The notes below the pieces were generated by a model, which saw only the letters and a program-made list of their open reading frames with translations, did no database searches and was not told where the DNA came from. From Microbulbifer sp. YPW16 (GTDB lineage: Bacteria; Pseudomonadota; Gammaproteobacteria; Pseudomonadales; Cellvibrionaceae): a stretch of 64,000 nucleotides of DNA. Position 1 is the first letter of the stretch. The number at the start of each line of letters is the position of its first letter. The stretch is from assembly GCF_021290385.1 (NCBI RefSeq), contig NZ_CP089928.1, positions 2,960,501 through 3,024,500 of the forward strand. The letters run 5' to 3'. Shown one piece after another: positions 1-64,000 of this stretch. Made by a program: the position numbers and the translations under genes.

Positions 1-589
1 CGCCCCTGAGTTCTGGCAGCCGGTCTGTCTCCCGGTCACCATAAAGCACGTGCAGTGTCACCAGGATAAAGGTGGTGTCGCGGCGCTGGAAACTGACGGC
101 ATATGGCGGGCGCACGAACTGCTCGTGCAGCACTTCCTGCCCGGTGTCTTGCAGCTGCTCTGGGGGGATGACAATCTCCGCAGCCAGACCTGAAGGGCGT
201 ACCCGTGAGCGCTGGAACAGGAATACCAGCCGCTCATCATTACCCGCGTCACCGATATTTACATCGGTCATCAGGAAGGCCCAGTCCTCACCGAGGAATG
301 CCAGTGCATCCCGCAATGCGCGCAGGTCACCCTTTACTTCCTGGATGGCAATCACATCGAACCGCGAGAGGATCTCAATGATCGCCCGCAAGCCGCGCAG
401 GTCTCGCTTGGGACTGTCATCACCGGTGGCGGTCCACTTGCGCGTCAATGAGGCGAACGAGCGGATATTCCAGGTTGCGATCAGCAGGTTGCTGGTGGCC
501 TTTGGCGGAATCTCGGCATCCAGGGCAGCGCGCAGCGCGTCGAGCTCGGCGCGGACGGCTGCAGGTGGATTGTCATGGATCGAGGCCAT
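1..589 (-). CDS. Endonuclease/exonuclease/phosphatase family protein (3' end outside window)
   Basis: Reading the minus strand from ATG at 589 gives an open frame that runs off the window edge, so the C-terminus is missing. The start follows a good GGAGGG ribosome site. The visible 196 residues carry two hallmarks of the EEP (DNase I-like) fold: a WNIR segment around residues 40-43 with the conserved Asn, and IQEV around 82-85 with the metal-binding Glu. A TLHVLYGD segment near the truncation fits a later strand of the fold. No signal peptide is evident. The substrate cannot be told from the family alone; members cut DNA, RNA or phospholipid headgroups. The gene is divergent from the ABC transporter genes that follow. 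Confidence 0.75.
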   Translation of the reverse strand, partial: MASIHDNPPAAVRAELDALRAALDAEIPPKATSNLLIATWNIRSFASLTRKWTATGDDSPKRDLRGLRAIIEILSRFDVIAIQEVKGDLRALRDALAFLGEDWAFLMTDVNIGDAGNDERLVFLFQRSRVRPSGLAAEIVIPPEQLQDTGQEVLHEQFVRPPYAVSFQRRDTTFILVTLHVLYGDRETDRLPELRG

Positions 590-739
590 TGTCCCTCCGG
601 CGCGGGCGTCCGGTATCCCGTTGACGGCGTACCCTGTTGCTGAAAGCATAGTCCTGCCGGGCCCTATACTTTGATCTCCAGCGGCATGTCGCCTGATGCG
701 TTTTGCTGTCGGCCGGGGCCGACTCCAACCGGGGAAGCC

Positions 740-1426
740 ATGAACGAAGTCCTGATACAGGCGCGGGACCTGTGCGTGTCCTATCGCAACGGGCGCGAGC
801 GGATCGACGTGCTGCGGGGACTGTCGCTGGAATTGCGGCGCGGTGAGGCGGTGGCCATTATCGGCCCGTCCGGCTCCGGCAAGAGCACCCTGCTGAACCT
901 GCTCAATGGCCTGCTGCAACCGGACAGCGGCAGCCTGCGGGTGCTCGACCGGGACGCGGCCGGGCTGGCAGAAAACGACTGGGCCCGGCTGCGCCGCACG
1001 CGCATTGCCACCCTATTCCAGGACGGCAACCTGGTTCCCACGCTGACAGTGGAGCGCAATATTGCCTTTCGCGCCGGACTCGCCGGCCTGCAGCAGCATA
1101 GTGGCCAGGCATTGCTGGAGCGCCTGGATATTGCCGACATTGCCCGGCGCTATCCCGACCAGGTTTCCGGCGGCCAGCGACAGCGGGCGGCACTGGCGTG
1201 CGCCTTCATCATGGAGCCGGAAATCATTTTGGCCGACGAGCCCACCGGCAGCCTGGACCAGGCCACCGCCCGGCGGGTAACGCCGCTGTTCTTCGACGCC
1301 ATCCGCGAGCGGGCGCTGGGCGCCCTGATCGTCACCCACAATACCGAGCTTGCCCGGCGCTGTGACCGGGTGCTGGAACTGCGGCGGGGAGCCCTGGAGC
1401 CATGGGACTCGGCACTGTCTTCCTGA
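740..1426 (+). CDS. ABC transporter ATP-binding protein (MacB/LolD/AttE type)
   Basis: A 228-residue ATPase with Walker A GPSGSGKST at about 42-50, signature VSGGQ at 142-146 and Walker B IILADEP at 162-168. The length and motif set are those of the LolD/MacB group, which drives FtsX-type permeases. I chose ATG 740 because GGGGAAG lies just upstream; an in-frame ATG at 671 would add 23 poorly conserved residues. The 3' end overlaps the permease gene by 25 bases, so the two are translationally coupled. With the lipocalin-like lipoprotein downstream, the set resembles AttEFGH. Mechanotransmission rather than small-molecule transport is likely for this exporter type (family inference). Confidence 0.9.
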   Translation: MNEVLIQARDLCVSYRNGRERIDVLRGLSLELRRGEAVAIIGPSGSGKSTLLNLLNGLLQPDSGSLRVLDRDAAGLAENDWARLRRTRIATLFQDGNLVPTLTVERNIAFRAGLAGLQQHSGQALLERLDIADIARRYPDQVSGGQRQRAALACAFIMEPEIILADEPTGSLDQATARRVTPLFFDAIRERALGALIVTHNTELARRCDRVLELRRGALEPWDSALSS

Positions 1427-3783
1427 GCCACTACCGGCGCCATCCCGGGCAACTGGCCGGCCTGCTGCTGATCCTGGCCTGCGCCGCCACCCTGTGGAGC
1501 GGGGTGCGCTCCCTGACCGGCCGCGCGGAGGAGGCCGTCGCCCAGTCCCGGGCGGCGCTGGAGCCGCGCCTGAGTGTGTTGCGCGTCGACGGCCGTGCCG
1601 TGGGGGTGGAGGATTTCGCCCGCCTGCGCCGGGCGGGGCTGTGTGCCTCGCCGCGGTTGCAGGTTTATATACCGGTGAGCGAGGCGCCTGAAGTCGTGGG
1701 TATCGATCCGTTCACGGCCGGTTGCCTGCGGCAGTACAGCGGCGAATCTCCGCTGGTGGAAGAACTGCTGGCCGGGCCCGCCCGCCCCCTGCTGCTGGGC
1801 AATGCGCGGGACCTGGCGCGCTGGCGGCAACTCTCCCTGCCGGGCAGCGGCGATTACCGGCTGCAACCGGCCGAGGGCATACCGCCGGGCCTGTTGCTGG
1901 CGGATATCGCCGTCGCCGCGGAGCTGGCTTCCGGCGGGCGTGCCGACCTCGAGATCCTGCTGCCGGCGGCTGAATTACAGGGGCGGGCGCTGCCGCCGGG
2001 GTATACCACCCGGGTCGAGGACTACGGTGTCGAACCGGAGTCGCTGGTGGAAGCCTTCCTGCTCAACCTGGATGCGCTGGGGGCGCTGGCACTGCTGGTG
2101 GCCGCGCTGCTGGTGCGCAGCATCTACCGTTTTGCGCTGGAGCAGCGACGCCGCAGCCTCGAGATCCTGGTGCGCCTGGGCGTGCCGGTGGCCCGGTTAC
2201 GGCTGGTGTTGGCGGCGGAGGTGCTGCTGCTGGCGGTGGCGGGCGGCAGTGTCGGTGTGTGGCTGGGGGCCATGCTGGCATCTGCGCTGGCCGGCGGCTT
2301 CCAGTGGACGCTTAGCGGCCTGTTCAGCGTGGACATCCTGGCGCAAAGCCCGCCCGCGCTGGAAACCTGGCTCGGCATGGTGCTGATCCTGGTGCTGGTG
2401 GTGGGCTGGGCCTGTATCGACCTGCTGCTACTGCGGCGCGTGCGGCCGGGCACGGAACTGGAAGGCGGGCGACGCCGGCAGCTGGCCCTGCTAATGGTGG
2501 CACTGCTGCTGGTGCCGGCCTCCCTGGTTGTATTGCTGGCGACGGAAAAACTGTGGCTGGTATTCCTCGCCGCCACCGGCTGCCTGGTGGGCGCCGGCCT
2601 GCTGTTGCCCGCGCTGCTGGACCGGCTGCTGGCGCGGGCCGAACGGCGCAGCCGCGCGGCGGGGATGGGCAGCGGTGCGCCGCTGCTGGAGTGGTCCTGT
2701 TCGGAGATGCGCGCACTGTGCCGGCTGCTGCAACTGCCGCTGGTGGCACTGGCATTCGCCATTGCGGCGGCGATCGGGGTGCAGGCGATGGTCACCGGGT
2801 TCGAGTCCACGTTCGGGCGCTGGCTCGACCAGCGCCTGCAGGGCGATCTCTACCTGGATCCCGGCCGGCCCGTGGCGACCGCCGCGTGGAATAAACAGCT
2901 GCAGCAATTGCCCGGAGTGAAAACGGTGTTGCCCATGGTACGCGGTCGCGGCCTGCTCGACGGCCAGGCGGTGGACGTCATGGCCGTGGACCCGGCCTCG
3001 CCGCTGGTGCGGGACTGGCCATTACTGGCTGCCGCTCCCGGGCCCTGGGCCGCACTTGCCGCACAGGGAGTGATGGTCAACGAGCAGCTGGCCCGGCGAC
3101 AGTCGCTGTCGGTGGGGGACCGGGTGCGGTTCCGGCTTGGCAGCGCGCCACTGTCACGGCAAGTGATTGGTATCTATGCCGACTACGGCAGGCCCGAGGG
3201 CGAACTGCTGCTACCGCTGGCGCTGGTGCCGGACTCCCTGCCCGAGCGCTACACCACCTTTGTGCTGGGGGTGAACGACACAGCCACTCCGGGCTGGCAG
3301 GACTGGCCGGAGCAATATCCCTGGCTGGCGGGCGGGCGCCTGCGGGACCAGCCGGGCCTGAAGCGCGCCGCCAGCGCCGCCTTTGCGCGAACCTTCCGCA
3401 TGACCCGATTGCTGAATATCCTGACGCTGGCCCTCGCCGGCACCGCCCTGGCACTGATGGGGCTGGTGATTTTCCGCCTGCGGCAACGCAGTTATACGCT
3501 GCTGCATGTGTACGGCGTGCCGCGGCGGCAGCTGCGCTGGCGGCTGGTGGCCCACAACATGCTGGTCACCGGCTTGCTGGCAATCGTGGCAACGCCACTG
3601 GGAGTTTTCCTCAGCTGGGTGCTGGTGGCGCGGATCAATCCGGTTGCCTTTGGCTGGTCCCTGCCACTGGAACTCTACCCGGGTTTCTGGCTGCAGGTGT
3701 GGCTGGCCAGCCTGCTGATCGGTGCCCTGGTGGGCCTGCTGATGCGCAACCCGGTGCGACTGGAGACCCTGAAAAATGAATAG
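1402..3783 (+). CDS. FtsX-like ABC transporter permease
   Basis: A 793-residue inner-membrane protein with an N-terminal transmembrane segment (about 15-35), a large periplasmic part, a first FtsX-like membrane block (about 225-355), further helices near 365-410, a second periplasmic MacB_PCD-like part and a C-terminal FtsX block (about 665-785). This duplicated 4+4 helix layout is typical of long permeases such as AttF/AttG or YbbP. It starts inside the ATPase gene and ends 8 bases inside the lipoprotein gene, so all three form one operon. In AttEFGH two permeases are present; here a single long one appears to do the job. Confidence 0.88.
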   Translation: MGLGTVFLSHYRRHPGQLAGLLLILACAATLWSGVRSLTGRAEEAVAQSRAALEPRLSVLRVDGRAVGVEDFARLRRAGLCASPRLQVYIPVSEAPEVVGIDPFTAGCLRQYSGESPLVEELLAGPARPLLLGNARDLARWRQLSLPGSGDYRLQPAEGIPPGLLLADIAVAAELASGGRADLEILLPAAELQGRALPPGYTTRVEDYGVEPESLVEAFLLNLDALGALALLVAALLVRSIYRFALEQRRRSLEILVRLGVPVARLRLVLAAEVLLLAVAGGSVGVWLGAMLASALAGGFQWTLSGLFSVDILAQSPPALETWLGMVLILVLVVGWACIDLLLLRRVRPGTELEGGRRRQLALLMVALLLVPASLVVLLATEKLWLVFLAATGCLVGAGLLLPALLDRLLARAERRSRAAGMGSGAPLLEWSCSEMRALCRLLQLPLVALAFAIAAAIGVQAMVTGFESTFGRWLDQRLQGDLYLDPGRPVATAAWNKQLQQLPGVKTVLPMVRGRGLLDGQAVDVMAVDPASPLVRDWPLLAAAPGPWAALAAQGVMVNEQLARRQSLSVGDRVRFRLGSAPLSRQVIGIYADYGRPEGELLLPLALVPDSLPERYTTFVLGVNDTATPGWQDWPEQYPWLAGGRLRDQPGLKRAASAAFARTFRMTRLLNILTLALAGTALALMGLVIFRLRQRSYTLLHVYGVPRRQLRWRLVAHNMLVTGLLAIVATPLGVFLSWVLVARINPVAFGWSLPLELYPGFWLQVWLASLLIGALVGLLMRNPVRLETLKNE

Positions 3784-4852
3784 CCTGCTCCGGCTCGCAC
3801 TGCTTGCTCTGATACTGGCCGGTTGTGGCGAGCGCGCCGGTAACAGCGAAGGAGGGGAATCCCTCGGCGCCCTGAGCGACGCCCCCGGGCAGTTTCGGCA
3901 GGCGCTACCGGGTATGACCGTCCGCCTGCCGGAGGATATGGGGGCGCACCGACAATACCGCCTCGAGTGGTGGTACCTGACCGCCAACCTGCAGGGCGCC
4001 GGTGGCGAGCGCTTCGGTGTGCAGTGGACACTGTTCCGGTTTGGCCTGAAGCCCGGGCCCTTTGAAAACCCTGAGCCCGGCTGGCACCGCAATGAGGTCT
4101 GGCTCGCCCACGCGGCACTCAGCCGCCCGGGTGATCACCGGTTTGTCGCCCGCAGTGCCCGCGGCGGCACCGGCCAGGCCGGCATCACGGTACGGCCCTT
4201 CAGGGCCTGGATTGACCACTGGCAGCTGGAAAGTGACGAAGGCAAACCCTGGTCGCTGGCGGTGGACGGTGGGGAGTTCGCCTACCGCCTGCAACTGCAG
4301 CCACGTTTGCCCCCGGTATTTCACGGTGAGCGCGGCTTCAGTGCCAAGTCCGCCGGTGGCGGCGGCTCGATGTATTTCAGCTATCCAATGCTGGCAATTG
4401 ACGGCACGGTGCAGGTCGATGGCCAGGATTTTCCGGTCAGCGGGCGGGGCTGGTTCGACCGGGAGTGGAGCAGCCAGTACCTGAAACCGGACCAGCAGGG
4501 CTGGGACTGGCTGGCGCTGCACCTGGAGGATGGCCGTCACCTGATGGTGTTCCGCCTGCGCGGTGCCGACCCCTATTTTTCCGGCACTTTAGTAGAAGCC
4601 GACGGCACCACCCGTAACCTCAGTGCCGGCGACTTCAGCCTGCAGCCCCGTGAATACCGCGACAGCCGCTTTGGCCGGGTGCCGGTCGCCTGGCAGCTGC
4701 GGGTTCCGGCTGCCAACCTGGACCTGGTAGTCCGTTCCTGGCCCGGCGATTACTGGAACCCGGGCAGCCTGCGCTACTGGGAGGGCCCGGTCAGTGTCAG
4801 CGGCAGCCACGCCGGTGAGGGCTACCTGGAGATGACCGGCTACGGCAACTGA
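3776..4852 (+). CDS. Lipocalin-like lipoprotein (AttH/CrtC hydratase-like fold)
   Basis: The 358-residue product begins with a lipoprotein signal; the lipobox LAGC places the acylated Cys at residue 17. The body (from about residue 50, HRQYRLEWWYLTANL) matches the paired lipocalin-like domains of AttH and carotenoid 1,2-hydratase. The REWSSQYL segment near 225 is a typical signature of that fold. It overlaps the permease by 8 bases, so it is the last gene of an ATPase-permease-lipoprotein operon. The likely role is a periplasmic lipoprotein working with the ABC pair. There are no carotenoid genes nearby, so a hydratase role is unlikely. Confidence 0.82.
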   Translation: MNSLLRLALLALILAGCGERAGNSEGGESLGALSDAPGQFRQALPGMTVRLPEDMGAHRQYRLEWWYLTANLQGAGGERFGVQWTLFRFGLKPGPFENPEPGWHRNEVWLAHAALSRPGDHRFVARSARGGTGQAGITVRPFRAWIDHWQLESDEGKPWSLAVDGGEFAYRLQLQPRLPPVFHGERGFSAKSAGGGGSMYFSYPMLAIDGTVQVDGQDFPVSGRGWFDREWSSQYLKPDQQGWDWLALHLEDGRHLMVFRLRGADPYFSGTLVEADGTTRNLSAGDFSLQPREYRDSRFGRVPVAWQLRVPAANLDLVVRSWPGDYWNPGSLRYWEGPVSVSGSHAGEGYLEMTGYGN

Positions 4853-5096
4853 ATATGCCCGGCGCGCTGCCGGCGTCGCGGGAAATTTCCCGCCCCTGCC
4901 TGATTGCACCTCCTCCTTTCTCATATCGCGCTGCGGGGGCAGGCCCGGCGCGGCAATATACCCTGGTTGCGGAATAGCAGATGTAAGTCGCAGGACGGGC
5001 GCGCCAGTCACCGGTCCCAGGCGGCGTGGCCTCGAATGCCATCCTATGATTCCTGCAACATTGTGTTTCCCCGATGCCCGGCTGCGGGAGGATTAA
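4853..5096. other. Intergenic region with a perfect 16-bp palindrome
   Basis: There is no convincing gene between the lipocalin-like lipoprotein and the DUF3604 gene. At 4878-4893 lies GCGGGAAATTTCCCGC, a perfect inverted repeat directly after the lipoprotein stop. It is not followed by a T-run, so it is a weak candidate terminator or an operator. The promoter of the next gene must lie here but no clear -35/-10 pair was seen. Confidence 0.5.
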
Positions 5097-7055
5097 ATGC
5101 ATCGCTTCAGCCAGTTACTGCTGCTTTCCCTGTTGCTCACCGCTTGCGGTGGTGAAAACGAAAAGCCCGCACCGGAACCGGATGCAAGTGCCGGCGCGGA
5201 AAATGGTAAGGCGTCGGCAGGGCCAGAAGTCCCGGCTGGCCATGCGGAGACTGGAAGCACTGATACAGAGGCGGCAACCGGGGAAAGGGATGGCGATGCG
5301 GCTGCCGGCAATGTCACCGGCGACATAGCCACAGACGTCTATTTCGGGAACTTCCACGTCCACACCAGTTACTCATTTGATGCAGTAACCAATGGCGCCA
5401 CCACCACCCCGGATGACGCCTACCGCTGGGCGAAGGGTGAGGCCATCTCCGCCGGGACACTGGGTGGCGAATTGCAGATCGAGCGGCCACTGGATTTCTA
5501 CTCGGTATCCGACCACGCCGAGTACCTGGGCGTGTTCAAGAAGATGTACGACCCGGAGAGCCCGGCCAGCAAGCTGCCGATCGCGAAGGAAATTACCTCG
5601 GACGATACCAAAGTGGCATTCGATGCCTATGCCCGTGTGCTGGACTCGATGCAGCCGGGCAACTCGGACCCGGCCTTGTCGGATCCGTCGATTACCAAAC
5701 CCATCTGGCAGGAAATGGTGGAGACTGCTGACAGGCACTACAAGCCGGGCAAGTTCACCACCTTCCCCGCCTTCGAGTGGACCTCGAACCCGGACAAGCT
5801 GAACCTGCACCGGGTGGTGGTATTCCGCACCTCCGAGGGTGTTCCGGATATGCCTTACTCGGCGCTGGACTCCGACGATCCCCGCGACCTGTGGAAATGG
5901 ATGGCGAAGATGCGCGAGGGCGGCGCCACCCTGTTTGCCATTCCCCATAACGGCAATGCCAGTGACGGGCTGATGTTCCCGGTGGCGCTCGATGGCGAGC
6001 CACTGACGGCGGACTATATCGAGACCCGGGTCCGGAATGAGCCGGTATACGAGGTCTCGCAGATCAAGGGCACATCGGAAACCCATCCGGAGCTGGCGCC
6101 CAACGACGAATTCGCGGGTTTCGAGATCTGGGATTACACCCTCTCCTCCACCAGGGTGGAACGCCCCAAGAACAAGAAAGGCAGCTACGCCCGCCAGGCC
6201 TATCTCGATGGGCTGGCCATGGCCGCCAAGGGCAGGGGCAACCCCTATGTGTTCGGACTGATCGGCGACTCCGATACCCACAATTCCGCGGCCACCATAG
6301 AAGAGGACAACTACACCGGTAAATTTGGTATCGAGTCGAAAGCGGAACACCGGCTGGATGGCCCGGTACCCGGTGATGAGGTGAACAACCAGCGCGTGCG
6401 GGAATTCAGCTCAGGTGGCCTTGCCGCGGTGTGGGCGCCGGAAAATACACGGGAAGCCATCTGGGATGCAATCAAGCGCAAGGAAACCTACGCAACTTCC
6501 GGCACCCGGATGCAGGTGCGCTTCTTCGGTGGTTGGGATTACGACAAGGACAGTATGCAGGGCGACTGGGCCAGGGCTGCCTATGAAAAGGGCGTCCCCA
6601 TGGGTGGCAACCTGGAGCCAGGCAGTGGCGACAGGAAACCGGTCTTCCTGGTGCAGGCGATGAAAGACAGCGCCGGGGCTAACCTGGACCGCATCCAGAT
6701 CATCAAGGGCTGGGTGGACAAGGACGGCAAGCAGCACAAGAAAATTTACGATGTGGCGCTGTCCGGCGATCGCAAGCCCGGCAGTGATGGCAAGGTGCCG
6801 CCGGTGGGCAATACCGTCAATGTGGAAAAGGCAACCTACACCAACGATATCGGCTCCGGCCAGCTCTCCGCAGTATGGACGGACGAGGAATTCGACCCGG
6901 CACAACATGCTTTCTATTACGCCCGGGTAATCGAGATCCCCACACCGCGCTGGTCCACCTACGATGCCGCAAAGCTGGGGCGCGAACCGCCCGACAGCCT
7001 GCCGGAGACAATCCAGGAACGCGCCTGGACCTCGCCGATCTGGTATTCGCCGTAA
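5097..7055 (+). CDS. DUF3604 domain lipoprotein
   Basis: The protein has 652 residues. A lipoprotein signal ends at LTAC (Cys 17), followed by a low-complexity Glu/Ala/Gly linker to about residue 75. The DUF3604 domain starts at VYFGNFHVHTSYSFDA and contains SVSDHAEYLG, IPHNGN and GLIGDSDTH. These His/Asp clusters recall PHP-type phosphoesterase metal sites, but the family has no established reaction. The start ATG follows GGGAGGATTA, a good ribosome site. The gene stands alone, convergent with the small membrane-protein gene 13 bases away. Location is predicted as a membrane-anchored lipoprotein on the periplasmic or outer side. Confidence 0.88.
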   Translation: MHRFSQLLLLSLLLTACGGENEKPAPEPDASAGAENGKASAGPEVPAGHAETGSTDTEAATGERDGDAAAGNVTGDIATDVYFGNFHVHTSYSFDAVTNGATTTPDDAYRWAKGEAISAGTLGGELQIERPLDFYSVSDHAEYLGVFKKMYDPESPASKLPIAKEITSDDTKVAFDAYARVLDSMQPGNSDPALSDPSITKPIWQEMVETADRHYKPGKFTTFPAFEWTSNPDKLNLHRVVVFRTSEGVPDMPYSALDSDDPRDLWKWMAKMREGGATLFAIPHNGNASDGLMFPVALDGEPLTADYIETRVRNEPVYEVSQIKGTSETHPELAPNDEFAGFEIWDYTLSSTRVERPKNKKGSYARQAYLDGLAMAAKGRGNPYVFGLIGDSDTHNSAATIEEDNYTGKFGIESKAEHRLDGPVPGDEVNNQRVREFSSGGLAAVWAPENTREAIWDAIKRKETYATSGTRMQVRFFGGWDYDKDSMQGDWARAAYEKGVPMGGNLEPGSGDRKPVFLVQAMKDSAGANLDRIQIIKGWVDKDGKQHKKIYDVALSGDRKPGSDGKVPPVGNTVNVEKATYTNDIGSGQLSAVWTDEEFDPAQHAFYYARVIEIPTPRWSTYDAAKLGREPPDSLPETIQERAWTSPIWYSP

Positions 7056-7068
7056 GCAGGGTGGGCCG

Positions 7069-7554
7069 CTAGATTGTCTCTTGGGGCTGGATACTCCGTG
7101 AGGCCAGCGAGGTAAGGGTCTCCGGCAGGCGCGAATGAATCATCAACCCGCCAGCGGCCACGATGACGAGGGACGGCAAGCCGACGGCGAAGGTGCCGGA
7201 CAGGGTCGAGTACTCCGTCAGCAGTTGCCCGACGCCAGCGGCCACCAGGCCGACATAGGACCAGCTCATAAAGTAGGCGTGAAGGTTCATCCACCCGTAG
7301 GCCGGCCTGCGCAGGAAGGCCGGGATAAACCCGGCGCTGAGGGTGGCGAGGCTGATCCAGGCAAGAATATGGAAGGGGCCGGCGGTGCTTGAGTCCTCAT
7401 ACACCGACAGCGCGCTCAGGTTAGCCAGCAACAGGGAGGCGCAGTACAGGTAGCCCGGCCAACGATGCTTCCTCCCGCCTTTTTTCTGCAACAGCGCCAC
7501 CGCTCCAAATGCGAGACACGCGCAGGCGAGTACAAAGTGAATAGTGCCCAACAT
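7069..7554 (-). CDS. DUF2306-like small integral membrane protein
   Basis: The 161-residue protein has about four to five hydrophobic helices. It opens with MLGTIHFVLACACLAFGAV, has KGGRKHRWPGYLY between helices one and two, and later YGWMNLHAYFMSWSYVGL. The conserved His and Arg/Lys pattern between helices resembles DUF2306 membrane proteins, sometimes compared with haem-binding cytochrome-like proteins. Function is unknown. It is convergent with the DUF3604 gene and has no operon partner. The family assignment is from pattern memory, not from a search. Confidence 0.7.
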   Translation of the reverse strand: MLGTIHFVLACACLAFGAVALLQKKGGRKHRWPGYLYCASLLLANLSALSVYEDSSTAGPFHILAWISLATLSAGFIPAFLRRPAYGWMNLHAYFMSWSYVGLVAAGVGQLLTEYSTLSGTFAVGLPSLVIVAAGGLMIHSRLPETLTSLASRSIQPQETI

Positions 7555-7882
7555 GATTCAGGTTCCCTCCCGGCCGGGCCAGCTTGTATGCACCGGCATC
7601 TATCCCTAGTTGTTTTCCAGCGCGTGAACCAGCGCCTGTTCCCTACTACCCCGTGGTTTTGCCCAGGCCCCGTGCCCGGATACCGCGCTACACAGTAAGT
7701 CGGATTTCCTGACCCCGGTCAAGCCACCGTTCTCACCCGGGACCGGGCCGGTATCCGCCATCCATGACCCGGCAGCCGCCCTTGGCGCAACCTACCGCGC
7801 CTGATTTACAATGGCCTGCCGGTATTACCCGGCCCGGCGCCAAGACGCCGTGCAGCAGTCATATCCTGAATAGAGACCCAGT
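7555..7882. other. Intergenic region without recognisable gene
   Basis: This 328-base gap separates two divergent genes (DUF2306-like and coiled-coil lipoprotein). It is GC-rich with several short GC inverted repeats but no long hairpin with a T-run and no convincing small ORF. Promoters for both flanking genes should be here; I could not assign them. Confidence 0.5.
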
Positions 7883-8614
7883 ATGAGAATCCAGTACCCC
7901 GCCAGAATCCTGGCCGCCTTTGCCCTGGCCGCCTCCGTCCTGGCCCTGCTTGCGGGCTGCAGCAGGCCGGAGACCCCGCAGGAGGTCACCCAGGCTTTCT
8001 GGGGCGCGGCGGTGGATGGCGATGGCGGCGATGTGGCCCGCTATTCCACTCTGGGCCACCCGGACGCCTTTGACGGCTTCGCCCGCGACTGGGAAGGCTA
8101 CCGCCCGTCCTGGGGCAGGGTGATCATCGATGGCGACCAGGCCAGCGTGGTGTCGGAATTTGCCCGCCCCGATGGCGCGCGCGACAGCGAGCGCTCCTTT
8201 GTCACCTACCTGGTGCGCCGCGACGATACCTGGCTGGTGGACTACGACCGCACCGCCCGCAGCGTCAACGGCGGCCTGTTCGGCGACATGTTCAACCAGT
8301 TCGACCGCCTCAGCCGCGAGTTCTCGCGGCAGTTCGACCAATCGACCAAGGACGCCAATGCCGAGGTGGAGCGCATGCTGGAAGAACTGGAGGGCGCCGG
8401 CCAGGAGCTGGGCGAGCAGGCCTCCGAGGCGCTGGAACGCTACTCTGAGGAGCTGGACAAGGCCCTGCAGGAAATGGAGCAGTCCATCGAGCAATCGCTG
8501 GAGGAAGACCAGAACAGCCTGCCGGCGCCGGAACAGAAGCCGATGGATTCTGCAGCCGTTGGCCCGCTACAAGGTAAGAGCACGGTCTTCGAATGGAACC
8601 GGCTTCCTGCCTGA
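7883..8614 (+). CDS. Lipoprotein with NTF2/DUF4878-like domain and C-terminal coiled coil
   Basis: The 243-residue product has a lipoprotein signal with LAGC (Cys 26). Residues about 30-120 read PETPQEVTQAFWGAAVDGD and onward, a pattern of DUF4878/NTF2-like domains often found in lipoproteins. Residues about 130-215 are rich in Glu, Gln, Leu and Ala in heptad-like spacing and should form a long coiled coil. The C-terminus is basic and Pro-containing. The ribosome site is weak. The gene is alone; its function is not known. Domain naming is tentative. Confidence 0.75.
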   Translation: MRIQYPARILAAFALAASVLALLAGCSRPETPQEVTQAFWGAAVDGDGGDVARYSTLGHPDAFDGFARDWEGYRPSWGRVIIDGDQASVVSEFARPDGARDSERSFVTYLVRRDDTWLVDYDRTARSVNGGLFGDMFNQFDRLSREFSRQFDQSTKDANAEVERMLEELEGAGQELGEQASEALERYSEELDKALQEMEQSIEQSLEEDQNSLPAPEQKPMDSAAVGPLQGKSTVFEWNRLPA

Positions 8615-8762
8615 TTGATATCTGGCCTGGTAATCCTTCCAACTAAATAGAGAGCCCTGCGGTGCACGGTGTACATGCACTGCGGCTGGCTGCTCATTCA
8701 TGGAAATGTCAGCTCGGCCCTGTAGGCCACCTGCGTCAATTGAGCCGAGTCTGCCGGGGCCG

Positions 8763-9215
8763 TTAGTCGACCTTGAAGTCCGGTATACGAATGCTCTGCA
8801 TCGCCAGGTGCACTTCGCGCAAAAAGAATGCAAGCCCGGCAATCAGCGCCAGCATCGCGGCGGCAAACAAGGCTCCGACGACGCTACCCAGTGGGGCATC
8901 AATCATCACGCCAACAAACAGCATGGCGATCACCACGCACAGCAAGAGGGCTGAAATCGTCGAGGCTGTAATTGCCACACTGGAGTAGTGTCTCCGGCGA
9001 TCGAGGGCTCGGAGTTCTCCAGCAATCGAGTCCGGCTTGATGAGCGAGAAGTCAATCTCACCCTCTGCCAGGGCCCTGCCGCGATCGATGATCCTGGCAA
9101 GGCGGCCAGTCATGACGGCGAGCATCCCGGCAATCCCGGTCAGCAGGAAAGCGGGCGCCAGTGCAAGCTGGATCGCGCTTGCACTGGCATTGAGGATTTC
9201 AGGGGTTGAAGCCAT
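8763..9215 (-). CDS. DUF2721 family membrane protein
   Basis: The protein has 150 residues. The first helix (about 14-36) reads AIQLALAPAFLLTGIAGM and is followed by TGRLARIIDRGRAL, the typical DUF2721 opening. Two more helices lie near 80-130 (ASTISALLLCVVIAMLFVGV and the following one). The C-terminus is short and charged. Function is unknown. The gene lies on its own between a lipoprotein gene and a DUF3775 gene. Confidence 0.8.
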   Translation of the reverse strand: MASTPEILNASASAIQLALAPAFLLTGIAGMLAVMTGRLARIIDRGRALAEGEIDFSLIKPDSIAGELRALDRRRHYSSVAITASTISALLLCVVIAMLFVGVMIDAPLGSVVGALFAAAMLALIAGLAFFLREVHLAMQSIRIPDFKVD

Positions 9216-9536
9216 ATTGCTAGCTCGTCACGAGGCACATATTTATTGGCGATAAAGTGCTTATCTTTCAGGTGCACACCCGGTCGCATTCTCGACCTGC
9301 TGCCCGGACGCTCAAGGCATTGGATAAATGGCACGGGTTTTCGCGATAGCGTACCGGACTTTTCCGCAGGTCTCCACCGGCCGGTTGATCGGATTATCAG
9401 GCGCGAAAACCAGCCGCGCTCCGGGGAAGGAAAATGTAAGCATGAGTGAAGGTGCGGCCAGTCGTCTCGACTATATCCGCGTCGAAGATATCGGGTAGGC
9501 GCCAGCTGTGACTGGCCGGGTACCAGACGGCAACCG
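9216..9536. other. Intergenic region, nothing recognised
   Basis: About 320 bases upstream of the DUF2721 gene and downstream of the DUF3775 gene, both on the minus strand. Short frames exist on both strands, but none has a good ribosome site plus protein-like composition. No clear terminator or repeat was found. Confidence 0.45.
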
Positions 9537-9923
9537 CTATTCGTTGCAGCGGTGGCCGAACAGCTCGAGCCCCTTCTCAAGATAATTGGCCAGCAGCGGG
9601 TGGCCGACCAGGTACTCTGCAGTTTGCGGTGTCCAGTCATCGGCAGCCTGCGCCAGTGCCTCTTGCCACTCCCCCAGGCTGTAATCCTCGCGGCCTAACC
9701 ACACCAGTGCGACCAGCTCCTGCTGCTGGTCCGGCTCCAGGTCGTCCACAATGGACTTGAACTCCTGAAAAGTCTTGTCGCCCCCGTGGCTGGCCAGGAT
9801 CTGCCGTGCCCAGTCCCCACTGGCATTGTCCGGCTCATCGGGAAAGCTTACCCCCTCCTGGGCATGAAATTCCTTCGCCAGGTCGATGAGGCGGCAGGTT
9901 GTGTCGAGGTTAAGACTGAGCAT
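9537..9923 (-). CDS. DUF3775 domain-containing protein
   Basis: The 128-residue acidic soluble protein reads MLSLNLDTTCRLIDLAKEFH and onward. GDWARQIL, DDLEPDQQQELVALVWLGR and WTPQTAEYLVGHPLLANYLE are typical of DUF3775. I chose the start at 9923 because GAGGGAGAACACT lies directly upstream; a longer frame to 9980 would add a low-quality N-terminus. No membrane segments. Function unknown. It is the last gene before the AT-rich insertion. Confidence 0.8.
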   Translation of the reverse strand: MLSLNLDTTCRLIDLAKEFHAQEGVSFPDEPDNASGDWARQILASHGGDKTFQEFKSIVDDLEPDQQQELVALVWLGREDYSLGEWQEALAQAADDWTPQTAEYLVGHPLLANYLEKGLELFGHRCNE

Positions 9924-10384
9924 AGTGTTCTCCCTCAGGCAAGATTGCGGCACCGTAGCGGCAGGCGTTGCGACAGCCAAAATGTCAGCATCTCTAAAGA
10001 TTAGGCTTTTTTGCCAAGGGTGGAATTAGCGGGACGCAGTGGCTTAAGCGCCAGGCAAGTCGCTAATACCCAATCGCGCTCGGGTGTCATTTGGCGCCAC
10101 TGTGAGAGTCTAATTGTGCTGGCCGCGCCCTCCGTCAATTGAAGAGTCTTTATAACTTATTGAAATTAAGGAATTGTATATTTTATTAGGGCATGTCATG
10201 CCCGCAATTGTGCCCCCCAAAACTAGCTTTGTGGTCGTTAGATGGGCTCATCCCGACCTTTGCTAATTGGCATGCATGCGGGAAGCGCATTTCTGGCTCT
10301 ATTACCTAGCGGGCGAGTAGGCCCAGTTACCCTGGGCCCTTTGTGGATCCGCTGCAAGAAAAAATGACGGGTATTGTAAGTTTC
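9924..10384. other. AT-rich intergenic border of the KAP/nuclease insertion
   Basis: Base composition drops sharply from about 10130. Two inverted repeats are visible: GGGCATGTCATGCCC at 10189-10203, and a 7-bp stem (GGCCCAG/CTGGGCC) at 10320-10338. The second lies 46 bases past the stop of the KAP NTPase gene and may be its terminator, although there is no long T-run. No gene was recognised. Confidence 0.5.
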
Positions 10385-11752
10385 TTATCTGGGGTTGGTG
10401 CTGAATAGGCTTAGTTTCTCGATGAGAAACGGTATTATTCTGCCTCGTTCTAAGTGATATCGAGAAATACGCTGCTCAAGGTTTCTAGTTTTATCGGAAC
10501 TATTGAGTTGGGAAAATTCCGCGTCACTAAGAAGGGCATATTTAATCCACATTGCCATGATTTTTAGCGTATCGTAATAGCTACCCTCTCCCATTTCATC
10601 AGATATGCCTGTTTGCTGGCAAAGCTCTGCATAGCTTATGTTGCCTTTCTGTAATGCAGTGAATATCTCAGGTCTAATGACCTTGATTACGGACAGAAAT
10701 GAAATTATCGGGGGTAGCCGTAATTGACGTTCAGTAGATGCTGCATAGAAAAGTGCAATATTCGTATAAACGCGCTCTAATTGCCGTAGCGAAAGGTCGA
10801 AATGTTTCGCCAGTGCTTCATTTCCCCTAAGGAGGGCGTCTTCATCACCCCAGGCTTCAATTTCATGTAATTCCATCAATCTTTTATTATATAGAGTGAT
10901 GTCATTAAGGGGCGAGTCCCAACTCCGTTTGGGTAGTGACGTTTCAATATTGATGAATTTCTGCAGGTAGGTATGCGCATCTATATTAGTGCCATAAACA
11001 CACTTAACTGCTTCTTCTAGTTGGCGTCTGTGCATAACTAGAATGAATATTACATTTCTCACCGAGAAGAGATGCTTTATCTTTTCGATAAGCTCTACGG
11101 CATAATTGGGTCTGCATCGATCAAGTTCGTCAACAATAATTATTAGTGGAGTTTCTCCTGTAGGAGTAAGCATGCTGGGGATTTGAGAGAGAGTTGATTT
11201 AAAAGATTCAAGGGTTTCTATATCCTTTTCGTGACAGGTTAAGCGCTCTTCAATAAAGTCGCCAACAACGCCGGAAACACCTGTTGCGACTTCATTCTGT
11301 ATGTCTCCCAGCGCTTCTATATCACTATCCTTAATTGCTCCAAGAGTCGCCGCTCTTAAACCTATTTTTGCCGTCCAGGATAAAAGCTGAGCACCAACAT
11401 TTTTCGTCTTATCCAAAAAATCTTTTATTTTGTCTTCATCGGTGCAGTTAGCGTTTTGTTCAATATAGGCGTTAATGGCGCTCGCAACTGAGATGAATGG
11501 CTCGTCGAAATAGTCATTAGCGAATGCATCTATGTAAACACAAGGTATGTTTTGTTCACGCAACATTCCTTGCCACATCCTAGAGAACGTTGTTTTCCCT
11601 TCGCCCCATCGGCCGTCTAAAGAGATGACTAGCTCATCACTTGACCGAGTTACTAGATTTAACAGCGCCTCTCCGAAATCCTTTCTCCCCAATGCATCTT
11701 TTTCAAAAGCCTCTGAATCTTCAACAACTATTGGGGGTGTTACTATGTGCAT
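10385..11752 (-). CDS. KAP family P-loop NTPase
   Basis: A 455-residue ATPase. Walker A GRWGEGKTT lies at 47-55, and the KAP-type YIDAFANDYFDEPF segment at 73-86. Walker B LIIIVDELDRC at 203-213 is followed by RPNYAVELIEKIKHLF, a hallmark of KAP NTPases. A hydrophobic or amphipathic insert lies between Walker A and B (about 118-165), as in many KAP proteins. Such proteins are membrane-linked and several act in phage defence or in plasmid and toxin systems (family knowledge). The start follows GAGGAACT. The gene is AT-rich compared with its neighbours, suggesting acquisition by transfer. The nearest partner is the nuclease-like gene at 12229, on the same strand but 476 bases away. Confidence 0.85.
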   Translation of the reverse strand: MHIVTPPIVVEDSEAFEKDALGRKDFGEALLNLVTRSSDELVISLDGRWGEGKTTFSRMWQGMLREQNIPCVYIDAFANDYFDEPFISVASAINAYIEQNANCTDEDKIKDFLDKTKNVGAQLLSWTAKIGLRAATLGAIKDSDIEALGDIQNEVATGVSGVVGDFIEERLTCHEKDIETLESFKSTLSQIPSMLTPTGETPLIIIVDELDRCRPNYAVELIEKIKHLFSVRNVIFILVMHRRQLEEAVKCVYGTNIDAHTYLQKFINIETSLPKRSWDSPLNDITLYNKRLMELHEIEAWGDEDALLRGNEALAKHFDLSLRQLERVYTNIALFYAASTERQLRLPPIISFLSVIKVIRPEIFTALQKGNISYAELCQQTGISDEMGEGSYYDTLKIMAMWIKYALLSDAEFSQLNSSDKTRNLEQRISRYHLERGRIIPFLIEKLSLFSTNPR

Positions 11753-12228
11753 AGTTCCTCACTTGTTCTACTTCATGCTCATGAGCACTACATGGTAGAT
11801 ATATAAAGGTCCCACTCTGATTGGATAAATAAGGCCAGATATTGGAGCTTATAGGGTGCCTTGTGTGTATTTAACTTACAGCGCAAGGGGAAATTAGTCC
11901 ACTATAAGCGGGTATATTCAGTACTAAACACCACTGGGAGTGGACATCGATATGTATCTGCTTGGCGACATGCAGTGAGCGTCTGAGGCGTCGCGGGCTT
12001 GGGCGTCAAGTCATGGCGGTCCGTCCCAGTCATCGAGGCCGAGCCAAGTTAGTCGGTACAGTATTGGCTCGCGTTTTGCGATTAGATAGAGAGTTATTTG
12101 TATTCAGCCCAGCTGCTTTAGTTCTTTGCGGTATCGTGAAGCTGTATTTTTATCGCACCCTATAGGGTCATAATCCGAGAGACTGCACTGAGAATAGTTG
12201 GGGCCAGAGAAAAATATTGATGTCGATA
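11753..12228. other. AT-rich spacer between KAP NTPase and nuclease-like genes
   Basis: No convincing gene. A 67-residue plus-strand frame (11962-12165) lacks recognisable features and a good ribosome site. The 10-mer TATAGGGTGC near 11849 recurs inverted as GCACCCTATA near 12155, where it is part of the palindrome ACCCTATAGGGT. The pair brackets about 300 bases; whether this is a remnant of a mobile segment or chance cannot be decided here. Confidence 0.4.
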
Positions 12229-12741
12229 TCAACTGTCCATCTGGAGGTTATACCGAGCTTGTTTCAGGAGCCCCGTAATACGTTCCTTTGCATCAAAGGC
12301 CGCCTGCCGTATATGGTTTCTCGTTTCGTCAAGCTTCCAGTATTCCACCTCATCGGGTAACACATGGAAGTGTGTCCGCACATAGTATTCAGCCAGGGAC
12401 TCACCCGTCTTGGGGTTCAGGTCCCGCTTTACGGCAAAGATCTTCTTGTAGCTTCGCGGGGCCAGGTAAAAATACAGCATCACCTGGTCCCAGGTGGTGA
12501 GCTTGGCAGAGGGGGTGTTGCCGCTCTCGGTCCATGTGTGTGACTTGCACTCGACAATCACTTTCTGCCCCGCGCATCCCAGGTCGAACTTGTGTTGTTT
12601 CTGGTTGAGGTGGCCGATGGGTAGCCAGAATGGTCGGGCAAGTGCTGGAAAGAAAGCTGTTAAGAGCGAGTGCACCAGCTCTTCGAAATCGGCCCCGACA
12701 GCGGCGTTACTTGCTGCATTTTTTCGTTGGTGGTTTGTCAT
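12229..12741 (-). CDS. PD-(D/E)XK nuclease-like protein
   Basis: A 170-residue protein with the arrangement of a PD-(D/E)XK nuclease core. A helix carries Glu 20 (GADFEELVHSLL), Asp 53 lies in KFDLG, and after a short hairpin comes VIVECKSH with Glu 64 and Lys 66. The C-terminal half is basic and lacks a known specificity domain. There is no clear ribosome site, so the start is uncertain. It lies between a KAP NTPase gene and a tRNA gene in an AT-rich block, which fits an accessory or defence role. Restriction, Mrr-like or transposition-related nucleases are all possible. Confidence 0.65.
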   Translation of the reverse strand: MTNHQRKNAASNAAVGADFEELVHSLLTAFFPALARPFWLPIGHLNQKQHKFDLGCAGQKVIVECKSHTWTESGNTPSAKLTTWDQVMLYFYLAPRSYKKIFAVKRDLNPKTGESLAEYYVRTHFHVLPDEVEYWKLDETRNHIRQAAFDAKERITGLLKQARYNLQMDS

Positions 12742-12942
12742 TGGTTTTGCGTGAGCATATTGAACGCTACCGTGCTCGCGGTCTGCGTTGATTTACTTGT
12801 TATTGTTTCTGGACGTATTTCGATTCGACAGTGCGTATCTTATTTTGTCGAACACTATTGGCTACAGTAAGTCGCATTTTGAAATGAGCGTCAACCGTAT
12901 ATCTGGCTGAAATGCGGGGTGTACTTGATGGGGAGAGGAAAA

Positions 12943-13019
12943 TGGTGGGCCCTCCGGGACTTGAACCCAGGACCTGCCGATTATGAGTCGGATGCTCTAA
13001 CCAACTGAGCTAAGGGCCC
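12943..13019 (-). tRNA. tRNA with CAT anticodon (tRNA-Ile2 or elongator Met)
   Basis: The minus strand folds into a full cloverleaf of 77 bases with encoded CCA. The acceptor is GGGCCCT/AGGGCCC, the D-stem GCTC/GAGC, the anticodon loop CTCATAA (anticodon CAT) and the T-arm CTGGG-TTCAAGT-CCCGG. The acceptor and D-arm look like the lysidine-modified Ile2 type (compare the GGCCCCTTAGC start of E. coli ileX), so I favour tRNA-Ile(CAT). Elongator Met is not excluded. The top pair of the anticodon stem (27-43) is a T/C mismatch. The AT-rich accessory block abuts its 3' end. Confidence 0.92.
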
Positions 13020-13107
13020 CCATGGAGTGCCTGCTGATGGAGCAGGCGGTCGGGAAAAGTACTCGATTTTCCCCGTTAAATCAACGGCTTTTGCCTGTCG
13101 CGCGGTG

Positions 13108-14112
13108 CTACCAGGCCCAGCTGAAGCCCAGGCCGGCGCGCAGGCCCTGCCAGTCGTGATCGTCCACCGAAGTGCGGTAACGGAGGTCGAGGGACAGGTC
13201 CCCCATGGGTAGGGTGAGCAGGCGTGTGCCCACACCCAGTTCCATCCAGCGGGCGCCGCGCTGGTGGCGCAGGTCTGCGGCGCTGGAGCTGTAGAGTTCG
13301 TCGTCGCCATCCAGGATCTGCCACAGGTTGGCATAGGCGAAGTGCGGGCGGTCGCTGCGGTAGGCGCGCACCCCCGCACGGAGTGCCAGCTCCGGGGTGA
13401 CGTCGGAATCGACCGCGTAGCGGCCGGCGTCGATCACTGCCAGGTTGGTGTAGTTGGCCAGCAGCTGCAGCTGGGGCTCGATGCCGTAGCGCTCGGTCAG
13501 GGCAAGGTCGTAGCCGGCTTCCGCGGCCAGAGCGAGCTGCACGCCGTGGGTGTCGCCGCTGGCGCCGCGATAGGTGTCGGTCTGTACGCGCAGGTAGGCG
13601 ACCTTGGCCTGCAGGTCCAGGTAGCGGCCGCTATTGCGCAGGTCGCTGAAGTAAGCGCCAACAAAATAGCTCTGCAGGTCGTTGGTGCCCACCTGGCCAT
13701 TGCTGCCATCGCGGCGGCGGGCAAAGCTGTCGCCGCTGGCGAAACTGCTGCCGGCGCTGACCCCGGCCTGCTGGCTGCCGTTGCAGGTGGGGCCGGCGAA
13801 GAAGTCGTGGCTGGCGCGGAAGCCGGTCAGGGTGCCGTCAAAGCGGCTCGGGGCATCGCCGCGCCAGTCCAGTTCCAGCCCGCCGTGGTGCAGTTGCAGG
13901 CGGCTGTTGCTGTAGCCCATTGGTGCATTGCGCCATTCCTCCCGGCGTTGCTGGAAGCCGTCGAGCTGTTCGAGGGAGACCTGCTGGGCGAGTCGCTTGA
14001 TCTGGGCGAACACGACCAGCTCGCCACGATCGGCGGCCTGGGCGTGGGAGAGCGCGGGGGCGACGCAGAGCAGGGCGAGCAGCCCTATAGTCGCCAGAAA
14101 CTTTGGTGCCAT
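13108..14112 (-). CDS. Solitary outer-membrane autotransporter-like beta-barrel protein
   Basis: The 334-residue product has a signal peptide (about 1-26, ending SHAQA). Alternating hydrophobic strands follow, and the chain ends in FSWAW, with a terminal aromatic as required by the BAM machinery. There is no passenger domain: after a short helical stretch (about 27-60) the barrel starts directly. This matches the solitary outer-membrane autotransporter-like barrel family. Function unknown. It sits alone between the tRNA and dgkA; all are on the minus strand. Confidence 0.75.
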   Translation of the reverse strand: MAPKFLATIGLLALLCVAPALSHAQAADRGELVVFAQIKRLAQQVSLEQLDGFQQRREEWRNAPMGYSNSRLQLHHGGLELDWRGDAPSRFDGTLTGFRASHDFFAGPTCNGSQQAGVSAGSSFASGDSFARRRDGSNGQVGTNDLQSYFVGAYFSDLRNSGRYLDLQAKVAYLRVQTDTYRGASGDTHGVQLALAAEAGYDLALTERYGIEPQLQLLANYTNLAVIDAGRYAVDSDVTPELALRAGVRAYRSDRPHFAYANLWQILDGDDELYSSSAADLRHQRGARWMELGVGTRLLTLPMGDLSLDLRYRTSVDDHDWQGLRAGLGFSWAW

Positions 14113-14246
14113 AAACCTTCCGTGGTTGATGCTTTATGGGCAGTGGGGAAAGTTTAGACGGGCGTACGAATTGTGGCGCGCGGTGGCGGAGATTTCCTGG
14201 CGCGGGGCAGGAGTGGTGCATGGGCGCGGCGAACGCCGCAGGAGGA

Positions 14247-14636
14247 TCAGGTGACCCAGCGCGGCAGCAGGATGCACACCCAGGTGAATAGCCACATCAG
14301 CAGCGACAGGGATACCGCGGCCGAACCGGTGTCCTTGGCGATCTTTGACAGCGGGTGCTTTTCCGGGCCGATGCGGTCGATCGCGGCCTCCACGGCGCTG
14401 TTCAGCAGTTCCACGATCATCACCAGCAGGGTGACGCCGATCAGCAGGGCGCGCTCGATGCCTGTCTCGCCCAGCCACAGGGCCAGCGGGATCAGGAATA
14501 CGGCCAGGCTCACTTCCTGGCGGAAGGCGGCCTCGTTGCGCCAGGTGGCCAGCAACCCCTGCCAGGAGTAGTTGGTGGCATCGATCAGGCGCGGGATACC
14601 GGTCTTGCCCGGCTTGTTGACGAACTCTTCCTGCAT
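14247..14636 (-). CDS. dgkA: Diacylglycerol kinase
   Basis: A 129-residue inner-membrane enzyme with three helices. It phosphorylates diacylglycerol to phosphatidic acid, recycling lipid released by periplasmic glucan or LPS modification. The family signature ELLNSAVEAAIDRI lies at 76-89 and includes the catalytic Glu; NEAAFRQE (34-41) is the conserved N-terminal motif. Start ATG 14636 follows GGAGGGAAACC; a longer frame to 14702 is less likely. It is downstream of rpoD on the same strand, but the rpoD terminator separates them. Confidence 0.95.
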   Translation of the reverse strand: MQEEFVNKPGKTGIPRLIDATNYSWQGLLATWRNEAAFRQEVSLAVFLIPLALWLGETGIERALLIGVTLLVMIVELLNSAVEAAIDRIGPEKHPLSKIAKDTGSAAVSLSLLMWLFTWVCILLPRWVT

Positions 14637-14721
14637 TACGGTTTCCCTCCGGCGGTCATTCCCTGTGGCGGTGGTATCGGTCAGGCGCGGTTTCCTGGCC
14701 ACGACTGTGTAACCTGTTGGT

Positions 14722-14749
14722 AAAAAAAAGCCCGGCGGTGCCGGGCTTT
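14722..14749 (-). terminator. Intrinsic terminator of rpoD
   Basis: A perfect 10-bp stem (AAAGCCCGGC/GCCGGGCTTT) with a 3-base loop lies 7 bases past the rpoD stop. On the minus strand it is followed by a run of T. Confidence 0.93.
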
Positions 14750-14755
14750 GGGTGC

Positions 14756-16624
<1,869 letters not shown>

Positions 16625-16673
16625 GCACAACCCTGAAATCTTGGGGGTTAAAAAGTCGGGACAAAGACGCGGG

Positions 16674-16716
16674 ATTATAGCGTATTTGCGATAGCAATAA
16701 CCACTCTGGCTGTCAA
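16674..16716 (-). promoter_or_regulatory. Candidate rpoD promoter elements
   Basis: On the minus strand a perfect TATAAT (16674-16679) lies about 50 bases before the rpoD start. A perfect TTGACA is at 16711-16716, too far (31 bases) to pair with it, but it could pair with TATCGC 17 bases downstream. Two overlapping promoters are possible. Confidence 0.45.
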
Positions 16717-16823
16717 GTGACGCCGTGGTGCGAAGTCTGTTGTGCTCGGTTCCCGATCCCGTCTCCCGTCCGGGGTTTATCGATATGGTGCTGGGCCCCG
16801 GTATTTCAAGGCCCGGCACCTGA

Positions 16824-18851
16824 CTAGTCGTCCTTGCGCCGCCAGTTGGCCAGCAGCGCCCGCTGCTCGTCGCTCAACTGGCCGCCACCGCTGCGCAGCT
16901 GCTCCAGCAGGCCGCGATTGTGCTCGCGTGCCTCGCTGCGCTCCAGCTGCTGCAGGCAGTCCCTGAATTCGGCCTGGGGGTCGTACTCCAGGCCCGCGTC
17001 GCCGCGGGCCAGCTGGCGTACGCCGCTGACCAGCTGGGAGGCCGCCAGTTGCGCCAGGGTGTCGCAGGATGCGGCACCGTGGTGGGCGCGCCAGTAACCC
17101 AGCAGCTGGTTCAGATTGTAGTCTGGCCGCTGCCGAAGCAGCTCCACCAGGTCGGCGAACAGGGCCAGGTCCGCCACGCCGCGATTGCGGAACTGCGCGC
17201 TGTCGGCGATCTGTGCCGCCAGCTCCGGGTGGTGCAGCAGCAGCGCAATCAGCATGCGCTCCGGCGGCAGGCGGTACTGGCCGCTGCGCCGGCGCGGGGT
17301 GGCGGCTGCCGGTGCCGGCTCCGGGGCGGCCATGTCCGGGGGCTGGTCGAACTCGTCGATATAGTCCTGGGGCGGCTGCGGCGGCATCTCCCCGGGGCCC
17401 GGGTCCGGGCTGCCCGGGGCGGCTTCGCCGCGCGGTGCAGCCGGCTCACTGCGCGGGGCGCTGTGGGGCTGCGGCGCGGTTGGGGCCGCTTCCGGTGGGC
17501 GGCTGGCGCGGCTGGCCTGCTCTGCCTCGATGATTTCTTCCAGCATCTCCCGGTCGAGGCCGGTGCGCGCCGCCAGTTGCTGGAACATCAGCTGGCGATA
17601 GACGCCGGCCGGCAGCAGGTCCAGCAGGGGGGCGGCCTGCTTGGACAGGCGCGCGCGCCCGTCCATGGTCTGCAGGTTGATGCCTTCCCCCACCAGGTCG
17701 AACAGGAAGTCTTCCAGCGGCCGTGCCTGCTCTTCCACCAGTTGCGTAAAGCGCTCGCCCCCCAGCTGGCGCACCAGGGTGTCCGGGTCCTCGCCTTCCG
17801 GCAGCAGCAGGAAGCGCACACTGCGGCCGTCCTGCATCTGCGGCAGGGCGGATTCCAGTGCCCGCCGGGCGGCCGCGCGGCCGGCGCGGTCGCCGTCGAA
17901 GCAGAACACCAGTTCGCCGGTATGGCGGAACGCCAGCTGGATATGTTCCTCGCCACAGGCGGTGCCCAGGGTGGCGACCGCGCAGCGGATGCCGAACTGG
18001 GCCAGCGCCACCACATCCATGTAGCCCTCCACCACGATCAGCCGCTGCAGGTCGCGGTTGGCCTGGCGCGCCTCCCACAGGCCGTAGAGTTCGCGGCTCT
18101 TGTGGAAGATCGGGGTTTCCGGCGAGTTCAGGTACTTGGGCTTGTCGTCACCCAGTACCCGCCCGCCGAAGGCGATGGTGCGTCCGCGCTGGTCGCGGAT
18201 CGGGAACATGATCCGGTTGCGGAAGCGGTCGTAGTGGTGGCGTCCGCGGGAGGCGCTGTTGCCGTTGCTGTCCTGGCGGCGAATGGCCAGGCCGGCGCGC
18301 TCCAGCTGGTCGGCCTTGTCCGGGGTGTCCGCCAGCTCGTTGAGCAGGTTGTCCCAGCCCGGCGGCGCCAGGCCGATACCGAAGTCGCGGGCGATCTCAC
18401 CCGACAGGCCGCGCTGTTTCAGGTAAGTGATCGCTCGCCCCGCGGAGGGGTGCGAGCGCAGCTGGGCGCGGTAGAAATCCGCTGCCTTGCCGGTCAGCTG
18501 GTAGAGCGACTGGCTCTCCCGCTGGCGCTGCTCGACGCCAGGGGCCAGCTGCTCGCGTGGCACTTCCAGGCCCTGGCTGGCCGCCAGCTTTTCCACCGCC
18601 TCGGGAAAGCCCATGCGGTCGTATTCCATCAGGAAGCCGATCGCATTGCCGTTGGCACCACAGCCGAAGCAGTAGTAGAACTGTTTGTCGGGGCTTACGG
18701 TAAAGGACGGGGTTTTTTCGTCGTGAAACGGGCAACAGGCGGAATAGTTTTTCCCGGTCTTGCGCAGTTTCACCCGGCTGTCGATCACCCCGACGATATC
18801 GGCCCGTGCGAGCAGGTCGTCGATAAAATGCTGGGGGATCTTTCCGGCCAT
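16824..18851 (-). CDS. dnaG: DNA primase
   Basis: A 675-residue primase that makes RNA primers at the replication fork. The N-terminal CHC2 zinc finger has Cys 40, His 43, Cys 61 and Cys 64. The TOPRIM catalytic core contains [14 protein letters not shown] and [10 protein letters not shown]. The C-terminal helicase-binding domain follows a Pro/Ala-rich linker around 455-535 ([20 protein letters not shown] and on). The linker is longer than in E. coli (581 aa total there). It lies between yqeY and rpoD, all on one strand. Confidence 0.97.
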
Positions 18852-18922
18852 TCAGTCGTTCCACGAGATTTGCTGCGGCCGGGCGGCGCTGGGCACCCGG
18901 CGTAGTGTAGGAATGGCCCGGC

Positions 18923-19369
18923 TCAGGCGAGCTGGGCTTTCACCATTTTGCTCACCGCACCCATATCGGCGCGGCCCTGTACCTGCGGCTTCACCTGGGC
19001 CATTACCTTGCCCATGTCGGCCATGCCGCTGGCCCCGGTGTCCTTGACCGCGGCGCTGACGATCTCGGCGAGTTCGGCCTCGCTCAGCTGCTCCGGCAGG
19101 AACTCCTGGATGACGTCGATCTCGGCCTGTTCCACGGCGGCCAGCTCGGCGCGGCCGGCTTTCTCGTACTGGGCGATGGAATCGCGACGCTGCTTGGTCA
19201 TCTTGTCCAGCAGGGCCAGGATGCGGGCGTCGTCCAGCTCAATACGCTCATCCACCTCGACACGCTTGATCTCGGCATTGATCAGGCGCAGGGTCGCCAG
19301 GCGCTCCTTGGCACGGGCCTTCATGGCCTCCTTGGTGGACTGGGCGAGGGTATCCTTGAGAGTGCTCAT
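18923..19369 (-). CDS. GatB/YqeY domain-containing protein
   Basis: The 148-residue YqeY-type protein reads LKDTLAQSTKEAMKARAKER at the start and AKVKPQVQGRAD-like segments at the end (KVMAQVKPQVQGRADMGAVS). The domain resembles the tRNA-binding tail of GatB and may act in tRNA-linked amidation, but this is unproven. Gene order rpsU-yqeY-dnaG-rpoD is conserved in Pseudomonas relatives. Confidence 0.92.
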   Translation of the reverse strand: MSTLKDTLAQSTKEAMKARAKERLATLRLINAEIKRVEVDERIELDDARILALLDKMTKQRRDSIAQYEKAGRAELAAVEQAEIDVIQEFLPEQLSEAELAEIVSAAVKDTGASGMADMGKVMAQVKPQVQGRADMGAVSKMVKAQLA

Positions 19370-19506
19370 GGGTATGGATCCGGTCTTTAGGGTTGTTATT
19401 CACCCGGCCGCGCGGGCGGCGGGTCAGTATCCGGGCCGCCGGCATGCACGGGGCATCCCGGTGGGGTGGCGGGGCGGGGCCACGCCTTTTAACTCCAGCA
19501 CAACGC

Positions 19507-19542
19507 AAAACGGCGCGCGAGTCCAGCTCGCACGCCGTTTTT
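19507..19542 (-). terminator. Hairpin terminator downstream of rpsU
   Basis: A long stem (AAAACGGCG...CGCCGTTTT) with short imperfect middle lies 65 bases past the rpsU stop, with A/T tracts on both sides. It could act on either strand and would insulate rpsU from yqeY. Confidence 0.75.
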
Positions 19543-19606
19543 CGATCACCGCCCCGGGGTTCTGGCCCCGGCCGGCCTCGCTGAGAGCAGCCTCGGGGGC
19601 CGCTGC

Positions 19607-19822
19607 TTAGTAGAGGCGCTGGAACTTGCGGTTTTCGCGCTGCAGCTTCTTGGCGTGACGCTTCACAGCCGCGGCAGCCTTGCGCTTGCGAACGGCAGTC
19701 GGCTTCTCGTAAAACTCGCGACGACGTACTTCAGACAGTACACCGGCTTTCTCACAAGAGCGCTTGAAGCGGCGCAGGGCGATATCGAACGGTTCGTTGT
19801 CTTTGATTCGTACAGAGGGCAT
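19607..19822 (-). CDS. rpsU: 30S ribosomal protein bS21
   Basis: A 71-residue strongly basic protein reading [20 protein letters not shown], with [15 protein letters not shown] near the end, the full usual length of bS21. It acts in 30S assembly and initiation-site pairing. It is the first gene of the conserved rpsU-yqeY-dnaG-rpoD group and is divergent from tsaD. Confidence 0.97.
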
Positions 19823-19910
19823 AAGTTACCTGTAAAATTCGTTTCTCTCGGCCTTCCGGCAATTGCTCTCGCAGATGCAATCCGGGGGCCGGTTCACAGC
19901 GAGGGCGCAA

Positions 19911-19939
19911 ATTCTAAACACTTGGTCCGGGGATCGCAA
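19911..19939 (-). promoter_or_regulatory. Sigma-70 promoter of rpsU
   Basis: On the minus strand TTGCGA (19934-19939), a 17-base spacer and TAGAAT (19911-19916) form a good promoter. The predicted start near 19904 leaves an 82-base leader before the rpsU ATG. Confidence 0.7.
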
Positions 19940-20180
19940 GCCTGTCAGCGCCCGGTTTATAGCCATTTCCGCCCGTCTCTGCGGGTCGGTGGCGCCGGTA
20001 TGCCCCTATATAGGAAGAAAAGCATCCCGGCAGCAGCGGAAATGGCGCCAGAGGGCCGTCTGGCGGGGGCTTTGGCCCGCCTGCGGGTGCCATATGCAGC
20101 TTCCCGGGGGATGCCTGCACCCTGACTACCCTTTCAAGTATGATAGGCGCCCTTTGATTCAGCCACGAGTGTGAGACCAA

Positions 20181-21218
20181 GTGCGGATTCTGGGTATCGA
20201 AACCTCCTGCGATGAAACCGGCGTAGCCCTGTACGACAGCGAACGGGGCCTGCTGGAGCATGCGCTCTTCAGCCAGGTGGACCTGCACGCCGATTACGGC
20301 GGTGTGGTGCCGGAACTGGCCAGTCGCGACCATGTGCGCAAACTGCTGCCACTGGTGCGCCAGGTGATGGAGCGTTCCGGCACTGCGCCGGCGGACCTGG
20401 ACGGTATTGCCTATACCGCCGGTCCCGGCCTGGTGGGCGCGCTGATGGTGGGGGCCTGTGCCGGGCGGGCCCTGGCATACGGCTGGGGCGTGCCGGCGGT
20501 GGAGATCCACCATATGGAGGGCCACCTGCTGGCGCCGATGCTGGAGGAGAAGCCGCCCGCCTTTCCTTTTGTTGCCCTGCTGGTCTCCGGCGGCCACACC
20601 CAGCTGGTGGATGTGCGTGGTCTGGGGGAATACGAACTGCTGGGCGAGTCCCTGGATGACGCCGCCGGGGAGGCCTTCGACAAGGCCGCCAAGATGCTCG
20701 ACCTGGACTATCCGGGCGGGCCGCGCCTGGCCGCGCTGGCGGAGAAGGGCGATGCGGCGCGCTTTACCTTTCCGCGGCCCATGACCGATCGCCCGGGGCT
20801 GGACTTCAGCTTCTCCGGCCTCAAGACCTATACCCTGACCACGGTGCGCGACCACGCCCTGGCAGACGGGCTCCCGGACAACCAGACCTGTGCCGATATC
20901 GCCGCGGCTTTCCAGGAAGCGGTGGTGGACACCCTGGTGATCAAGTGCCGCCGCGCGCTGAAGGCGTCGGGCCGCAAGACCCTGGTGGTGGCCGGCGGGG
21001 TCTCCGCCAATAAACTGTTGCGCGAGCGCCTGGAGAAGGCGCTGGCCAGGGATGGCGCGGAGGTCTATTACCCGCGCCAGGAATTCTGCACCGACAACGG
21101 TGCCATGATTGCCTACGCCGGCTACCTGCGCCTCAAGGCCGGGCAGCAGTCGGGCCTGGGTGTGGAAGTGCGGCCGCGCTGGCCGATGACGGAACTGGAA
21201 GGAGGCCTGGCCGGCTGA
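20181..21218 (+). CDS. tsaD: tRNA N6-adenosine threonylcarbamoyltransferase
   Basis: A 345-residue ASKHA-fold enzyme that transfers the threonylcarbamoyl group to A37 of ANN-decoding tRNAs, with TsaB and TsaE. Diagnostic motifs are [14 protein letters not shown] (3-16), the metal ligands His 111 and His 115 in [10 protein letters not shown], and CTDNGAMIA near 298. Translation starts at GTG 20181. The stop overlaps the folB ATG by one base. It is divergent from rpsU as in many gammaproteobacteria. Confidence 0.97.
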
Positions 21219-21598
21219 TGGATATCGTTTATATACGGGACCTGAAAGTGAACACCATTATCGGGATCTACGACTGGGAGCGCGAGGTGCGCCAGACCGT
21301 GAGCCTGGACCTGGAGATGGCGTTCGATATTTCCGAGGCGGCGCGCACCGACGATATCGAGCACACCCTCAACTACAAGGCGGTGGCCAAGCGGCTGATC
21401 GGCTTTATCGAGGGCAGCGAGTTCCTGCTGGTGGAAACCATGGCGGAACAGGCGGCAGGCATTGTGCGCGACGAGTTCAGCGTGCCGTGGCTGCGGCTGC
21501 GGCTGTCGAAGCCGGGGGCCGTTCGCGGTTCCCGCGATGTGGGTGTGATTATCGAGCGCGGCGAACGCCCGGCCAGCGGCGCCGCCGCAGGAGTGTGA
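21218..21598 (+). CDS. folB: Dihydroneopterin aldolase
   Basis: The 126-residue enzyme of folate synthesis splits dihydroneopterin to 6-hydroxymethyl-dihydropterin. It reads [21 protein letters not shown], the usual opening, and has LNYKAVAKRL and a conserved Glu in FLLVETMAEQ. The start is one base inside tsaD and the next gene, folK, begins 2 bases after the stop, giving a coupled tsaD-folB-folK operon. Confidence 0.96.
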   Translation: MDIVYIRDLKVNTIIGIYDWEREVRQTVSLDLEMAFDISEAARTDDIEHTLNYKAVAKRLIGFIEGSEFLLVETMAEQAAGIVRDEFSVPWLRLRLSKPGAVRGSRDVGVIIERGERPASGAAAGV

Positions 21599-21600
21599 GC

Positions 21601-22092
21601 GTGGCACAGGTATACCTCAGTCTCGGCAGTAACATCGACCGCGGGCGGCATATTCGTGCCGGCCTGGATGCGCTGGCCGCTGAATTCGGCAACCTGAGTG
21701 TCTCGCGGGTATTCGAGAGCGAGGCCGTGGGCTTCGATGGCGACAATTTCTATAACCTGGTGGTGGGCCTGCACACCGACCTGCCGGTGGGCCAGCTGGC
21801 ACTGCGACTGCGGGAGATCGAGGATGCCAATGGCCGGGTGCGCAGCGGCCCCAAGTTCAGCGCGCGGACGCTGGATATCGATATCCTCACCTACGACGAC
21901 CTGGCCGGCGAATTCGATGGGGTAAAACTGCCCCGCGGCGAGATTGTGAAAAACGCCTTCGTGCTGCAGCCCCTGGCCGAGCTGGCGCCAGCCCAGCGCC
22001 ACCCCCTCACCGGCCAGACCTTTGCCGAGATGTGGGAAGATTACGACAAGGACAAGCAGAAACTCTGGCCGGTACACTTTCCCTGGCCCTGA
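21601..22092 (+). CDS. folK: 2-amino-4-hydroxy-6-hydroxymethyldihydropteridine pyrophosphokinase
   Basis: A 163-residue HPPK, the next folate step after FolB. Motifs: VYLSLGSNIDRGRH at the N-terminus, FYNLVVGL, and RTLDIDILTYDD with the magnesium-binding Asp pair. I chose GTG 21601, spaced about 8 bases from GGAG; GTG 21595 is also possible. A longer frame to 21487 lies inside folB and is not credible. Confidence 0.93.
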   Translation: MAQVYLSLGSNIDRGRHIRAGLDALAAEFGNLSVSRVFESEAVGFDGDNFYNLVVGLHTDLPVGQLALRLREIEDANGRVRSGPKFSARTLDIDILTYDDLAGEFDGVKLPRGEIVKNAFVLQPLAELAPAQRHPLTGQTFAEMWEDYDKDKQKLWPVHFPWP

Positions 22093-22179
22093 CTGTCTTT
22101 GTCCTGCACCCGGGCCCCAGTGCCAAAACCGGCGCGTGGGGCTGCGGGCGTACCCGCTGGGAGCAACGGCTACGCTGCC

Positions 22180-23094
22180 TTACAGCCAGCCGCGCACCGC
22201 ATCGATGTAATCACCTGGCAGTATGTGGCCTCCCGTGAGCGCCTGGTGCTTCTTGTCTGCGCTTGCAATCGCATCGTACAGCTGCAGGTTGTCCTCTTTC
22301 GAAGCGTACTCATCATCCTCTGCAGTGATCAGGAGAACTCCGGGTTTTTTAATCAGGCCGGCAAGGTTCCTGGGCGCCACGACCGCCGTCTTGTCGTCGA
22401 TATGTGGCGGCACCATAGCGATAACCCGGTCCACGCGCGGGTCGAGGGCCGAGGCCAGCAGGGCGACCTGCGCGCCCATGCTGTAACCCGCCAGGGTCAG
22501 GTTGCCACCGTCCAGGTCCGGTTGCTGAGCGATCCAGTCCATCAGGACCCGGTAATCGAGGACCGTGTCCCGGATCATTGCTTCGTAGTCGCGCTTGTCC
22601 CCGAAGTAATGCAGGTCATTCATGATCGACGCCAGGGTGCGGTTGGGGTCTTTCCTGGTGCCGTGAAAGCGTGCATCGATGGCGACCACCACATAGCCTT
22701 TTTCGCTGGCGAGCTCGGTGATTTCATTCACCCGGGTCACTGTCGGGCGTCCCTTGAAGGAGTCCACCCACCAGCGCTGGTAGCCTCTTCCCATGGCCGC
22801 CATGCCGACCAGCACGGGATATTTTTCCTGTTTTACGGAGGGATAGCTGATGCGGCCGTTGACCAGTGCCCCGTCAAAGCTCCGGTACGAAAACTCAAAC
22901 TGGCCTCCCCCGATTTCTTCCATCGACATGCCGATATCCGCCGGCGTTTGGTAAGCGTAGGACGCCACGATTGCATCCCGGGCTACCGGCTCCTCTTTCA
23001 GCGCTACAAAGGTATACCAGAGGGCGGTAAGGCAACCGATTGCCAGCCCTGGCAGCAGGATCATTCGGGTCGTAAATTTCAGTTTCTTGCTCAT
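22180..23094 (-). CDS. Alpha/beta hydrolase with N-terminal membrane anchor
   Basis: A 304-residue protein with one N-terminal transmembrane helix (about 10-31) that would place the body in the periplasm. The nucleophile elbow GYSMG puts Ser 205 at the active site. AEDDE near 264-268 and GGHILPG near 287 provide candidate Asp and His. IDARFHGTR (139-147) resembles the dienelactone-hydrolase/acetyl-esterase group. The true substrate is unknown. It lies next to a DJ-1-like gene and a two-component pair, all on the minus strand, and all may form one regulated cluster. Confidence 0.82.
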   Translation of the reverse strand: MSKKLKFTTRMILLPGLAIGCLTALWYTFVALKEEPVARDAIVASYAYQTPADIGMSMEEIGGGQFEFSYRSFDGALVNGRISYPSVKQEKYPVLVGMAAMGRGYQRWWVDSFKGRPTVTRVNEITELASEKGYVVVAIDARFHGTRKDPNRTLASIMNDLHYFGDKRDYEAMIRDTVLDYRVLMDWIAQQPDLDGGNLTLAGYSMGAQVALLASALDPRVDRVIAMVPPHIDDKTAVVAPRNLAGLIKKPGVLLITAEDDEYASKEDNLQLYDAIASADKKHQALTGGHILPGDYIDAVRGWL

Positions 23095-23328
23095 GGTTTG
23101 GTTCTCCTGATTGATGGGGGAAGTCTGCAGGTGGCCCGGTAAAATTCAGGTGAAAATTCCGGCCGAAGCGTGTGCGATGCAGTATTGCCGGGGGAAGGCT
23201 GGTTCACTGGCGGTGGGCTCTATGAGCCCACCGGGTCTGGCAGGGGGCATTGAAAGCTCCTGGCCGGGTGCGCAGGCCGGTCGCGGCCTGGCTCACACGG
23301 AAATACGAAGCCGGGGCGACGGTCCTGG

Positions 23329-24432
23329 TTACACCTGTTTCCCCTGTTGCCACTTTTTTGCAGCGGACAGCAGCCGCACGATATCCACCGCCTTGCCGAC
23401 CCGTCCCTGCATCACCGCGACAATGCCGTGCATCGCCAGTAATCGCCGGTTGATTGCTTCCCCCTCACCACTGGCCGCCTGCTGGAATGTTTCCAGCCTG
23501 GTCAGGGCGCCGCGGTGGCCATCGGTTTCATAGGCCAGTAGCAGCTCCACGGTGTTTTCTTCACTGGTAACCTTTCGCTGTACCGGTTGATAGCCCAGTG
23601 TTTTCACCATTTCCTCGGCGAGTGCCCATACCGACCAGGGGTTTTGCCCGGTAACCAGCCTGCCATCGGTGCTGACCTGGCGCAGGTAGGCCGGGCCCGC
23701 CTCGAACACGGCGCCGTTCTCCCGCAGCCGGGATTCGAGCAGGAAGGGAAATACTTCCTCCGCCTCCGGAATCAGGAACAGTTCCTCTTCGTTGGTAAAG
23801 CTACTGATACGCCGCCCCTGCAGCAGCGGCACCCCCGGCTCCAGCTCTATATCGGCAAGTGCTGCCGGTCCGTGGCAGACCGCGCCGACGACACCGGCGT
23901 CCCCATAGATGGATGCCACCAGGTTGTGGATGTCGGCATTGCCGGGGAAGTCGAACATGGCGCCCTTGCCACCGACAAAGAAAATACCGCGGTAGTCACC
24001 TGCATTGGCCTGTGCCACCGGGATGCTGTCGTGCAGCTTTGCCTTCACTAGTTGGTCGTTCAGGAATGCGTATTCGATTGGCCCCATATCGTCCCGGTCG
24101 ATCACTGCCGGCGGCTCTCCGCCCCGGGGGCTGGCGATATCCACGGTAAAGCCATTGGCGGTAAATACGTAGTAGGACCGCGCGAGCTCGGTCAGTTCGT
24201 ATCCGGTGTCCTTGCCGTGCTCACCCATGGTGGAGGCACTGGTCACCACCATCAGGATTCGGCCGCGGTCACCGGCGGGCCGGGGTTGCTGGAGATAGGG
24301 GATATCCCCGGGCTGTGTCTGCGCCAGGGCCTGGTGATCCGGCGGTGGGGGAATCAGGCTTTTCAGCCAAAAGCCGGTGCCGGCGAGCAGTGTCACGCTG
24401 AATAATATTGTTAACAGGATTTTCTTGGCCAT
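23329..24432 (-). CDS. DJ-1/PfpI (Hsp31-like) protein with N-terminal membrane anchor
   Basis: A 367-residue protein. An N-terminal hydrophobic segment (about 5-24) anchors or exports it. The DJ-1/PfpI domain (about 58-275) has the Hsp31-type features: Glu 79, and the nucleophile elbow AVCHGPAAL with Cys 186 and His 187. About 90 residues at the C-terminus (from 275) lie beyond the usual domain. Glyoxalase III or chaperone activity is possible from the family. A periplasmic DJ-1 protein is unusual, since most are cytosolic. It lies between the hydrolase and histidine kinase genes. Confidence 0.82.
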   Translation of the reverse strand: MAKKILLTILFSVTLLAGTGFWLKSLIPPPPDHQALAQTQPGDIPYLQQPRPAGDRGRILMVVTSASTMGEHGKDTGYELTELARSYYVFTANGFTVDIASPRGGEPPAVIDRDDMGPIEYAFLNDQLVKAKLHDSIPVAQANAGDYRGIFFVGGKGAMFDFPGNADIHNLVASIYGDAGVVGAVCHGPAALADIELEPGVPLLQGRRISSFTNEEELFLIPEAEEVFPFLLESRLRENGAVFEAGPAYLRQVSTDGRLVTGQNPWSVWALAEEMVKTLGYQPVQRKVTSEENTVELLLAYETDGHRGALTRLETFQQAASGEGEAINRRLLAMHGIVAVMQGRVGKAVDIVRLLSAAKKWQQGKQV

Positions 24433-24540
24433 GATGATTCTCCTTGCTGTTTCAGGAGCATCGTGGCGCAGTGCGCGTGAAGCGCTGGTGAAATTCCTCG
24501 GGAAATATCGTGGAGGAACGGGCGCGGGCCAGGCGGGATG

Positions 24541-25788
24541 TCAGGCCGGATAGATGGAGATTGAGAACAGCTGTTTCTCGCAGTTGGCCCCATAGCCCCA
24601 CCCCTGCGCATTGAGGATCCGGCTTGCCAGGTACAGTCCCTGGCCGAGACCGTCACTGCCCGGCCTGCGGGTGCCGGCGAGGAAGAGGTTTTCGGTATCG
24701 GTGTTTTCCCTGACCGGGTTGGTGAAGCTCAGCCCACTGCCGCTCGCATGAATCTGCAGGGCGGGCCCGGCGGCATGCCGAATGGCATTGTCCAGGAGGA
24801 TATCCAGCAGCAGTACGGTAAGGCGGGGGTTGCCATTGACCGGCAGCTTGTCCGGCAGCGCGAGATCCAATTGGAAATTCTCTCCCGCTGCGATCTCGCG
24901 CCGGGCCAGCAGCCTCTCTTCCAGGAGGGGGCGCAGGTCAAAAGTGGAGCGCTCGATTGATTCGGCGCGCGCCAGTGCCAGCAGTGTGCTGACGGTCTTT
25001 TCCATTGCCGTCAGCGTCGACCAGAGTTCGTGTTTCTCGCTGTCCTGCAATTCCCGCTGCCGGGACAGTGCGATGGTGTTGGTGGCTATGGCGAGGCCGG
25101 TGCGCAGTTCATGGCTGACATCGCGGGTAAATTCCGCTTCCCGCTGTTGGGCCTGCTGCAGCTCGTTGAGGCTGCGCTCCAGCGTTCGCGCCAGGAAGCC
25201 GATCTCGTCCTGGTTTTCGGTGGCGGAAAGGGCGACTGGCTGACGGTCATTGTGTTGCTGCTGCACTTCCCGGGCGAGGCCCAGCAGGGGGCGGATGGTA
25301 CCGGCGGCCAGCCGGTGTGCCAGCCACAGGGCCAGGGCAGTGGTAGCGAGCAGCGCAGCCAGTAACAGCCATACGAGACGGCCGGACTGGCGCGATACTG
25401 TCAGCAGGTTGCCCACGTCCGCAGCGAGTACCGGCCCACCGTCGAGTTCCAGGCGCCGCAGGTGGTAATGCTGTTCCCCGGTAACAAACAGCTCGGCGCT
25501 TTTCCGGCCGCCTGCCAGGGCGACCCGGAAGTTGCTCGGGGCATCGCCGGCGGAAGCGTACAGGGAAAAATTGGGCAGTCGTGGTGTCGGCAGCTTGCCG
25601 TGGGTATGGAACTGTCGCTCGATATACCGGGCTTCGTCCGATATCAGGTTATCGAGCAGCTGGTCCTCGATGATGTAAGCCGCCATGATCCCGATGCCGC
25701 TATAAACCAGGCAGAGCACCAGGGTGAAGCTGCCGAATATCGTAAATACCCGGCGTTGCAGGCTCCGCTGCGGCTGCTCAGCCTTCAT
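24541..25788 (-). CDS. Sensor histidine kinase
   Basis: A 415-residue two-component sensor. TM1 is about 13-40, a periplasmic sensor loop spans about 41-137, and TM2 is about 138-158. HAMP follows, then the phosphoacceptor His 226 in DVSHELRT. The ATPase domain has DNAIRHA (N box) and GLGQGLYLA (G2 box). The usual Asp-containing G1 box is replaced by SFTNP, seen in some active kinases. The 3' part of the response-regulator gene overlaps the start by 11 bases, so the pair is coupled. The stimulus is unknown. Confidence 0.93.
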   Translation of the reverse strand: MKAEQPQRSLQRRVFTIFGSFTLVLCLVYSGIGIMAAYIIEDQLLDNLISDEARYIERQFHTHGKLPTPRLPNFSLYASAGDAPSNFRVALAGGRKSAELFVTGEQHYHLRRLELDGGPVLAADVGNLLTVSRQSGRLVWLLLAALLATTALALWLAHRLAAGTIRPLLGLAREVQQQHNDRQPVALSATENQDEIGFLARTLERSLNELQQAQQREAEFTRDVSHELRTGLAIATNTIALSRQRELQDSEKHELWSTLTAMEKTVSTLLALARAESIERSTFDLRPLLEERLLARREIAAGENFQLDLALPDKLPVNGNPRLTVLLLDILLDNAIRHAAGPALQIHASGSGLSFTNPVRENTDTENLFLAGTRRPGSDGLGQGLYLASRILNAQGWGYGANCEKQLFSISIYPA

Positions 25789-26509
25789 CTGGCAGCTCCA
25801 GCCGGTAGCCGATATTGCTGATGGTGCGCAGCATGGGGCTTGCGAATGGCCGGTCCAGCTGGCGGCGCAGGCTGTAGATATGGGATTTCAGCGCGTCGCT
25901 GTCCGGCGGGTTGTCGCCCCAGATGCGGTGGCAGAGCTCAGCGCGGGTCAGCGGCTCGGGATAGGCACAGGCCAGTTCCCAGAGGATATTGAAGGTGATG
26001 GCGGTGAGCCTGAGGGGCTCGCCATCGCGTTCCGCCTCACGCCCGCGCCCGCGGACTTGTAAAGCGCCGATCCGGATTTCGTCATTGCGATGTAGCTCCC
26101 GCCGTCTTGCCAGGGCGCCGCACCGCAGTGCCAGCTCGCGCGGGTCGAAGGGTTTGCACAGGTAGTCGTCGGCACCGGAATGGAAACCCAGGGCCTTATC
26201 GTCGAAGGCGTCGCGGGCAGTGAGCATCAATACCGGGGTCGTGACCGTGGCGCGCTGGCGGAACTGGCGGCACAGCTCCACGCCGTCCATGTCCGGCAGG
26301 TTGAGGTCCAGCAGGACCAGGTCGTAAACCTGTTCCAGGGCCAGCTTCAGGCCCAGCCGCCCGTTATCGGCAAAATCCACCTGCCAGCCATGCCCCTCGA
26401 GGAATTCGCCGGTCTGGCGGGCGAGGGTGGGGTTGTCTTCGACCAGGAGTATCTTGAGGCTGTTCACCGGGGGCTTTCCGATTACCGACGTGGAAAGGCA
26501 TTGTGGCAA
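25778..26509 (-). CDS. OmpR-family response regulator
   Basis: A receiver domain (phospho-Asp in VLLDLNLPDMDG, residue 68 of the 243-residue frame, with the acidic pair EDN near 24-26) is followed by a winged-helix DNA-binding domain (about 145-240, RAELCHRIWGDNPPDSDALKSHIYSLRRQL). The N-terminus is uncertain. ATG 26509 has GGGAAG upstream, while GTG 26467 would start right before LKILLVEDN. It is the first gene of a kinase pair and may control the DJ-1 and hydrolase genes downstream. Confidence 0.93.
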   Translation of the reverse strand: MPQCLSTSVIGKPPVNSLKILLVEDNPTLARQTGEFLEGHGWQVDFADNGRLGLKLALEQVYDLVLLDLNLPDMDGVELCRQFRQRATVTTPVLMLTARDAFDDKALGFHSGADDYLCKPFDPRELALRCGALARRRELHRNDEIRIGALQVRGRGREAERDGEPLRLTAITFNILWELACAYPEPLTRAELCHRIWGDNPPDSDALKSHIYSLRRQLDRPFASPMLRTISNIGYRLELPDEG

Positions 26510-26587
26510 CTTCCCGGTGAAATTGCAGTGAAATATGGTCGGGCCGCGTAGTTCGGGCCGCGCAGGTCGGGCCGCGCCCGGGGTGGA

Positions 26588-27322
26588 TCAGATATTCAGG
26601 CTGCGCCCGCCATCCACGGCCAGTACCTGGCCGGTGATGTAATCCTGGCCACTGACCAGGAAGCGCACGGTACGGGCGATATCCGCCTCGCGGCCGGTGC
26701 GCCCCATGGGGATACGCTGGAGGATGCCGGCCTGGGTTTCGCTGTCCACGGCCTCGTCCTCGCTCTCCGGCCAGAGGATGGCCCCGGGCGCCACGGCATT
26801 GACCCGTACCTGTGGTGCCAGCTCCAGCGCCAGGCTCTTGGTGACCATTACCAGCCCCGCCTTGGCGGCGCAGTAGATGGTGTGCTGCGGCATGGGCCGC
26901 TCGGCGTGGATATCGGCCATATTGACGATGCAGCCGTTATCGCGGGAAAGGCTGGGTGCCAGCGCCTGGCTGAGGAAAAAGGGCGCTTTCAGGTTGCTGC
27001 CCATCAGTTCATCCCAGACGGACTCGTCGGCCTCGCCGATGGGGGTGGGATGGAAGGCCGAGGCGTTGTTCACCAGCGCATCGATGCCGCCCCACTGCGC
27101 CGTTGCCGCCGCTGCCAGGGCCTCGCAGTCCGCCTGGCTGGCAAGCGGGCTCTGGATGGCAACGGCGGAGTCCGCACGGATACCGTTCAGCTCTTCGGCC
27201 AGGGCCCGGGCCCGGGTGCCGGAACTGCGGTAGTGGATCACCACCCGGTGGTCGCGGTGGAGTTCGCGGGCGATGGCGCGACCCAGGCGGGCGGCGGCGC
27301 CGGTGACGAGGGCGTTACGCAT
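26588..27322 (-). CDS. Pteridine reductase-like short-chain dehydrogenase
   Basis: The 244-residue SDR has the nucleotide motif [13 protein letters not shown] (6-18), with [13 protein letters not shown] after it as in NADPH-using pteridine reductases. LVNNAS is the NNAG-like motif. The catalytic Tyr and Lys are in YCAAKAG. The C-terminus is [10 protein letters not shown]. Nearby folate genes (folB, folK) and cca fit the Pseudomonas-like order with a PTR1/FolM-like reductase. It overlaps cca by 8 bases. Dihydrobiopterin or dihydromonapterin reduction is the likely reaction. Confidence 0.85.
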
Positions 27323-28556
27323 CTGCGTCCTTCTGTTCCTGTTCTTTCTCTTTCATGACCTGCGCAATGGCGTCGATCCGGGCCCGGTCCAGTGCCTGGC
27401 CCAGTTCCGCACCCTCGTAGCCCTGCTCGATCAGTGGTTGTACCGAGACGGCCTCGGCGGCGGCGCGCACCCTGCGCAGGAAGTCCGGCTGGGGGTAGTC
27501 GCGATCTGCCAAGCCCGCGCGCCCACGGGCGTCGGCCTCGCAGGCCAGCAGGAAATCCTCGAAACGCTCCGGGCGTCGCAGGGCATCCAGGGCGCGCAGC
27601 ATTTTCATCAGCGTCTGGGGGCGCAGCTCGAAGGCGCGGTGGCAGTGCAGGTGATATTCGCAGACGCCGGCAGCGAGTGCGGTCAGTTGTTTCGGCACCC
27701 GCCAGCGCTTGCATACGTCGCGCACCAGCGGCAGGCCGGCCTTTTCGTGGCCGCGGTGGCTGGGCAGGACCTCTTCGGGGGTGATGCCCTTGCCCAGGTC
27801 ATGCATTAACACTGCGAAGCGCACCTCCAGGCGGGGCGGTGCGATACGCAGGGCGAGCAGCACATGCTCGCCGGTATCCACCTCCGGATGATGCCTGGGC
27901 GGCTGCGGCACGCCGAACAGGCGGTCAACTTCCGGCAGCAGTATCTTCAGTGCGCCGCATTCCCGCAGCACGCGGATAAACACATCCGGGTCCGGCTCGG
28001 TGATTGCCCGGCTGATTTCCTTCCATACCCGCTCGGCCACCAGGTGCTCGACCTCACCGGCCTCAACCATCTGGCGCATCAGGCCCATGGTGTCGTCGGC
28101 AATCTGGAAGCCCAGGTGGTGGTAGCGGGCGGCAAAACGGGCCACCCGCAGTATGCGCAGGGGGTCCTCGGCGAAAGCGGGGGATACGTGGCGCAGCAAC
28201 CGGGCTTCAAGGTCGGCGCGACCGTTATAGGGGTCGATCAGCTCGCCGCTGTCATCCTCGGCCATGGCGTTGATGGTGAGGTCGCGGCGCAGCAGGTCCT
28301 GCTCCAGGGTGACGTCGGGGTCGGCGTGAACGGTGAAACCACCGTAACCGTGGCCGCTCTTGCGCTCGGTGCGGGCCAGGGCGTACTCCTCGCTGGTATC
28401 CGGGTGCAGGAATACGGGGAAGTCGCGGCCTACAGGGGTGAAGCCCTGCGCGCGCATATCGTCTTCGGTTGCACCCACGACCACCCAGTCCCGCTCGTGC
28501 ACCGGGCGCTCGAGGAGCCTGTCGCGGACTGCGCCGCCCACCAGGTAGATTTTCAT
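27315..28556 (-). CDS. cca: Multifunctional CCA tRNA nucleotidyltransferase
   Basis: A 413-residue enzyme that builds or repairs the tRNA 3' CCA. The N-terminal nucleotidyltransferase head has GGAVRDRLL (7-15), and LTINAMAED and [12 protein letters not shown] follow. A metal-dependent HD domain ([13 protein letters not shown] and GHEKAGLPL) adds phosphatase and phosphodiesterase activities, as in the E. coli type. Its start lies about 120 bases downstream of a strong intrinsic terminator, so a leader-attenuated supply of cca is possible. Confidence 0.96.
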
Positions 28557-28675
28557 CGCGGGGGCCTCGCGGGGGGAATACTGCTGTGCCGGTCTCGGCT
28601 CTGTACCACTGTAATTCCTTGCGTCCGGCGCCGTGGAGAGCGTTCAAAGAGGAGGGGATTGAGCTTCTGGAAGAT

Positions 28676-28706
28676 AAAAAAAAGGCCCCGAAAAAACAAG
28701 GGGGCC
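28676..28706 (-). terminator. Intrinsic terminator of the candidate small RNA
   Basis: On the minus strand GGCCCC, an 11-base loop rich in T, GGGGCC and then eight T residues. It lies upstream of the cca start, so it ends a transcript made before cca. Confidence 0.85.
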
Positions 28707-28815
28707 CAGGGTCTTAGGGTATACGCGTCGGCCCGGGGGCCGAAAAAGACTGTGCCCGGGGACGGGCGGAGTCGCCGGGCGACTCGGGTGGCAGTAAAGA
28801 CCTGACTGCCAGATG
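28676..28815 (-). ncRNA. Candidate structured small RNA or attenuated cca leader
   Basis: On the minus strand a near-consensus promoter (start near 28815) and an intrinsic terminator at 28676-28706 define an RNA of about 140 bases with no good ORF. It can fold into stems at 28790-28810 (GGCAGT/ACTGCC), 28769-28785 (GAGTCGC/GCGACTC) and two shorter GC stems before the terminator. I see no match to a known RNA. It ends about 120 bases before the cca start, so it could be a free sRNA or a leader whose read-through feeds cca. Confidence 0.6.
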
Positions 28816-28821
28816 ATGACA

Positions 28822-28849
28822 ATTCTATTAAACCTGTCTTACCTGTCAA
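28822..28849 (-). promoter_or_regulatory. Strong sigma-70 promoter of the candidate small RNA
   Basis: On the minus strand: TTGACA at 28844-28849, a 16-base spacer and TAGAAT at 28822-28827. It sits in a local AT-rich stretch and points toward the terminator at 28676. Confidence 0.75.
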
Positions 28850-28927
28850 CAATTCATTTCGAGATTTTATTGAGGGACTTGGGATTACGTTCGTTAATAC
28901 ACTATGAGGCCGAGCTAACGGCTGATT

Positions 28928-28956
28928 TTGCCAAAGCAAGCAGCATATTTTATAAG
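28928..28956 (+). promoter_or_regulatory. Sigma-70 promoter of the HTH/pseudo-receiver gene
   Basis: TTGCCA (28928-28933), a 17-base spacer and TATAAG (28951-28956) give a start near 28963 and a leader of about 108 bases before the ATG at 29072. It is divergent from the small-RNA promoter; the two -35 elements are about 78 bases apart. Confidence 0.6.
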
Positions 28957-29071
28957 GGTAGGTCGATATCACAGCATAAATGCGCGTCGGCGGGGGGTGT
29001 TGGCCCCGTACGGTGGCGCAGATTTCGACATGGCCTGTAAGTAACCGCAGATGTTGGGGGAAATAAGAACG

Positions 29072-29638
29072 ATGAACGAACTGCATGTGCTCACCACCGG
29101 GGAAGCGGCGCGTTATTGTGGGGTTAATTTCCGTACGGTGATCCGCTGGATCGAGCGGGGCCAGTTGAAGGCCTACAAGCTGCCGGGGCGGGGCGACCAC
29201 CGGATCTGTGTGGAAGACTTTGTTGGCTTCCTGCGCGACAACGCCATGCCGGTCCCGGCAGAACTGGCCGCGGCCAGCCGCAAGGTCCTGATTATGGCGC
29301 AGAGCCAGGAGCTGATTGCTGCGGGTCGCCAGGCGTTGCAGCAGGGGGGCTGCGAGGTGGATGTGGCCGGCAACAGTTTTGTGGCGGGCACCATGCTGGC
29401 GGCGGCCAAGCCGGCCCTGCTGGTTATCGATGTCAGCCTCGAGCACAACAACGCCTTCGGTATCATCGATCACCTGCGTTCGCGCAATGAGTTTGCGAAT
29501 GTGCGGGTACTGGTCGTGACCGAAGCGTCCGAAAGCGACTCGCAGCGCTGGCTGGATGCGGGGGCAGACGCCGTAATCCAGGGGCCGGGGGATCGCGCCG
29601 AACTGGTGGCCAAGGCGAAGCTGCTGCTGGAAATGTGA
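29072..29638 (+). CDS. Helix-turn-helix protein with degenerate receiver domain
   Basis: A 188-residue protein. The N-terminus (about 5-56) is an excisionase/BldC-like MerR-type HTH: VLTTGEAARYCGVNFRTVIRWIERG and GDHRICVEDFVGFL. The C-terminal part (70-188) has a receiver-like fold with Asp 120 in LLVIDVSL and Thr 150. The acidic pair near the first strand (IMAQSQ) and the conserved Lys (AVIQGPG) are missing, so phosphorylation is doubtful. I chose ATG 29072; GGGGGA lies about 12 bases upstream. No kinase is adjacent. It is likely a transcription regulator with a pseudo-receiver. Confidence 0.85.
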   Translation: MNELHVLTTGEAARYCGVNFRTVIRWIERGQLKAYKLPGRGDHRICVEDFVGFLRDNAMPVPAELAAASRKVLIMAQSQELIAAGRQALQQGGCEVDVAGNSFVAGTMLAAAKPALLVIDVSLEHNNAFGIIDHLRSRNEFANVRVLVVTEASESDSQRWLDAGADAVIQGPGDRAELVAKAKLLLEM

Positions 29639-29648
29639 AGCGCCCGGC

Positions 29649-31229
29649 TCAGATGGGCTTGGGAACCAGCATGGACTCCTCTTCCCGTTCTGTCCGGTCG
29701 CGCCCCTGGTCCGGGCAATGAAAGCTTGCGGTGATCTCATCACCGTGCAGGCTGTTCAGGTGCACATCGAACCCCCAGAGCCGGTGGATATGCCGCAGCA
29801 CTTCCTTGGTGTCCTTGCCCAGGGGGCGGCGGCGATGCTGGGTGTGGTGGAGCGTCAGTGAGCGGTCGCCGCGGTTGGCCACCGAGAACACCTGTATATT
29901 GGGCTCGCGGTTGCCCAGGTTGTACTGTCCCGCCAGGTTAGCTCGCAACTGGCGGTAGCCGTCCTCGTCGTGAATGGCGTTGACCACAATTTCATTTTCG
30001 CGGTCGTCATCACTGATACAAAACAGTTTCATATCCCGCATTACCTTGGGCGACAGGAACTGCAGGATGAAACTCTCATCCTTGAAATCGCGCATGGCAA
30101 ATTGCAGGGTCTCCTTCCAGTTGCTGCCGGCGATGTCCGGGAACCACTCCCGATCCTCTTGCGTCGGCGCCTCGCAGATACGACGCAGGTCGCTGAAAAT
30201 ACTGAAGCCCAGGGTGTAGGGGTTAATGCCGTTGTAATACGGGCTGTCGAACGCCGGCTGGTAGATGACATTGGTGTGGCTCTGCAGGAATTCGATCATG
30301 AATCCCTCGGTCACACGCCCGCGCTTGTACAGCTCGGTTAGCAGCGTGTAGTGCCAGAAGCTCGCCCAGCCCTCGTTCATTACCTGCGTCTGGCGCTGCG
30401 GGTAGAAATACTGCGCCAGCTTGCGCACGATCCGCACCAGCTCCCGCTGCCAGTTTTCCAGCAGGGGGGCGTTCTTCTCGATAAAGTAGAGGATGTTCTC
30501 CTGCGGCTCTTCGGGGAAGCGGTGTGGGCTGTTGCCCTCATCGTCCTCTCCCATTTTGGGGATGGTCCGCCACAGGTCGTTCAGCTGGCGCTGGCGGTAT
30601 TCCTCGCGCTCTTTCTGGCGTCGCTCCTCCTCGACCGCGGAAATTGGGTAGGGCCGCTTGTAGCGGTCGACGCCGTAGTTCATCAGTGCGTGGCAGGAAT
30701 CCAGCACGGCTTCCACCTCGGCCTGGCCGTGGCGCTGCTCACACTCGCGGATATAGTTCTTGGCAAAGATCAGGTAGTCGATGATGCTGCTGGCATCGGT
30801 CCAGGAGCGGAACAGGTAGTTTCCCTTGAAAAATGAGTTGTGGCCGTAGCAGGCATGCGCAATCACCAGCGCCTGCATGGTCATGGTGTTCTCTTCCATC
30901 AGGTAGGCAATACAGGGATTGGAGTTGATCACAATCTCGTATGCCAGGCCCATCAGTCCGCGCTGGTAGTTATTCTCCACACTGATGAATTGCTTGCCGA
31001 ACGACCAGTGGTTGTAGCCCACCGGCATACCCACCGAGGAGTAGGCGTCCATCATTTGCTCGGAGCTGATTACCTCGATCTGGTTGGGGTAAGTGTCGAG
31101 GCCAAACTCCTCGGCAAGCTCGGCTATGGCGCGGTCGTATTCCCGGATCAGCTCGAAGGTCCACTCGGATGTAGTGGATATGGGGCCCTCGGCATGCGCA
31201 TCCGGCGAAGAGCTGGCTTGATCGAACAT
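29649..31229 (-). CDS. SpoVR family protein (YcgB-like)
   Basis: The 526-residue protein has typical segments: WTFELIREYDRAIAELAEEFGLDTYPNQIEVI near the start, SVGMPVGYNHWSFGK and GLMGLAYEIVINSNPCIAYL. The family is widespread, and in enterobacteria it co-occurs with YeaG and YeaH in sigma-S and nutrient stress responses. No catalytic activity is established. The ATG overlaps the YeaH stop by one base, so it is the third gene of a prkA-yeaH-spoVR operon. It is convergent with the HTH gene, 10 bases apart. Confidence 0.94.
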   Translation of the reverse strand: MFDQASSSPDAHAEGPISTTSEWTFELIREYDRAIAELAEEFGLDTYPNQIEVISSEQMMDAYSSVGMPVGYNHWSFGKQFISVENNYQRGLMGLAYEIVINSNPCIAYLMEENTMTMQALVIAHACYGHNSFFKGNYLFRSWTDASSIIDYLIFAKNYIRECEQRHGQAEVEAVLDSCHALMNYGVDRYKRPYPISAVEEERRQKEREEYRQRQLNDLWRTIPKMGEDDEGNSPHRFPEEPQENILYFIEKNAPLLENWQRELVRIVRKLAQYFYPQRQTQVMNEGWASFWHYTLLTELYKRGRVTEGFMIEFLQSHTNVIYQPAFDSPYYNGINPYTLGFSIFSDLRRICEAPTQEDREWFPDIAGSNWKETLQFAMRDFKDESFILQFLSPKVMRDMKLFCISDDDRENEIVVNAIHDEDGYRQLRANLAGQYNLGNREPNIQVFSVANRGDRSLTLHHTQHRRRPLGKDTKEVLRHIHRLWGFDVHLNSLHGDEITASFHCPDQGRDRTEREEESMLVPKPI

Positions 31230-32509
31230 TACGCGCTCACCTTCTGGCTGAACAACTGGCGGAAGACCGGGTAGATATCCTGTACATCGACGATCTGCTC
31301 CATGGCGAAGTGCTCGGGAAACAGCGTCCGGACACTTTCGTACTCCTCCCAGAGTGCCTGGTGGTCCCGGGGCGTAATCTCCACATAGGAGTAGTACTGC
31401 ACGTGGGGCATGATGTCGTCGATCAGGATCTTGTGGCAGGTGCTGGAGTCGTCGTTCCAGTTATCGCCATCGGAGGCCTGGGCACCGTAGATGTTCCACT
31501 CGCTGGCCGGATACCGCTCGCGCATCACCGTGCGCATCAGCTTGAGGGCGCTGGAGACGATGGTGCCGCCGGTTTCCCGTGAATAGAAGAATTCCTCCTC
31601 GTCCACTTCCTTGGCGCTGGTGTGGTGGCGGATAAATACCACCTCGGTGTATTCGTAGCTGCGTTGCAGGAACAGGTACAAAAGAAGGAAGAAACGCTTG
31701 GCCATGTCCTTGGTGGCCTGGTTCATGGAGCCGGACACATCCATCAGGCAGAACATCACGGCACGGGAGCGGGGCCGGGGCTGCTTCACCAGCAGGTTGT
31801 ATTTCAGGTCGAAATCGTCGAGGAAGGGAACCCGTTTCACGCGTCCACGCAGGTCGGCGATCTGGCCCTGCAGCAGGTCCACGCGGCGCTGGTCCCGCAG
31901 TGCGGGATCCTTGTTCTCTTCCTGCTCGAGCTCCTCCTCCAGCAGGCGGATATTGCGGCGCTTGCTGCTGGTAAGTGCAATCCGGCGGGCGTGAGCCGCG
32001 CGGAGGGACCGCACTACGTTCAGGCGGCCGGGCGTACCCTCGTTGCTGATACCGGCACGCACCACCTGAAAGGATTCATTGCCGGCGAGTCGGCGCTTGA
32101 CCATGTTCGGCAGCTGCAGGCCCTCGAACATAAAGTCGAGAAATTCCTCCTGCGAGATCTGGAACACAAACTCGTCCATGCCCTCGCCGCTGTCGCTGGC
32201 ACTGCCGCCACCGCCGCCGGAGCCGGACTGCTGCCCCTGACGGGGAATCCGGTCGCCGGTGGAAAACTGCTTGTTGCCCGGCAGTACCCTGTCTACATGA
32301 CCGCCGGCGCCGTGGGAGAAGATGGGCTCGCTGATATCCCGGGTGGGAATACTGATACGCTCGCCCTTCTCCATATCGGTGATCGAGCGACTGTTCATCG
32401 CCTCGCCTACAGCCTTCTTGATATGCGCTTTATAGCGCTGCAGGAAACGCTGCCGGTTCACCGTGCTCTTGTTTTTACCGTTGAGCCGACGGTCGATGAT
32501 GTAGCTCAT
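31229..32509 (-). CDS. YeaH/YhbH family VWA-domain protein
   Basis: The 426-residue protein begins [22 protein letters not shown], the standard YeaH opening. A Gly/Ser-rich linker lies around 92-110, and a von Willebrand A-like domain follows with the metal site DVSGSMNQ. It is a partner of PrkA/YeaG in stress response; the exact action is unknown. It lies 16 bases after prkA and overlaps spoVR by one base. Confidence 0.95.
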
Positions 32510-32525
32510 AAACCCCTACAGCCGG

Positions 32526-34451
32526 TTACTGCGATTTGCGTACCCGCAGGTACCACTCCGATAACAGTCGAACCTGTTTCTCGGTATAACCCCGTTCCAC
32601 CATGCGATCGACAAAGTCGGCGTGCTTCTTCTTGTCGTCCGCTGAAGCCTTGGTGTTGAAGGAGATAACCGGGAGCAGGTCCTCGGTATTGGAGAACATT
32701 TTCTTCTCGATCACTGCGCGCAGCTTTTCATAGGAGCGCCAGTCCGGGTTTTTGCCCTGGTTGTTGGCGCGGGCGCGCAGCACGAAGTTGACGATCTCGT
32801 TGCGGAAGTCTTTCGGGTTGGAGATGCCGGCGGGCTTCTCGGTCTTCTCCAGTTCCTCGTTCAGGGCGCCGCGGTCGAGAATCTCGCCGGTCTCCGGGTC
32901 GCGGTACTCCTGGTCCTGGATCCAGAAATCGGCGTAGGTGACGTAGCGATCAAACAGGTTCTGGCCATATTCGGCGTAGGACTCCAGGTAGGCGGTCTGG
33001 ATTTCCTTGCCGATAAACTCCACATAGCGCGGTGCCAGGTATTCCTTGATAAAGCCCAGGTACTTCTCCTGGTATTCCGGCGGGAACTGCTCCTGCTCGA
33101 TCTGCTGCTCCAGCACGTAGAGGAGGTGTACCGGGTTGGCGGCCACTTCGGTGGCGTCAAAGTTGAATACCTTGGAAAGGATCTTGAACGCGAAGCGGGT
33201 AGAGAGGCCGTTCATGCCCTCATCTACACCGGCATTGTCACGGTATTCCTGGATGGTTTTGGCCTTGGGGTCGGTGTCCTTGAGGTTCTCACCATCATAG
33301 ATTCGCATCTTGGAATAGATACTCGAATTCTCCGGCGCCTTGATCCGGGATAACACGGAGAATTGCGCCAGCATGCGCAGGGTGTCGGGCGCACAGGGGG
33401 CCCTGTTCAGGGAGCTGTTTTCCAGCAACTTCTGGTAGATCTTGATTTCTTCCAGCACCCGCACGCAGTAGGGAACCTTGACGATATAGATGCGATCGAG
33501 GAACGCCTCGTTGTTGCGGTTGTTGCGGAAGGACTGCCACTCGGACTCGTTGGAGTGGGCGAGAATAATGCCATTGAATGGGATGGAGCCCAGGCCCTCG
33601 GTGCTGTTGTAGTTGCCTTCCTGGGTTGCAGTCAGCAGTGGGTGGAGCACCTTGATCGGCGCCTTGAACATCTCCACAAACTCCATCAGGCCCTGGTTGG
33701 CGCGGCACAGGCTGCCCGAGAAGCTGTAAGCATCGGGGTCATTCTGGGGAAAGTCCTCAAGCTTGCGGATATCCACCTTGCCCACCAGCGAGGAAATGTC
33801 CTGGTTGTTCTCGTCGCCGGGCTCGGTCTTGGAAATTGCCACCTGGTCGAGAATGGACGGGCGGACTTTCACCACCCGGAACTTGCTGATATCGCCCTGG
33901 TACTCATGCAGTCGCTTCATGGCCCAGGGAGACATGATGGTATTCACGTAGCGGCGGGGAATGCCGTAATCCTCCTCGAGAATCTGCCCGTCCTCTTCTG
34001 GAGAGAACAGGCTGAGGGGCGATTCAAACACTGGTGAGCCCTTGATGGCGTAAATGGGGATCTTCTCCATCAGCGCCTTGAGCCGCTCCGCCAGGGAGGA
34101 CTTGCCGCCACCCACCGGACCCAGCAGGTAGAGGATCTGCTTTTTCTCCTCAAGGCCCTGGGCTGCGTGGCGGAAGAAGGAAACGATCTGCTCGATCGCT
34201 TCCTCCATGCCGTAGAACTCGCTGAAGGCAGCGTAACGCTTGATCACTTTGTTGGAAAAGATACGCGACAGGCGTGGATCGTGGGAGGTGTCAATCAATT
34301 CTGCCTCGCCGATCGCCATCAGCATGCGTTCCGCCGGAGAGGCGTAGGCGCTGGGGTCCGCCTTGCACAGCTCCAGGTAGTCCTGGATGCTGAGCTCCTC
34401 TTCCTGGATGGACTCGTACCTTTCCTGGTAGTGATTGAAAATCGTATTCAT
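32526..34451 (-). CDS. PrkA family serine protein kinase (YeaG)
   Basis: A 641-residue AAA+-like protein kinase. It reads MNTIFNHYQERYESIQEEEL at the start, Walker A GPVGGGKSSLAERLK at about 110-124, NTIMSPWAMKRL and GIILAHSNESEW further on, and the C-terminal kinase-like domain to the end. ATG 34451 follows AGGGAGTTGTCA and matches the family start; the frame extends upstream without conservation. It is first in the prkA-yeaH-spoVR operon, usually induced on starvation. Confidence 0.95.
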   Translation of the reverse strand: MNTIFNHYQERYESIQEEELSIQDYLELCKADPSAYASPAERMLMAIGEAELIDTSHDPRLSRIFSNKVIKRYAAFSEFYGMEEAIEQIVSFFRHAAQGLEEKKQILYLLGPVGGGKSSLAERLKALMEKIPIYAIKGSPVFESPLSLFSPEEDGQILEEDYGIPRRYVNTIMSPWAMKRLHEYQGDISKFRVVKVRPSILDQVAISKTEPGDENNQDISSLVGKVDIRKLEDFPQNDPDAYSFSGSLCRANQGLMEFVEMFKAPIKVLHPLLTATQEGNYNSTEGLGSIPFNGIILAHSNESEWQSFRNNRNNEAFLDRIYIVKVPYCVRVLEEIKIYQKLLENSSLNRAPCAPDTLRMLAQFSVLSRIKAPENSSIYSKMRIYDGENLKDTDPKAKTIQEYRDNAGVDEGMNGLSTRFAFKILSKVFNFDATEVAANPVHLLYVLEQQIEQEQFPPEYQEKYLGFIKEYLAPRYVEFIGKEIQTAYLESYAEYGQNLFDRYVTYADFWIQDQEYRDPETGEILDRGALNEELEKTEKPAGISNPKDFRNEIVNFVLRARANNQGKNPDWRSYEKLRAVIEKKMFSNTEDLLPVISFNTKASADDKKKHADFVDRMVERGYTEKQVRLLSEWYLRVRKSQ

Positions 34452-34821
34452 TGACAACTCCCTGTAGCGTGTCGGGCGACCTTCGTGTTCCAGTCGGGGC
34501 TCAGGCTCGCGGGATACTGCGCCGGGGGTGACCAGGCCATGGACTGTCGGCGAGATGGTGGCGCCCTGGGGGCGACACTGGTGCTGAATCGCGCTGCTGC
34601 GCTTAAACCAAAATCTATCTTTATTTCCGGTCCCTCGATGACCGGGCGGCGCTGCCGGGACGCGCCGGGCGAGGAAAATTACTTTTTGCTCTCGCTTTTC
34701 CAGCATAGCTCTCCCTTAAAGGGAGACGCCGGAGAGACCTCAATACAGGTTGAAAAGGGCGGCAGTTTTGCGCTCTACTTACGCCCCATTCCCGAGAACT
34801 AAAAAATGAAGGGCCAGACCC
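34452..34821. other. Divergent promoter region between prkA and galE
   Basis: About 370 bases without a gene. At 34710-34726 is the inverted repeat TCTCCCTT-A-AAGGGAGA, a possible operator; it is not followed by a T-run. Promoters for both prkA and galE must be here, but I could not assign boxes. Confidence 0.5.
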
Positions 34822-35847
34822 ATGGCAATACTTGTGACCGGCGGGGCCGGCTACATTGGCACCCATACCTGCGTGGAACTGATCAGCGCTGGCTGGCAGC
34901 CGGTGGTGCTGGACAACCTGTGCAACAGCAGCGAGGCCGCCCTGCACCGGGTCGAGGCCATTACCGGCCAGCCGGTCAGTTTCCATCGTGGGGACATCGC
35001 CGATGAGCAGGTGCTGCGGGAAATATTTTCCCAATACCAGATAGATGCGGTGATTCATTTTGCCGGCCTGAAAGCCGTTGGCGAGTCGGTGGCACAGCCC
35101 CTGCGTTATTACGAGAATAATGTGGCGGGGACCCTGGCCTTATGCCGGGTCATGGAGGAGTTTGGCGTCAGGCAGCTGATCTTCAGTTCCTCCGCAACGG
35201 TCTACGGGGATCCGGCCAGCGTACCGATCCGCGAGGATTTCCCCACCGGCGCCACCAATCCCTACGGTGCCAGTAAGTTGATGGTGGAAGACATTATGCG
35301 TGACCTGTGCGCGGCCCCTGATGCGGGCTGGAAGGTCAGCCTGTTGCGCTATTTCAATCCCATCGGCGCCCACGAGAGTGGCACTATCGGTGAAGATCCC
35401 CAGGGTATTCCCAACAACCTGCTGCCATATGTTGCCCAGGTGGCCGTGGGGCGCCTGCCCGAGCTGCAGGTGTTCGGCAACGATTACCCGACTGTGGATG
35501 GCACTGGCGTACGCGACTATATCCACGTGGTGGACCTGGCTCGCGGCCATGTGGCAGCCCTGGAGAAGTTGGGCCGTGGGGACACCGACAGCGGATGTTA
35601 CACCTACAACCTGGGGACCGGTCGAGGCAGTTCCGTGCTGGAAATTGTAAAAGCTTTTGAAGAGGCCTCCGGTCGTGCCATTCCTTTCAAGGTGGTGCCG
35701 CGCCGCCCCGGCGATATCGCCGAATGCTACGCCGACCCGACAACGGCGGAGCGAGAGCTGGGATGGAAAGCGGAATATGACCTGCCGCGCATGGTGGAAG
35801 ACACCTGGCGCTGGCAGTCGCAGAATCCTCAGGGCTACCAGGGCTGA
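34822..35847 (+). CDS. galE: UDP-glucose 4-epimerase
   Basis: A 341-residue extended SDR that interconverts UDP-glucose and UDP-galactose. It has [13 protein letters not shown] (5-17), [13 protein letters not shown], the catalytic [10 protein letters not shown] and the YGASK Tyr-Lys pair, and [13 protein letters not shown]. Length is that of GalE. It stands alone, convergent with the CapA-like gene 49 bases downstream. It probably supplies sugars for envelope polysaccharide. Confidence 0.95.
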
Positions 35848-35896
35848 CCCTGCCGGAAAGGGATGCCCACGCCTGGACAAGTGATGACTGTTGCCG

Positions 35897-36988
35897 CTAC
35901 CACTCCAGGAAGAAGCTGGTATCGGCCGCCCCCGGGCGGAGTTGCCCACCAAAGCGGCGGCACTCGCGGTCCAGTTTCTTCCTGAGCCACTCCCGGTCCA
36001 TCTCCGGCGCCTGCTCCAGTCGCAACCGCCGCGACTGGAGTGGGATCAGCTCCAGCGACTGCAATGCTCCATCTTCATTCAGCTCCACGCAGTACAGCAC
36101 CCGCAAGTCCGGCCGGAACTCTTCCTGGCCACCGATACCTTCGTAGTCGTTAATCAGGTCACCGCAGCCGTACAGGATCGGCCTGTCGCGGTAGACTTCG
36201 ATTGCCTTCGGGTGATGGGAGGAGTGACCGCACACCAGGTCGATGCCGCCTTCTATCAACCGGTGGGCAAATTGTTGTTGCTCGGCGGGTACGGCGTATC
36301 CCCAGTTGCCGCCCCAGTGTACTGACACCATGGTGACGTCTCCGGGGCTGCGGATGGCGTTGATGCGACTAACAATATTGTCGGCCATCTCCGCTGACAG
36401 GTTGTCTGCACGGCACACTCCGGCCGTGTCCGGCGTGGCCGCCCAGACCGGGGGAATGCCACTACTGCCATGACCACAGGCAAGTACCAGCAACCTTTGC
36501 GTGCCAGCTTCCATGACAGCCGGCCTGCAGGCATCCTGTATCAGGTTGCCTGCACCGACTGTTTTGATTTCCACTTCGCGAAGACGCGCCAGTGTCTCTT
36601 CCAGTCCTGCATAACCCCAGTCCAGGACATGGTTATTGGCGAGGCTACAGATGTCGACTTCCGCCACCGTAAGGCATTGCAGGTTGGCCGGGTGCATACG
36701 GTAGTGGATACCCTTGCCCGGCCAGCAGTCGTCACTGGTGGTGACAGCCGTTTCCAGGTTAATGACCCGTAAGTCTGGACGACGGGCCTGCATGACTGTA
36801 AGGGCATCACCCCAGATGTAGTCCGGTGAGACGGGCAGGGGAATGGGGCCATTGCGCTGCTCGGCGAGGGCTACATAGTCATAGGCAGATTTCAGCCAGG
36901 ACTCGTAGATTCTCGGATTGCAGGGGCTCGGGAGTATCTGGTCGATACCCCGTCCGGTCATGACATCGCCGGCAATAAGCAGTCGCAT
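35897..36988 (-). CDS. CapA family protein (poly-gamma-glutamate synthesis type)
   Basis: A 363-residue member of the metallophosphatase-like CapA family: MRLLIAGDVMTGRGIDQILP, VINLETAVTT, SLANNHVLDWGYAGLEETL, MVSVHWGGNWGY and LVCGHSSHHPKAIEVY. There is no signal peptide or membrane anchor, unlike classic CapA, so it is likely cytosolic. Other poly-gamma-glutamate genes are absent. ATG 36988 is preferred; GTG 37000 sits too close to the AAGGAG. It lies at the edge of the AT-rich microcin locus but is divergent from it. Confidence 0.88.
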   Translation of the reverse strand: MRLLIAGDVMTGRGIDQILPSPCNPRIYESWLKSAYDYVALAEQRNGPIPLPVSPDYIWGDALTVMQARRPDLRVINLETAVTTSDDCWPGKGIHYRMHPANLQCLTVAEVDICSLANNHVLDWGYAGLEETLARLREVEIKTVGAGNLIQDACRPAVMEAGTQRLLVLACGHGSSGIPPVWAATPDTAGVCRADNLSAEMADNIVSRINAIRSPGDVTMVSVHWGGNWGYAVPAEQQQFAHRLIEGGIDLVCGHSSHHPKAIEVYRDRPILYGCGDLINDYEGIGGQEEFRPDLRVLYCVELNEDGALQSLELIPLQSRRLRLEQAPEMDREWLRKKLDRECRRFGGQLRPGAADTSFFLEW

Positions 36989-37300
36989 ATCCCGGGCCAC
37001 TCCTTATAGACAAAAATAAAAACCCAATAACAGAGTTTCTTCGTCTACATTTGAAATTATATTCTCAAGTAAAATTGAATAAAAAAATTAAACTCTCCAT
37101 ATGATTCTTGATTTGACGAGCATTTGGGGCGAATGAAGAATTTTAGTGCATAATTTTCTAATAGCTGTCAGAAATATTTTCATTTTTTTTCAATAGCTGA
37201 ATGTTTATTCAAGGCTTGTAATTAAATGTAATGAGACAGTTTTGAATTTTACCAATATGGCATGTAAAACACCGTCCCTGTTTTCTTATTCAAGAGGGGA
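36989..37300. other. Very AT-rich divergent region upstream of the microcin export genes
   Basis: About 310 bases of strikingly AT-rich sequence with no gene. It holds the promoter of the export operon and possibly a -10 TATAAT for the CapA-like gene. Its composition contrasts with galE/capA and marks the left edge of the transferred locus. Confidence 0.6.
37242..37270 (+). promoter_or_regulatory. Candidate promoter of the microcin operon
   Basis: TTGAAT (37242-37247), 17-base spacer and TAAAAC (37265-37270) give a start near 37277, about 24 bases before the adaptor gene. A second possible pair, TTGACG near 37114 and AAGAAT, lies upstream. Confidence 0.55.
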
Positions 37301-38557
37301 ATGTCGGCGGTGTCAGGGTTGTTCCGTAACCAGGTATTGCAGCGACAAGCGGATCGCCTGCACGGGGAGATCCTGTTACTGCCTCGCCTTTCCCATTTGG
37401 CTATTCTGGCTCTGTTATTGATTTGGGTGATTGCAGTTGTCGCATGGCTTTGCAGCAGTAATTACGCGCGGCAGGAAACGGTGCAGGGTTGGCTTGAGCC
37501 AGCGTCGGGCGTGGTGCGTGTCTATACGGATAGCCCGGGCATCATAAAGCAGGTATTGGTAGAGGAAGGGGAAAGTGTTGTCGAAGGCCAGCCGTTAATC
37601 GTGGTCAATGGCGATCGCATCCTAGACAATGGCAAGCACCTGGAATCTCTACTGTTGGCAGAGTATAAAAGTCAGCGCCAACTGCTTAATGAGCAGTTGG
37701 CGCGCAGCGAGAAGATCTACCGGCAACAACTACAAGACATACAGCAACAGACTGCTGCGACGAGACAGGATCTGTCGTTGCTGGAAAAGCAAATTGTGAC
37801 GCACACTCGTCGCTACACACTAATTTCGGAGCAGGCGGAGCGTTACCGGATTCTCAACGATAAAGGCCATGTTTCCTCTGCAGAGCTGGAAAGTGTGTTG
37901 GCGCAGGAACTGGAAATGCGCGCCGAGCGCCAGAGCCTGGAGCGCAACCGAGTCAAGCTGCAAAGCCAGATCCAACAATTAAAAAGCAAAATGGTGTTGC
38001 TGCCAGAAGAGCATGCCGATGTCGCCGACCAGTTGCGCGCGAGGCTTTCGGATCTGGCGCAGCGGGTTGCCCAATTGCATGGACAACGCGCCTACATCGT
38101 CAAGGCTTCCCGGGCGGGCGTAGTCAGTAATTTACAGGCTGAAGAGGGGCAACAGGCGCAAACAGGAGTCCCAGTCCTGTCCCTGGTGCCCGACGGACAA
38201 GCTTTGACAGCGCAGTTGCTGGTGCCAGTCCGCTCCGCTGGTTTTCTCGATGCGGGTCAATCCTTGAATATTCGTTACGACGCCTTTCCTTTCCAGAAAT
38301 TCGGGCTCTATAGCGGCAGCGTGCTGGAAGTCTCCGATACGGTCATGCTCCCAGATGAGCTGCTCAACACGCCTGTATCGGTACGTGAGCCTGTGTTCAA
38401 GGTTTCCGCGCAGCTGTCTCAGCCATCGGTCCGCGCTTATGGCGAGAATTTCCCGCTCAAGCCGGGTATGACTCTATCCGCCGATGTGCAGCTCGCCGAA
38501 CGCAGTCTTCTGCAGTGGCTGCTGGAACCCATCTATAGCCTGAAGGGACGGCTGTAA
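37301..38557 (+). CDS. HlyD-family periplasmic adaptor of a microcin exporter (CvaA-like)
   Basis: The 418-residue membrane-fusion protein has a short cytosolic N-terminus and one transmembrane helix (about 30-51). A lipoyl-like half motif reads ETVQGWLEPASGVVRVYT, and a long helical hairpin (about 115-235) is rich in Gln and Glu. The second lipoyl half and beta-barrel follow. It links an inner-membrane ABC exporter to TolC, which must be encoded elsewhere. ATG 37301 sits close to AGAGGGG; GTG 37310 gives better spacing, so the start may be three codons later. It overlaps the exporter gene by one base. Confidence 0.93.
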   Translation: MSAVSGLFRNQVLQRQADRLHGEILLLPRLSHLAILALLLIWVIAVVAWLCSSNYARQETVQGWLEPASGVVRVYTDSPGIIKQVLVEEGESVVEGQPLIVVNGDRILDNGKHLESLLLAEYKSQRQLLNEQLARSEKIYRQQLQDIQQQTAATRQDLSLLEKQIVTHTRRYTLISEQAERYRILNDKGHVSSAELESVLAQELEMRAERQSLERNRVKLQSQIQQLKSKMVLLPEEHADVADQLRARLSDLAQRVAQLHGQRAYIVKASRAGVVSNLQAEEGQQAQTGVPVLSLVPDGQALTAQLLVPVRSAGFLDAGQSLNIRYDAFPFQKFGLYSGSVLEVSDTVMLPDELLNTPVSVREPVFKVSAQLSQPSVRAYGENFPLKPGMTLSADVQLAERSLLQWLLEPIYSLKGRL

Positions 38558-40689
38558 TGGACGCGACTGCCCAGCAAGGAGCACGCCAGCCGCGCCCGGA
38601 GCAACTACTGCATTTTGCTACCGGTCGACGCCTGCCGGCAATACAGCAGACAGAGGCCGCGGAGTGCGGTCTGGTATGCCTGGCGATGATTGCCGGCTTC
38701 CATGGCTACGATACGGACCTGACAGCGCTACGTAGGCGTTTCAGTATTTCGAATCACGGTACCAACCTCAAAACCCTGATGGACATGGCCGGCCGCCTGA
38801 ATCTGGCAGGCCGCGCGCTGCGCCTGGAGCTGGAGCAGCTGGGAGAGCTTCAACTTCCCTGTGTGCTGCACTGGGATATGAACCATTTCGTGGTATTGAA
38901 GTCGGTGCAGCGCAGCAAGGTGACTATTCACGACCCTGCGATGGGCGAACGGGTGCTGACCCGTGAAGAGTTCGGTCAGCACTTTACCGGTGTTGCCCTG
39001 GAGCTCACGCCCACACAAGAATTCCAGGCGGGTGAAGATCGCAAGCACCTGAAGCTTCGTCATTTCTGGTCGCGTGTCACGGGGCTCAAGCGCAGCCTGG
39101 TACAGGTATTGCTGCTGTCCCTGTTGTTGCAGATTTTCGCCGTAGTCGCCCCTTTCTATGTGCAGACGGTGGTGGATGATGTCATTCTGCGCGGTGACGA
39201 AAACCTGTTGCTGGTACTGGCCATAGGCTTCGGTTTGTTGCTGTTGATACAGACCGGCACCAGCGCTCTACGCCAATGGGTGATACTGTATATTTCCAGC
39301 CGGCTCAATATGCAGATGGCCGCCAATCTCTTTCGTCACCTGATCCGGCTGCCAATGAGCTATTTCTCAACTCGGCATATGGGGGATGTGGTGTCGCGCT
39401 TCGGCTCCCTTAGCCAGGTTCGGGAACTGTTGACCACAGGGCTGGTCGCGGCGTTGGTGGACGGGGTTATGGCCCTTATCACGCTAACTGTCATGTTCTT
39501 CTACGACGTAGAGCTAACACTGTTAGTCCTGCTGATAGTGATGCTGTATGCAGTGCTGCGCCTACTACTTTTCCGGCCGTTGAGGCTGCTTACCGAAGAA
39601 AAGATCGTGGCCCAGGCGAAACACGATTCGCATTTTATGGAGTCCGTGCGCGCCATCCAGACTGTGAAGATATTCCAGCGCGAGAATGACCGCCAGGCGC
39701 AGTGGCAAAATCGCCTGGCGGATACCATCAACAAGGATATCCGCATCACGCGCTGGAATATCGGCTATGACACCATCAATCGACTCCTTTTTGGTCTGGA
39801 AAATCTGCTGGTCATCTATTTTGCCGCCACTGCGGTGATGGGAAATCTTTTCACGGTAGGGATGCTTTACGCCTTTATCAGCTATAAGACCCGATTTGTA
39901 GAGTCTATGGATGCGCTGATCGTTAAATGGATCGAAATCAAGATGCTCGGTCTGCACCTGGACCGTCTGTCCGATATTATTTTTACGCACATCGAAGAAA
40001 TCGACTCGGTAAATACCCTGGCGATAGGGGGCGGTGAATCTAAGCAGACCCTTGGCGGCACTATCGAAGTACGCAATCTGGGCTTTCGCTACGGTGAGGC
40101 GGAAGCACCCGCCTTCCAGAATCTGAACTTTTCCATCGAAGCAGGGGAAACTGTTGCCATTGTTGGTCCCAGCGGCTGTGGCAAGACAACGCTCCTTAAA
40201 TGTCTGATGGGACTGCTAGAGCCGAACGAAGGCGAAATACTGATTGACGGTCAGCCACTGAAGCAGGTGCCTAATTTTCGCTGCCAGATCGCCGGTGTTA
40301 TGCAGGACGACCAGCTGCTCGCCGGAAACATAGCCGATAACATTGCCTGCTTTGAGCCACAGCCGAATCTGCAGCGCATTGCGTACTGTGCTCAAATGGC
40401 TTGTATACACGAGGAAATTCTCGAAATGCCGATGCAGTACAACACGCTGGTGGGCGATATGGGAACGAGCCTCAGTGGCGGGCAGAAGCAAAGAATTGTG
40501 TTGGCGCGTGCGCTCTATCGTGCGCCTCGCATACTTTTCATGGATGAAGCGACCAGTCACCTGGATGTGGCGAATGAATCTTTGGTCAACGACCATATCA
40601 AGCAGCTCGCTATTACCCGGGTATTGGTGGCTCATAGGCCGGAGACGGTCGAATCTGCAGGGAGGCAGATAGAACTGATTGGCAGTTAG
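38557..40689 (+). CDS. Peptidase-containing ABC transporter of microcins (CvaB/RaxB type)
   Basis: A 710-residue bifunctional exporter. An N-terminal C39 protease (about 28-150) has Gln 31, catalytic Cys 37 in AAECGL, His 110 in MNHF and Asp 126 in HDPA, so it should cut double-glycine leaders. Six transmembrane helices follow (about 175-450). The nucleotide domain has GPSGCGKTTLLK, LSGGQKQR and ILFMDEATSHLD. The two double-glycine precursors just downstream are its obvious cargo. It is coupled to the adaptor gene by a one-base overlap. Confidence 0.96.
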   Translation: MDATAQQGARQPRPEQLLHFATGRRLPAIQQTEAAECGLVCLAMIAGFHGYDTDLTALRRRFSISNHGTNLKTLMDMAGRLNLAGRALRLELEQLGELQLPCVLHWDMNHFVVLKSVQRSKVTIHDPAMGERVLTREEFGQHFTGVALELTPTQEFQAGEDRKHLKLRHFWSRVTGLKRSLVQVLLLSLLLQIFAVVAPFYVQTVVDDVILRGDENLLLVLAIGFGLLLLIQTGTSALRQWVILYISSRLNMQMAANLFRHLIRLPMSYFSTRHMGDVVSRFGSLSQVRELLTTGLVAALVDGVMALITLTVMFFYDVELTLLVLLIVMLYAVLRLLLFRPLRLLTEEKIVAQAKHDSHFMESVRAIQTVKIFQRENDRQAQWQNRLADTINKDIRITRWNIGYDTINRLLFGLENLLVIYFAATAVMGNLFTVGMLYAFISYKTRFVESMDALIVKWIEIKMLGLHLDRLSDIIFTHIEEIDSVNTLAIGGGESKQTLGGTIEVRNLGFRYGEAEAPAFQNLNFSIEAGETVAIVGPSGCGKTTLLKCLMGLLEPNEGEILIDGQPLKQVPNFRCQIAGVMQDDQLLAGNIADNIACFEPQPNLQRIAYCAQMACIHEEILEMPMQYNTLVGDMGTSLSGGQKQRIVLARALYRAPRILFMDEATSHLDVANESLVNDHIKQLAITRVLVAHRPETVESAGRQIELIGS

Positions 40690-40721
40690 CCAAATCTTCA
40701 TTGAGATAAGGAAATAGAGTT

Positions 40722-40943
40722 ATGAAAGAACTGGATGCCGCTAGCCTTGAGCTTGTAGTGGGTGGAGCAACGGATACTGAGGCTGCCATCTCTGGTGGTT
40801 TGATGGGAGCTTTAGGGGGCGCTGGAGCAGGTGTTGTAGTAGCTACGGTGGCTGCTACGCCCTTGGGCCTGAGCGTCTTGGCGGGGGCGGCCGTTGTAGG
40901 CGGTATTTCTGCAGCGTGGTCATTTGCGACTAATGAGAACTAA
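40722..40943 (+). CDS. Double-glycine leader microcin/bacteriocin precursor A
   Basis: A 73-residue peptide. The leader MKELDAASLELVVGG (15 residues) has the spaced Leu/Val positions and the GG cleavage site of C39 substrates. The mature part (58 residues, net negative) starts ATDTEAAISG and is Gly/Ala/Val-rich with GGLMG- and GALGG-type GxxxG motifs, ending in a Trp-containing tail. It starts 33 bases after the exporter with AAGGA upstream. Composition resembles class II microcins such as MccV and helix-pairing class IIb bacteriocins. No match to a named peptide was recognised. Confidence 0.9.
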   Translation: MKELDAASLELVVGGATDTEAAISGGLMGALGGAGAGVVVATVAATPLGLSVLAGAAVVGGISAAWSFATNEN

Positions 40944-40953
40944 GGAGGGAGAT

Positions 40954-41169
40954 ATGCAAGAGTTAAATCGAGATCAACTTGAGGCTGTGGTAGGCGGCTC
41001 AGAGATGACGGCGGTTATTGGAGGAATGTCGGGAGGAGCGTTAGCAGGTGCTTCTACCGGTGCTGGCATCGGCTTTGCCATCGGTGGCCCTGCGGGGGCG
41101 GCTGTTGTTGGGTTGATGGGGGCAGGCATTGGAGGTATATCCGGTGCACTAGCTGCAGCGTTTCGGTAG
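40954..41169 (+). CDS. Double-glycine leader microcin/bacteriocin precursor B
   Basis: A 71-residue peptide starting at ATG 40954 behind a strong AAGGAGGGA site. The leader MQELNRDQLEAVVGG mirrors that of precursor A. The mature 56 residues start SEMTAVIGG and are almost entirely Gly, Ala, Ile, Val and Ser, with stacked GxxxG-type motifs (GGMSGG, GALAGAS, GAGIG). It lies 10 bases after precursor A. The two together look like a two-peptide bacteriocin; alternatively they are two independent microcins. Confidence 0.9.
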   Translation: MQELNRDQLEAVVGGSEMTAVIGGMSGGALAGASTGAGIGFAIGGPAGAAVVGLMGAGIGGISGALAAAFR

Positions 41170-41177
41170 TTCTTGTA

Positions 41178-41198
41178 GGGCCCTCGCTTAGAGGGCCC
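41178..41198 (+). terminator. Hairpin after the two precursor genes
   Basis: A perfect 8-bp stem (GGGCCCTC/GAGGGCCC) with a 5-base loop lies 8 bases past precursor B. There is no T-run after it, so it may be an mRNA-stabilising or partial terminator structure that raises precursor over downstream expression. Confidence 0.6.
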
Positions 41199-41276
41199 AT
41201 GCACTAGTATTCAATAGGTGTTAAGAATAGTAATTGATCCTTTGGGACCGTTGCATGGTTAAAACTGCTGGAGGAT

Positions 41277-41396
41277 ATGAGCTTACTCTATTTGGGAATT
41301 ACTAACACTGTTATTATGTGTTTATGGTTAGGCGTTTTTTCCAGGCTTTTATGTGGTGCATTATCCGGTGAGTTCATATGGGAGCCGATGTTTTAG
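41277..41396 (+). CDS. Possible 39-residue hydrophobic peptide
   Basis: A short frame, MSLLYLGITNTVIMCLWLGV and on to 39 residues, with one predicted membrane helix and acidic C-terminal residues. GGAGG stands only two bases before the ATG, closer than usual. It lies between the precursors and the CPBP gene, where immunity genes are expected. Coding status is unproven. Confidence 0.35.
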   Translation: MSLLYLGITNTVIMCLWLGVFSRLLCGALSGEFIWEPMF

Positions 41397-41488
41397 TTTG
41401 GCTAATCTCTAGGTAAAGAGTTCTTCGAATAATTGGCTTGTGTCTTGATTGATTGTTTTGTGGTTGAGTATTTTGGTTTGATTTGGTC

Positions 41489-41638
41489 ATGAATATTATC
41501 TTTTTTTGGGTCTCTGTATTAGTTTCTTACTTTCTGGTGGTTTATTTTTCATCGCTGAATTTTAGCTGGGTGCCTGTCTATATTATAAATGCTGTCTTTA
41601 TAGGGGTTTCGATTTACTATCGTTACTTGAGAGGATAG
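41489..41638 (+). CDS. Possible 49-residue two-helix membrane peptide (candidate immunity protein)
   Basis: A frame from ATG 41489 to TAG 41638 encodes 49 residues with two hydrophobic stretches (about 2-20 and 27-43), separated by SSLNFSW, and a basic tail YYRYLRG. This helical-hairpin layout is common for small immunity proteins of class II microcins. No clear ribosome site precedes it, which lowers confidence. It is the best-looking small frame in the 650-base gap. Confidence 0.45.
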   Translation: MNIIFFWVSVLVSYFLVVYFSSLNFSWVPVYIINAVFIGVSIYYRYLRG

Positions 41639-41641
41639 AGG

Positions 41642-41698
41642 ATGGGTTTTATAAATAATGGAATGAAGAAAGCGAGCAAGCTTTTATCTATAGTATAA
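41642..41698 (+). CDS. Possible 18-residue basic peptide
   Basis: The frame MGFINNGMKKASKLLSIV follows 3 bases after the 49-residue frame, with GAGG immediately before the ATG. It is cationic and amphipathic. Such a short frame may be chance. Confidence 0.2.
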   Translation: MGFINNGMKKASKLLSIV

Positions 41699-41822
41699 AG
41701 ATGTAATTGAATTGTAGCCGATATGGCTGCAATTTATTTTTCAGTGAGACTCTTAGCAGTTTAAAATGATGAAATTTACGTCGAATCGTGAGCCTGGATA
41801 AAAATGATAAGGGAAATCAGCA

Positions 41823-42626
41823 ATGAATTTTTCTGAAGAAAGTATGTCTACTAATACAGAGGAATGCGGCCAGGGGCATCTCCCAAAATGCGGACTGTTG
41901 CCAAATCCTTGGTACGCCACTAGCTGGCTTGTCGTATTCGCAATCCTTCACTTTGTGGGCGTTTTTCTCTATATCGCCGGCTATGGTGGTTACCTGGGTG
42001 CGCAGCTGGGAGCGCAGGGGGAGGTTGTCGATCCAGCGTCGATCCAGCAGGCCGTGGAGATGCATATCCAGACGCCCGCTGCGTTGGCAGGGATGTACCT
42101 GACCCAGTTCTGCCTGATATTGCCTGCGCTATTGTTTGCATCCAGATTCGAGACCCAGACACGGCGGGCGACGCTGGCCATTTCCGGTTTCCGGTTGGAC
42201 TCCCTATGGCGCTGGCTGTCACTACTCGTGGTATTCATGATCGCACAGGTGGTGACGGTGAAGTCTCTCGGTGTCGAGCAGGGGGAATTTATGCAGATGC
42301 TGGCGGGCAGTCGCCATTTGCCGCTGGCGCTGGTGGTGGTATTCGCCGCGCCGTTACTGGAGGAGTTGCTGTTTCGGGGATACCTGTTTGGGGCCTGGCG
42401 ACAGACCCGGCTCGGTTTCAGTGGCACTCTGTTGCTGACCTCTGGCTTGTTTACCCTGATGCACTGGGGGCAATACCACTGGGTGCAGTTGAGTTTCGTT
42501 TTTGTACTGGCGCTATTGTTGGGGCTGGCACGGGAGAAGAGCGGTTCGGTATTACTGCCGATGCTGCTGCACTTGCTGAATAACCTTGTCAGTGCGGTTG
42601 TGGTTATATATCTGGGAATCTTGTAA
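41823..42626 (+). CDS. CPBP family intramembrane metalloprotease (Abi), possible immunity protein
   Basis: A 267-residue multi-helix membrane protein with all CPBP motifs: EE with Arg (Glu 180, Glu 181, Arg 185 in LLEELLFRG), His 214 in LMHWG, and His 250 with Asn 254 in LLHLLNN. AAGGGA lies 9 bases before the ATG. In lactic bacteria, Abi proteases next to bacteriocin genes confer self-immunity (known for PlnI and SkkI). The location just after the precursors suggests the same here, as inference. It is convergent with apaH. Confidence 0.88.
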   Translation: MNFSEESMSTNTEECGQGHLPKCGLLPNPWYATSWLVVFAILHFVGVFLYIAGYGGYLGAQLGAQGEVVDPASIQQAVEMHIQTPAALAGMYLTQFCLILPALLFASRFETQTRRATLAISGFRLDSLWRWLSLLVVFMIAQVVTVKSLGVEQGEFMQMLAGSRHLPLALVVVFAAPLLEELLFRGYLFGAWRQTRLGFSGTLLLTSGLFTLMHWGQYHWVQLSFVFVLALLLGLAREKSGSVLLPMLLHLLNNLVSAVVVIYLGIL

Positions 42627-42638
42627 GGCGTCCCGCAA

Positions 42639-42664
42639 GCCAGTATTCACTGTGGGATACTGGC
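42639..42664. terminator. Hairpin between CPBP and apaH genes
   Basis: An 8-bp stem (GCCAGTAT/ATACTGGC) with a 10-base loop lies between two convergent genes and may serve both. No strong T-run. Confidence 0.5.
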
Positions 42665-42669
42665 TCGCT

Positions 42670-43482
42670 TTATGAGCCGCAATCCGCACAAAAAAACTTC
42701 TCATCACTAAGCCGCATTGCAGTCAGATACCCGCCCCAGACACAGCCAGTATCCAGCGCATAAACGTTCTCGGTATCAGCCCTTCCTTCCAGCGCCGCCC
42801 AGTGGCCAAAGATGATCTTGTCCTTCCTGGTTTTGCGCTCTGGAAAGCTGAACCAGGGGTGGTAATCGTTATGCTCCGCTTCCGGACCGCGCTTGGTGAC
42901 CAGGTCCAGAGTGCCGTCGGCCTTGCAGAAGCGCATGCGGGTGAAATAGTTGGTGATAGAGCGCAGGCGCTCGATGCCCAGCAGGTGCTCGTTCCAGCAG
43001 TGCGGCTCATTGCCATACATGCCGTAGAAGAATGCCTTGGCGAGGGCGTCGTCAGCAAGGGCGTGGTGTACTTCCCCGGATAGCTCGATTGCTTTGGTGA
43101 TACTCCAGATGGGCGGTATGCCGGCGTGGACCATGGTGAAGCCCTTCTTGTGGACTACCAGTGGCAGGCTCTGCAGCCACGTCAGTAGCTTGTCGGCGTC
43201 CTTCGCACGCAGGACCCTGGCCAGGTCGTGCTCCCTGTCTGTCAGGCGCTTGGCGCCATGGGCCAGCGCCAGCAGGTGCAGGTCGTGGTTACCCAGTACC
43301 GCGGTCACCTGGGAACGGTGTTCGTAGAGGAAGCGGAGGGTGCTCAGGCTGTCGTGGCCGCGGTGCACCATGTCGCCGGCCAGCCAGAGCTTGTCCCGGT
43401 CGGGGCGGAAGTGGATTTTATCCAGCAGGCGCATAAACGGGTCGAAGCACCCCTGGATATCGCCAATTGCGTAGGTCGCCAA
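42670..43482 (-). CDS. apaH: Symmetrical bis(5'-nucleosyl)-tetraphosphatase
   Basis: A 270-residue metallophosphoesterase that splits Ap4A into two ADP. GDIQGCFD (7-14), GDMVHRGHDS, the catalytic GNHDLH and VHAGIPP are present. Typical length. It is the last gene of the surA-pdxA-rsmA-apaH group downstream of lptD, in the order found in many gammaproteobacteria. Confidence 0.96.
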   Translation of the reverse strand: MATYAIGDIQGCFDPFMRLLDKIHFRPDRDKLWLAGDMVHRGHDSLSTLRFLYEHRSQVTAVLGNHDLHLLALAHGAKRLTDREHDLARVLRAKDADKLLTWLQSLPLVVHKKGFTMVHAGIPPIWSITKAIELSGEVHHALADDALAKAFFYGMYGNEPHCWNEHLLGIERLRSITNYFTRMRFCKADGTLDLVTKRGPEAEHNDYHPWFSFPERKTRKDKIIFGHWAALEGRADTENVYALDTGCVWGGYLTAMRLSDEKFFCADCGS

Positions 43483-43513
43483 AACGCTGTCCCTGTGTCT
43501 CTGCTATGCCGAT

Positions 43514-44311
43514 TCAGGATTCGAGTGTGGCACAGTAGTTTGCCAGTTCGACAAACTCTTTCACACTGAAGGTCTCCGGACGGCGGCTGGCATCCAACGG
43601 CAGGGCAGCGGTGTCCAGGTCGGGGTAGAGCGGCTTGAGGGCATTGCGCAGGGTCTTGCGGCGCTGCTGAAAGGCCACGTTGACGATGCGTTCCAGCAGG
43701 CCTTCGTCGCTCGCCGCCAGCTCTGGTTTGTCGCGGGGGGTGAGCCGGACAATAGCGGATTCCACCTTGGGCGCCGGCCGGAAGGATTGCGGCGGCACCG
43801 GGAACAGGCCCTGTACGCGGCAATGGTACTGCACCATTACGCTCAGCCGCCCGTACGCCTTATTCCCGGGCGTGGCACTCAGGCGGTCCACTACCTCTTT
43901 CTGCAGCATAAAGTGCATATCCTGGACCATGCCGCGGAAAGAGAGCAGGTGAAAGAGCAGGGGGGTGGAGATGTTGTACGGCAGGTTGCCGACGATCCTG
44001 AGTGGCTTGTCCCGGGCCAGGGTGCTGAAGTCGAATTTCAGGGCGTCCTGCTCAATGATGCTGAAGTCGGGGTAGTCGCGAAACTTGAACTCCAGCATCG
44101 GGATCAGGTCGCGGTCAAGCTCAATGGCAGTAAGGCCGGGGCAGCGTTGTAGCAGCAGCGCGGTGATAGCGCCCTGACCGGGGCCGATTTCCACCAGCCG
44201 GTCTGTCTCCTTCGGCCCGATGGCGCGCACAATGCGCTCGATGATGTTTTCATCCACCAGGAAGTTCTGGCCGAAGCGCTTGCGCGCTTTGTGCTCGAAA
44301 AAATTATCCAT
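43514..44311 (-). CDS. rsmA: 16S rRNA dimethyladenosine transferase
   Basis: A 265-residue Rossmann methyltransferase that dimethylates A1518 and A1519 of 16S rRNA. KRFGQNFLVDENII (11-24), VEIGPGQGAIT for SAM binding, and NLPYNIST with the catalytic NLPY are seen. It lies between pdxA and apaH. Confidence 0.97.
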   Translation of the reverse strand: MDNFFEHKARKRFGQNFLVDENIIERIVRAIGPKETDRLVEIGPGQGAITALLLQRCPGLTAIELDRDLIPMLEFKFRDYPDFSIIEQDALKFDFSTLARDKPLRIVGNLPYNISTPLLFHLLSFRGMVQDMHFMLQKEVVDRLSATPGNKAYGRLSVMVQYHCRVQGLFPVPPQSFRPAPKVESAIVRLTPRDKPELAASDEGLLERIVNVAFQQRRKTLRNALKPLYPDLDTAALPLDASRRPETFSVKEFVELANYCATLES

Positions 44312-44327
44312 AGAAAGAGTCTGTCAG

Positions 44328-45374
44328 TCAGAATGCGCGCAGTCGGGCCATTTGCACCGCCTGCGCCAGGGCGGCGCGCAGGCTGCCACTGTCGGCCTCG
44401 TTGCGGCCGGCAATGTTGAGCGCGGTGCCATGGTCCACGGAGGTGCGGATAAACGGCAGCCCGAGAGTGATATTCACTGCGTGCCCGAATCCCTTGAATT
44501 TTAACACTGGCAGGCCCTGGTCGTGATACATGGCCAGGACCGCGTCGCAGCGTGACAATTGCGGCGGTGTGAACAGGGTGTCGGCGGGCAATGGCCCCAG
44601 CAGTTTCAGGCCCAGGGACCGCAGCATTTCCAGGGAGGGCTCGATGACCTCGATTTCCTCCCGCCCCAGGTGCCCTCCCTCCCCCGCATGGGGATTGAGC
44701 CCGCATACACCGATACGCGGTTCGGGAATCCGGAACTGGTCGCGCAGGCTGCGGTGCAGGATGGTGATTACCTGTTCCAGGCGCTCGGAGGTAATCGCAG
44801 CGCTGACATCCTTGAGCGGCAGGTGCGTGGTGACCAGGGCTACCCGGAGGTCGGCGGCGGCCAGCATCATGACCACGCGCTCCACGCCGGCGATTTCGGC
44901 GAAGAGTTCGGTATGGCCGCTAAAAGCGATGCCCGCGTCGTTGATCACGCCCTTGTGCACCGGCCCGGTGACAACGGCATCGAAGGTGCGGTCCAGGCAA
45001 CCGCGTGCAGCGCTGCGCAGGGTATCCAGCACGTAGCGTGCATTGGCGGGATTGAGCGCCCCGGGCTGCGCCGGTTCGGCGAGGGCCACTGGCTGGACGT
45101 AGAGTGTGCCGGCGGGGGTGTCCGCTGGTGGCTGGTCGGGGTCAAAGGGAATCAGTCGCAGGGGGAGCCGCAGCTGTGCGGCGGTGTCCTCGAGTAACGC
45201 GGGATCGGCCACTGCCACGATCTGTGTCGGCCCGTGGTGCCGGTGGCCGTGATCATTGCCATTGCCGGAGGCGTAGTCCACCGCGCGCTCGGGGCCCAGG
45301 CTGGCCAGCTTGACCGCCAGCTCGGGGCCGATACCCCCGGGTTCCCCGGGGGTTAGCGCGATGCGCGGAATCAT
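44328..45374 (-). CDS. pdxA: 4-hydroxythreonine-4-phosphate dehydrogenase
   Basis: A 348-residue enzyme of pyridoxal phosphate synthesis. It starts [19 protein letters not shown] and has the metal-binding segments [34 protein letters not shown] and [12 protein letters not shown]. An insert rich in His and Asp around 40-50 ([11 protein letters not shown]) is uncommon. The start overlaps surA by 4 bases. Confidence 0.97.
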
Positions 45375-46723
45375 TGCTGTTCCTGTTCCTCTTCCCCGGA
45401 TTCCCCGGCATCGTCACCGGCGCCCGGCAGCTTGATATCCACAAAGGCCTGGTCACGGATTTCGCGGCGCCAGTTCTGCAGCTCTTCCTCGTAGCGCCGG
45501 TTGCGCAGCAGATTGGCAGCCTGGTTGCGAATGTACTGGTCGGTCATATCCTGGTTGCGGCGGCCGTCAACCCGCAGGATGTGCCAGCCGAACTGGGACT
45601 TGAACGGCATGCTGATCTCGCCCACCGGGGTGTTGTTCATGGCCTGGGTGAACTCGGGCACGAACTGTCCCGGCATGGACCAGCCCAGGTCGCCGCCGGC
45701 GAGCATGGTGCCGATATCCTCGGAGTGCTCGCGGGCCAGCTCATCGAACTTGGCTTCGTCGTCCAGGAGTTGCTTGCGCAGGTCAATCAGCAGGTTGTAG
45801 GCAGCATCGTCATCGCGGATAGCACTGGTCTTGACCAGGATGTGGCGCACCTTGGTCTGCTCCACTACCTGCTCATTGGAACCGCGCTGGGCATGGATCT
45901 TCAGCAGGTGGAAGCCGGCGTCACTGCGGAACGGCTCACTGACATCGCCCACGCCCAGGCCGTCCAGCGCGTTGGCAAACAGGCCGGGCAGCTCCACGGT
46001 CTTGCGCCACCCCAGGTCACCGCCGGACAGGGCGTTCTGGCCTGCAGAGTTGGCGATGGCGAGTTCGCGGAAATTGGCACCAGCGGAAATCTGTTGCGCC
46101 AGTCGCTCGGCCTTCTCGCGGGCTTCCTGCACTTCGTCGGCAGGCGCGCTGGCACTTACCGGGATCAGGATATGGCCCAGCTCAAACTGGGGAGATTTCC
46201 AGAATTCGCCTTCCTTGGACCGGAGGAAGTTGTCGATATCCTGGTCGGTGATCTGGATCCGGTTGTTGACGCTGCCCTGTTCTACGCGGCGGATCAGGAT
46301 TTCCCGGCGGATCTGCTCGCGGAACTCGCGCATGGTGATGCCGTCCGCCTCAAGGCGCTGGCGGAACTCCTCGGGGCTGCTGCCGGCGTTCTGCTGTACG
46401 CGGGCTATGGCCTGCTCCAGCTCAGCATCGGAGACGCTGACCCCGGCGCGCTGGGCCATCTGCAGCTGGAGCCGTTCGATGATCAGCTGTTCCAGCACCT
46501 GGCGGCGCAGTACGTCCATCGGCGGAGCCTGTACCTGCTGGGTGCGGATCTGGTTCTGGATGGTATTGAGGCGCTGTTGCAGTTCACTTGCCATCACGAC
46601 GTCGTCGTCGACTACGGCGACCACCCGGTCCAGGGCCTGTACCTGGCCCAGGGCCGCGCCGGTGAACAGGGCGCAGGCGGCGGCGAGTGCCAGCAGGCCT
46701 CTCTTTGCGACGGACTTTGTCAT
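45371..46723 (-). CDS. surA: Periplasmic chaperone and peptidyl-prolyl isomerase SurA
   Basis: About 450 residues with a signal peptide (cleavage after about 30) and the SurA N-domain ([22 protein letters not shown]). Two parvulin PpiC domains follow (about 185-285 and 290-395); [12 protein letters not shown] begins the second. A Gly/Glu-rich tail ends the chain. It carries unfolded outer-membrane proteins to BAM, with LptD a main client. The start may be ATG 46723 or GTG 46735, which would overlap the lptD stop. Confidence 0.95.
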
Positions 46724-46731
46724 TATATTCT

Positions 46732-49308
46732 TCACTGTTTCAGTACTTCTCTCTGTTGAAAGTTGGGTATCCCCTGGCTGAGCATGTTGGTGACGGTGGT
46801 GCCCAGGCCGGCGAGCCCTTTCAGCTGGAACTCGATATATACCCCTTCGTCGTAGGTCAGCTCTTCAGGAGTTACCACATCCGCCAGGTCGTTGTCCAAC
46901 GTGCGCCGCCAGGCCAGGCGCACCTGGTAACAGCAGCTGTCATATTCGACGCCCGCCATGTACTCCAGTTCCCGGTCGAAAGTGACGTCATAGTTGGCCC
47001 GGGCCAGAATCGAGGTGCCGTTGGCCACCGGCAGTACCATGGAGGCGTCCAGTTGCTCGATGGGACCCTGGATCAGGTTGTCGCTGGCGTCGAATCTCTC
47101 TTCCCTGCGCAGGTAGCGATAGCTGAAGTTAAACAGGCGCAGGTCTTCGTCCAGGTAGCGGACGGTGAAGTCACCCCGGTCCAGCTCCATATCCTCATCA
47201 TCGTAAACCAGGTCACTACTGAGGCGTAGTGATTGCAGGGGGCGGCTTTCCAAGCGGGCGGCGAACTCCGAGCGGGGCGATTCGATGATCGGGTCCCTGA
47301 GCCCGACCTGGATGTCTTCCGAATAAAAGACCTGGCCGGCACTGGCCGCCAGCAGGTCCCGGCCGCTGGTCGGGTCGATGAACCTTGTGGTCAGGCCCAG
47401 GGCGATCCGGTCCGCGTCATCGATTCGGTCATTGCCATTGAAGCGACTGTCACGGAATAGCTGGTCATAGCTGAAAGTGAACAGTGAGGTATCGAATAGC
47501 AGGTCGTTACCGCCATCTGCCGGATTGGTGGTGATATTGAGGAAGTCTTCCTGCTCGGCATTGGAGCTGACCAGGCCGAACAGGCGCGGTTCCAGTGTCT
47601 GTACATAGTCGAAGCCGCGGAACTGGCCATTGCGCTCGAAGAAGAGGCCTGTATCCAGGGTGAACTGCGCGGCGGAGGCCTCGGGCGTATCGGAGCTCTC
47701 CGGCTTAAGGAACTGGTCGTTCAGGTCGTAACTCAGGTAGCGCATTGCCACGCCGGGGGTGAAGTAGCCCCACAGCCACTGGCGGTCCCAGTCCAGCTCG
47801 TAATCCAGCCGCGCGCGGTCGGCGGTAACGAAATCGCGGGTGCGCGTGGTGACACTGTTTATGTCGCCGGTGTCATTGATAAAGCGGATGGTCTGGGTTT
47901 CGTCGTGATCGAAGCTGGTCATCTCGTGCTCGAGATTGAGCAGCCAGTCCCCCCAGCGGTAGTTGCCGTCAATGTCCAGGCGCGGCAGCTGACTGTAGGT
48001 ATCAAAGCGGTCCTTCACCAGCTGCTGGTATTCCTGCAGGCGCAGGTTGGCGGTCCAGTGCTCGCCCAGCAGGCCGAACTGGGCCCGCTGGCTGAGCGCG
48101 GTTTCGGCCGACACACTCAGGTTGGAGGTGTCCAGGTCGCGGAAGTAGTCCGCGTCACTGACTTTTGTGTAGTCCACGTTGGTGCGCCAGGCGGACCCGC
48201 TGCTGCCCTGTTGTTCCACGTTCACGAGCCAGCGGTCCTCGCCCTTGGCGGGTAACACCAGTTCCTCGGGGAAGCCCTGGCGGATCAGCTCGCGGGCGTC
48301 CTCATCGTCGCCGCCCTCGTCGTCAGGCAGCCCGGCAAGGCGAACCTCGGTATTGAACCAGGGGTGGAGGTGGCGCACCTCCAACTCCGCGCCGGTACCG
48401 CGGTACTGGATATAGCGCGGCACGATGGTGGCATCCATCTGCGGGGCGATGTTCCAGTAGTAGGGGATGGCAATATCCCAGCCATTTTCATCGCTGTTGC
48501 TGATGCTGGGAAACAGCAGCCCCGACAGGCGTGCATCCCCCACGGGGAAGCGCAGGTAGGGAAAGTAGAATACCGGCACATCGAGGATCTCGAGGCGGAC
48601 ATTGCGCGCCACGCCCTGTCGCTCGACATTGTCGATATTGATCTCGCCGCCGTTCATGCGCCAGACCACGTGGCCCGGTTCACAGCGGGTGTAGTTGCCG
48701 GCAGACAGGTTCAGTTCGCCGCTGGCCTCGCGGGAAGCGTAGGCGGCGCTGCCATGAATGAACTGGTCGTGGATTACGTAGGTGGCGTCCTCAATCTCCG
48801 CCGCCTTGCTGCCGGTATTTACCTCTGCCGCACGGCCCCGCACCAGCAGGTTGGGTTCGCGCATTTCGATGGCACCGCGCAGGTAAGCGGTCTGGTTTTG
48901 GCGGTCGACATCCACCTGGTCTGCAAACAGCTGGCGGTAACCCTGGGTGATATGCACGTTGCCGCGCAGCTGCGCGGTGCCGTCATCCAGCCATTCCGAG
49001 CTGTCCGCGGTCGCCCGCAGCGGGGCCTCCTCCGGCAAGCGGTCGGCATTGAGATAATCGCGCGGCGGTGCCACAAACGCGCCGGAACAGACCGGCGGCA
49101 GGCCGGCCTGCAGTTCCGGGGCCAGTTGCGAGGCGGGCATCCAGTCGAGGAAAAGGTAGGGGTTGTCGCCCCCGGTTGCGCCGGGAGGGAGCTCCTCAGC
49201 TTGCACCCACACGGGCTGTGCGGCCATCAGGCCGATCGCCAGGGTTCGTGGGCGTGAAATCTGGGCGATCGCCAGTGTCAGGCGGCGCCAGCGGGAGGCT
49301 TCCAGCAT
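46732..49308 (-). CDS. lptD: LPS assembly outer-membrane protein LptD
   Basis: An 858-residue outer-membrane protein that, with LptE, inserts LPS into the outer leaflet. It has an N-terminal signal, an OstA/LptA-like jellyroll (about 110-230, ATADSSEWLDDGTAQLRGNVHI) and a large beta-barrel to the C-terminus. A Cys at about 73 and Cys pairs near the end (DSCCYQVRLAWRR) are as needed for interdomain disulfides. It lies upstream of surA as in E. coli and is divergent from amgK. Confidence 0.96.
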   Translation of the reverse strand: MLEASRWRRLTLAIAQISRPRTLAIGLMAAQPVWVQAEELPPGATGGDNPYLFLDWMPASQLAPELQAGLPPVCSGAFVAPPRDYLNADRLPEEAPLRATADSSEWLDDGTAQLRGNVHITQGYRQLFADQVDVDRQNQTAYLRGAIEMREPNLLVRGRAAEVNTGSKAAEIEDATYVIHDQFIHGSAAYASREASGELNLSAGNYTRCEPGHVVWRMNGGEINIDNVERQGVARNVRLEILDVPVFYFPYLRFPVGDARLSGLLFPSISNSDENGWDIAIPYYWNIAPQMDATIVPRYIQYRGTGAELEVRHLHPWFNTEVRLAGLPDDEGGDDEDARELIRQGFPEELVLPAKGEDRWLVNVEQQGSSGSAWRTNVDYTKVSDADYFRDLDTSNLSVSAETALSQRAQFGLLGEHWTANLRLQEYQQLVKDRFDTYSQLPRLDIDGNYRWGDWLLNLEHEMTSFDHDETQTIRFINDTGDINSVTTRTRDFVTADRARLDYELDWDRQWLWGYFTPGVAMRYLSYDLNDQFLKPESSDTPEASAAQFTLDTGLFFERNGQFRGFDYVQTLEPRLFGLVSSNAEQEDFLNITTNPADGGNDLLFDTSLFTFSYDQLFRDSRFNGNDRIDDADRIALGLTTRFIDPTSGRDLLAASAGQVFYSEDIQVGLRDPIIESPRSEFAARLESRPLQSLRLSSDLVYDDEDMELDRGDFTVRYLDEDLRLFNFSYRYLRREERFDASDNLIQGPIEQLDASMVLPVANGTSILARANYDVTFDRELEYMAGVEYDSCCYQVRLAWRRTLDNDLADVVTPEELTYDEGVYIEFQLKGLAGLGTTVTNMLSQGIPNFQQREVLKQ

Positions 49309-49515
49309 CAGGTGATAAGTTCCGACTATCTTTAGAGTCTCTTCCCTAGGGAGCGGTGTGCAAAAAACAGCGGGTGATTCTACTTGAATGTAGAGACGGT
49401 TAACACTAATAGCACGCGGGCAGCCGGGCGTGGCGGCAATTTTTGCCGGGTTCGCTGGACGGCGGCAGTGGCGCCGTTACAATGCGGCCCGGAACTGGTG
49501 GAGTAGCAGCGGCGC

Positions 49516-50574
49516 ATGAGTGAGCGTTCGACAGATGAGATAGACATGCGGCGCACTGAGCTTGGCCAGTGGGCCACGCGGGCACTGTCGGCGGCGCAGC
49601 CGGTACAGTTACTGCCGCTGTCGGGCGATGCCGGCTTCCGGCGCTACTTCCGCACGGCTGGTGAATCACGCCTGATTGCGGTGGATTCCCCGCCCGAGCG
49701 CACTAACCCGGCGCGATTTGTGGCGCTGGCCGACTATCTCCGTCGTTTTGGCATCCATACTCCCCTGGTCATCGCGGCGGATGTCAGCCGCGGCTTTATG
49801 CTGCTGGAGGACCTGGGCGACCGACAGCTATTGTCCCTGCTCAGCGAGGACACGGTCGAGGGTCTTTATGGTGAGATGCTGACCGAGCTGCTGTGCCTGC
49901 AACAGATTCCCCGATCGGAGGAGCTGTTGCCACCATACAGCCGCGAGTTGCTGCAGATGGAAATGCGCATCCTGCCGGAGTGGCTGGCGGAAAAGCTGTT
50001 GGGCTATACCCTGGGGGCAGATGAGCAGCGACTGCTGGACCGGACCTTCAGCCTGTTGCTGGACTCTGCGGAGGAGCAGCCCCAGGTGCTGGTGCATCGC
50101 GACTACCACAGCCGCAACCTGATGGTGCGGGAGGGCGAACGCCCGGGAGTGGTGGACTTCCAGGATGCGGTCTGGGGTCCGGTTACCTACGACCTGGCCT
50201 CGTTGTTGCGGGATTGCTATATCCGCTGGCCCCGTGAACAGGTGGAGAAGTGGGCCCTGTGTTACGCGGCGACGGCGCAGTCGGCCGGTATCCTGCCGGA
50301 GGTGGATCGCGATACCTTCCTGCGCTGGTTCGACTGGATGGGCCTTCAGCGCCACATCAAGGTGCTGGGTATCTTCCCGCGGCTGTTCCTGCGCGACGGC
50401 AAGCAGGGCTACCTGCCGGACTTGCCGCTGGTAATGCGTTACACCCTGGAAGTCGCCGGTCGTTATCCCGAGCTAAAGCCCTTTGCCGAGTGGTTTGGCA
50501 CCGAACTTTTGCCGCTCGCCGAGCGTCAGAGTTGGTACCGCGACTACCGCACGGCAGGAGAGCGCGCCCGTTAA
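49516..50574 (+). CDS. amgK: Anomeric MurNAc/GlcNAc kinase, aminoglycoside phosphotransferase fold
   Basis: A 352-residue kinase-fold protein. It has PLSGDAGFRRYFRT near 35-48 and the catalytic loop VLVHRDYHSRNLMV with HxDxxxxN, followed by VVDFQDAVWGP with the metal Asp. It is directly followed by a MurU-type nucleotidyltransferase, the signature of the Pseudomonas-type recycling route that phosphorylates MurNAc at C1 and bypasses de novo UDP-MurNAc synthesis. This route gives intrinsic tolerance to fosfomycin in relatives (established for Pseudomonas). Confidence 0.92.
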   Translation: MSERSTDEIDMRRTELGQWATRALSAAQPVQLLPLSGDAGFRRYFRTAGESRLIAVDSPPERTNPARFVALADYLRRFGIHTPLVIAADVSRGFMLLEDLGDRQLLSLLSEDTVEGLYGEMLTELLCLQQIPRSEELLPPYSRELLQMEMRILPEWLAEKLLGYTLGADEQRLLDRTFSLLLDSAEEQPQVLVHRDYHSRNLMVREGERPGVVDFQDAVWGPVTYDLASLLRDCYIRWPREQVEKWALCYAATAQSAGILPEVDRDTFLRWFDWMGLQRHIKVLGIFPRLFLRDGKQGYLPDLPLVMRYTLEVAGRYPELKPFAEWFGTELLPLAERQSWYRDYRTAGERAR

Positions 50575-50604
50575 ACCCAAGCTGCGAAGCGCACGAAGAC
50601 TGTA

Positions 50605-51312
50605 ATGAGCCAAGCAAACGATAATCAGGTCCCCGCTGCCATGGTACTGGCGGCCGGGTTCGGCAAGCGCATGCGGCCCCTGACCGATAATACACCCAAG
50701 CCGCTGCTGTCGGTGGCGGGCAAGCCGTTGATCGAGCACGCCCTGGATCGCCTGGCTGCGGTTGGGGTGCGCCGGGTGGTGATCAACCTCGGGTACCTGG
50801 GCGAAAAGATCCGCGAGCGGGTAGGCAGCGGTGAGCGCTGGGGGCTGGAGGTCCGCTACTCCGTCGAGGGGGAGCCGGTGGAAACTGCCGGCGGCATCCT
50901 CAAGGCGTTGCCCCTGCTGGGAGAGGATCCCTTCCTGGTGGTCAACGGCGATGTCTGGTGTGATTTTGACCTTTCCGGCTGGCTGGGGCGTCCCCTGCCG
51001 GCCGGCTGTCCGGGCCGCCTGCTGATGGTGCCCAATCCGCCGCACAACCCCGAGGGCGACTTCGGCATCGACAACGGCCTGCTGTCCGGCACTGCCACCC
51101 CCCGCTACACTTTTGCCGGCATCAGCTGGCTGCGGCCCGAAATGCTCACTGACTATCCGCGCCGGCGCACCTGCTTCGGTCTCGGGGAAGTCTTTGTGCA
51201 TAATGAGGACCGCCTGCAGGCGGAGCTCTACGAAGGCGACTGGTGCGATGTGGGCACCCCGGAACGCCTGCAGCGCCTGGATGCACGCCTGTGCGGCAAA
51301 ACTGAACAATAA
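50605..51312 (+). CDS. murU: N-acetylmuramate alpha-1-phosphate uridylyltransferase
   Basis: A 235-residue nucleotidyltransferase. MVLAAGFGKRMRPLTDNTPKP (12-32) binds UTP, LLSVAGKPLIEHALDRL follows, and VNGDVWCDFDL carries the metal Asp. It is 30 bases after amgK and 15 bases before rpe. It makes UDP-MurNAc from MurNAc-1-phosphate in cell-wall recycling. Confidence 0.93.
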   Translation: MSQANDNQVPAAMVLAAGFGKRMRPLTDNTPKPLLSVAGKPLIEHALDRLAAVGVRRVVINLGYLGEKIRERVGSGERWGLEVRYSVEGEPVETAGGILKALPLLGEDPFLVVNGDVWCDFDLSGWLGRPLPAGCPGRLLMVPNPPHNPEGDFGIDNGLLSGTATPRYTFAGISWLRPEMLTDYPRRRTCFGLGEVFVHNEDRLQAELYEGDWCDVGTPERLQRLDARLCGKTEQ

Positions 51313-51327
51313 GCAACAGGACTCACC

Positions 51328-51993
51328 ATGCCCGACTTCAAGATTGCCCCGTCGATCCTTTCCGCCAACTTTGCCCGGCTCGGGGAAGAGGTGGATGCCG
51401 TTCTGGCAGCCGGCGCCGACTGGGTGCATTTCGACGTGATGGATAATCACTACGTGCCCAACCTGACCATCGGGCCCATGGTCTGCCAGGCGCTGCGCAA
51501 ACATGGCGTCGAGGCGCCGATCGACGTGCACCTGATGGTGGAGCCGGTGGATGACATGATCCGCATGTTCGCCGATGCCGGGGCCACCTACATCACCTTC
51601 CACCCGGAGGCATCGCGCCACGTGGACCGCTCGCTGCAGCTGATCCAGGGCCTCGGTTGCAAGGCCGGCCTGGTGCTGAACCCGGCTACTGGGCTGGAAT
51701 CGGTGAAATACGTGATGGACAAGCTCGATATGATCCTGCTGATGTCGGTTAACCCCGGCTTCGGCGGCCAGAAGTTTATCCCTGCCACCCTCGACAAGCT
51801 GCGCGAGGCGCGCCAGCTGATCGATGATTCCGGCCGCGATATCCGGCTCGAGATCGACGGCGGTGTCACCCGGGACAATATCGCCGAGATCGCGGCCGCC
51901 GGTGCCGATACCTTTGTGGCCGGTTCGGCGATATTCAATGCGGACGACTACGCCCAGGTGATTGGCGCAATGCGCCGTGAACTCGCCCCCTGA
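51328..51993 (+). CDS. rpe: Ribulose-phosphate 3-epimerase
   Basis: A 221-residue TIM barrel of the pentose phosphate pathway. It has [46 protein letters not shown], the [11 protein letters not shown] loop and the C-terminal DGGV and AGSAIF phosphate-binding motifs. It follows murU in the same direction and precedes the trp leader. Confidence 0.97.
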
Positions 51994-52016
51994 CCCGGTG
52001 CCCGCCGGGGCGGGCC

Positions 52017-52045
52017 TTGCCCCCTCGGCGGCAGGTTTGTAAACT
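52017..52045 (+). promoter_or_regulatory. Candidate trpE promoter
   Basis: TTGCCC (52017-52022), 17-base spacer, TAAACT (52040-52045), giving a start near 52052. It lies 21 bases before the proposed leader peptide and about 190 before trpE. Confidence 0.6.
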
Positions 52046-52072
52046 TGCCAGCTCGACTGACGAGGCCACCCC

Positions 52073-52120
52073 GTGAACGCACCTGCTTCCCACTTCCACA
52101 GCTGGCGATGGCGCCACTGA
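52073..52120 (+). CDS. trpE leader peptide (attenuation)
   Basis: A 15-residue frame from GTG 52073: MNAPASHFHSWRWRH. Two Trp codons separated by one codon (TGG CGA TGG) stand near the end, as in trp attenuators. GAGG lies 7 bases upstream. The mRNA after it holds inverted repeats (GCGGA/TCCGC near 52181-52200, and GATTG/CAATC near trpE) but no clear T-rich terminator, so the exact switch is open. Confidence 0.7.
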   Translation: MNAPASHFHSWRWRH

Positions 52121-52243
52121 CCCGCTGACCGGCGCGTCCCTTAGAGAGGCCTGCGCCTGGCATACCGCGGGCGGAGTTTGTCCAATCCGCTCGGGTGATA
52201 ACCCAGATCAACACGATTGGTTTCAATCTTCTCCGGAGTCGCC

Positions 52244-53776
52244 ATGACCCCCAGTGAATACACCCAGCTTGCGTCTGCTGGATACAACCGCATACCGCTC
52301 GTCCGCCGCGTGCTGGCGGATATTGAAACGCCCCTGTCCACTTACCTGAAGCTCGCCGCCGGCCGCTACAGTTACCTGCTGGAATCCGTGCAGGGGGGCG
52401 AGAAGTGGGGCCGTTACTCGATTATTGGCCTGCCGGCCAGCACCATACTGCGGGTGCGGGATCACCGGGTGACGGTAGAGCGTGACGGCGAGGTCGTGGA
52501 GACCCACGATGTCGAGGACCCGCTGGCTTTCGTCGAGACGTTCCAGCAGCGCTATCGCGCCCCGGAACTGGCCGGCCTGCCGCGTTTCAATGGCGGCCTG
52601 GTGGGCTATTTCGGCTATGACTGCGTGCGCTATATCGAGCCGCGCCTGGCGGACACCTGCCCGCCGGATACCCTGGACAACCCGGATATCCTGCTGATGG
52701 TGAGCGACGAGCTGGTGGTGTTCGACAACCTGGCCGGCGCGGTTATTTTTATTGCCCATGCTGATCCGTCGGTGGAGGGGGATTTCGAGCGAGTCCAGCA
52801 GCGACTGGATGAACTGGTGACCCAGCTGGCGCGCCCGCTGCCCGATACCCCGCCGCTGGACCTGGACGGCAGCGGCATTGAGGAGGAGGCTTTCGAGTCC
52901 CACTACGGCGAGGCCGCCTTCAAGCACAGCGTCGACCGGGTCAAGGAGTACATCCTGGCCGGGGACGTGATGCAGGTGGTGCCGTCCCAGCGGCTCTCGG
53001 CACCCTACAGTGCGCCGCCGCTGAACCTCTACCGGGCCCTGCGCAGCCTCAACCCGTCGCCCTACATGTATTTCCTCGACCTGGGCGACCACCAGGTGGT
53101 GGGCTCCAGCCCGGAGATCCTGGTACACCTGGAAGATGGCGACATGACCGTGCGGCCGATCGCCGGCACCCGCAAGCGCGGTGCCACCGAGGCGGAGGAT
53201 GAGGCCCTCGAGCGGGAGTTGCTTGCGGACCCGAAAGAACTGGCCGAGCACCTGATGCTGATCGACCTGGGCCGCAATGATGTGGGCCGGGTGGCCGAGA
53301 CCGGCAGCGTGCGCGTCACCGAGAAGATGGCGGTGGAGCGTTACTCCCATGTCATGCATATCGTTTCCAATGTGACCGGCCGGATCCAGCCCGGCCTGAC
53401 GGCGATCGACGCCCTGCGGGCGGCATTGCCGGCCGGTACCCTGTCCGGGGCGCCGAAGATCCGCGCCATGGAAATCATCGATGAGCTGGAACCGGAGAAA
53501 CGCGGTATCTATGGCGGTGCGGTGGGCTACCTGGCCTGGAATGGCAATATGGATACCGCGATCGCCATCCGCACGGCGGTCATCAAGGATGGCCAGGTGT
53601 TTATCCAGGCGGGGGCCGGCCTGGTGGCCGATTCGGATCCCCAGTCTGAGTGGGACGAAACCATGAACAAGGCCCGGGCGCTGTTCCGGGCTGTGGCAAT
53701 TGCGGTGGCTGGTGAATCCCGGCCGGCCACCGGTGCGAGTGATGACGAGAGTAGTGAGACGGTCAACCATGAGTGA
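52244..53776 (+). CDS. trpE: Anthranilate synthase component I
   Basis: The 510-residue chorismate-using subunit that makes anthranilate with the TrpG amidotransferase. Motifs: [17 protein letters not shown] with the Trp-feedback site region, [46 protein letters not shown] and [18 protein letters not shown] 52244 follows GGAG; a longer frame to 52217 is unlikely. It overlaps the ion-channel gene by 8 bases. Confidence 0.96.
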
Positions 53777-54638
53777 AATGGAAATGACAGCGCCGGCGCG
53801 GACCGGTGTTGCCGATGCCTGTGCCCGCCTGGTAGCGGCGCCGTTGTTCAACCAGGTAATTATCGGCCTGATCCTGCTCAATGGCGTCGCCGTTGGCCTG
53901 GAGACCTCGGCCTGGGTCATGGAGCGCTTCGGCGGTTTCCTGCACGGCATCAACCAGCTGATCCTGGTCTCCTTCGTCCTCGAGGCGCTGGTCAAGATGG
54001 CGGCACATGGCAGCCGCCCGTGGCGCTATTTCGCCAGCGGCTGGAACTGCTTCGATTTCTCCATCATTGTGCTGAGCCTGGTGCCGGCCGCCGGCCCCAT
54101 GGCCACGCTGGCGCGGCTGGTGCGCGTGCTGCGTGTGCTGCGGCTGGTTTCGGCATTTCCGGAATTGCGGCTGCTGGTGGATACACTGCTGCGCAGCCTG
54201 CCAAGCATGTTCCATATCGCGCTGCTGATGGGGATCATCTTTTATATTTACGGAGTGGCCGGTTATTTCCTTTTTGCAGAAATCGACCCGACCCACTGGC
54301 GCAGCCTGCCGATCGCGCTGCTGAGCCTGTTCCGGATTGTCACCTTTGAGGACTGGACCGACATCATGTACACCGCCATGGAGGTGATGCCCTGGGCCTG
54401 GCTCTATTTCGTCAGCTTCGTGGTGATGGGCGCATTCGTGATGATCAACCTGTTTATCGGCGTGGTGCTGAATAACCTCGAGGAGGCCAAGCTGCGCCGC
54501 CTCGATGAACTGCAGTTGCCGCCCAGCCAGACAGAGATACTCCGCGAGCTGCGCGCCACCCAGGAAGCGCTGGCACGCCTGCAGAGACGCATGGACAGAA
54601 CCGCCACACAGCCAACTGGAGAGGCCGCTGAACAATGA
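53769..54638 (+). CDS. Voltage-gated ion channel family protein, NaChBac-like
   Basis: A 289-residue six-helix channel subunit that would form tetramers. S4 (about 111-130) carries Arg 116, 119, 122 and 125 at three-residue spacing. The pore filter is TFEDWTD at 192-198. Compared with NavAb (TLESWSM) and the engineered calcium channel CavAb (TLDDWSD), it has Asp at the second and last changed positions, suggesting calcium permeability (inference). The C-terminus is a coiled coil (about 245-280). It overlaps trpE by 8 bases and trpG by 4, an unusual place for a channel. Confidence 0.9.
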
Positions 54639-55213
54639 TTCTGATGATCGACAATTACGACTCCTTCACCTGGAATGTCGTGCAGTACATGGCCGAACTG
54701 GGAGCGACAGTGGAGGTGCGGCGCAACGACGAGATCAGTGTGGCGGATATCGAGCGCCTTGCGCCGGAGAAAATCGTGATCTCGCCCGGGCCCTGTACCC
54801 CGAATGAGGCTGGTATCTCCATGGAAGCCATCCGTCGCTTTGCTGGTGAAATCCCGATCCTCGGTATCTGCCTGGGTCACCAGAGTATCGGCCAGGTGTT
54901 CGGTGGCCGGGTGGTTCGTGCGGGGCAGGTGATGCACGGCAAGACCTCTCCCATCGTGCACAACAACCGCGGGGTGTTCCACAACCTCTCCAATCCGTTC
55001 GAGGCGACCCGTTACCACTCACTGGTGGTGGAAAAGGGCAGCCTGCCGGATTGCCTTGAGGTAACTGCGTGGACTGAAACCGAGAGTGGTGAAATCGACG
55101 AGATCATGGGTCTGCGCCACCGCGAGCTGGCGGTTGAGGGAGTGCAGTTCCATCCCGAGTCCATACTCACCCAGCATGGTCACGACATGCTGAGGAACTT
55201 TCTGGATGTCTGA
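54635..55213 (+). CDS. trpG: Anthranilate synthase component II (glutamine amidotransferase)
   Basis: The 192-residue class I amidotransferase has [16 protein letters not shown] (3-18), the nucleophile elbow [10 protein letters not shown] and the His-Glu pair in GVQFHPESI. It supplies ammonia to TrpE and may also serve aminodeoxychorismate synthase (PabB), as in many relatives with one amphibolic subunit. It overlaps the ion-channel stop by 4 bases and precedes trpD. Confidence 0.95.
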
Positions 55214-55237
55214 ATAATAACGACCAGGGGAAACGCT

Positions 55238-56283
<1,046 letters not shown>

Positions 56284-56287
<4 letters not shown>

Positions 56288-57078
56288 GTACGCCGACGAT
56301 CCTGAAGACTATTGTCGAACGCAAATGGCAGGAAGTGGCCGAACGCAAGGCCGGGATGCCGCAGGCCGAAGTGCGCGCACTGGCCGAGCAGCAGCCGGAC
56401 TGCCGCGGCTTTGTGGACGCGATCGAGGGCCGTATTGCCGCCGGCGAGGCGGCAGTGATCGCCGAGATCAAGAAGGCCTCGCCGAGCAAGGGGGTAATCC
56501 GCCCGGACTTTATTCCCGCCGAGATCGCCAGCAGCTATGCCCGCGGTGGCGCGGCCTGCCTGTCGGTGCTTACCGATGTGGACTTTTTCCAGGGCGCCGA
56601 CGCGTACCTGCAGCAGGCCCGTAACGCCGTGCGCCTGCCGGTGCTGCGCAAGGATTTCACAGTCGATCCCTACCAGGTGTTCGAGGCACGGGCCATTGGC
56701 GCGGACTGTATCCTGCTGATCGCCGCCTGCCTGGACGACGCGCAGATGCGCGACCTGAATGCCCTGGCGCTCGAGCTGGGCCTGGACGTGCTGGTGGAAG
56801 TGCACAACCGCGCAGAGCTGGAGCGTGCACTGGTGCTGCCCAATCGCCTGGTGGGAATCAACAACCGCAACCTGCATACTTTTGAGGTCCAGCTGGAAAC
56901 CACATTCAAACTGCTGGACCTGATTCCCGACGACCGGATTGTGGTCACCGAAAGTGGTATCCACACCACCGACGATGTGGCGGCCATGCGCGGCCATGAC
57001 GTGAATGCCTTCCTGGTTGGGGAGGCCTTCATGCGCGAAAAGGAGCCGGGGCGGAAGTTGCTGGAGATGTTCAACTGA
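56284..57078 (+). CDS. trpC: Indole-3-glycerol phosphate synthase
   Basis: A 264-residue TIM barrel that closes the indole ring. It has [59 protein letters not shown] and VTESGIHT. It is the last gene of the trpE-channel-trpGDC operon, ended by a strong bidirectional terminator. trpF, trpB and trpA are not in this window, as in Pseudomonas. Confidence 0.97.
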
Positions 57079-57116
57079 CGGGATTACGTTGCCCGGACTT
57101 TGCCCGGGCAAGCAAT

Positions 57117-57151
57117 AAAAAAGGGCGAACCCGTGGGTTCGCCCTTTTTTT
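57117..57151. terminator. Bidirectional intrinsic terminator between trpC and crp
   Basis: A long perfect stem (AAAAAAGGGCGAACCC/GGGTTCGCCCTTTTTT) with a two-base centre. T-runs on both strands serve the convergent trpC and crp genes. Confidence 0.95.
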
Positions 57152-57171
57152 GTGCTGGGGAAAAGGCGGGC

Positions 57172-57807
57172 TCAGCGGGTGCCGTAGACCACCATGGTCT
57201 TGCCTTTCACCGACACCAGTCCCTGTTCTTCCAGGGTCTTGAGCACGCGGCCGACCATCTCCCGGGAGCAGCCCACAATACGGCCGATTTCCTGGCGGGT
57301 GATCTTGATCTGCATGCCCTCGGGATGGGTCATGGCATCCGGCTCGTTACACAGGTCGAGCAGGGTGCGGGCCACACGGCCAGTCACGTCCAGGAATGCC
57401 AGGTCGCCCACCTTGCGGGTGGTATTGCGCAGGCGGCTCGCCATCTGGGTGGCCAGGGAGAAGAGGAACTCCGGATGCTGGCGTGTGAGTTCCTGGAACT
57501 TGCCATAGGAGATCTCCGCAACCTCGCACTCGGTCTTGGTGCGCACCCAGGCGCTGCGGGTGTCCTGGTCGAACAGGCCCATCTCGCCGAAGAAGTCGCC
57601 ATCGTTCAGGTAGGCGACAATCATTTCCCGCCCTTCGTCGTCCTCGATCAGGACGGTTACCGAGCCGCGCATGATGAAGTACAGCGATTCACAGCGGTCG
57701 CCGGCATAGATGATTGTGCTCTTGGCCGGGTAGCGGCGCCGGTGGCAATGCGCAAGAAAGTCTTCGATATTGCCAGTGGACATGGATTCTTCGGTAGCAA
57801 CCGTCAC
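57172..57807 (-). CDS. crp: cAMP receptor protein (Crp/Vfr family)
   Basis: A 211-residue global regulator. The cAMP-binding fold has FFGEMGLF and the [16 protein letters not shown] phosphate cassette. The C-terminal HTH is [28 protein letters not shown] chose GTG 57807, placed 7 bases after AAGGAG, giving the usual CRP length; ATG 57783 would be shorter. It is divergent from the OsmC gene, as in Pseudomonas vfr and enterobacterial crp regions. Confidence 0.94.
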
Positions 57808-58155
57808 GGATCTACTCCTTATTCTTAAATTTGTGCCTGATCCCCGCCGGGAGTGCAATCAACGCGATGCCGGCAAATTATCCCCTGAAAAGCCGGTCCC
57901 CGACAGTGGCACCACCCGGGAATCGCTCGCGTTGTGACCTGAAACACCGTCACCGTGCCAACTGCTTTTGCTCTGGCCGGATGTGGGCTCGCAACGGAGT
58001 CTGTGAGAGGGCGGTCAGTACAGCTGCCTACTATACCGCATTGAGCGCCTGCGAAAAGGCTGGGATGACGATTGGTAATGACTCCCGGGACGCGGTCGAG
58101 TTCCCCTGTGATAAGCTTGCCGCCCGTTTTTTTGAGATTGCAGAGGAGCAGGCGC
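57808..58155. other. Divergent control region of crp and the OsmC gene
   Basis: About 350 bases with no gene. It should hold promoters for both genes and possibly CRP autoregulatory sites. I did not find a clear TGTGA-N6-TCACA site by eye. Confidence 0.5.
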
Positions 58156-58563
58156 ATGCAGGCCAGAGTAACCTGGGTGGACGGTGTCACTTTTGTCGGT
58201 GAGGCCGGTAGTGGCAACTCCGTGGTGATGGAGGGCGGTGAGAAGAACAACGGCATTCGCCCGATGGAAATGATGCTGCTGGGAGCGGGTGGTTGCGCCT
58301 CCTACGACGTGGTCACCATCCTGCAGAAGGCCCGGCAGGACGTGATCTCCTGCCACTGTGAACTTACTGGGGAGCGGCCGGATGCCACACCGGCACCTTT
58401 TACCCGTATCGAGATGGAATTTGTCGTACGCGGCAGGAACATCAAGGAAAGCCAGGTGGCCCGGGCGGTGGAGTTGTCTGCGGACAAGTACTGCTCCGCC
58501 TCCATCATGCTGAAGAATGCCGGGGTGGAGATTGTGCACCGCTACCGGATCGAGGAGGCGTGA
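58156..58563 (+). CDS. OsmC family protein
   Basis: A 135-residue OsmC/Ohr-like protein with the paired redox cysteines Cys 47 (GAGGCASYD) and Cys 113 (DKYCSASIM). Layout and neighbour crp match the YhfA subgroup. It may reduce organic hydroperoxides, but this subgroup lacks a proven role. ATG 58156 follows GAGGAG. Upstream in-frame sequence does not look coding. Confidence 0.88.
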   Translation: MQARVTWVDGVTFVGEAGSGNSVVMEGGEKNNGIRPMEMMLLGAGGCASYDVVTILQKARQDVISCHCELTGERPDATPAPFTRIEMEFVVRGRNIKESQVARAVELSADKYCSASIMLKNAGVEIVHRYRIEEA

Positions 58564-58588
58564 GCCTCCTCCCCGCGACCCGAAGTGA

Positions 58589-59236
58589 TTAAACCCGGTA
58601 ACTGGCCGAGGTCATTACCTTCGACACCAGTGTCATCAGGCCTTTTACCGGGGCCGGAAACCGGGCGCCACCGGCGGCGAGTGCCGCGTGCTGGTGCTCG
58701 GCTTCATCCTCCCGCATCTGCTCGACAATGGCCCGGCTCTTGGAGTCCTGGGCCGGCAGCTGTTCCAGGTGGCTGTCCAGGTGCTTGCAGACCTGCTCCT
58801 CGGTGGCGGCCACAAAGCCCAGGCTGACCCGGTCGCTGACCTTGCCGGCCGCGGCGCCGAGGCCGAAAGAGAGCCCGTACCACACCGGGTTGAGCAGGCT
58901 GGGGCGGCTGTCAAGTTCGCGCAGCCGCTGCTCACACCAGGCCAGGTGGTCCACTTCCTCCTCGGCGGCGTGCTCCATCTCCTCGCGCACATCGGGCAGC
59001 TTGGCTGTCAGTGCCTGCCCCTGGTAGAGGGCCTGGGCACAGACTTCCCCGCTGTGATTGACCCGCATCAGGCCCGCCACATGGCGGCGCTCACGCTCGT
59101 TCAGCTCGGGCTCCTCGCACCCCCTGGCCGGAGATGGCCGCGGATGGGAGGGCGCTCCAGGGCTGAGGGTGCGCAGGGCGCGGTCCGCCTGCAGCAGCAG
59201 GCGATCCAGGCCGGTCAACTGGCGTTCTCTGGACAT
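58589..59236 (-). CDS. coq7: Ubiquinone biosynthesis hydroxylase Coq7 (di-iron)
   Basis: A 215-residue di-iron hydroxylase for the last ring hydroxylation of ubiquinone. Iron ligands lie in [15 protein letters not shown] (Glu), [15 protein letters not shown] (ExxH), [16 protein letters not shown] and [10 protein letters not shown]. It starts [22 protein letters not shown]. The gene is downstream of purD on the same strand. Confidence 0.95.
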
Positions 59237-59270
59237 GGCTGGCCTCCGGGTCAGTACTCAGGTGCTCGGG

Positions 59271-60569
59271 TTATTGCTCGGTGGACTGCTGTTCCCGCTC
59301 AACCGCACGATAGCCGATATCCTTGCGGTAGAAAACGCCGTCCCAGTAGATCCCGCGGGCGGCGTTATAGGCATTGGCCTGGGCATCGGCAACCGTGTCG
59401 CCCAGTGCCGTCGCACACAGTACCCGTCCACCGCTGGTGACAACCCGCTCGCCGTCCAGCGCGGTACCAGCATGGAACACCTTGGCGTTTTCGCCGTCGG
59501 CCCGCTCCAGGCCGGAGATGGCGTCGCCCTTGCGATAGCTGCCGGGATAGCCATTGGCGGCCAGCACTACACCGAGGGCCGGGCGCGAATCCCATTCCAC
59601 GCTGACCTGGTCGAGGCGCTTTTCCACCGCCGCCTGGCACAGTTCCACCAGGTCGGACTTCAGCCGCATCAGGATGGGCTGGGTTTCCGGGTCACCGAAG
59701 CGGCAGTTGTACTCGATTACCTTGGGGGCGCCATCGGCATTGATCATCAGTCCCGCGTAGAGGAAGCCGGTGTAGGGCATGCCCTCTTCAGCCAGGCCGC
59801 GCACCGTGGGTTCGATGACCTCTTCCATGATGCGCTGGTAAACCTGGTCGGTGACCACCGGGGCCGGGGAATAAGCGCCCATGCCGCCAGTGTTCGGGCC
59901 GGTGTCCCCGTCGCCCACGCGCTTGTGGTCCTGGCTGGTGGCCATCGGCAGGATATGCTCGCCGTCAACCATTACGATAAAGCTGGCTTCCTCGCCGGTG
60001 AGGAACTCCTCGATCACCACTCGGCAGCCGGCGTCGCCGAAGGCATTGCCGGACAGCATGTCGCGTACCGCCAGTTCTGCCTGCTCCTCGCTCTCGGCGA
60101 CGATCACGCCTTTGCCCGCGGCCAGGCCGTCGGCCTTGACCACGATCGGGGCACCCTGCTCGCGGATATAGGCAACGGCGGGCTCAATCTCGGTGAAGTT
60201 ACGGTAGGCGGCAGTGGGAATCTGGTGCCGCTCGAGGAAGTCCTTGGTAAAGGCCTTGGAGCCCTCGAGCTGTGCAGCCGCCTTGGAGGGACCGAAGATT
60301 GGCAGGCCGCGGCTGTTGAACAGGTCGACAATGCCGTCGACGAGCGGTGCTTCCGGGCCCACGATGGTCATCTGCACATCGTTGGTCTCGGCAAATTCCG
60401 CCAGGGCGGAAAAGTTGTCGACGCCGATGGCGAGATTCTGCACTTTGGGTTCGCGGGCAGTGCCGGCGTTACCCGGTGCCACGAATACCGTCTCGACCGC
60501 AGGGTTCTGCGCCGCTTTCCAGGCCAGTGCGTGCTCGCGGCCGCCGGCGCCAATTACCAGTATGTTCAT
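59271..60569 (-). CDS. purD: Phosphoribosylamine-glycine ligase
   Basis: The 432-residue ATP-grasp enzyme of purine synthesis. MNILVIGAGGREHALAWK, ATP-binding VVKADGLAAGKGVIVAES, EEFLTGEEAS and EYNCRFGDPETQ are typical. ATG 60569 follows GAGG; two codons upstream a TTG is possible. It follows purH, giving the common purH-purD order. Confidence 0.97.
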   Translation of the reverse strand: MNILVIGAGGREHALAWKAAQNPAVETVFVAPGNAGTAREPKVQNLAIGVDNFSALAEFAETNDVQMTIVGPEAPLVDGIVDLFNSRGLPIFGPSKAAAQLEGSKAFTKDFLERHQIPTAAYRNFTEIEPAVAYIREQGAPIVVKADGLAAGKGVIVAESEEQAELAVRDMLSGNAFGDAGCRVVIEEFLTGEEASFIVMVDGEHILPMATSQDHKRVGDGDTGPNTGGMGAYSPAPVVTDQVYQRIMEEVIEPTVRGLAEEGMPYTGFLYAGLMINADGAPKVIEYNCRFGDPETQPILMRLKSDLVELCQAAVEKRLDQVSVEWDSRPALGVVLAANGYPGSYRKGDAISGLERADGENAKVFHAGTALDGERVVTSGGRVLCATALGDTVADAQANAYNAARGIYWDGVFYRKDIGYRAVEREQQSTEQ

Positions 60570-60710
60570 CCTCAACTCCCCCTGTATCGGCCGATTGGAT
60601 GCAAATTTGTTGCGCTATTTTAGCCCGAATTCACTCCGGGATTGTGACGGGGCGGCAGGGTCGGGAAAATCCCGCTCCTGCCGCCGCCACTGCGGTCGGT
60701 GAGACTCTGG

Positions 60711-62282
60711 TCAGTGGCGGAAATGACGCATGCCGGTGAGCACCATCGCCATATCGTGCTCGTCGGCGGCGGCGATCACCTCGTCATCGCGGATCGAGCC
60801 GCCTGGCTGGATCACACAGCTGATGCCGACCTTGGCGGCATTGTCGATACCGTCGCGGAAGGGGAAGAAGGCATCGGAGGCCATAACGGAACCCTGTACC
60901 TCCAGCCCGGCGTGCTCGGCCTTGATGGCGGCGATACGGGCGGAATTGACACGGCTCATCTGGCCGGCGCCCACACCGATGGTGCGCCCGTCCTTGCCGT
61001 AGACGATGGCGTTGGACTTGACGAATTTCGCTACCTTCCAGGTGAACAGCAGGTCGCGAATCTCGGCCTCGGTGGGTTGGCGCTTACTGACCACTTTCAG
61101 GTCTGCAGCGGTGATTACCCCGTCATCGCGGTCCTGTACCAGCAGTCCGCCATTGACGCGTTTGTAGTCCAGCGCCGGGGTGCGCTCGTTGTCCCACTCG
61201 CCGCAGGCCAGCAGGCGCACGTTCTTTTTCTCGGCCACGGCGGCGCGCGCCTCTGCCGAAATGCTGGGGGCGATGATCACCTCGACAAACTGCCGTTCGA
61301 CAATCGCTTTTGCGGTCTCGCCATCCAGCTCGCGGTTGAACGCGATGATGCCGCCGAAGGCGGATTCCTTGTCGGTCTCGAATGCCAGGTCGTAGGCATT
61401 GAGGAGGCTGTCAGCAATGGCCACACCGCACGGGTTGGCGTGCTTGACGATCACGCAGGCCGGTTCGTCGAAGGCCTTGACGCATTCCAGTGCCGCATCG
61501 GTGTCGGCGATATTGTTGTAGCTGAGTTCCTTGCCCTGCAACTGCTCGGCAGTGGCAATGCCGGCCTCGGCCGGATCGGCCTCGACATAGAAGGCCGACT
61601 TCTGGTGCGGGTTCTCGCCGTAGCGCAGGTCCATTTTCTTGATGAACTGGCTGTTGAAGGTGCGTGGGAAGGGCTCCTTCTCGCCCTCCTTGATGGAACC
61701 CAGGTAGTTGGCGATGGCGCCGTCGTAGCCGGCGGTGTGCTCGAAGGCTTTCACTGCCAGGTCGAAGCGCTGCGCCTGGTCCAGGGCCCCGTCATTGGCT
61801 TTCATTTCACTGATGATGGCGTCGTAGTCGGAGGCGTTGACCACGATCGCGACGTCCCGGTGGTTCTTGGCCGCAGCGCGCACCATGGTCGGGCCACCGA
61901 TATCGATATTCTCGATGGCGTCGGGCAGGGTGCAATCCGGTTTGGCCACGGTCTGGGCGAAGGGGTAGAGGTTGACCACCACCATGTCGATGGGGGTGAT
62001 GCCGTGTTCTGACATGACACTGTCGTCTGTGCCGCGCCGGCCCAGGATGCCACCGTGGACTTTCGGGTGCAGGGTTTTAACGCGTCCGTCCATCATCTCC
62101 GGGAAGCCAGTGTAGTCGGAGACTTCCACAACCGGGATGCCGGCTTCCTTGATCTGGCGGTGGGTGCCGCCGGTAGAGAGGAGCTCCACGCCCATTGCGG
62201 CTAGTTCGCGGGCGAATTCAACGATTCCGGTCTTGTCCGACACGCTGATCAGCGCGCGGCGAATCGCAACCTTGTCAGTCAT
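60711..62282 (-). CDS. purH: Bifunctional AICAR formyltransferase/IMP cyclohydrolase
   Basis: A 523-residue enzyme for the last two purine steps to IMP. The N-terminal MGS-like cyclohydrolase has [18 protein letters not shown] and [12 protein letters not shown]. The C-terminal transformylase has [14 protein letters not shown] and KHANPCGVA with the catalytic Lys-His. It lies between fis and purD in the dusB-fis-purH-purD order known in Pseudomonas. Confidence 0.98.
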
Positions 62283-62390
62283 AACATTGGGTCCGTCTGT
62301 TTTCTGAAAGGAGTTGGTGCCGCCGATCCCGTCAGCGGCAGGGCCCCGGGAGATTCCGGTGCCGGTAAAATAGACTTACAGTAAATAAGT

Positions 62391-62420
62391 GAGGGGGGAT
62401 GAGTGTCCCCATCCCCCCTC
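62391..62420 (-). terminator. Hairpin downstream of fis
   Basis: A perfect 11-bp stem (GAGGGGGGATG/CATCCCCCCTC) with an 8-base loop 30 bases past the fis stop; on the minus strand it is followed by ACTTATTTA. It likely ends or attenuates the dusB-fis transcript before purH. Confidence 0.7.
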
Positions 62421-62449
62421 GCGATAAACAGTGCGCTGGGCGCCCGGGC

Positions 62450-62761
62450 TCAGAGGAGTCCGTAGCGCTTCAGTTTCTTGCGCAGGGTGCCGCGGTTCAG
62501 TCCCAGCAGCTGTGCCGCGCGGGTCTGGTTGTGGCGGGTGTATTTCATCACCACTTCCAGCATAGGCGCTTCGATCTCGGACAGGACCATGTCGTAGACA
62601 TCGGTGACCATCTGGCCGTCCAGGTGGCGGAAGTAGTTCTCCATCGCATGCTCGACAGCGTCGCGCAGTGACTGCTGCTGCGGCTGTTGGAGTTGCGTCT
62701 GGCCCCCGGTGGCTACTTCTTCTTCGTTGCCCGTATCCGGAATGATTGCTTCGTTGTTCAT
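62450..62761 (-). CDS. fis: DNA-binding protein Fis
   Basis: A 103-residue nucleoid protein and growth-phase regulator of rRNA promoters and topology. The C-terminus carries the Fis [29 protein letters not shown]. The N-terminal 30 residues are Gln-rich. Its ATG overlaps the dusB stop by 4 bases, the conserved dusB-fis pair. Confidence 0.97.
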
Positions 62762-63756
62762 GCCGCTTGTGCCCCTCTCGTTATTCGGCGTTCAAACCAC
62801 TCTTGAACGCTGGCATGTTGTGCTTCTGCGCTGTCTAGTTGGAAAAAGGTCTTGCGAAAGGACTCGCTGTCCGCGAGTGTCTTCAGGTACCAACCCACAT
62901 GCTTGCGGGCGATACGGACCCCCATCACTTCACCGTAAAAACGGTGCAATTCACCCAAGTGGGCGAGCAAAATATCCCTGACTTCTTCCGGTGAGGGTTC
63001 GGGTAGCCGCTCGCCAGTGGCGAGGTAGTGGGCTATCTCCCGAAATATCCATGGCCGTCCCTGCGCTGCTCGGCCAATCATCACTGCAGCGGCTCCGGTA
63101 TAGTCGAGCACCTCGCGGGCGCGCTCGGCACCGGTTACGTCCCCATTGGCGAAAACCGGGATCTTCACCCTGGATACAATTTCGGCAATGGTATCGAATT
63201 CAGCGTGCCCGTGGTAGCCACAGGCACGGGTGCGGCCGTGCACCGCCAGGGCTGAGATGCCCAGCTCCTCTGCCATTCTGGCCACGGTGACACCGTTGCG
63301 GGACTCTGTGCACCAGCCTGTGCGAATCTTCAGCGTCACCGGTACCGGTACCGCCTCAACCACTGCCCGGAGAATGTCCCCGACCAGTTTTTCGTCCCGG
63401 AGCAGGGCGGAGCCCGCCGCTTTTTTGCAAACTTTCTTTGCCGGACAGCCCATGTTGATATCGATGATCTGGGCGCCCCGGCGCACATTCTCCTGTGCCG
63501 CCTCGGCCATCATCTCCGGGTCGCCGCCAGCGATCTGCACCGAGATCGGCTCTTCCTCGCCGGTGTGGTCGAGGCGCAGGCGCGACTTGCGGCTGTTCCA
63601 CAGGCGCGTGTCCGAAGTGACCATCTCGGATACCACCAGGCCCGCCCCCATGCGCCGGCACAGCTGGCGGAACGGACGGTCTGTAACGCCGGCCATTGGC
63701 GCCAGAATTACCGGGTTGCCGATAATGTAGGGCCCTATGGCGATGTTGCTCGACAA
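62758..63756 (-). CDS. dusB: tRNA-dihydrouridine synthase B
   Basis: A 332-residue flavoprotein that makes dihydrouridine in the tRNA D-loop. It has [22 protein letters not shown], the catalytic Cys in [11 protein letters not shown], and [37 protein letters not shown] and [16 protein letters not shown] follow. It is first in the dusB-fis operon. Confidence 0.97.
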
Positions 63757-63928
63757 GGTCTGCTCCGCGGAGTGGGCGTCAAAAGAGCCGCCTATGATAG
63801 CGGCTGACCCGGGATTGGAAAAGCGAAAAACCGTGCAAATTGGTTGCGAGCTGTGCGTTTAGGTTGATGATTGCGCAATTTTCGCCGTTTTAAGCGCCAA
63901 TTCCGCCACTTTATTATTGTCTGTATAG

Positions 63929-64000
63929 TCAGTTGGCAGTCAGCAGCTCGTAATTGATTGCCTCACGGCCCGGATCCTCGATCTCTATGGCGATATGCAC
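63929..64000 (-). CDS. C-terminal tip of a protein, likely DUF3426 family (5' part outside window)
   Basis: The minus strand from the window edge reads VHIAIEIEDPGREAINYELL, then three residues and TGA. In the Pseudomonas gene order prmA-DUF3426-dusB-fis, a zinc-ribbon DUF3426 protein precedes dusB, and this tail fits its C-terminal strand pattern. Only 23 residues are visible, so the assignment rests on context. Confidence 0.45.
   Translation of the reverse strand: MHIAIEIEDPGREAINYELLTAN

Follow-up and report, generated by a model that had tools for sequence, protein, structure and literature searches.

A putative small RNA gene beside an HTH-receiver regulator gene in Microbulbifer and related genera

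Between the gene for the CCA-adding enzyme (cca) and a divergent regulator gene, the genome of Microbulbifer sp. YPW16 carries a near-consensus promoter followed by an intrinsic terminator, both on the strand of cca. Does this interval encode a free small RNA (sRNA), or is it a leader through which the expression of cca is controlled? We studied the question by sequence comparison in the window, a 64,000-nucleotide stretch of contig NZ_CP089928.1 (positions 2,960,501 to 3,024,500), and in the corresponding loci of related genomes. The features of the locus are collected in Table 1.

Promoter, terminator, and predicted transcript

The initial annotation described a TTGACA-16-TAGAAT promoter and an intrinsic terminator on the minus strand, and both were borne out, at 28849-28822 and 28706-28676, respectively. 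The terminator consists of GGCCCC (28706-28701), a loop, GGGGCC (28689-28684), and T8 (28683-28676). The distances agreed as well: the -10 hexamer and the end of the T run, placed about 140 bases apart, span 146 nt, and the T run, said to end about 120 bases short of cca, stops 119 nt before the ATG at 28556. The RNA start at 28815 assumes initiation ~7 nt past the -10 hexamer. The further claim that no open reading frame lies between the two elements does not hold literally, as a mechanical frame of 396 amino acids (28553-29743, minus strand) and an antisense frame of 313 amino acids (27864-28805, plus strand) cross the promoter-terminator interval, but no frame is conserved as coding. A promoter and an intrinsic terminator of its own and the lack of a coding frame are the features expected of an sRNA gene. 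Only one copy of the element was found in the genome.

Promoter-like sites with 9 of 12 matches were not more common than in shuffled sequences (one found, against a mean of 1.1). When 11 of 12 matches were required, a cut-off chosen once the site had been seen, one promoter was found in the 64 kb against a shuffle mean of 0.1. A promoter followed 40-250 nt on by a GC stem and a T6 run was found at a single place in the window, and 40 dinucleotide shuffles yielded no such pair. The conserved block upstream of the -35 hexamer is a possible UP element or second binding site.

The RNA had been presented as not belonging to a recognized family, and the Rfam search agreed with this. At the gathering score, the 4227 models of Rfam release 15 gave only a tRNA elsewhere in the window and no match in 12 related loci. 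The best of the weak matches, mmgR/suhB RNA (RF00519), has some likeness to the C-rich 3' end, but with 20.3 bits (gathering score 41; E 0.11) it is at chance level. A search of a plasmid collection gave no match to the RNA. Among the matches listed from the open-licence literature, we found no report of an sRNA for Microbulbifer or Cellvibrionales, none for Cellvibrio, Saccharophagus, or Teredinibacter, and none of this RNA in combination with an excisionase-type HTH protein, a response regulator, and SpoVR.

Table 1. Positions of the predicted and annotated features of the locus within the window
Feature	Coordinates	Strand	Basis or remark
cca, CCA-adding enzyme, downstream neighbour in genus	27315-28556	-	NCBIfam NF008137, 647.7 bits
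ATCTT after T run	28671-28675	-	invariant in genus
Predicted small RNA, ~140 nt	28676-28815	-	promoter and terminator geometry
Intrinsic terminator: 6-bp GC stem, loop, T8	28676-28706	-	stem covaries between genera
Near-invariant single-stranded segment GTATACCCTAAGACCCT, presumed seed	28708-28724	-	alignment
Variable 5' part with GC hairpins	28731-28815	-	nearly absent in six species
-10 hexamer TAGAAT, 16-nt spacer	28822-28827	-	sequence
Two 9-bp direct repeats TTGACAGGT-AAGACAGGT, over -35 and spacer	28832-28849	-	genus and family comparison
-35 hexamer TTGACA	28844-28849	-	sequence
Conserved block ACGAAC...CCCTCAATAAAA	28865-28894	-	CCTCAA and A-rich stretch in 36 promoters
Divergent regulator gene, HTH_17 (excisionase/MerR-like) and receiver	29072-29638	+	domain search
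SpoVR-family gene	29649-31229	-	conserved neighbour of HTH gene in most genera

Conservation of the RNA in the genus and the family

A DNA search found matches in 37 of 58 relatives, all of one genus. The 3' module, ACCCTAAGA followed by the terminator, was present in 36 of the 37 Microbulbifer genomes and reads ATACCCTAAGACCCTGGGCCCCCTTG-n-CGGGGCC-T8-ATCTT. When the 36 copies were aligned together with L054, 40 of the 72 module columns were invariant across the 37 sequences, ACCCTAAGA among them; a single copy of the 36, L003, has ACCCTAAGACT. The one exception to the presence of the module was G007, an 80% complete genome in which the HTH gene is kept and the seed and promoter are absent. 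The ATCTT following the T run is kept even in that genome.

The promoter was recovered, spacer included, in the form TTGACAGKTAWGACAGGTTnnATAGAAT in 36 of 36 copies, with up to five substitutions allowed. Little is conserved between the promoter and the module. The distance from the -10 hexamer to the module varies from 37 to 158 nt across the genus and is 37-38 nt in six species, giving predicted RNA lengths of 78-199 nt among the 36 Microbulbifer copies. This variable spacing suggests that the GC stems are dispensable: the several stems pointed out earlier are present in the RNA of the window but, missing in six species, are not its informative part. The core of the predicted RNA is ~78 nt, and its conserved parts are the promoter with its spacer, the 3' seed, and the terminator.

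The RNA of the window folds better than shuffled sequences (z -2.9), through the nonconserved 5' stems; the core RNA shows no such excess of stability (z -0.58 and -0.93 in two species). The seed was unpaired in 33 of 36 copies when folded with the terminator only, upstream partners lying outside those stretches; in the RNA of the window, the seed AAGAC can pair with an upstream GUCUU, which weighs against the function proposed below.

To follow the RNA beyond the genus, we searched with three models. Applied to 390 genomes of the order, the module model (R1) matched the 10 that had been drawn from Microbulbifer and three further places, and it gave a weak match in G282, a genome of another genus. 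In G282, the same HTH gene again lies beside the RNA, which retains the seed but has a different terminator. The three other places (G144, G163, and G231) have no HTH, SpoVR, or cca gene beside them and look like chance. The second model (R2), in which G282 was included, was searched in 144 family genomes and matched 73 of them, spread over 13 of the 32 genera (E <= 0.05); it found the RNA in 47 of the 48 Microbulbifer genomes shown. The 26 matched genomes outside Microbulbifer comprise G282, 23 that were examined, and G451 and G463, whose weak matches (E 0.018 and 0.039) were not counted. The matches in G153 and G510 look like chance and were set aside as false, and the accepted members outside Microbulbifer number 22 genomes in eight genera. 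The third model (R3), for which 29 sequences from other genera and none from Microbulbifer were used, found the copy in the window at 28678-28724 with 45.8 bits (E 2e-10). The stretch is very probably the gene of a small regulatory RNA that a family of mostly marine bacteria has retained next to the gene of its likely switch protein.

The rows of alignments A4 and A5 were cut out by exact ACCCTAAGACC, and the invariance of ACCCTAAGACC in A5 is therefore by construction. Freer counts of seed conservation come from the 37-sequence genus alignment and from the family loci of R2-matched genomes, 29 of 32 of which contain ACCCTAAGACC exactly. A5 has no Microbulbifer rows, since MAFFT placed the stem one column off in them, and a divergent second copy in G500 (L382; 33.6 bits, E 4e-7) was left out of the alignments.

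The compensating changes in relatives, recommended as a check of the RNA, were found in part. The terminator stem covaries: changes on both sides were counted in 19 cells (4.5 in shuffles), and 96.2% of the cells were paired, a share that did not exceed 62.4% when the partners were slid. Two other measures were unremarkable, as four stem pairs had changes on both sides, at least as many as which were seen in 27 of 500 shuffles, and the stem showed five further pair types against 5.3 in shuffles. Outside Microbulbifer, the terminator loops often contain GTA, e.g., AGATGTAG and CGATGTAA, and the stem changes (L353, L358, L369-L374, and others).

At the limits of the family, R3 scored at best 12.7 bits on 25 loci of HTH genes in other families, and thus no RNA of this kind was found there. 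Seven further family genomes lacking the HTH gene (E <= 1e-30), G153 among them, gave no convincing RNA. In a genome of another family (G362/L134), a seed-like string with a T run lies on a different contig from the HTH gene and scored 22.8 bits; it was taken as chance because a reversed control pattern also matches scattered genomes.

The divergent regulator, its putative operator, and additional copies

The RNA is adjoined by a divergent homologue of the HTH-receiver gene in 22 of 22 genomes outside Microbulbifer. In the window, we chose the start of this gene at 29072 from the alignment, the mechanical frame starting at 29051. Its product matches the excisionase-type model TIGR01764 with 34.5 bits (cut-off 28.8) and scores 23.9 bits against NCBIfam HTH_BldC, below the cut-off of 77. 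On the other side of the RNA and in the same direction, 21 of the 22 genomes have a histidine kinase gene (receiver-HisKA-HATPase) beginning 92-297 nt past the seed; its domains were tested on two of the genes and homology on all, and in G493 the contig ends inside the gene. The single genome of the 22 where it does not follow is G427, a sister lineage of Microbulbifer. After the RNA, no kinase gene was found in the window or at the four loci tested on the Microbulbifer side, and the only similarity was that of the receiver domain to another gene (26461-26090 in the window; 33% identity).

The receivers of other genera have the usual residues EDQ, TLDxKMPG, SAET, and KPF. In the consensus of the Microbulbifer side, drawn from 38 sequences with G007 and G427 among them, the acceptor Asp is mostly kept and the acidic pair and the lysine are lost; in G427, Asn replaces the acceptor Asp. 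A degenerate receiver thus goes together with a locus that lacks the kinase gene, as in Microbulbifer, and the receivers of other genera are canonical.

Of 40 genomes of the genus, 39 have the repeat pattern TTGACAGNTANGACAG at the promoter of the sRNA, exactly in 35 and with one mismatch in four, and exact copies occurred nowhere else in the 40 genomes. Between the HTH start and the RNA, 19 of the 22 family loci contain GAC repeated at 9 bp, against at most three loci for any other period from 5 to 15. Upstream of 26 HTH genes outside Microbulbifer in the order (G282 included), the 9-bp period was found in 10 cases on the same strand and in two on the other, and other periods in at most four. 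The GACA repeat is probably the operator of the HTH protein. Such binding is made plausible by BldC, a MerR-like regulator described in the part of PMC5859096 consulted as binding 9-bp direct repeats head to tail. The regulator here shares with BldC, as described in that part, a MerR-like winged-helix domain and the 9-bp spacing of the repeats at the locus, but its domain is fused to a receiver and its repeat is GACAGGT instead of AATTXXXXC.

Six species of a single Microbulbifer clade (L384-L389) also have the operator repeat, with one mismatch, next to a yggT-like gene, and no sRNA or consensus promoter was seen at that place. HTH homologues outside the family (L171, L173, L174, L175, L180, and L181) also have 9-bp GACA repeats upstream, and several of these genes are divergent from a response-regulator-like coding gene.

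Some genomes have more than one copy of the RNA. In genus g159, G491, G492, G494, and G495 contain three copies each, one beside the HTH and kinase genes and two elsewhere. The eight extra copies (L357, L359, L360, L362, L363, L365, L367, and L368) lie away from both genes and have other upstream sequences, suggesting that they are probably under other control; they sit as trans-acting siblings would. In G476 (L374:3104-3611), seven 77-nt units stand in tandem behind one HTH-type promoter, each with a seed, a terminator, and a spacer able to form a hairpin. Several related sRNAs per genome are thus found in the four g159 genomes and in G476, and one copy in the genome of the window. Sibling sRNAs such as PrrF1/2, AbcR1/2, and OmrA/B are reviewed in PMC4211561, and the excerpt consulted describes, as here, several copies per genome, distal or tandem, with a common core and different flanks. 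The present RNA differs from those siblings in its seed, in being single copy in Microbulbifer, and in the seven units of G476 behind one promoter.

Proposed function and alternative explanations

We regard it as highly likely that 28815-28676 on the minus strand is a free-standing sRNA gene, probably switched by the HTH protein and presumably pairing with mRNAs in trans. Of the two possibilities raised by the initial annotation, it is the free sRNA that the conservation supports well, with no match in Rfam. The HTH protein would bind the 9-bp GACA repeats over the -35 hexamer and the spacer, more likely as a repressor since the promoter is near consensus. In other genera, the kinase would set the phosphorylation of the HTH protein; in Microbulbifer, whose locus no longer has the kinase gene and whose receiver has lost the acidic pair and the lysine, control would have ceased to depend on phosphorylation. 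The RNA would act through ACCCUAAGACC, a near-invariant C-rich segment of 11-16 nt, pairing with mRNAs. The 3' end of the predicted RNA is a U-rich terminator tail, of the kind that Hfq binds.

Searches for targets gave nothing common, and we infer the pairing with mRNAs from the kind of molecule. No target shared between species was found with the seed complement, G-U pairs allowed, in five genomes, with a 15-mer and up to two mismatches in six genomes, or with an 8-nt seed before ATG in three genomes, and the seed complement near the starts of the HTH, kinase, or SpoVR genes showed nothing consistent. Two candidates were rejected: TCTTAGGG in a PII-type leader of G001 was kept in three of the 30 orthologues printed, and a site in the 5' region of a G010 gene (L259) was found in one species only.

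Known sRNAs under two-component control include RsmY/RsmZ with GacA, Qrr with LuxO, and CrcZ with CbrAB, and in the last of these the RNA gene adjoins the regulator gene. The present locus resembles them in that response regulator and kinase genes are tied to an sRNA as the likely output. It differs in the lack of a sequence relation to those RNAs in the Rfam search and of GGA, in its HTH_17-receiver regulator, and in that its control is one we infer.

A broader reading, for which we see the chances as evenly balanced, takes the locus to be a self-contained cassette with an RNA output, the sRNA being flanked by an HTH regulator of BldC-like habit and a receiver-kinase. The 16-nt pairing segment would have given rise to siblings scattered over the genome and, in one species, to a series of seven seed-terminator units under one promoter. 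The Microbulbifer switch would have been rewired, as the kinase would have left the locus and the receiver decayed with the RNA and the DNA-binding switch kept. If true, this would provide an RNA family whose likely switch and sensor are already at hand, making input, operator, and output testable at one locus. The genomes also form a natural series, with one copy, three scattered copies, or seven in tandem, with the kinase present or gone, and with the 5' part present or absent, in which the evolution of sRNA dosage and control can be asked. The predicted gene is of a known kind, an sRNA gene absent from Rfam, and its locus is unusually informative.

A free RNA could alternatively serve as a decoy, its near-invariant segment titrating a protein or another RNA and not pairing with mRNAs. 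The long invariance over genera, the repeated copies, and the array of seven units would suit such a role, as would the lack of a conserved mRNA target in our searches. Microbulbifer has one copy only, however, and we recognized no known protein site in the near-invariant segment. Neither the repeated GGA in stem-loops of Rsm/Csr decoys nor any GGA at all was found in 28676-28815 (minus strand), so the RNA does not fit the usual type of CsrA/Rsm decoy. Overall, we consider a decoy role unlikely. Less probable still is that the RNA is, or was, an attenuating leader of the kinase gene, with the Microbulbifer copy as a relic. Such a leader would explain the kinase gene 92-297 nt past the seed on the same strand in 21 of 22 genomes, but Microbulbifer, with no kinase gene there, keeps the RNA almost letter for letter, eight g159 copies lie away from any kinase gene, and the seven terminators in series in G476 fit an RNA product better than a leader. 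That the stretch encodes a small protein is hardly credible: the frame PKTLGPLVFSGP is free of stops in all 36 predicted RNAs and conservation extends beyond the T run, but single-base deletions shift the frame in three of the 36 (L030, L113, and L117), 11 of the 36 have no in-frame start codon inside the RNA, and the G282 copy has a stop directly after the seed. A protein-coding module was thus rejected for its frameshifts and missing starts.

For the cca leader, the remaining possibility of the initial annotation, transcripts would end at the terminator unless a signal permitted run-on into the gene of the CCA-adding enzyme. The gene is on the same strand with its ATG 119 nt past the T run, and the RNA precedes cca in the Microbulbifer loci examined. 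Against this, Microbulbifer sp. NKW57 (L054/G427) has a coding gene between the terminator and cca, with the promoter, seed, and terminator intact; the next gene in the other 21 non-Microbulbifer genomes is the kinase gene and not cca; and the scattered g159 copies have no cca in the stretches examined. By synteny, the RNA is not kept directly upstream of cca, and a leader or attenuator of this gene, which we hold to be very improbable, was rejected in favor of the free-standing sRNA. Judged by gene order, the association of the predicted RNA with cca is incidental. A separate block upstream of cca (~28576-28640), with CGGCGCCGGA...GGAATTACAGTGGT and, in many species, GGATTTATGGCAGT, recurs in the genus and may be the promoter region of cca itself.
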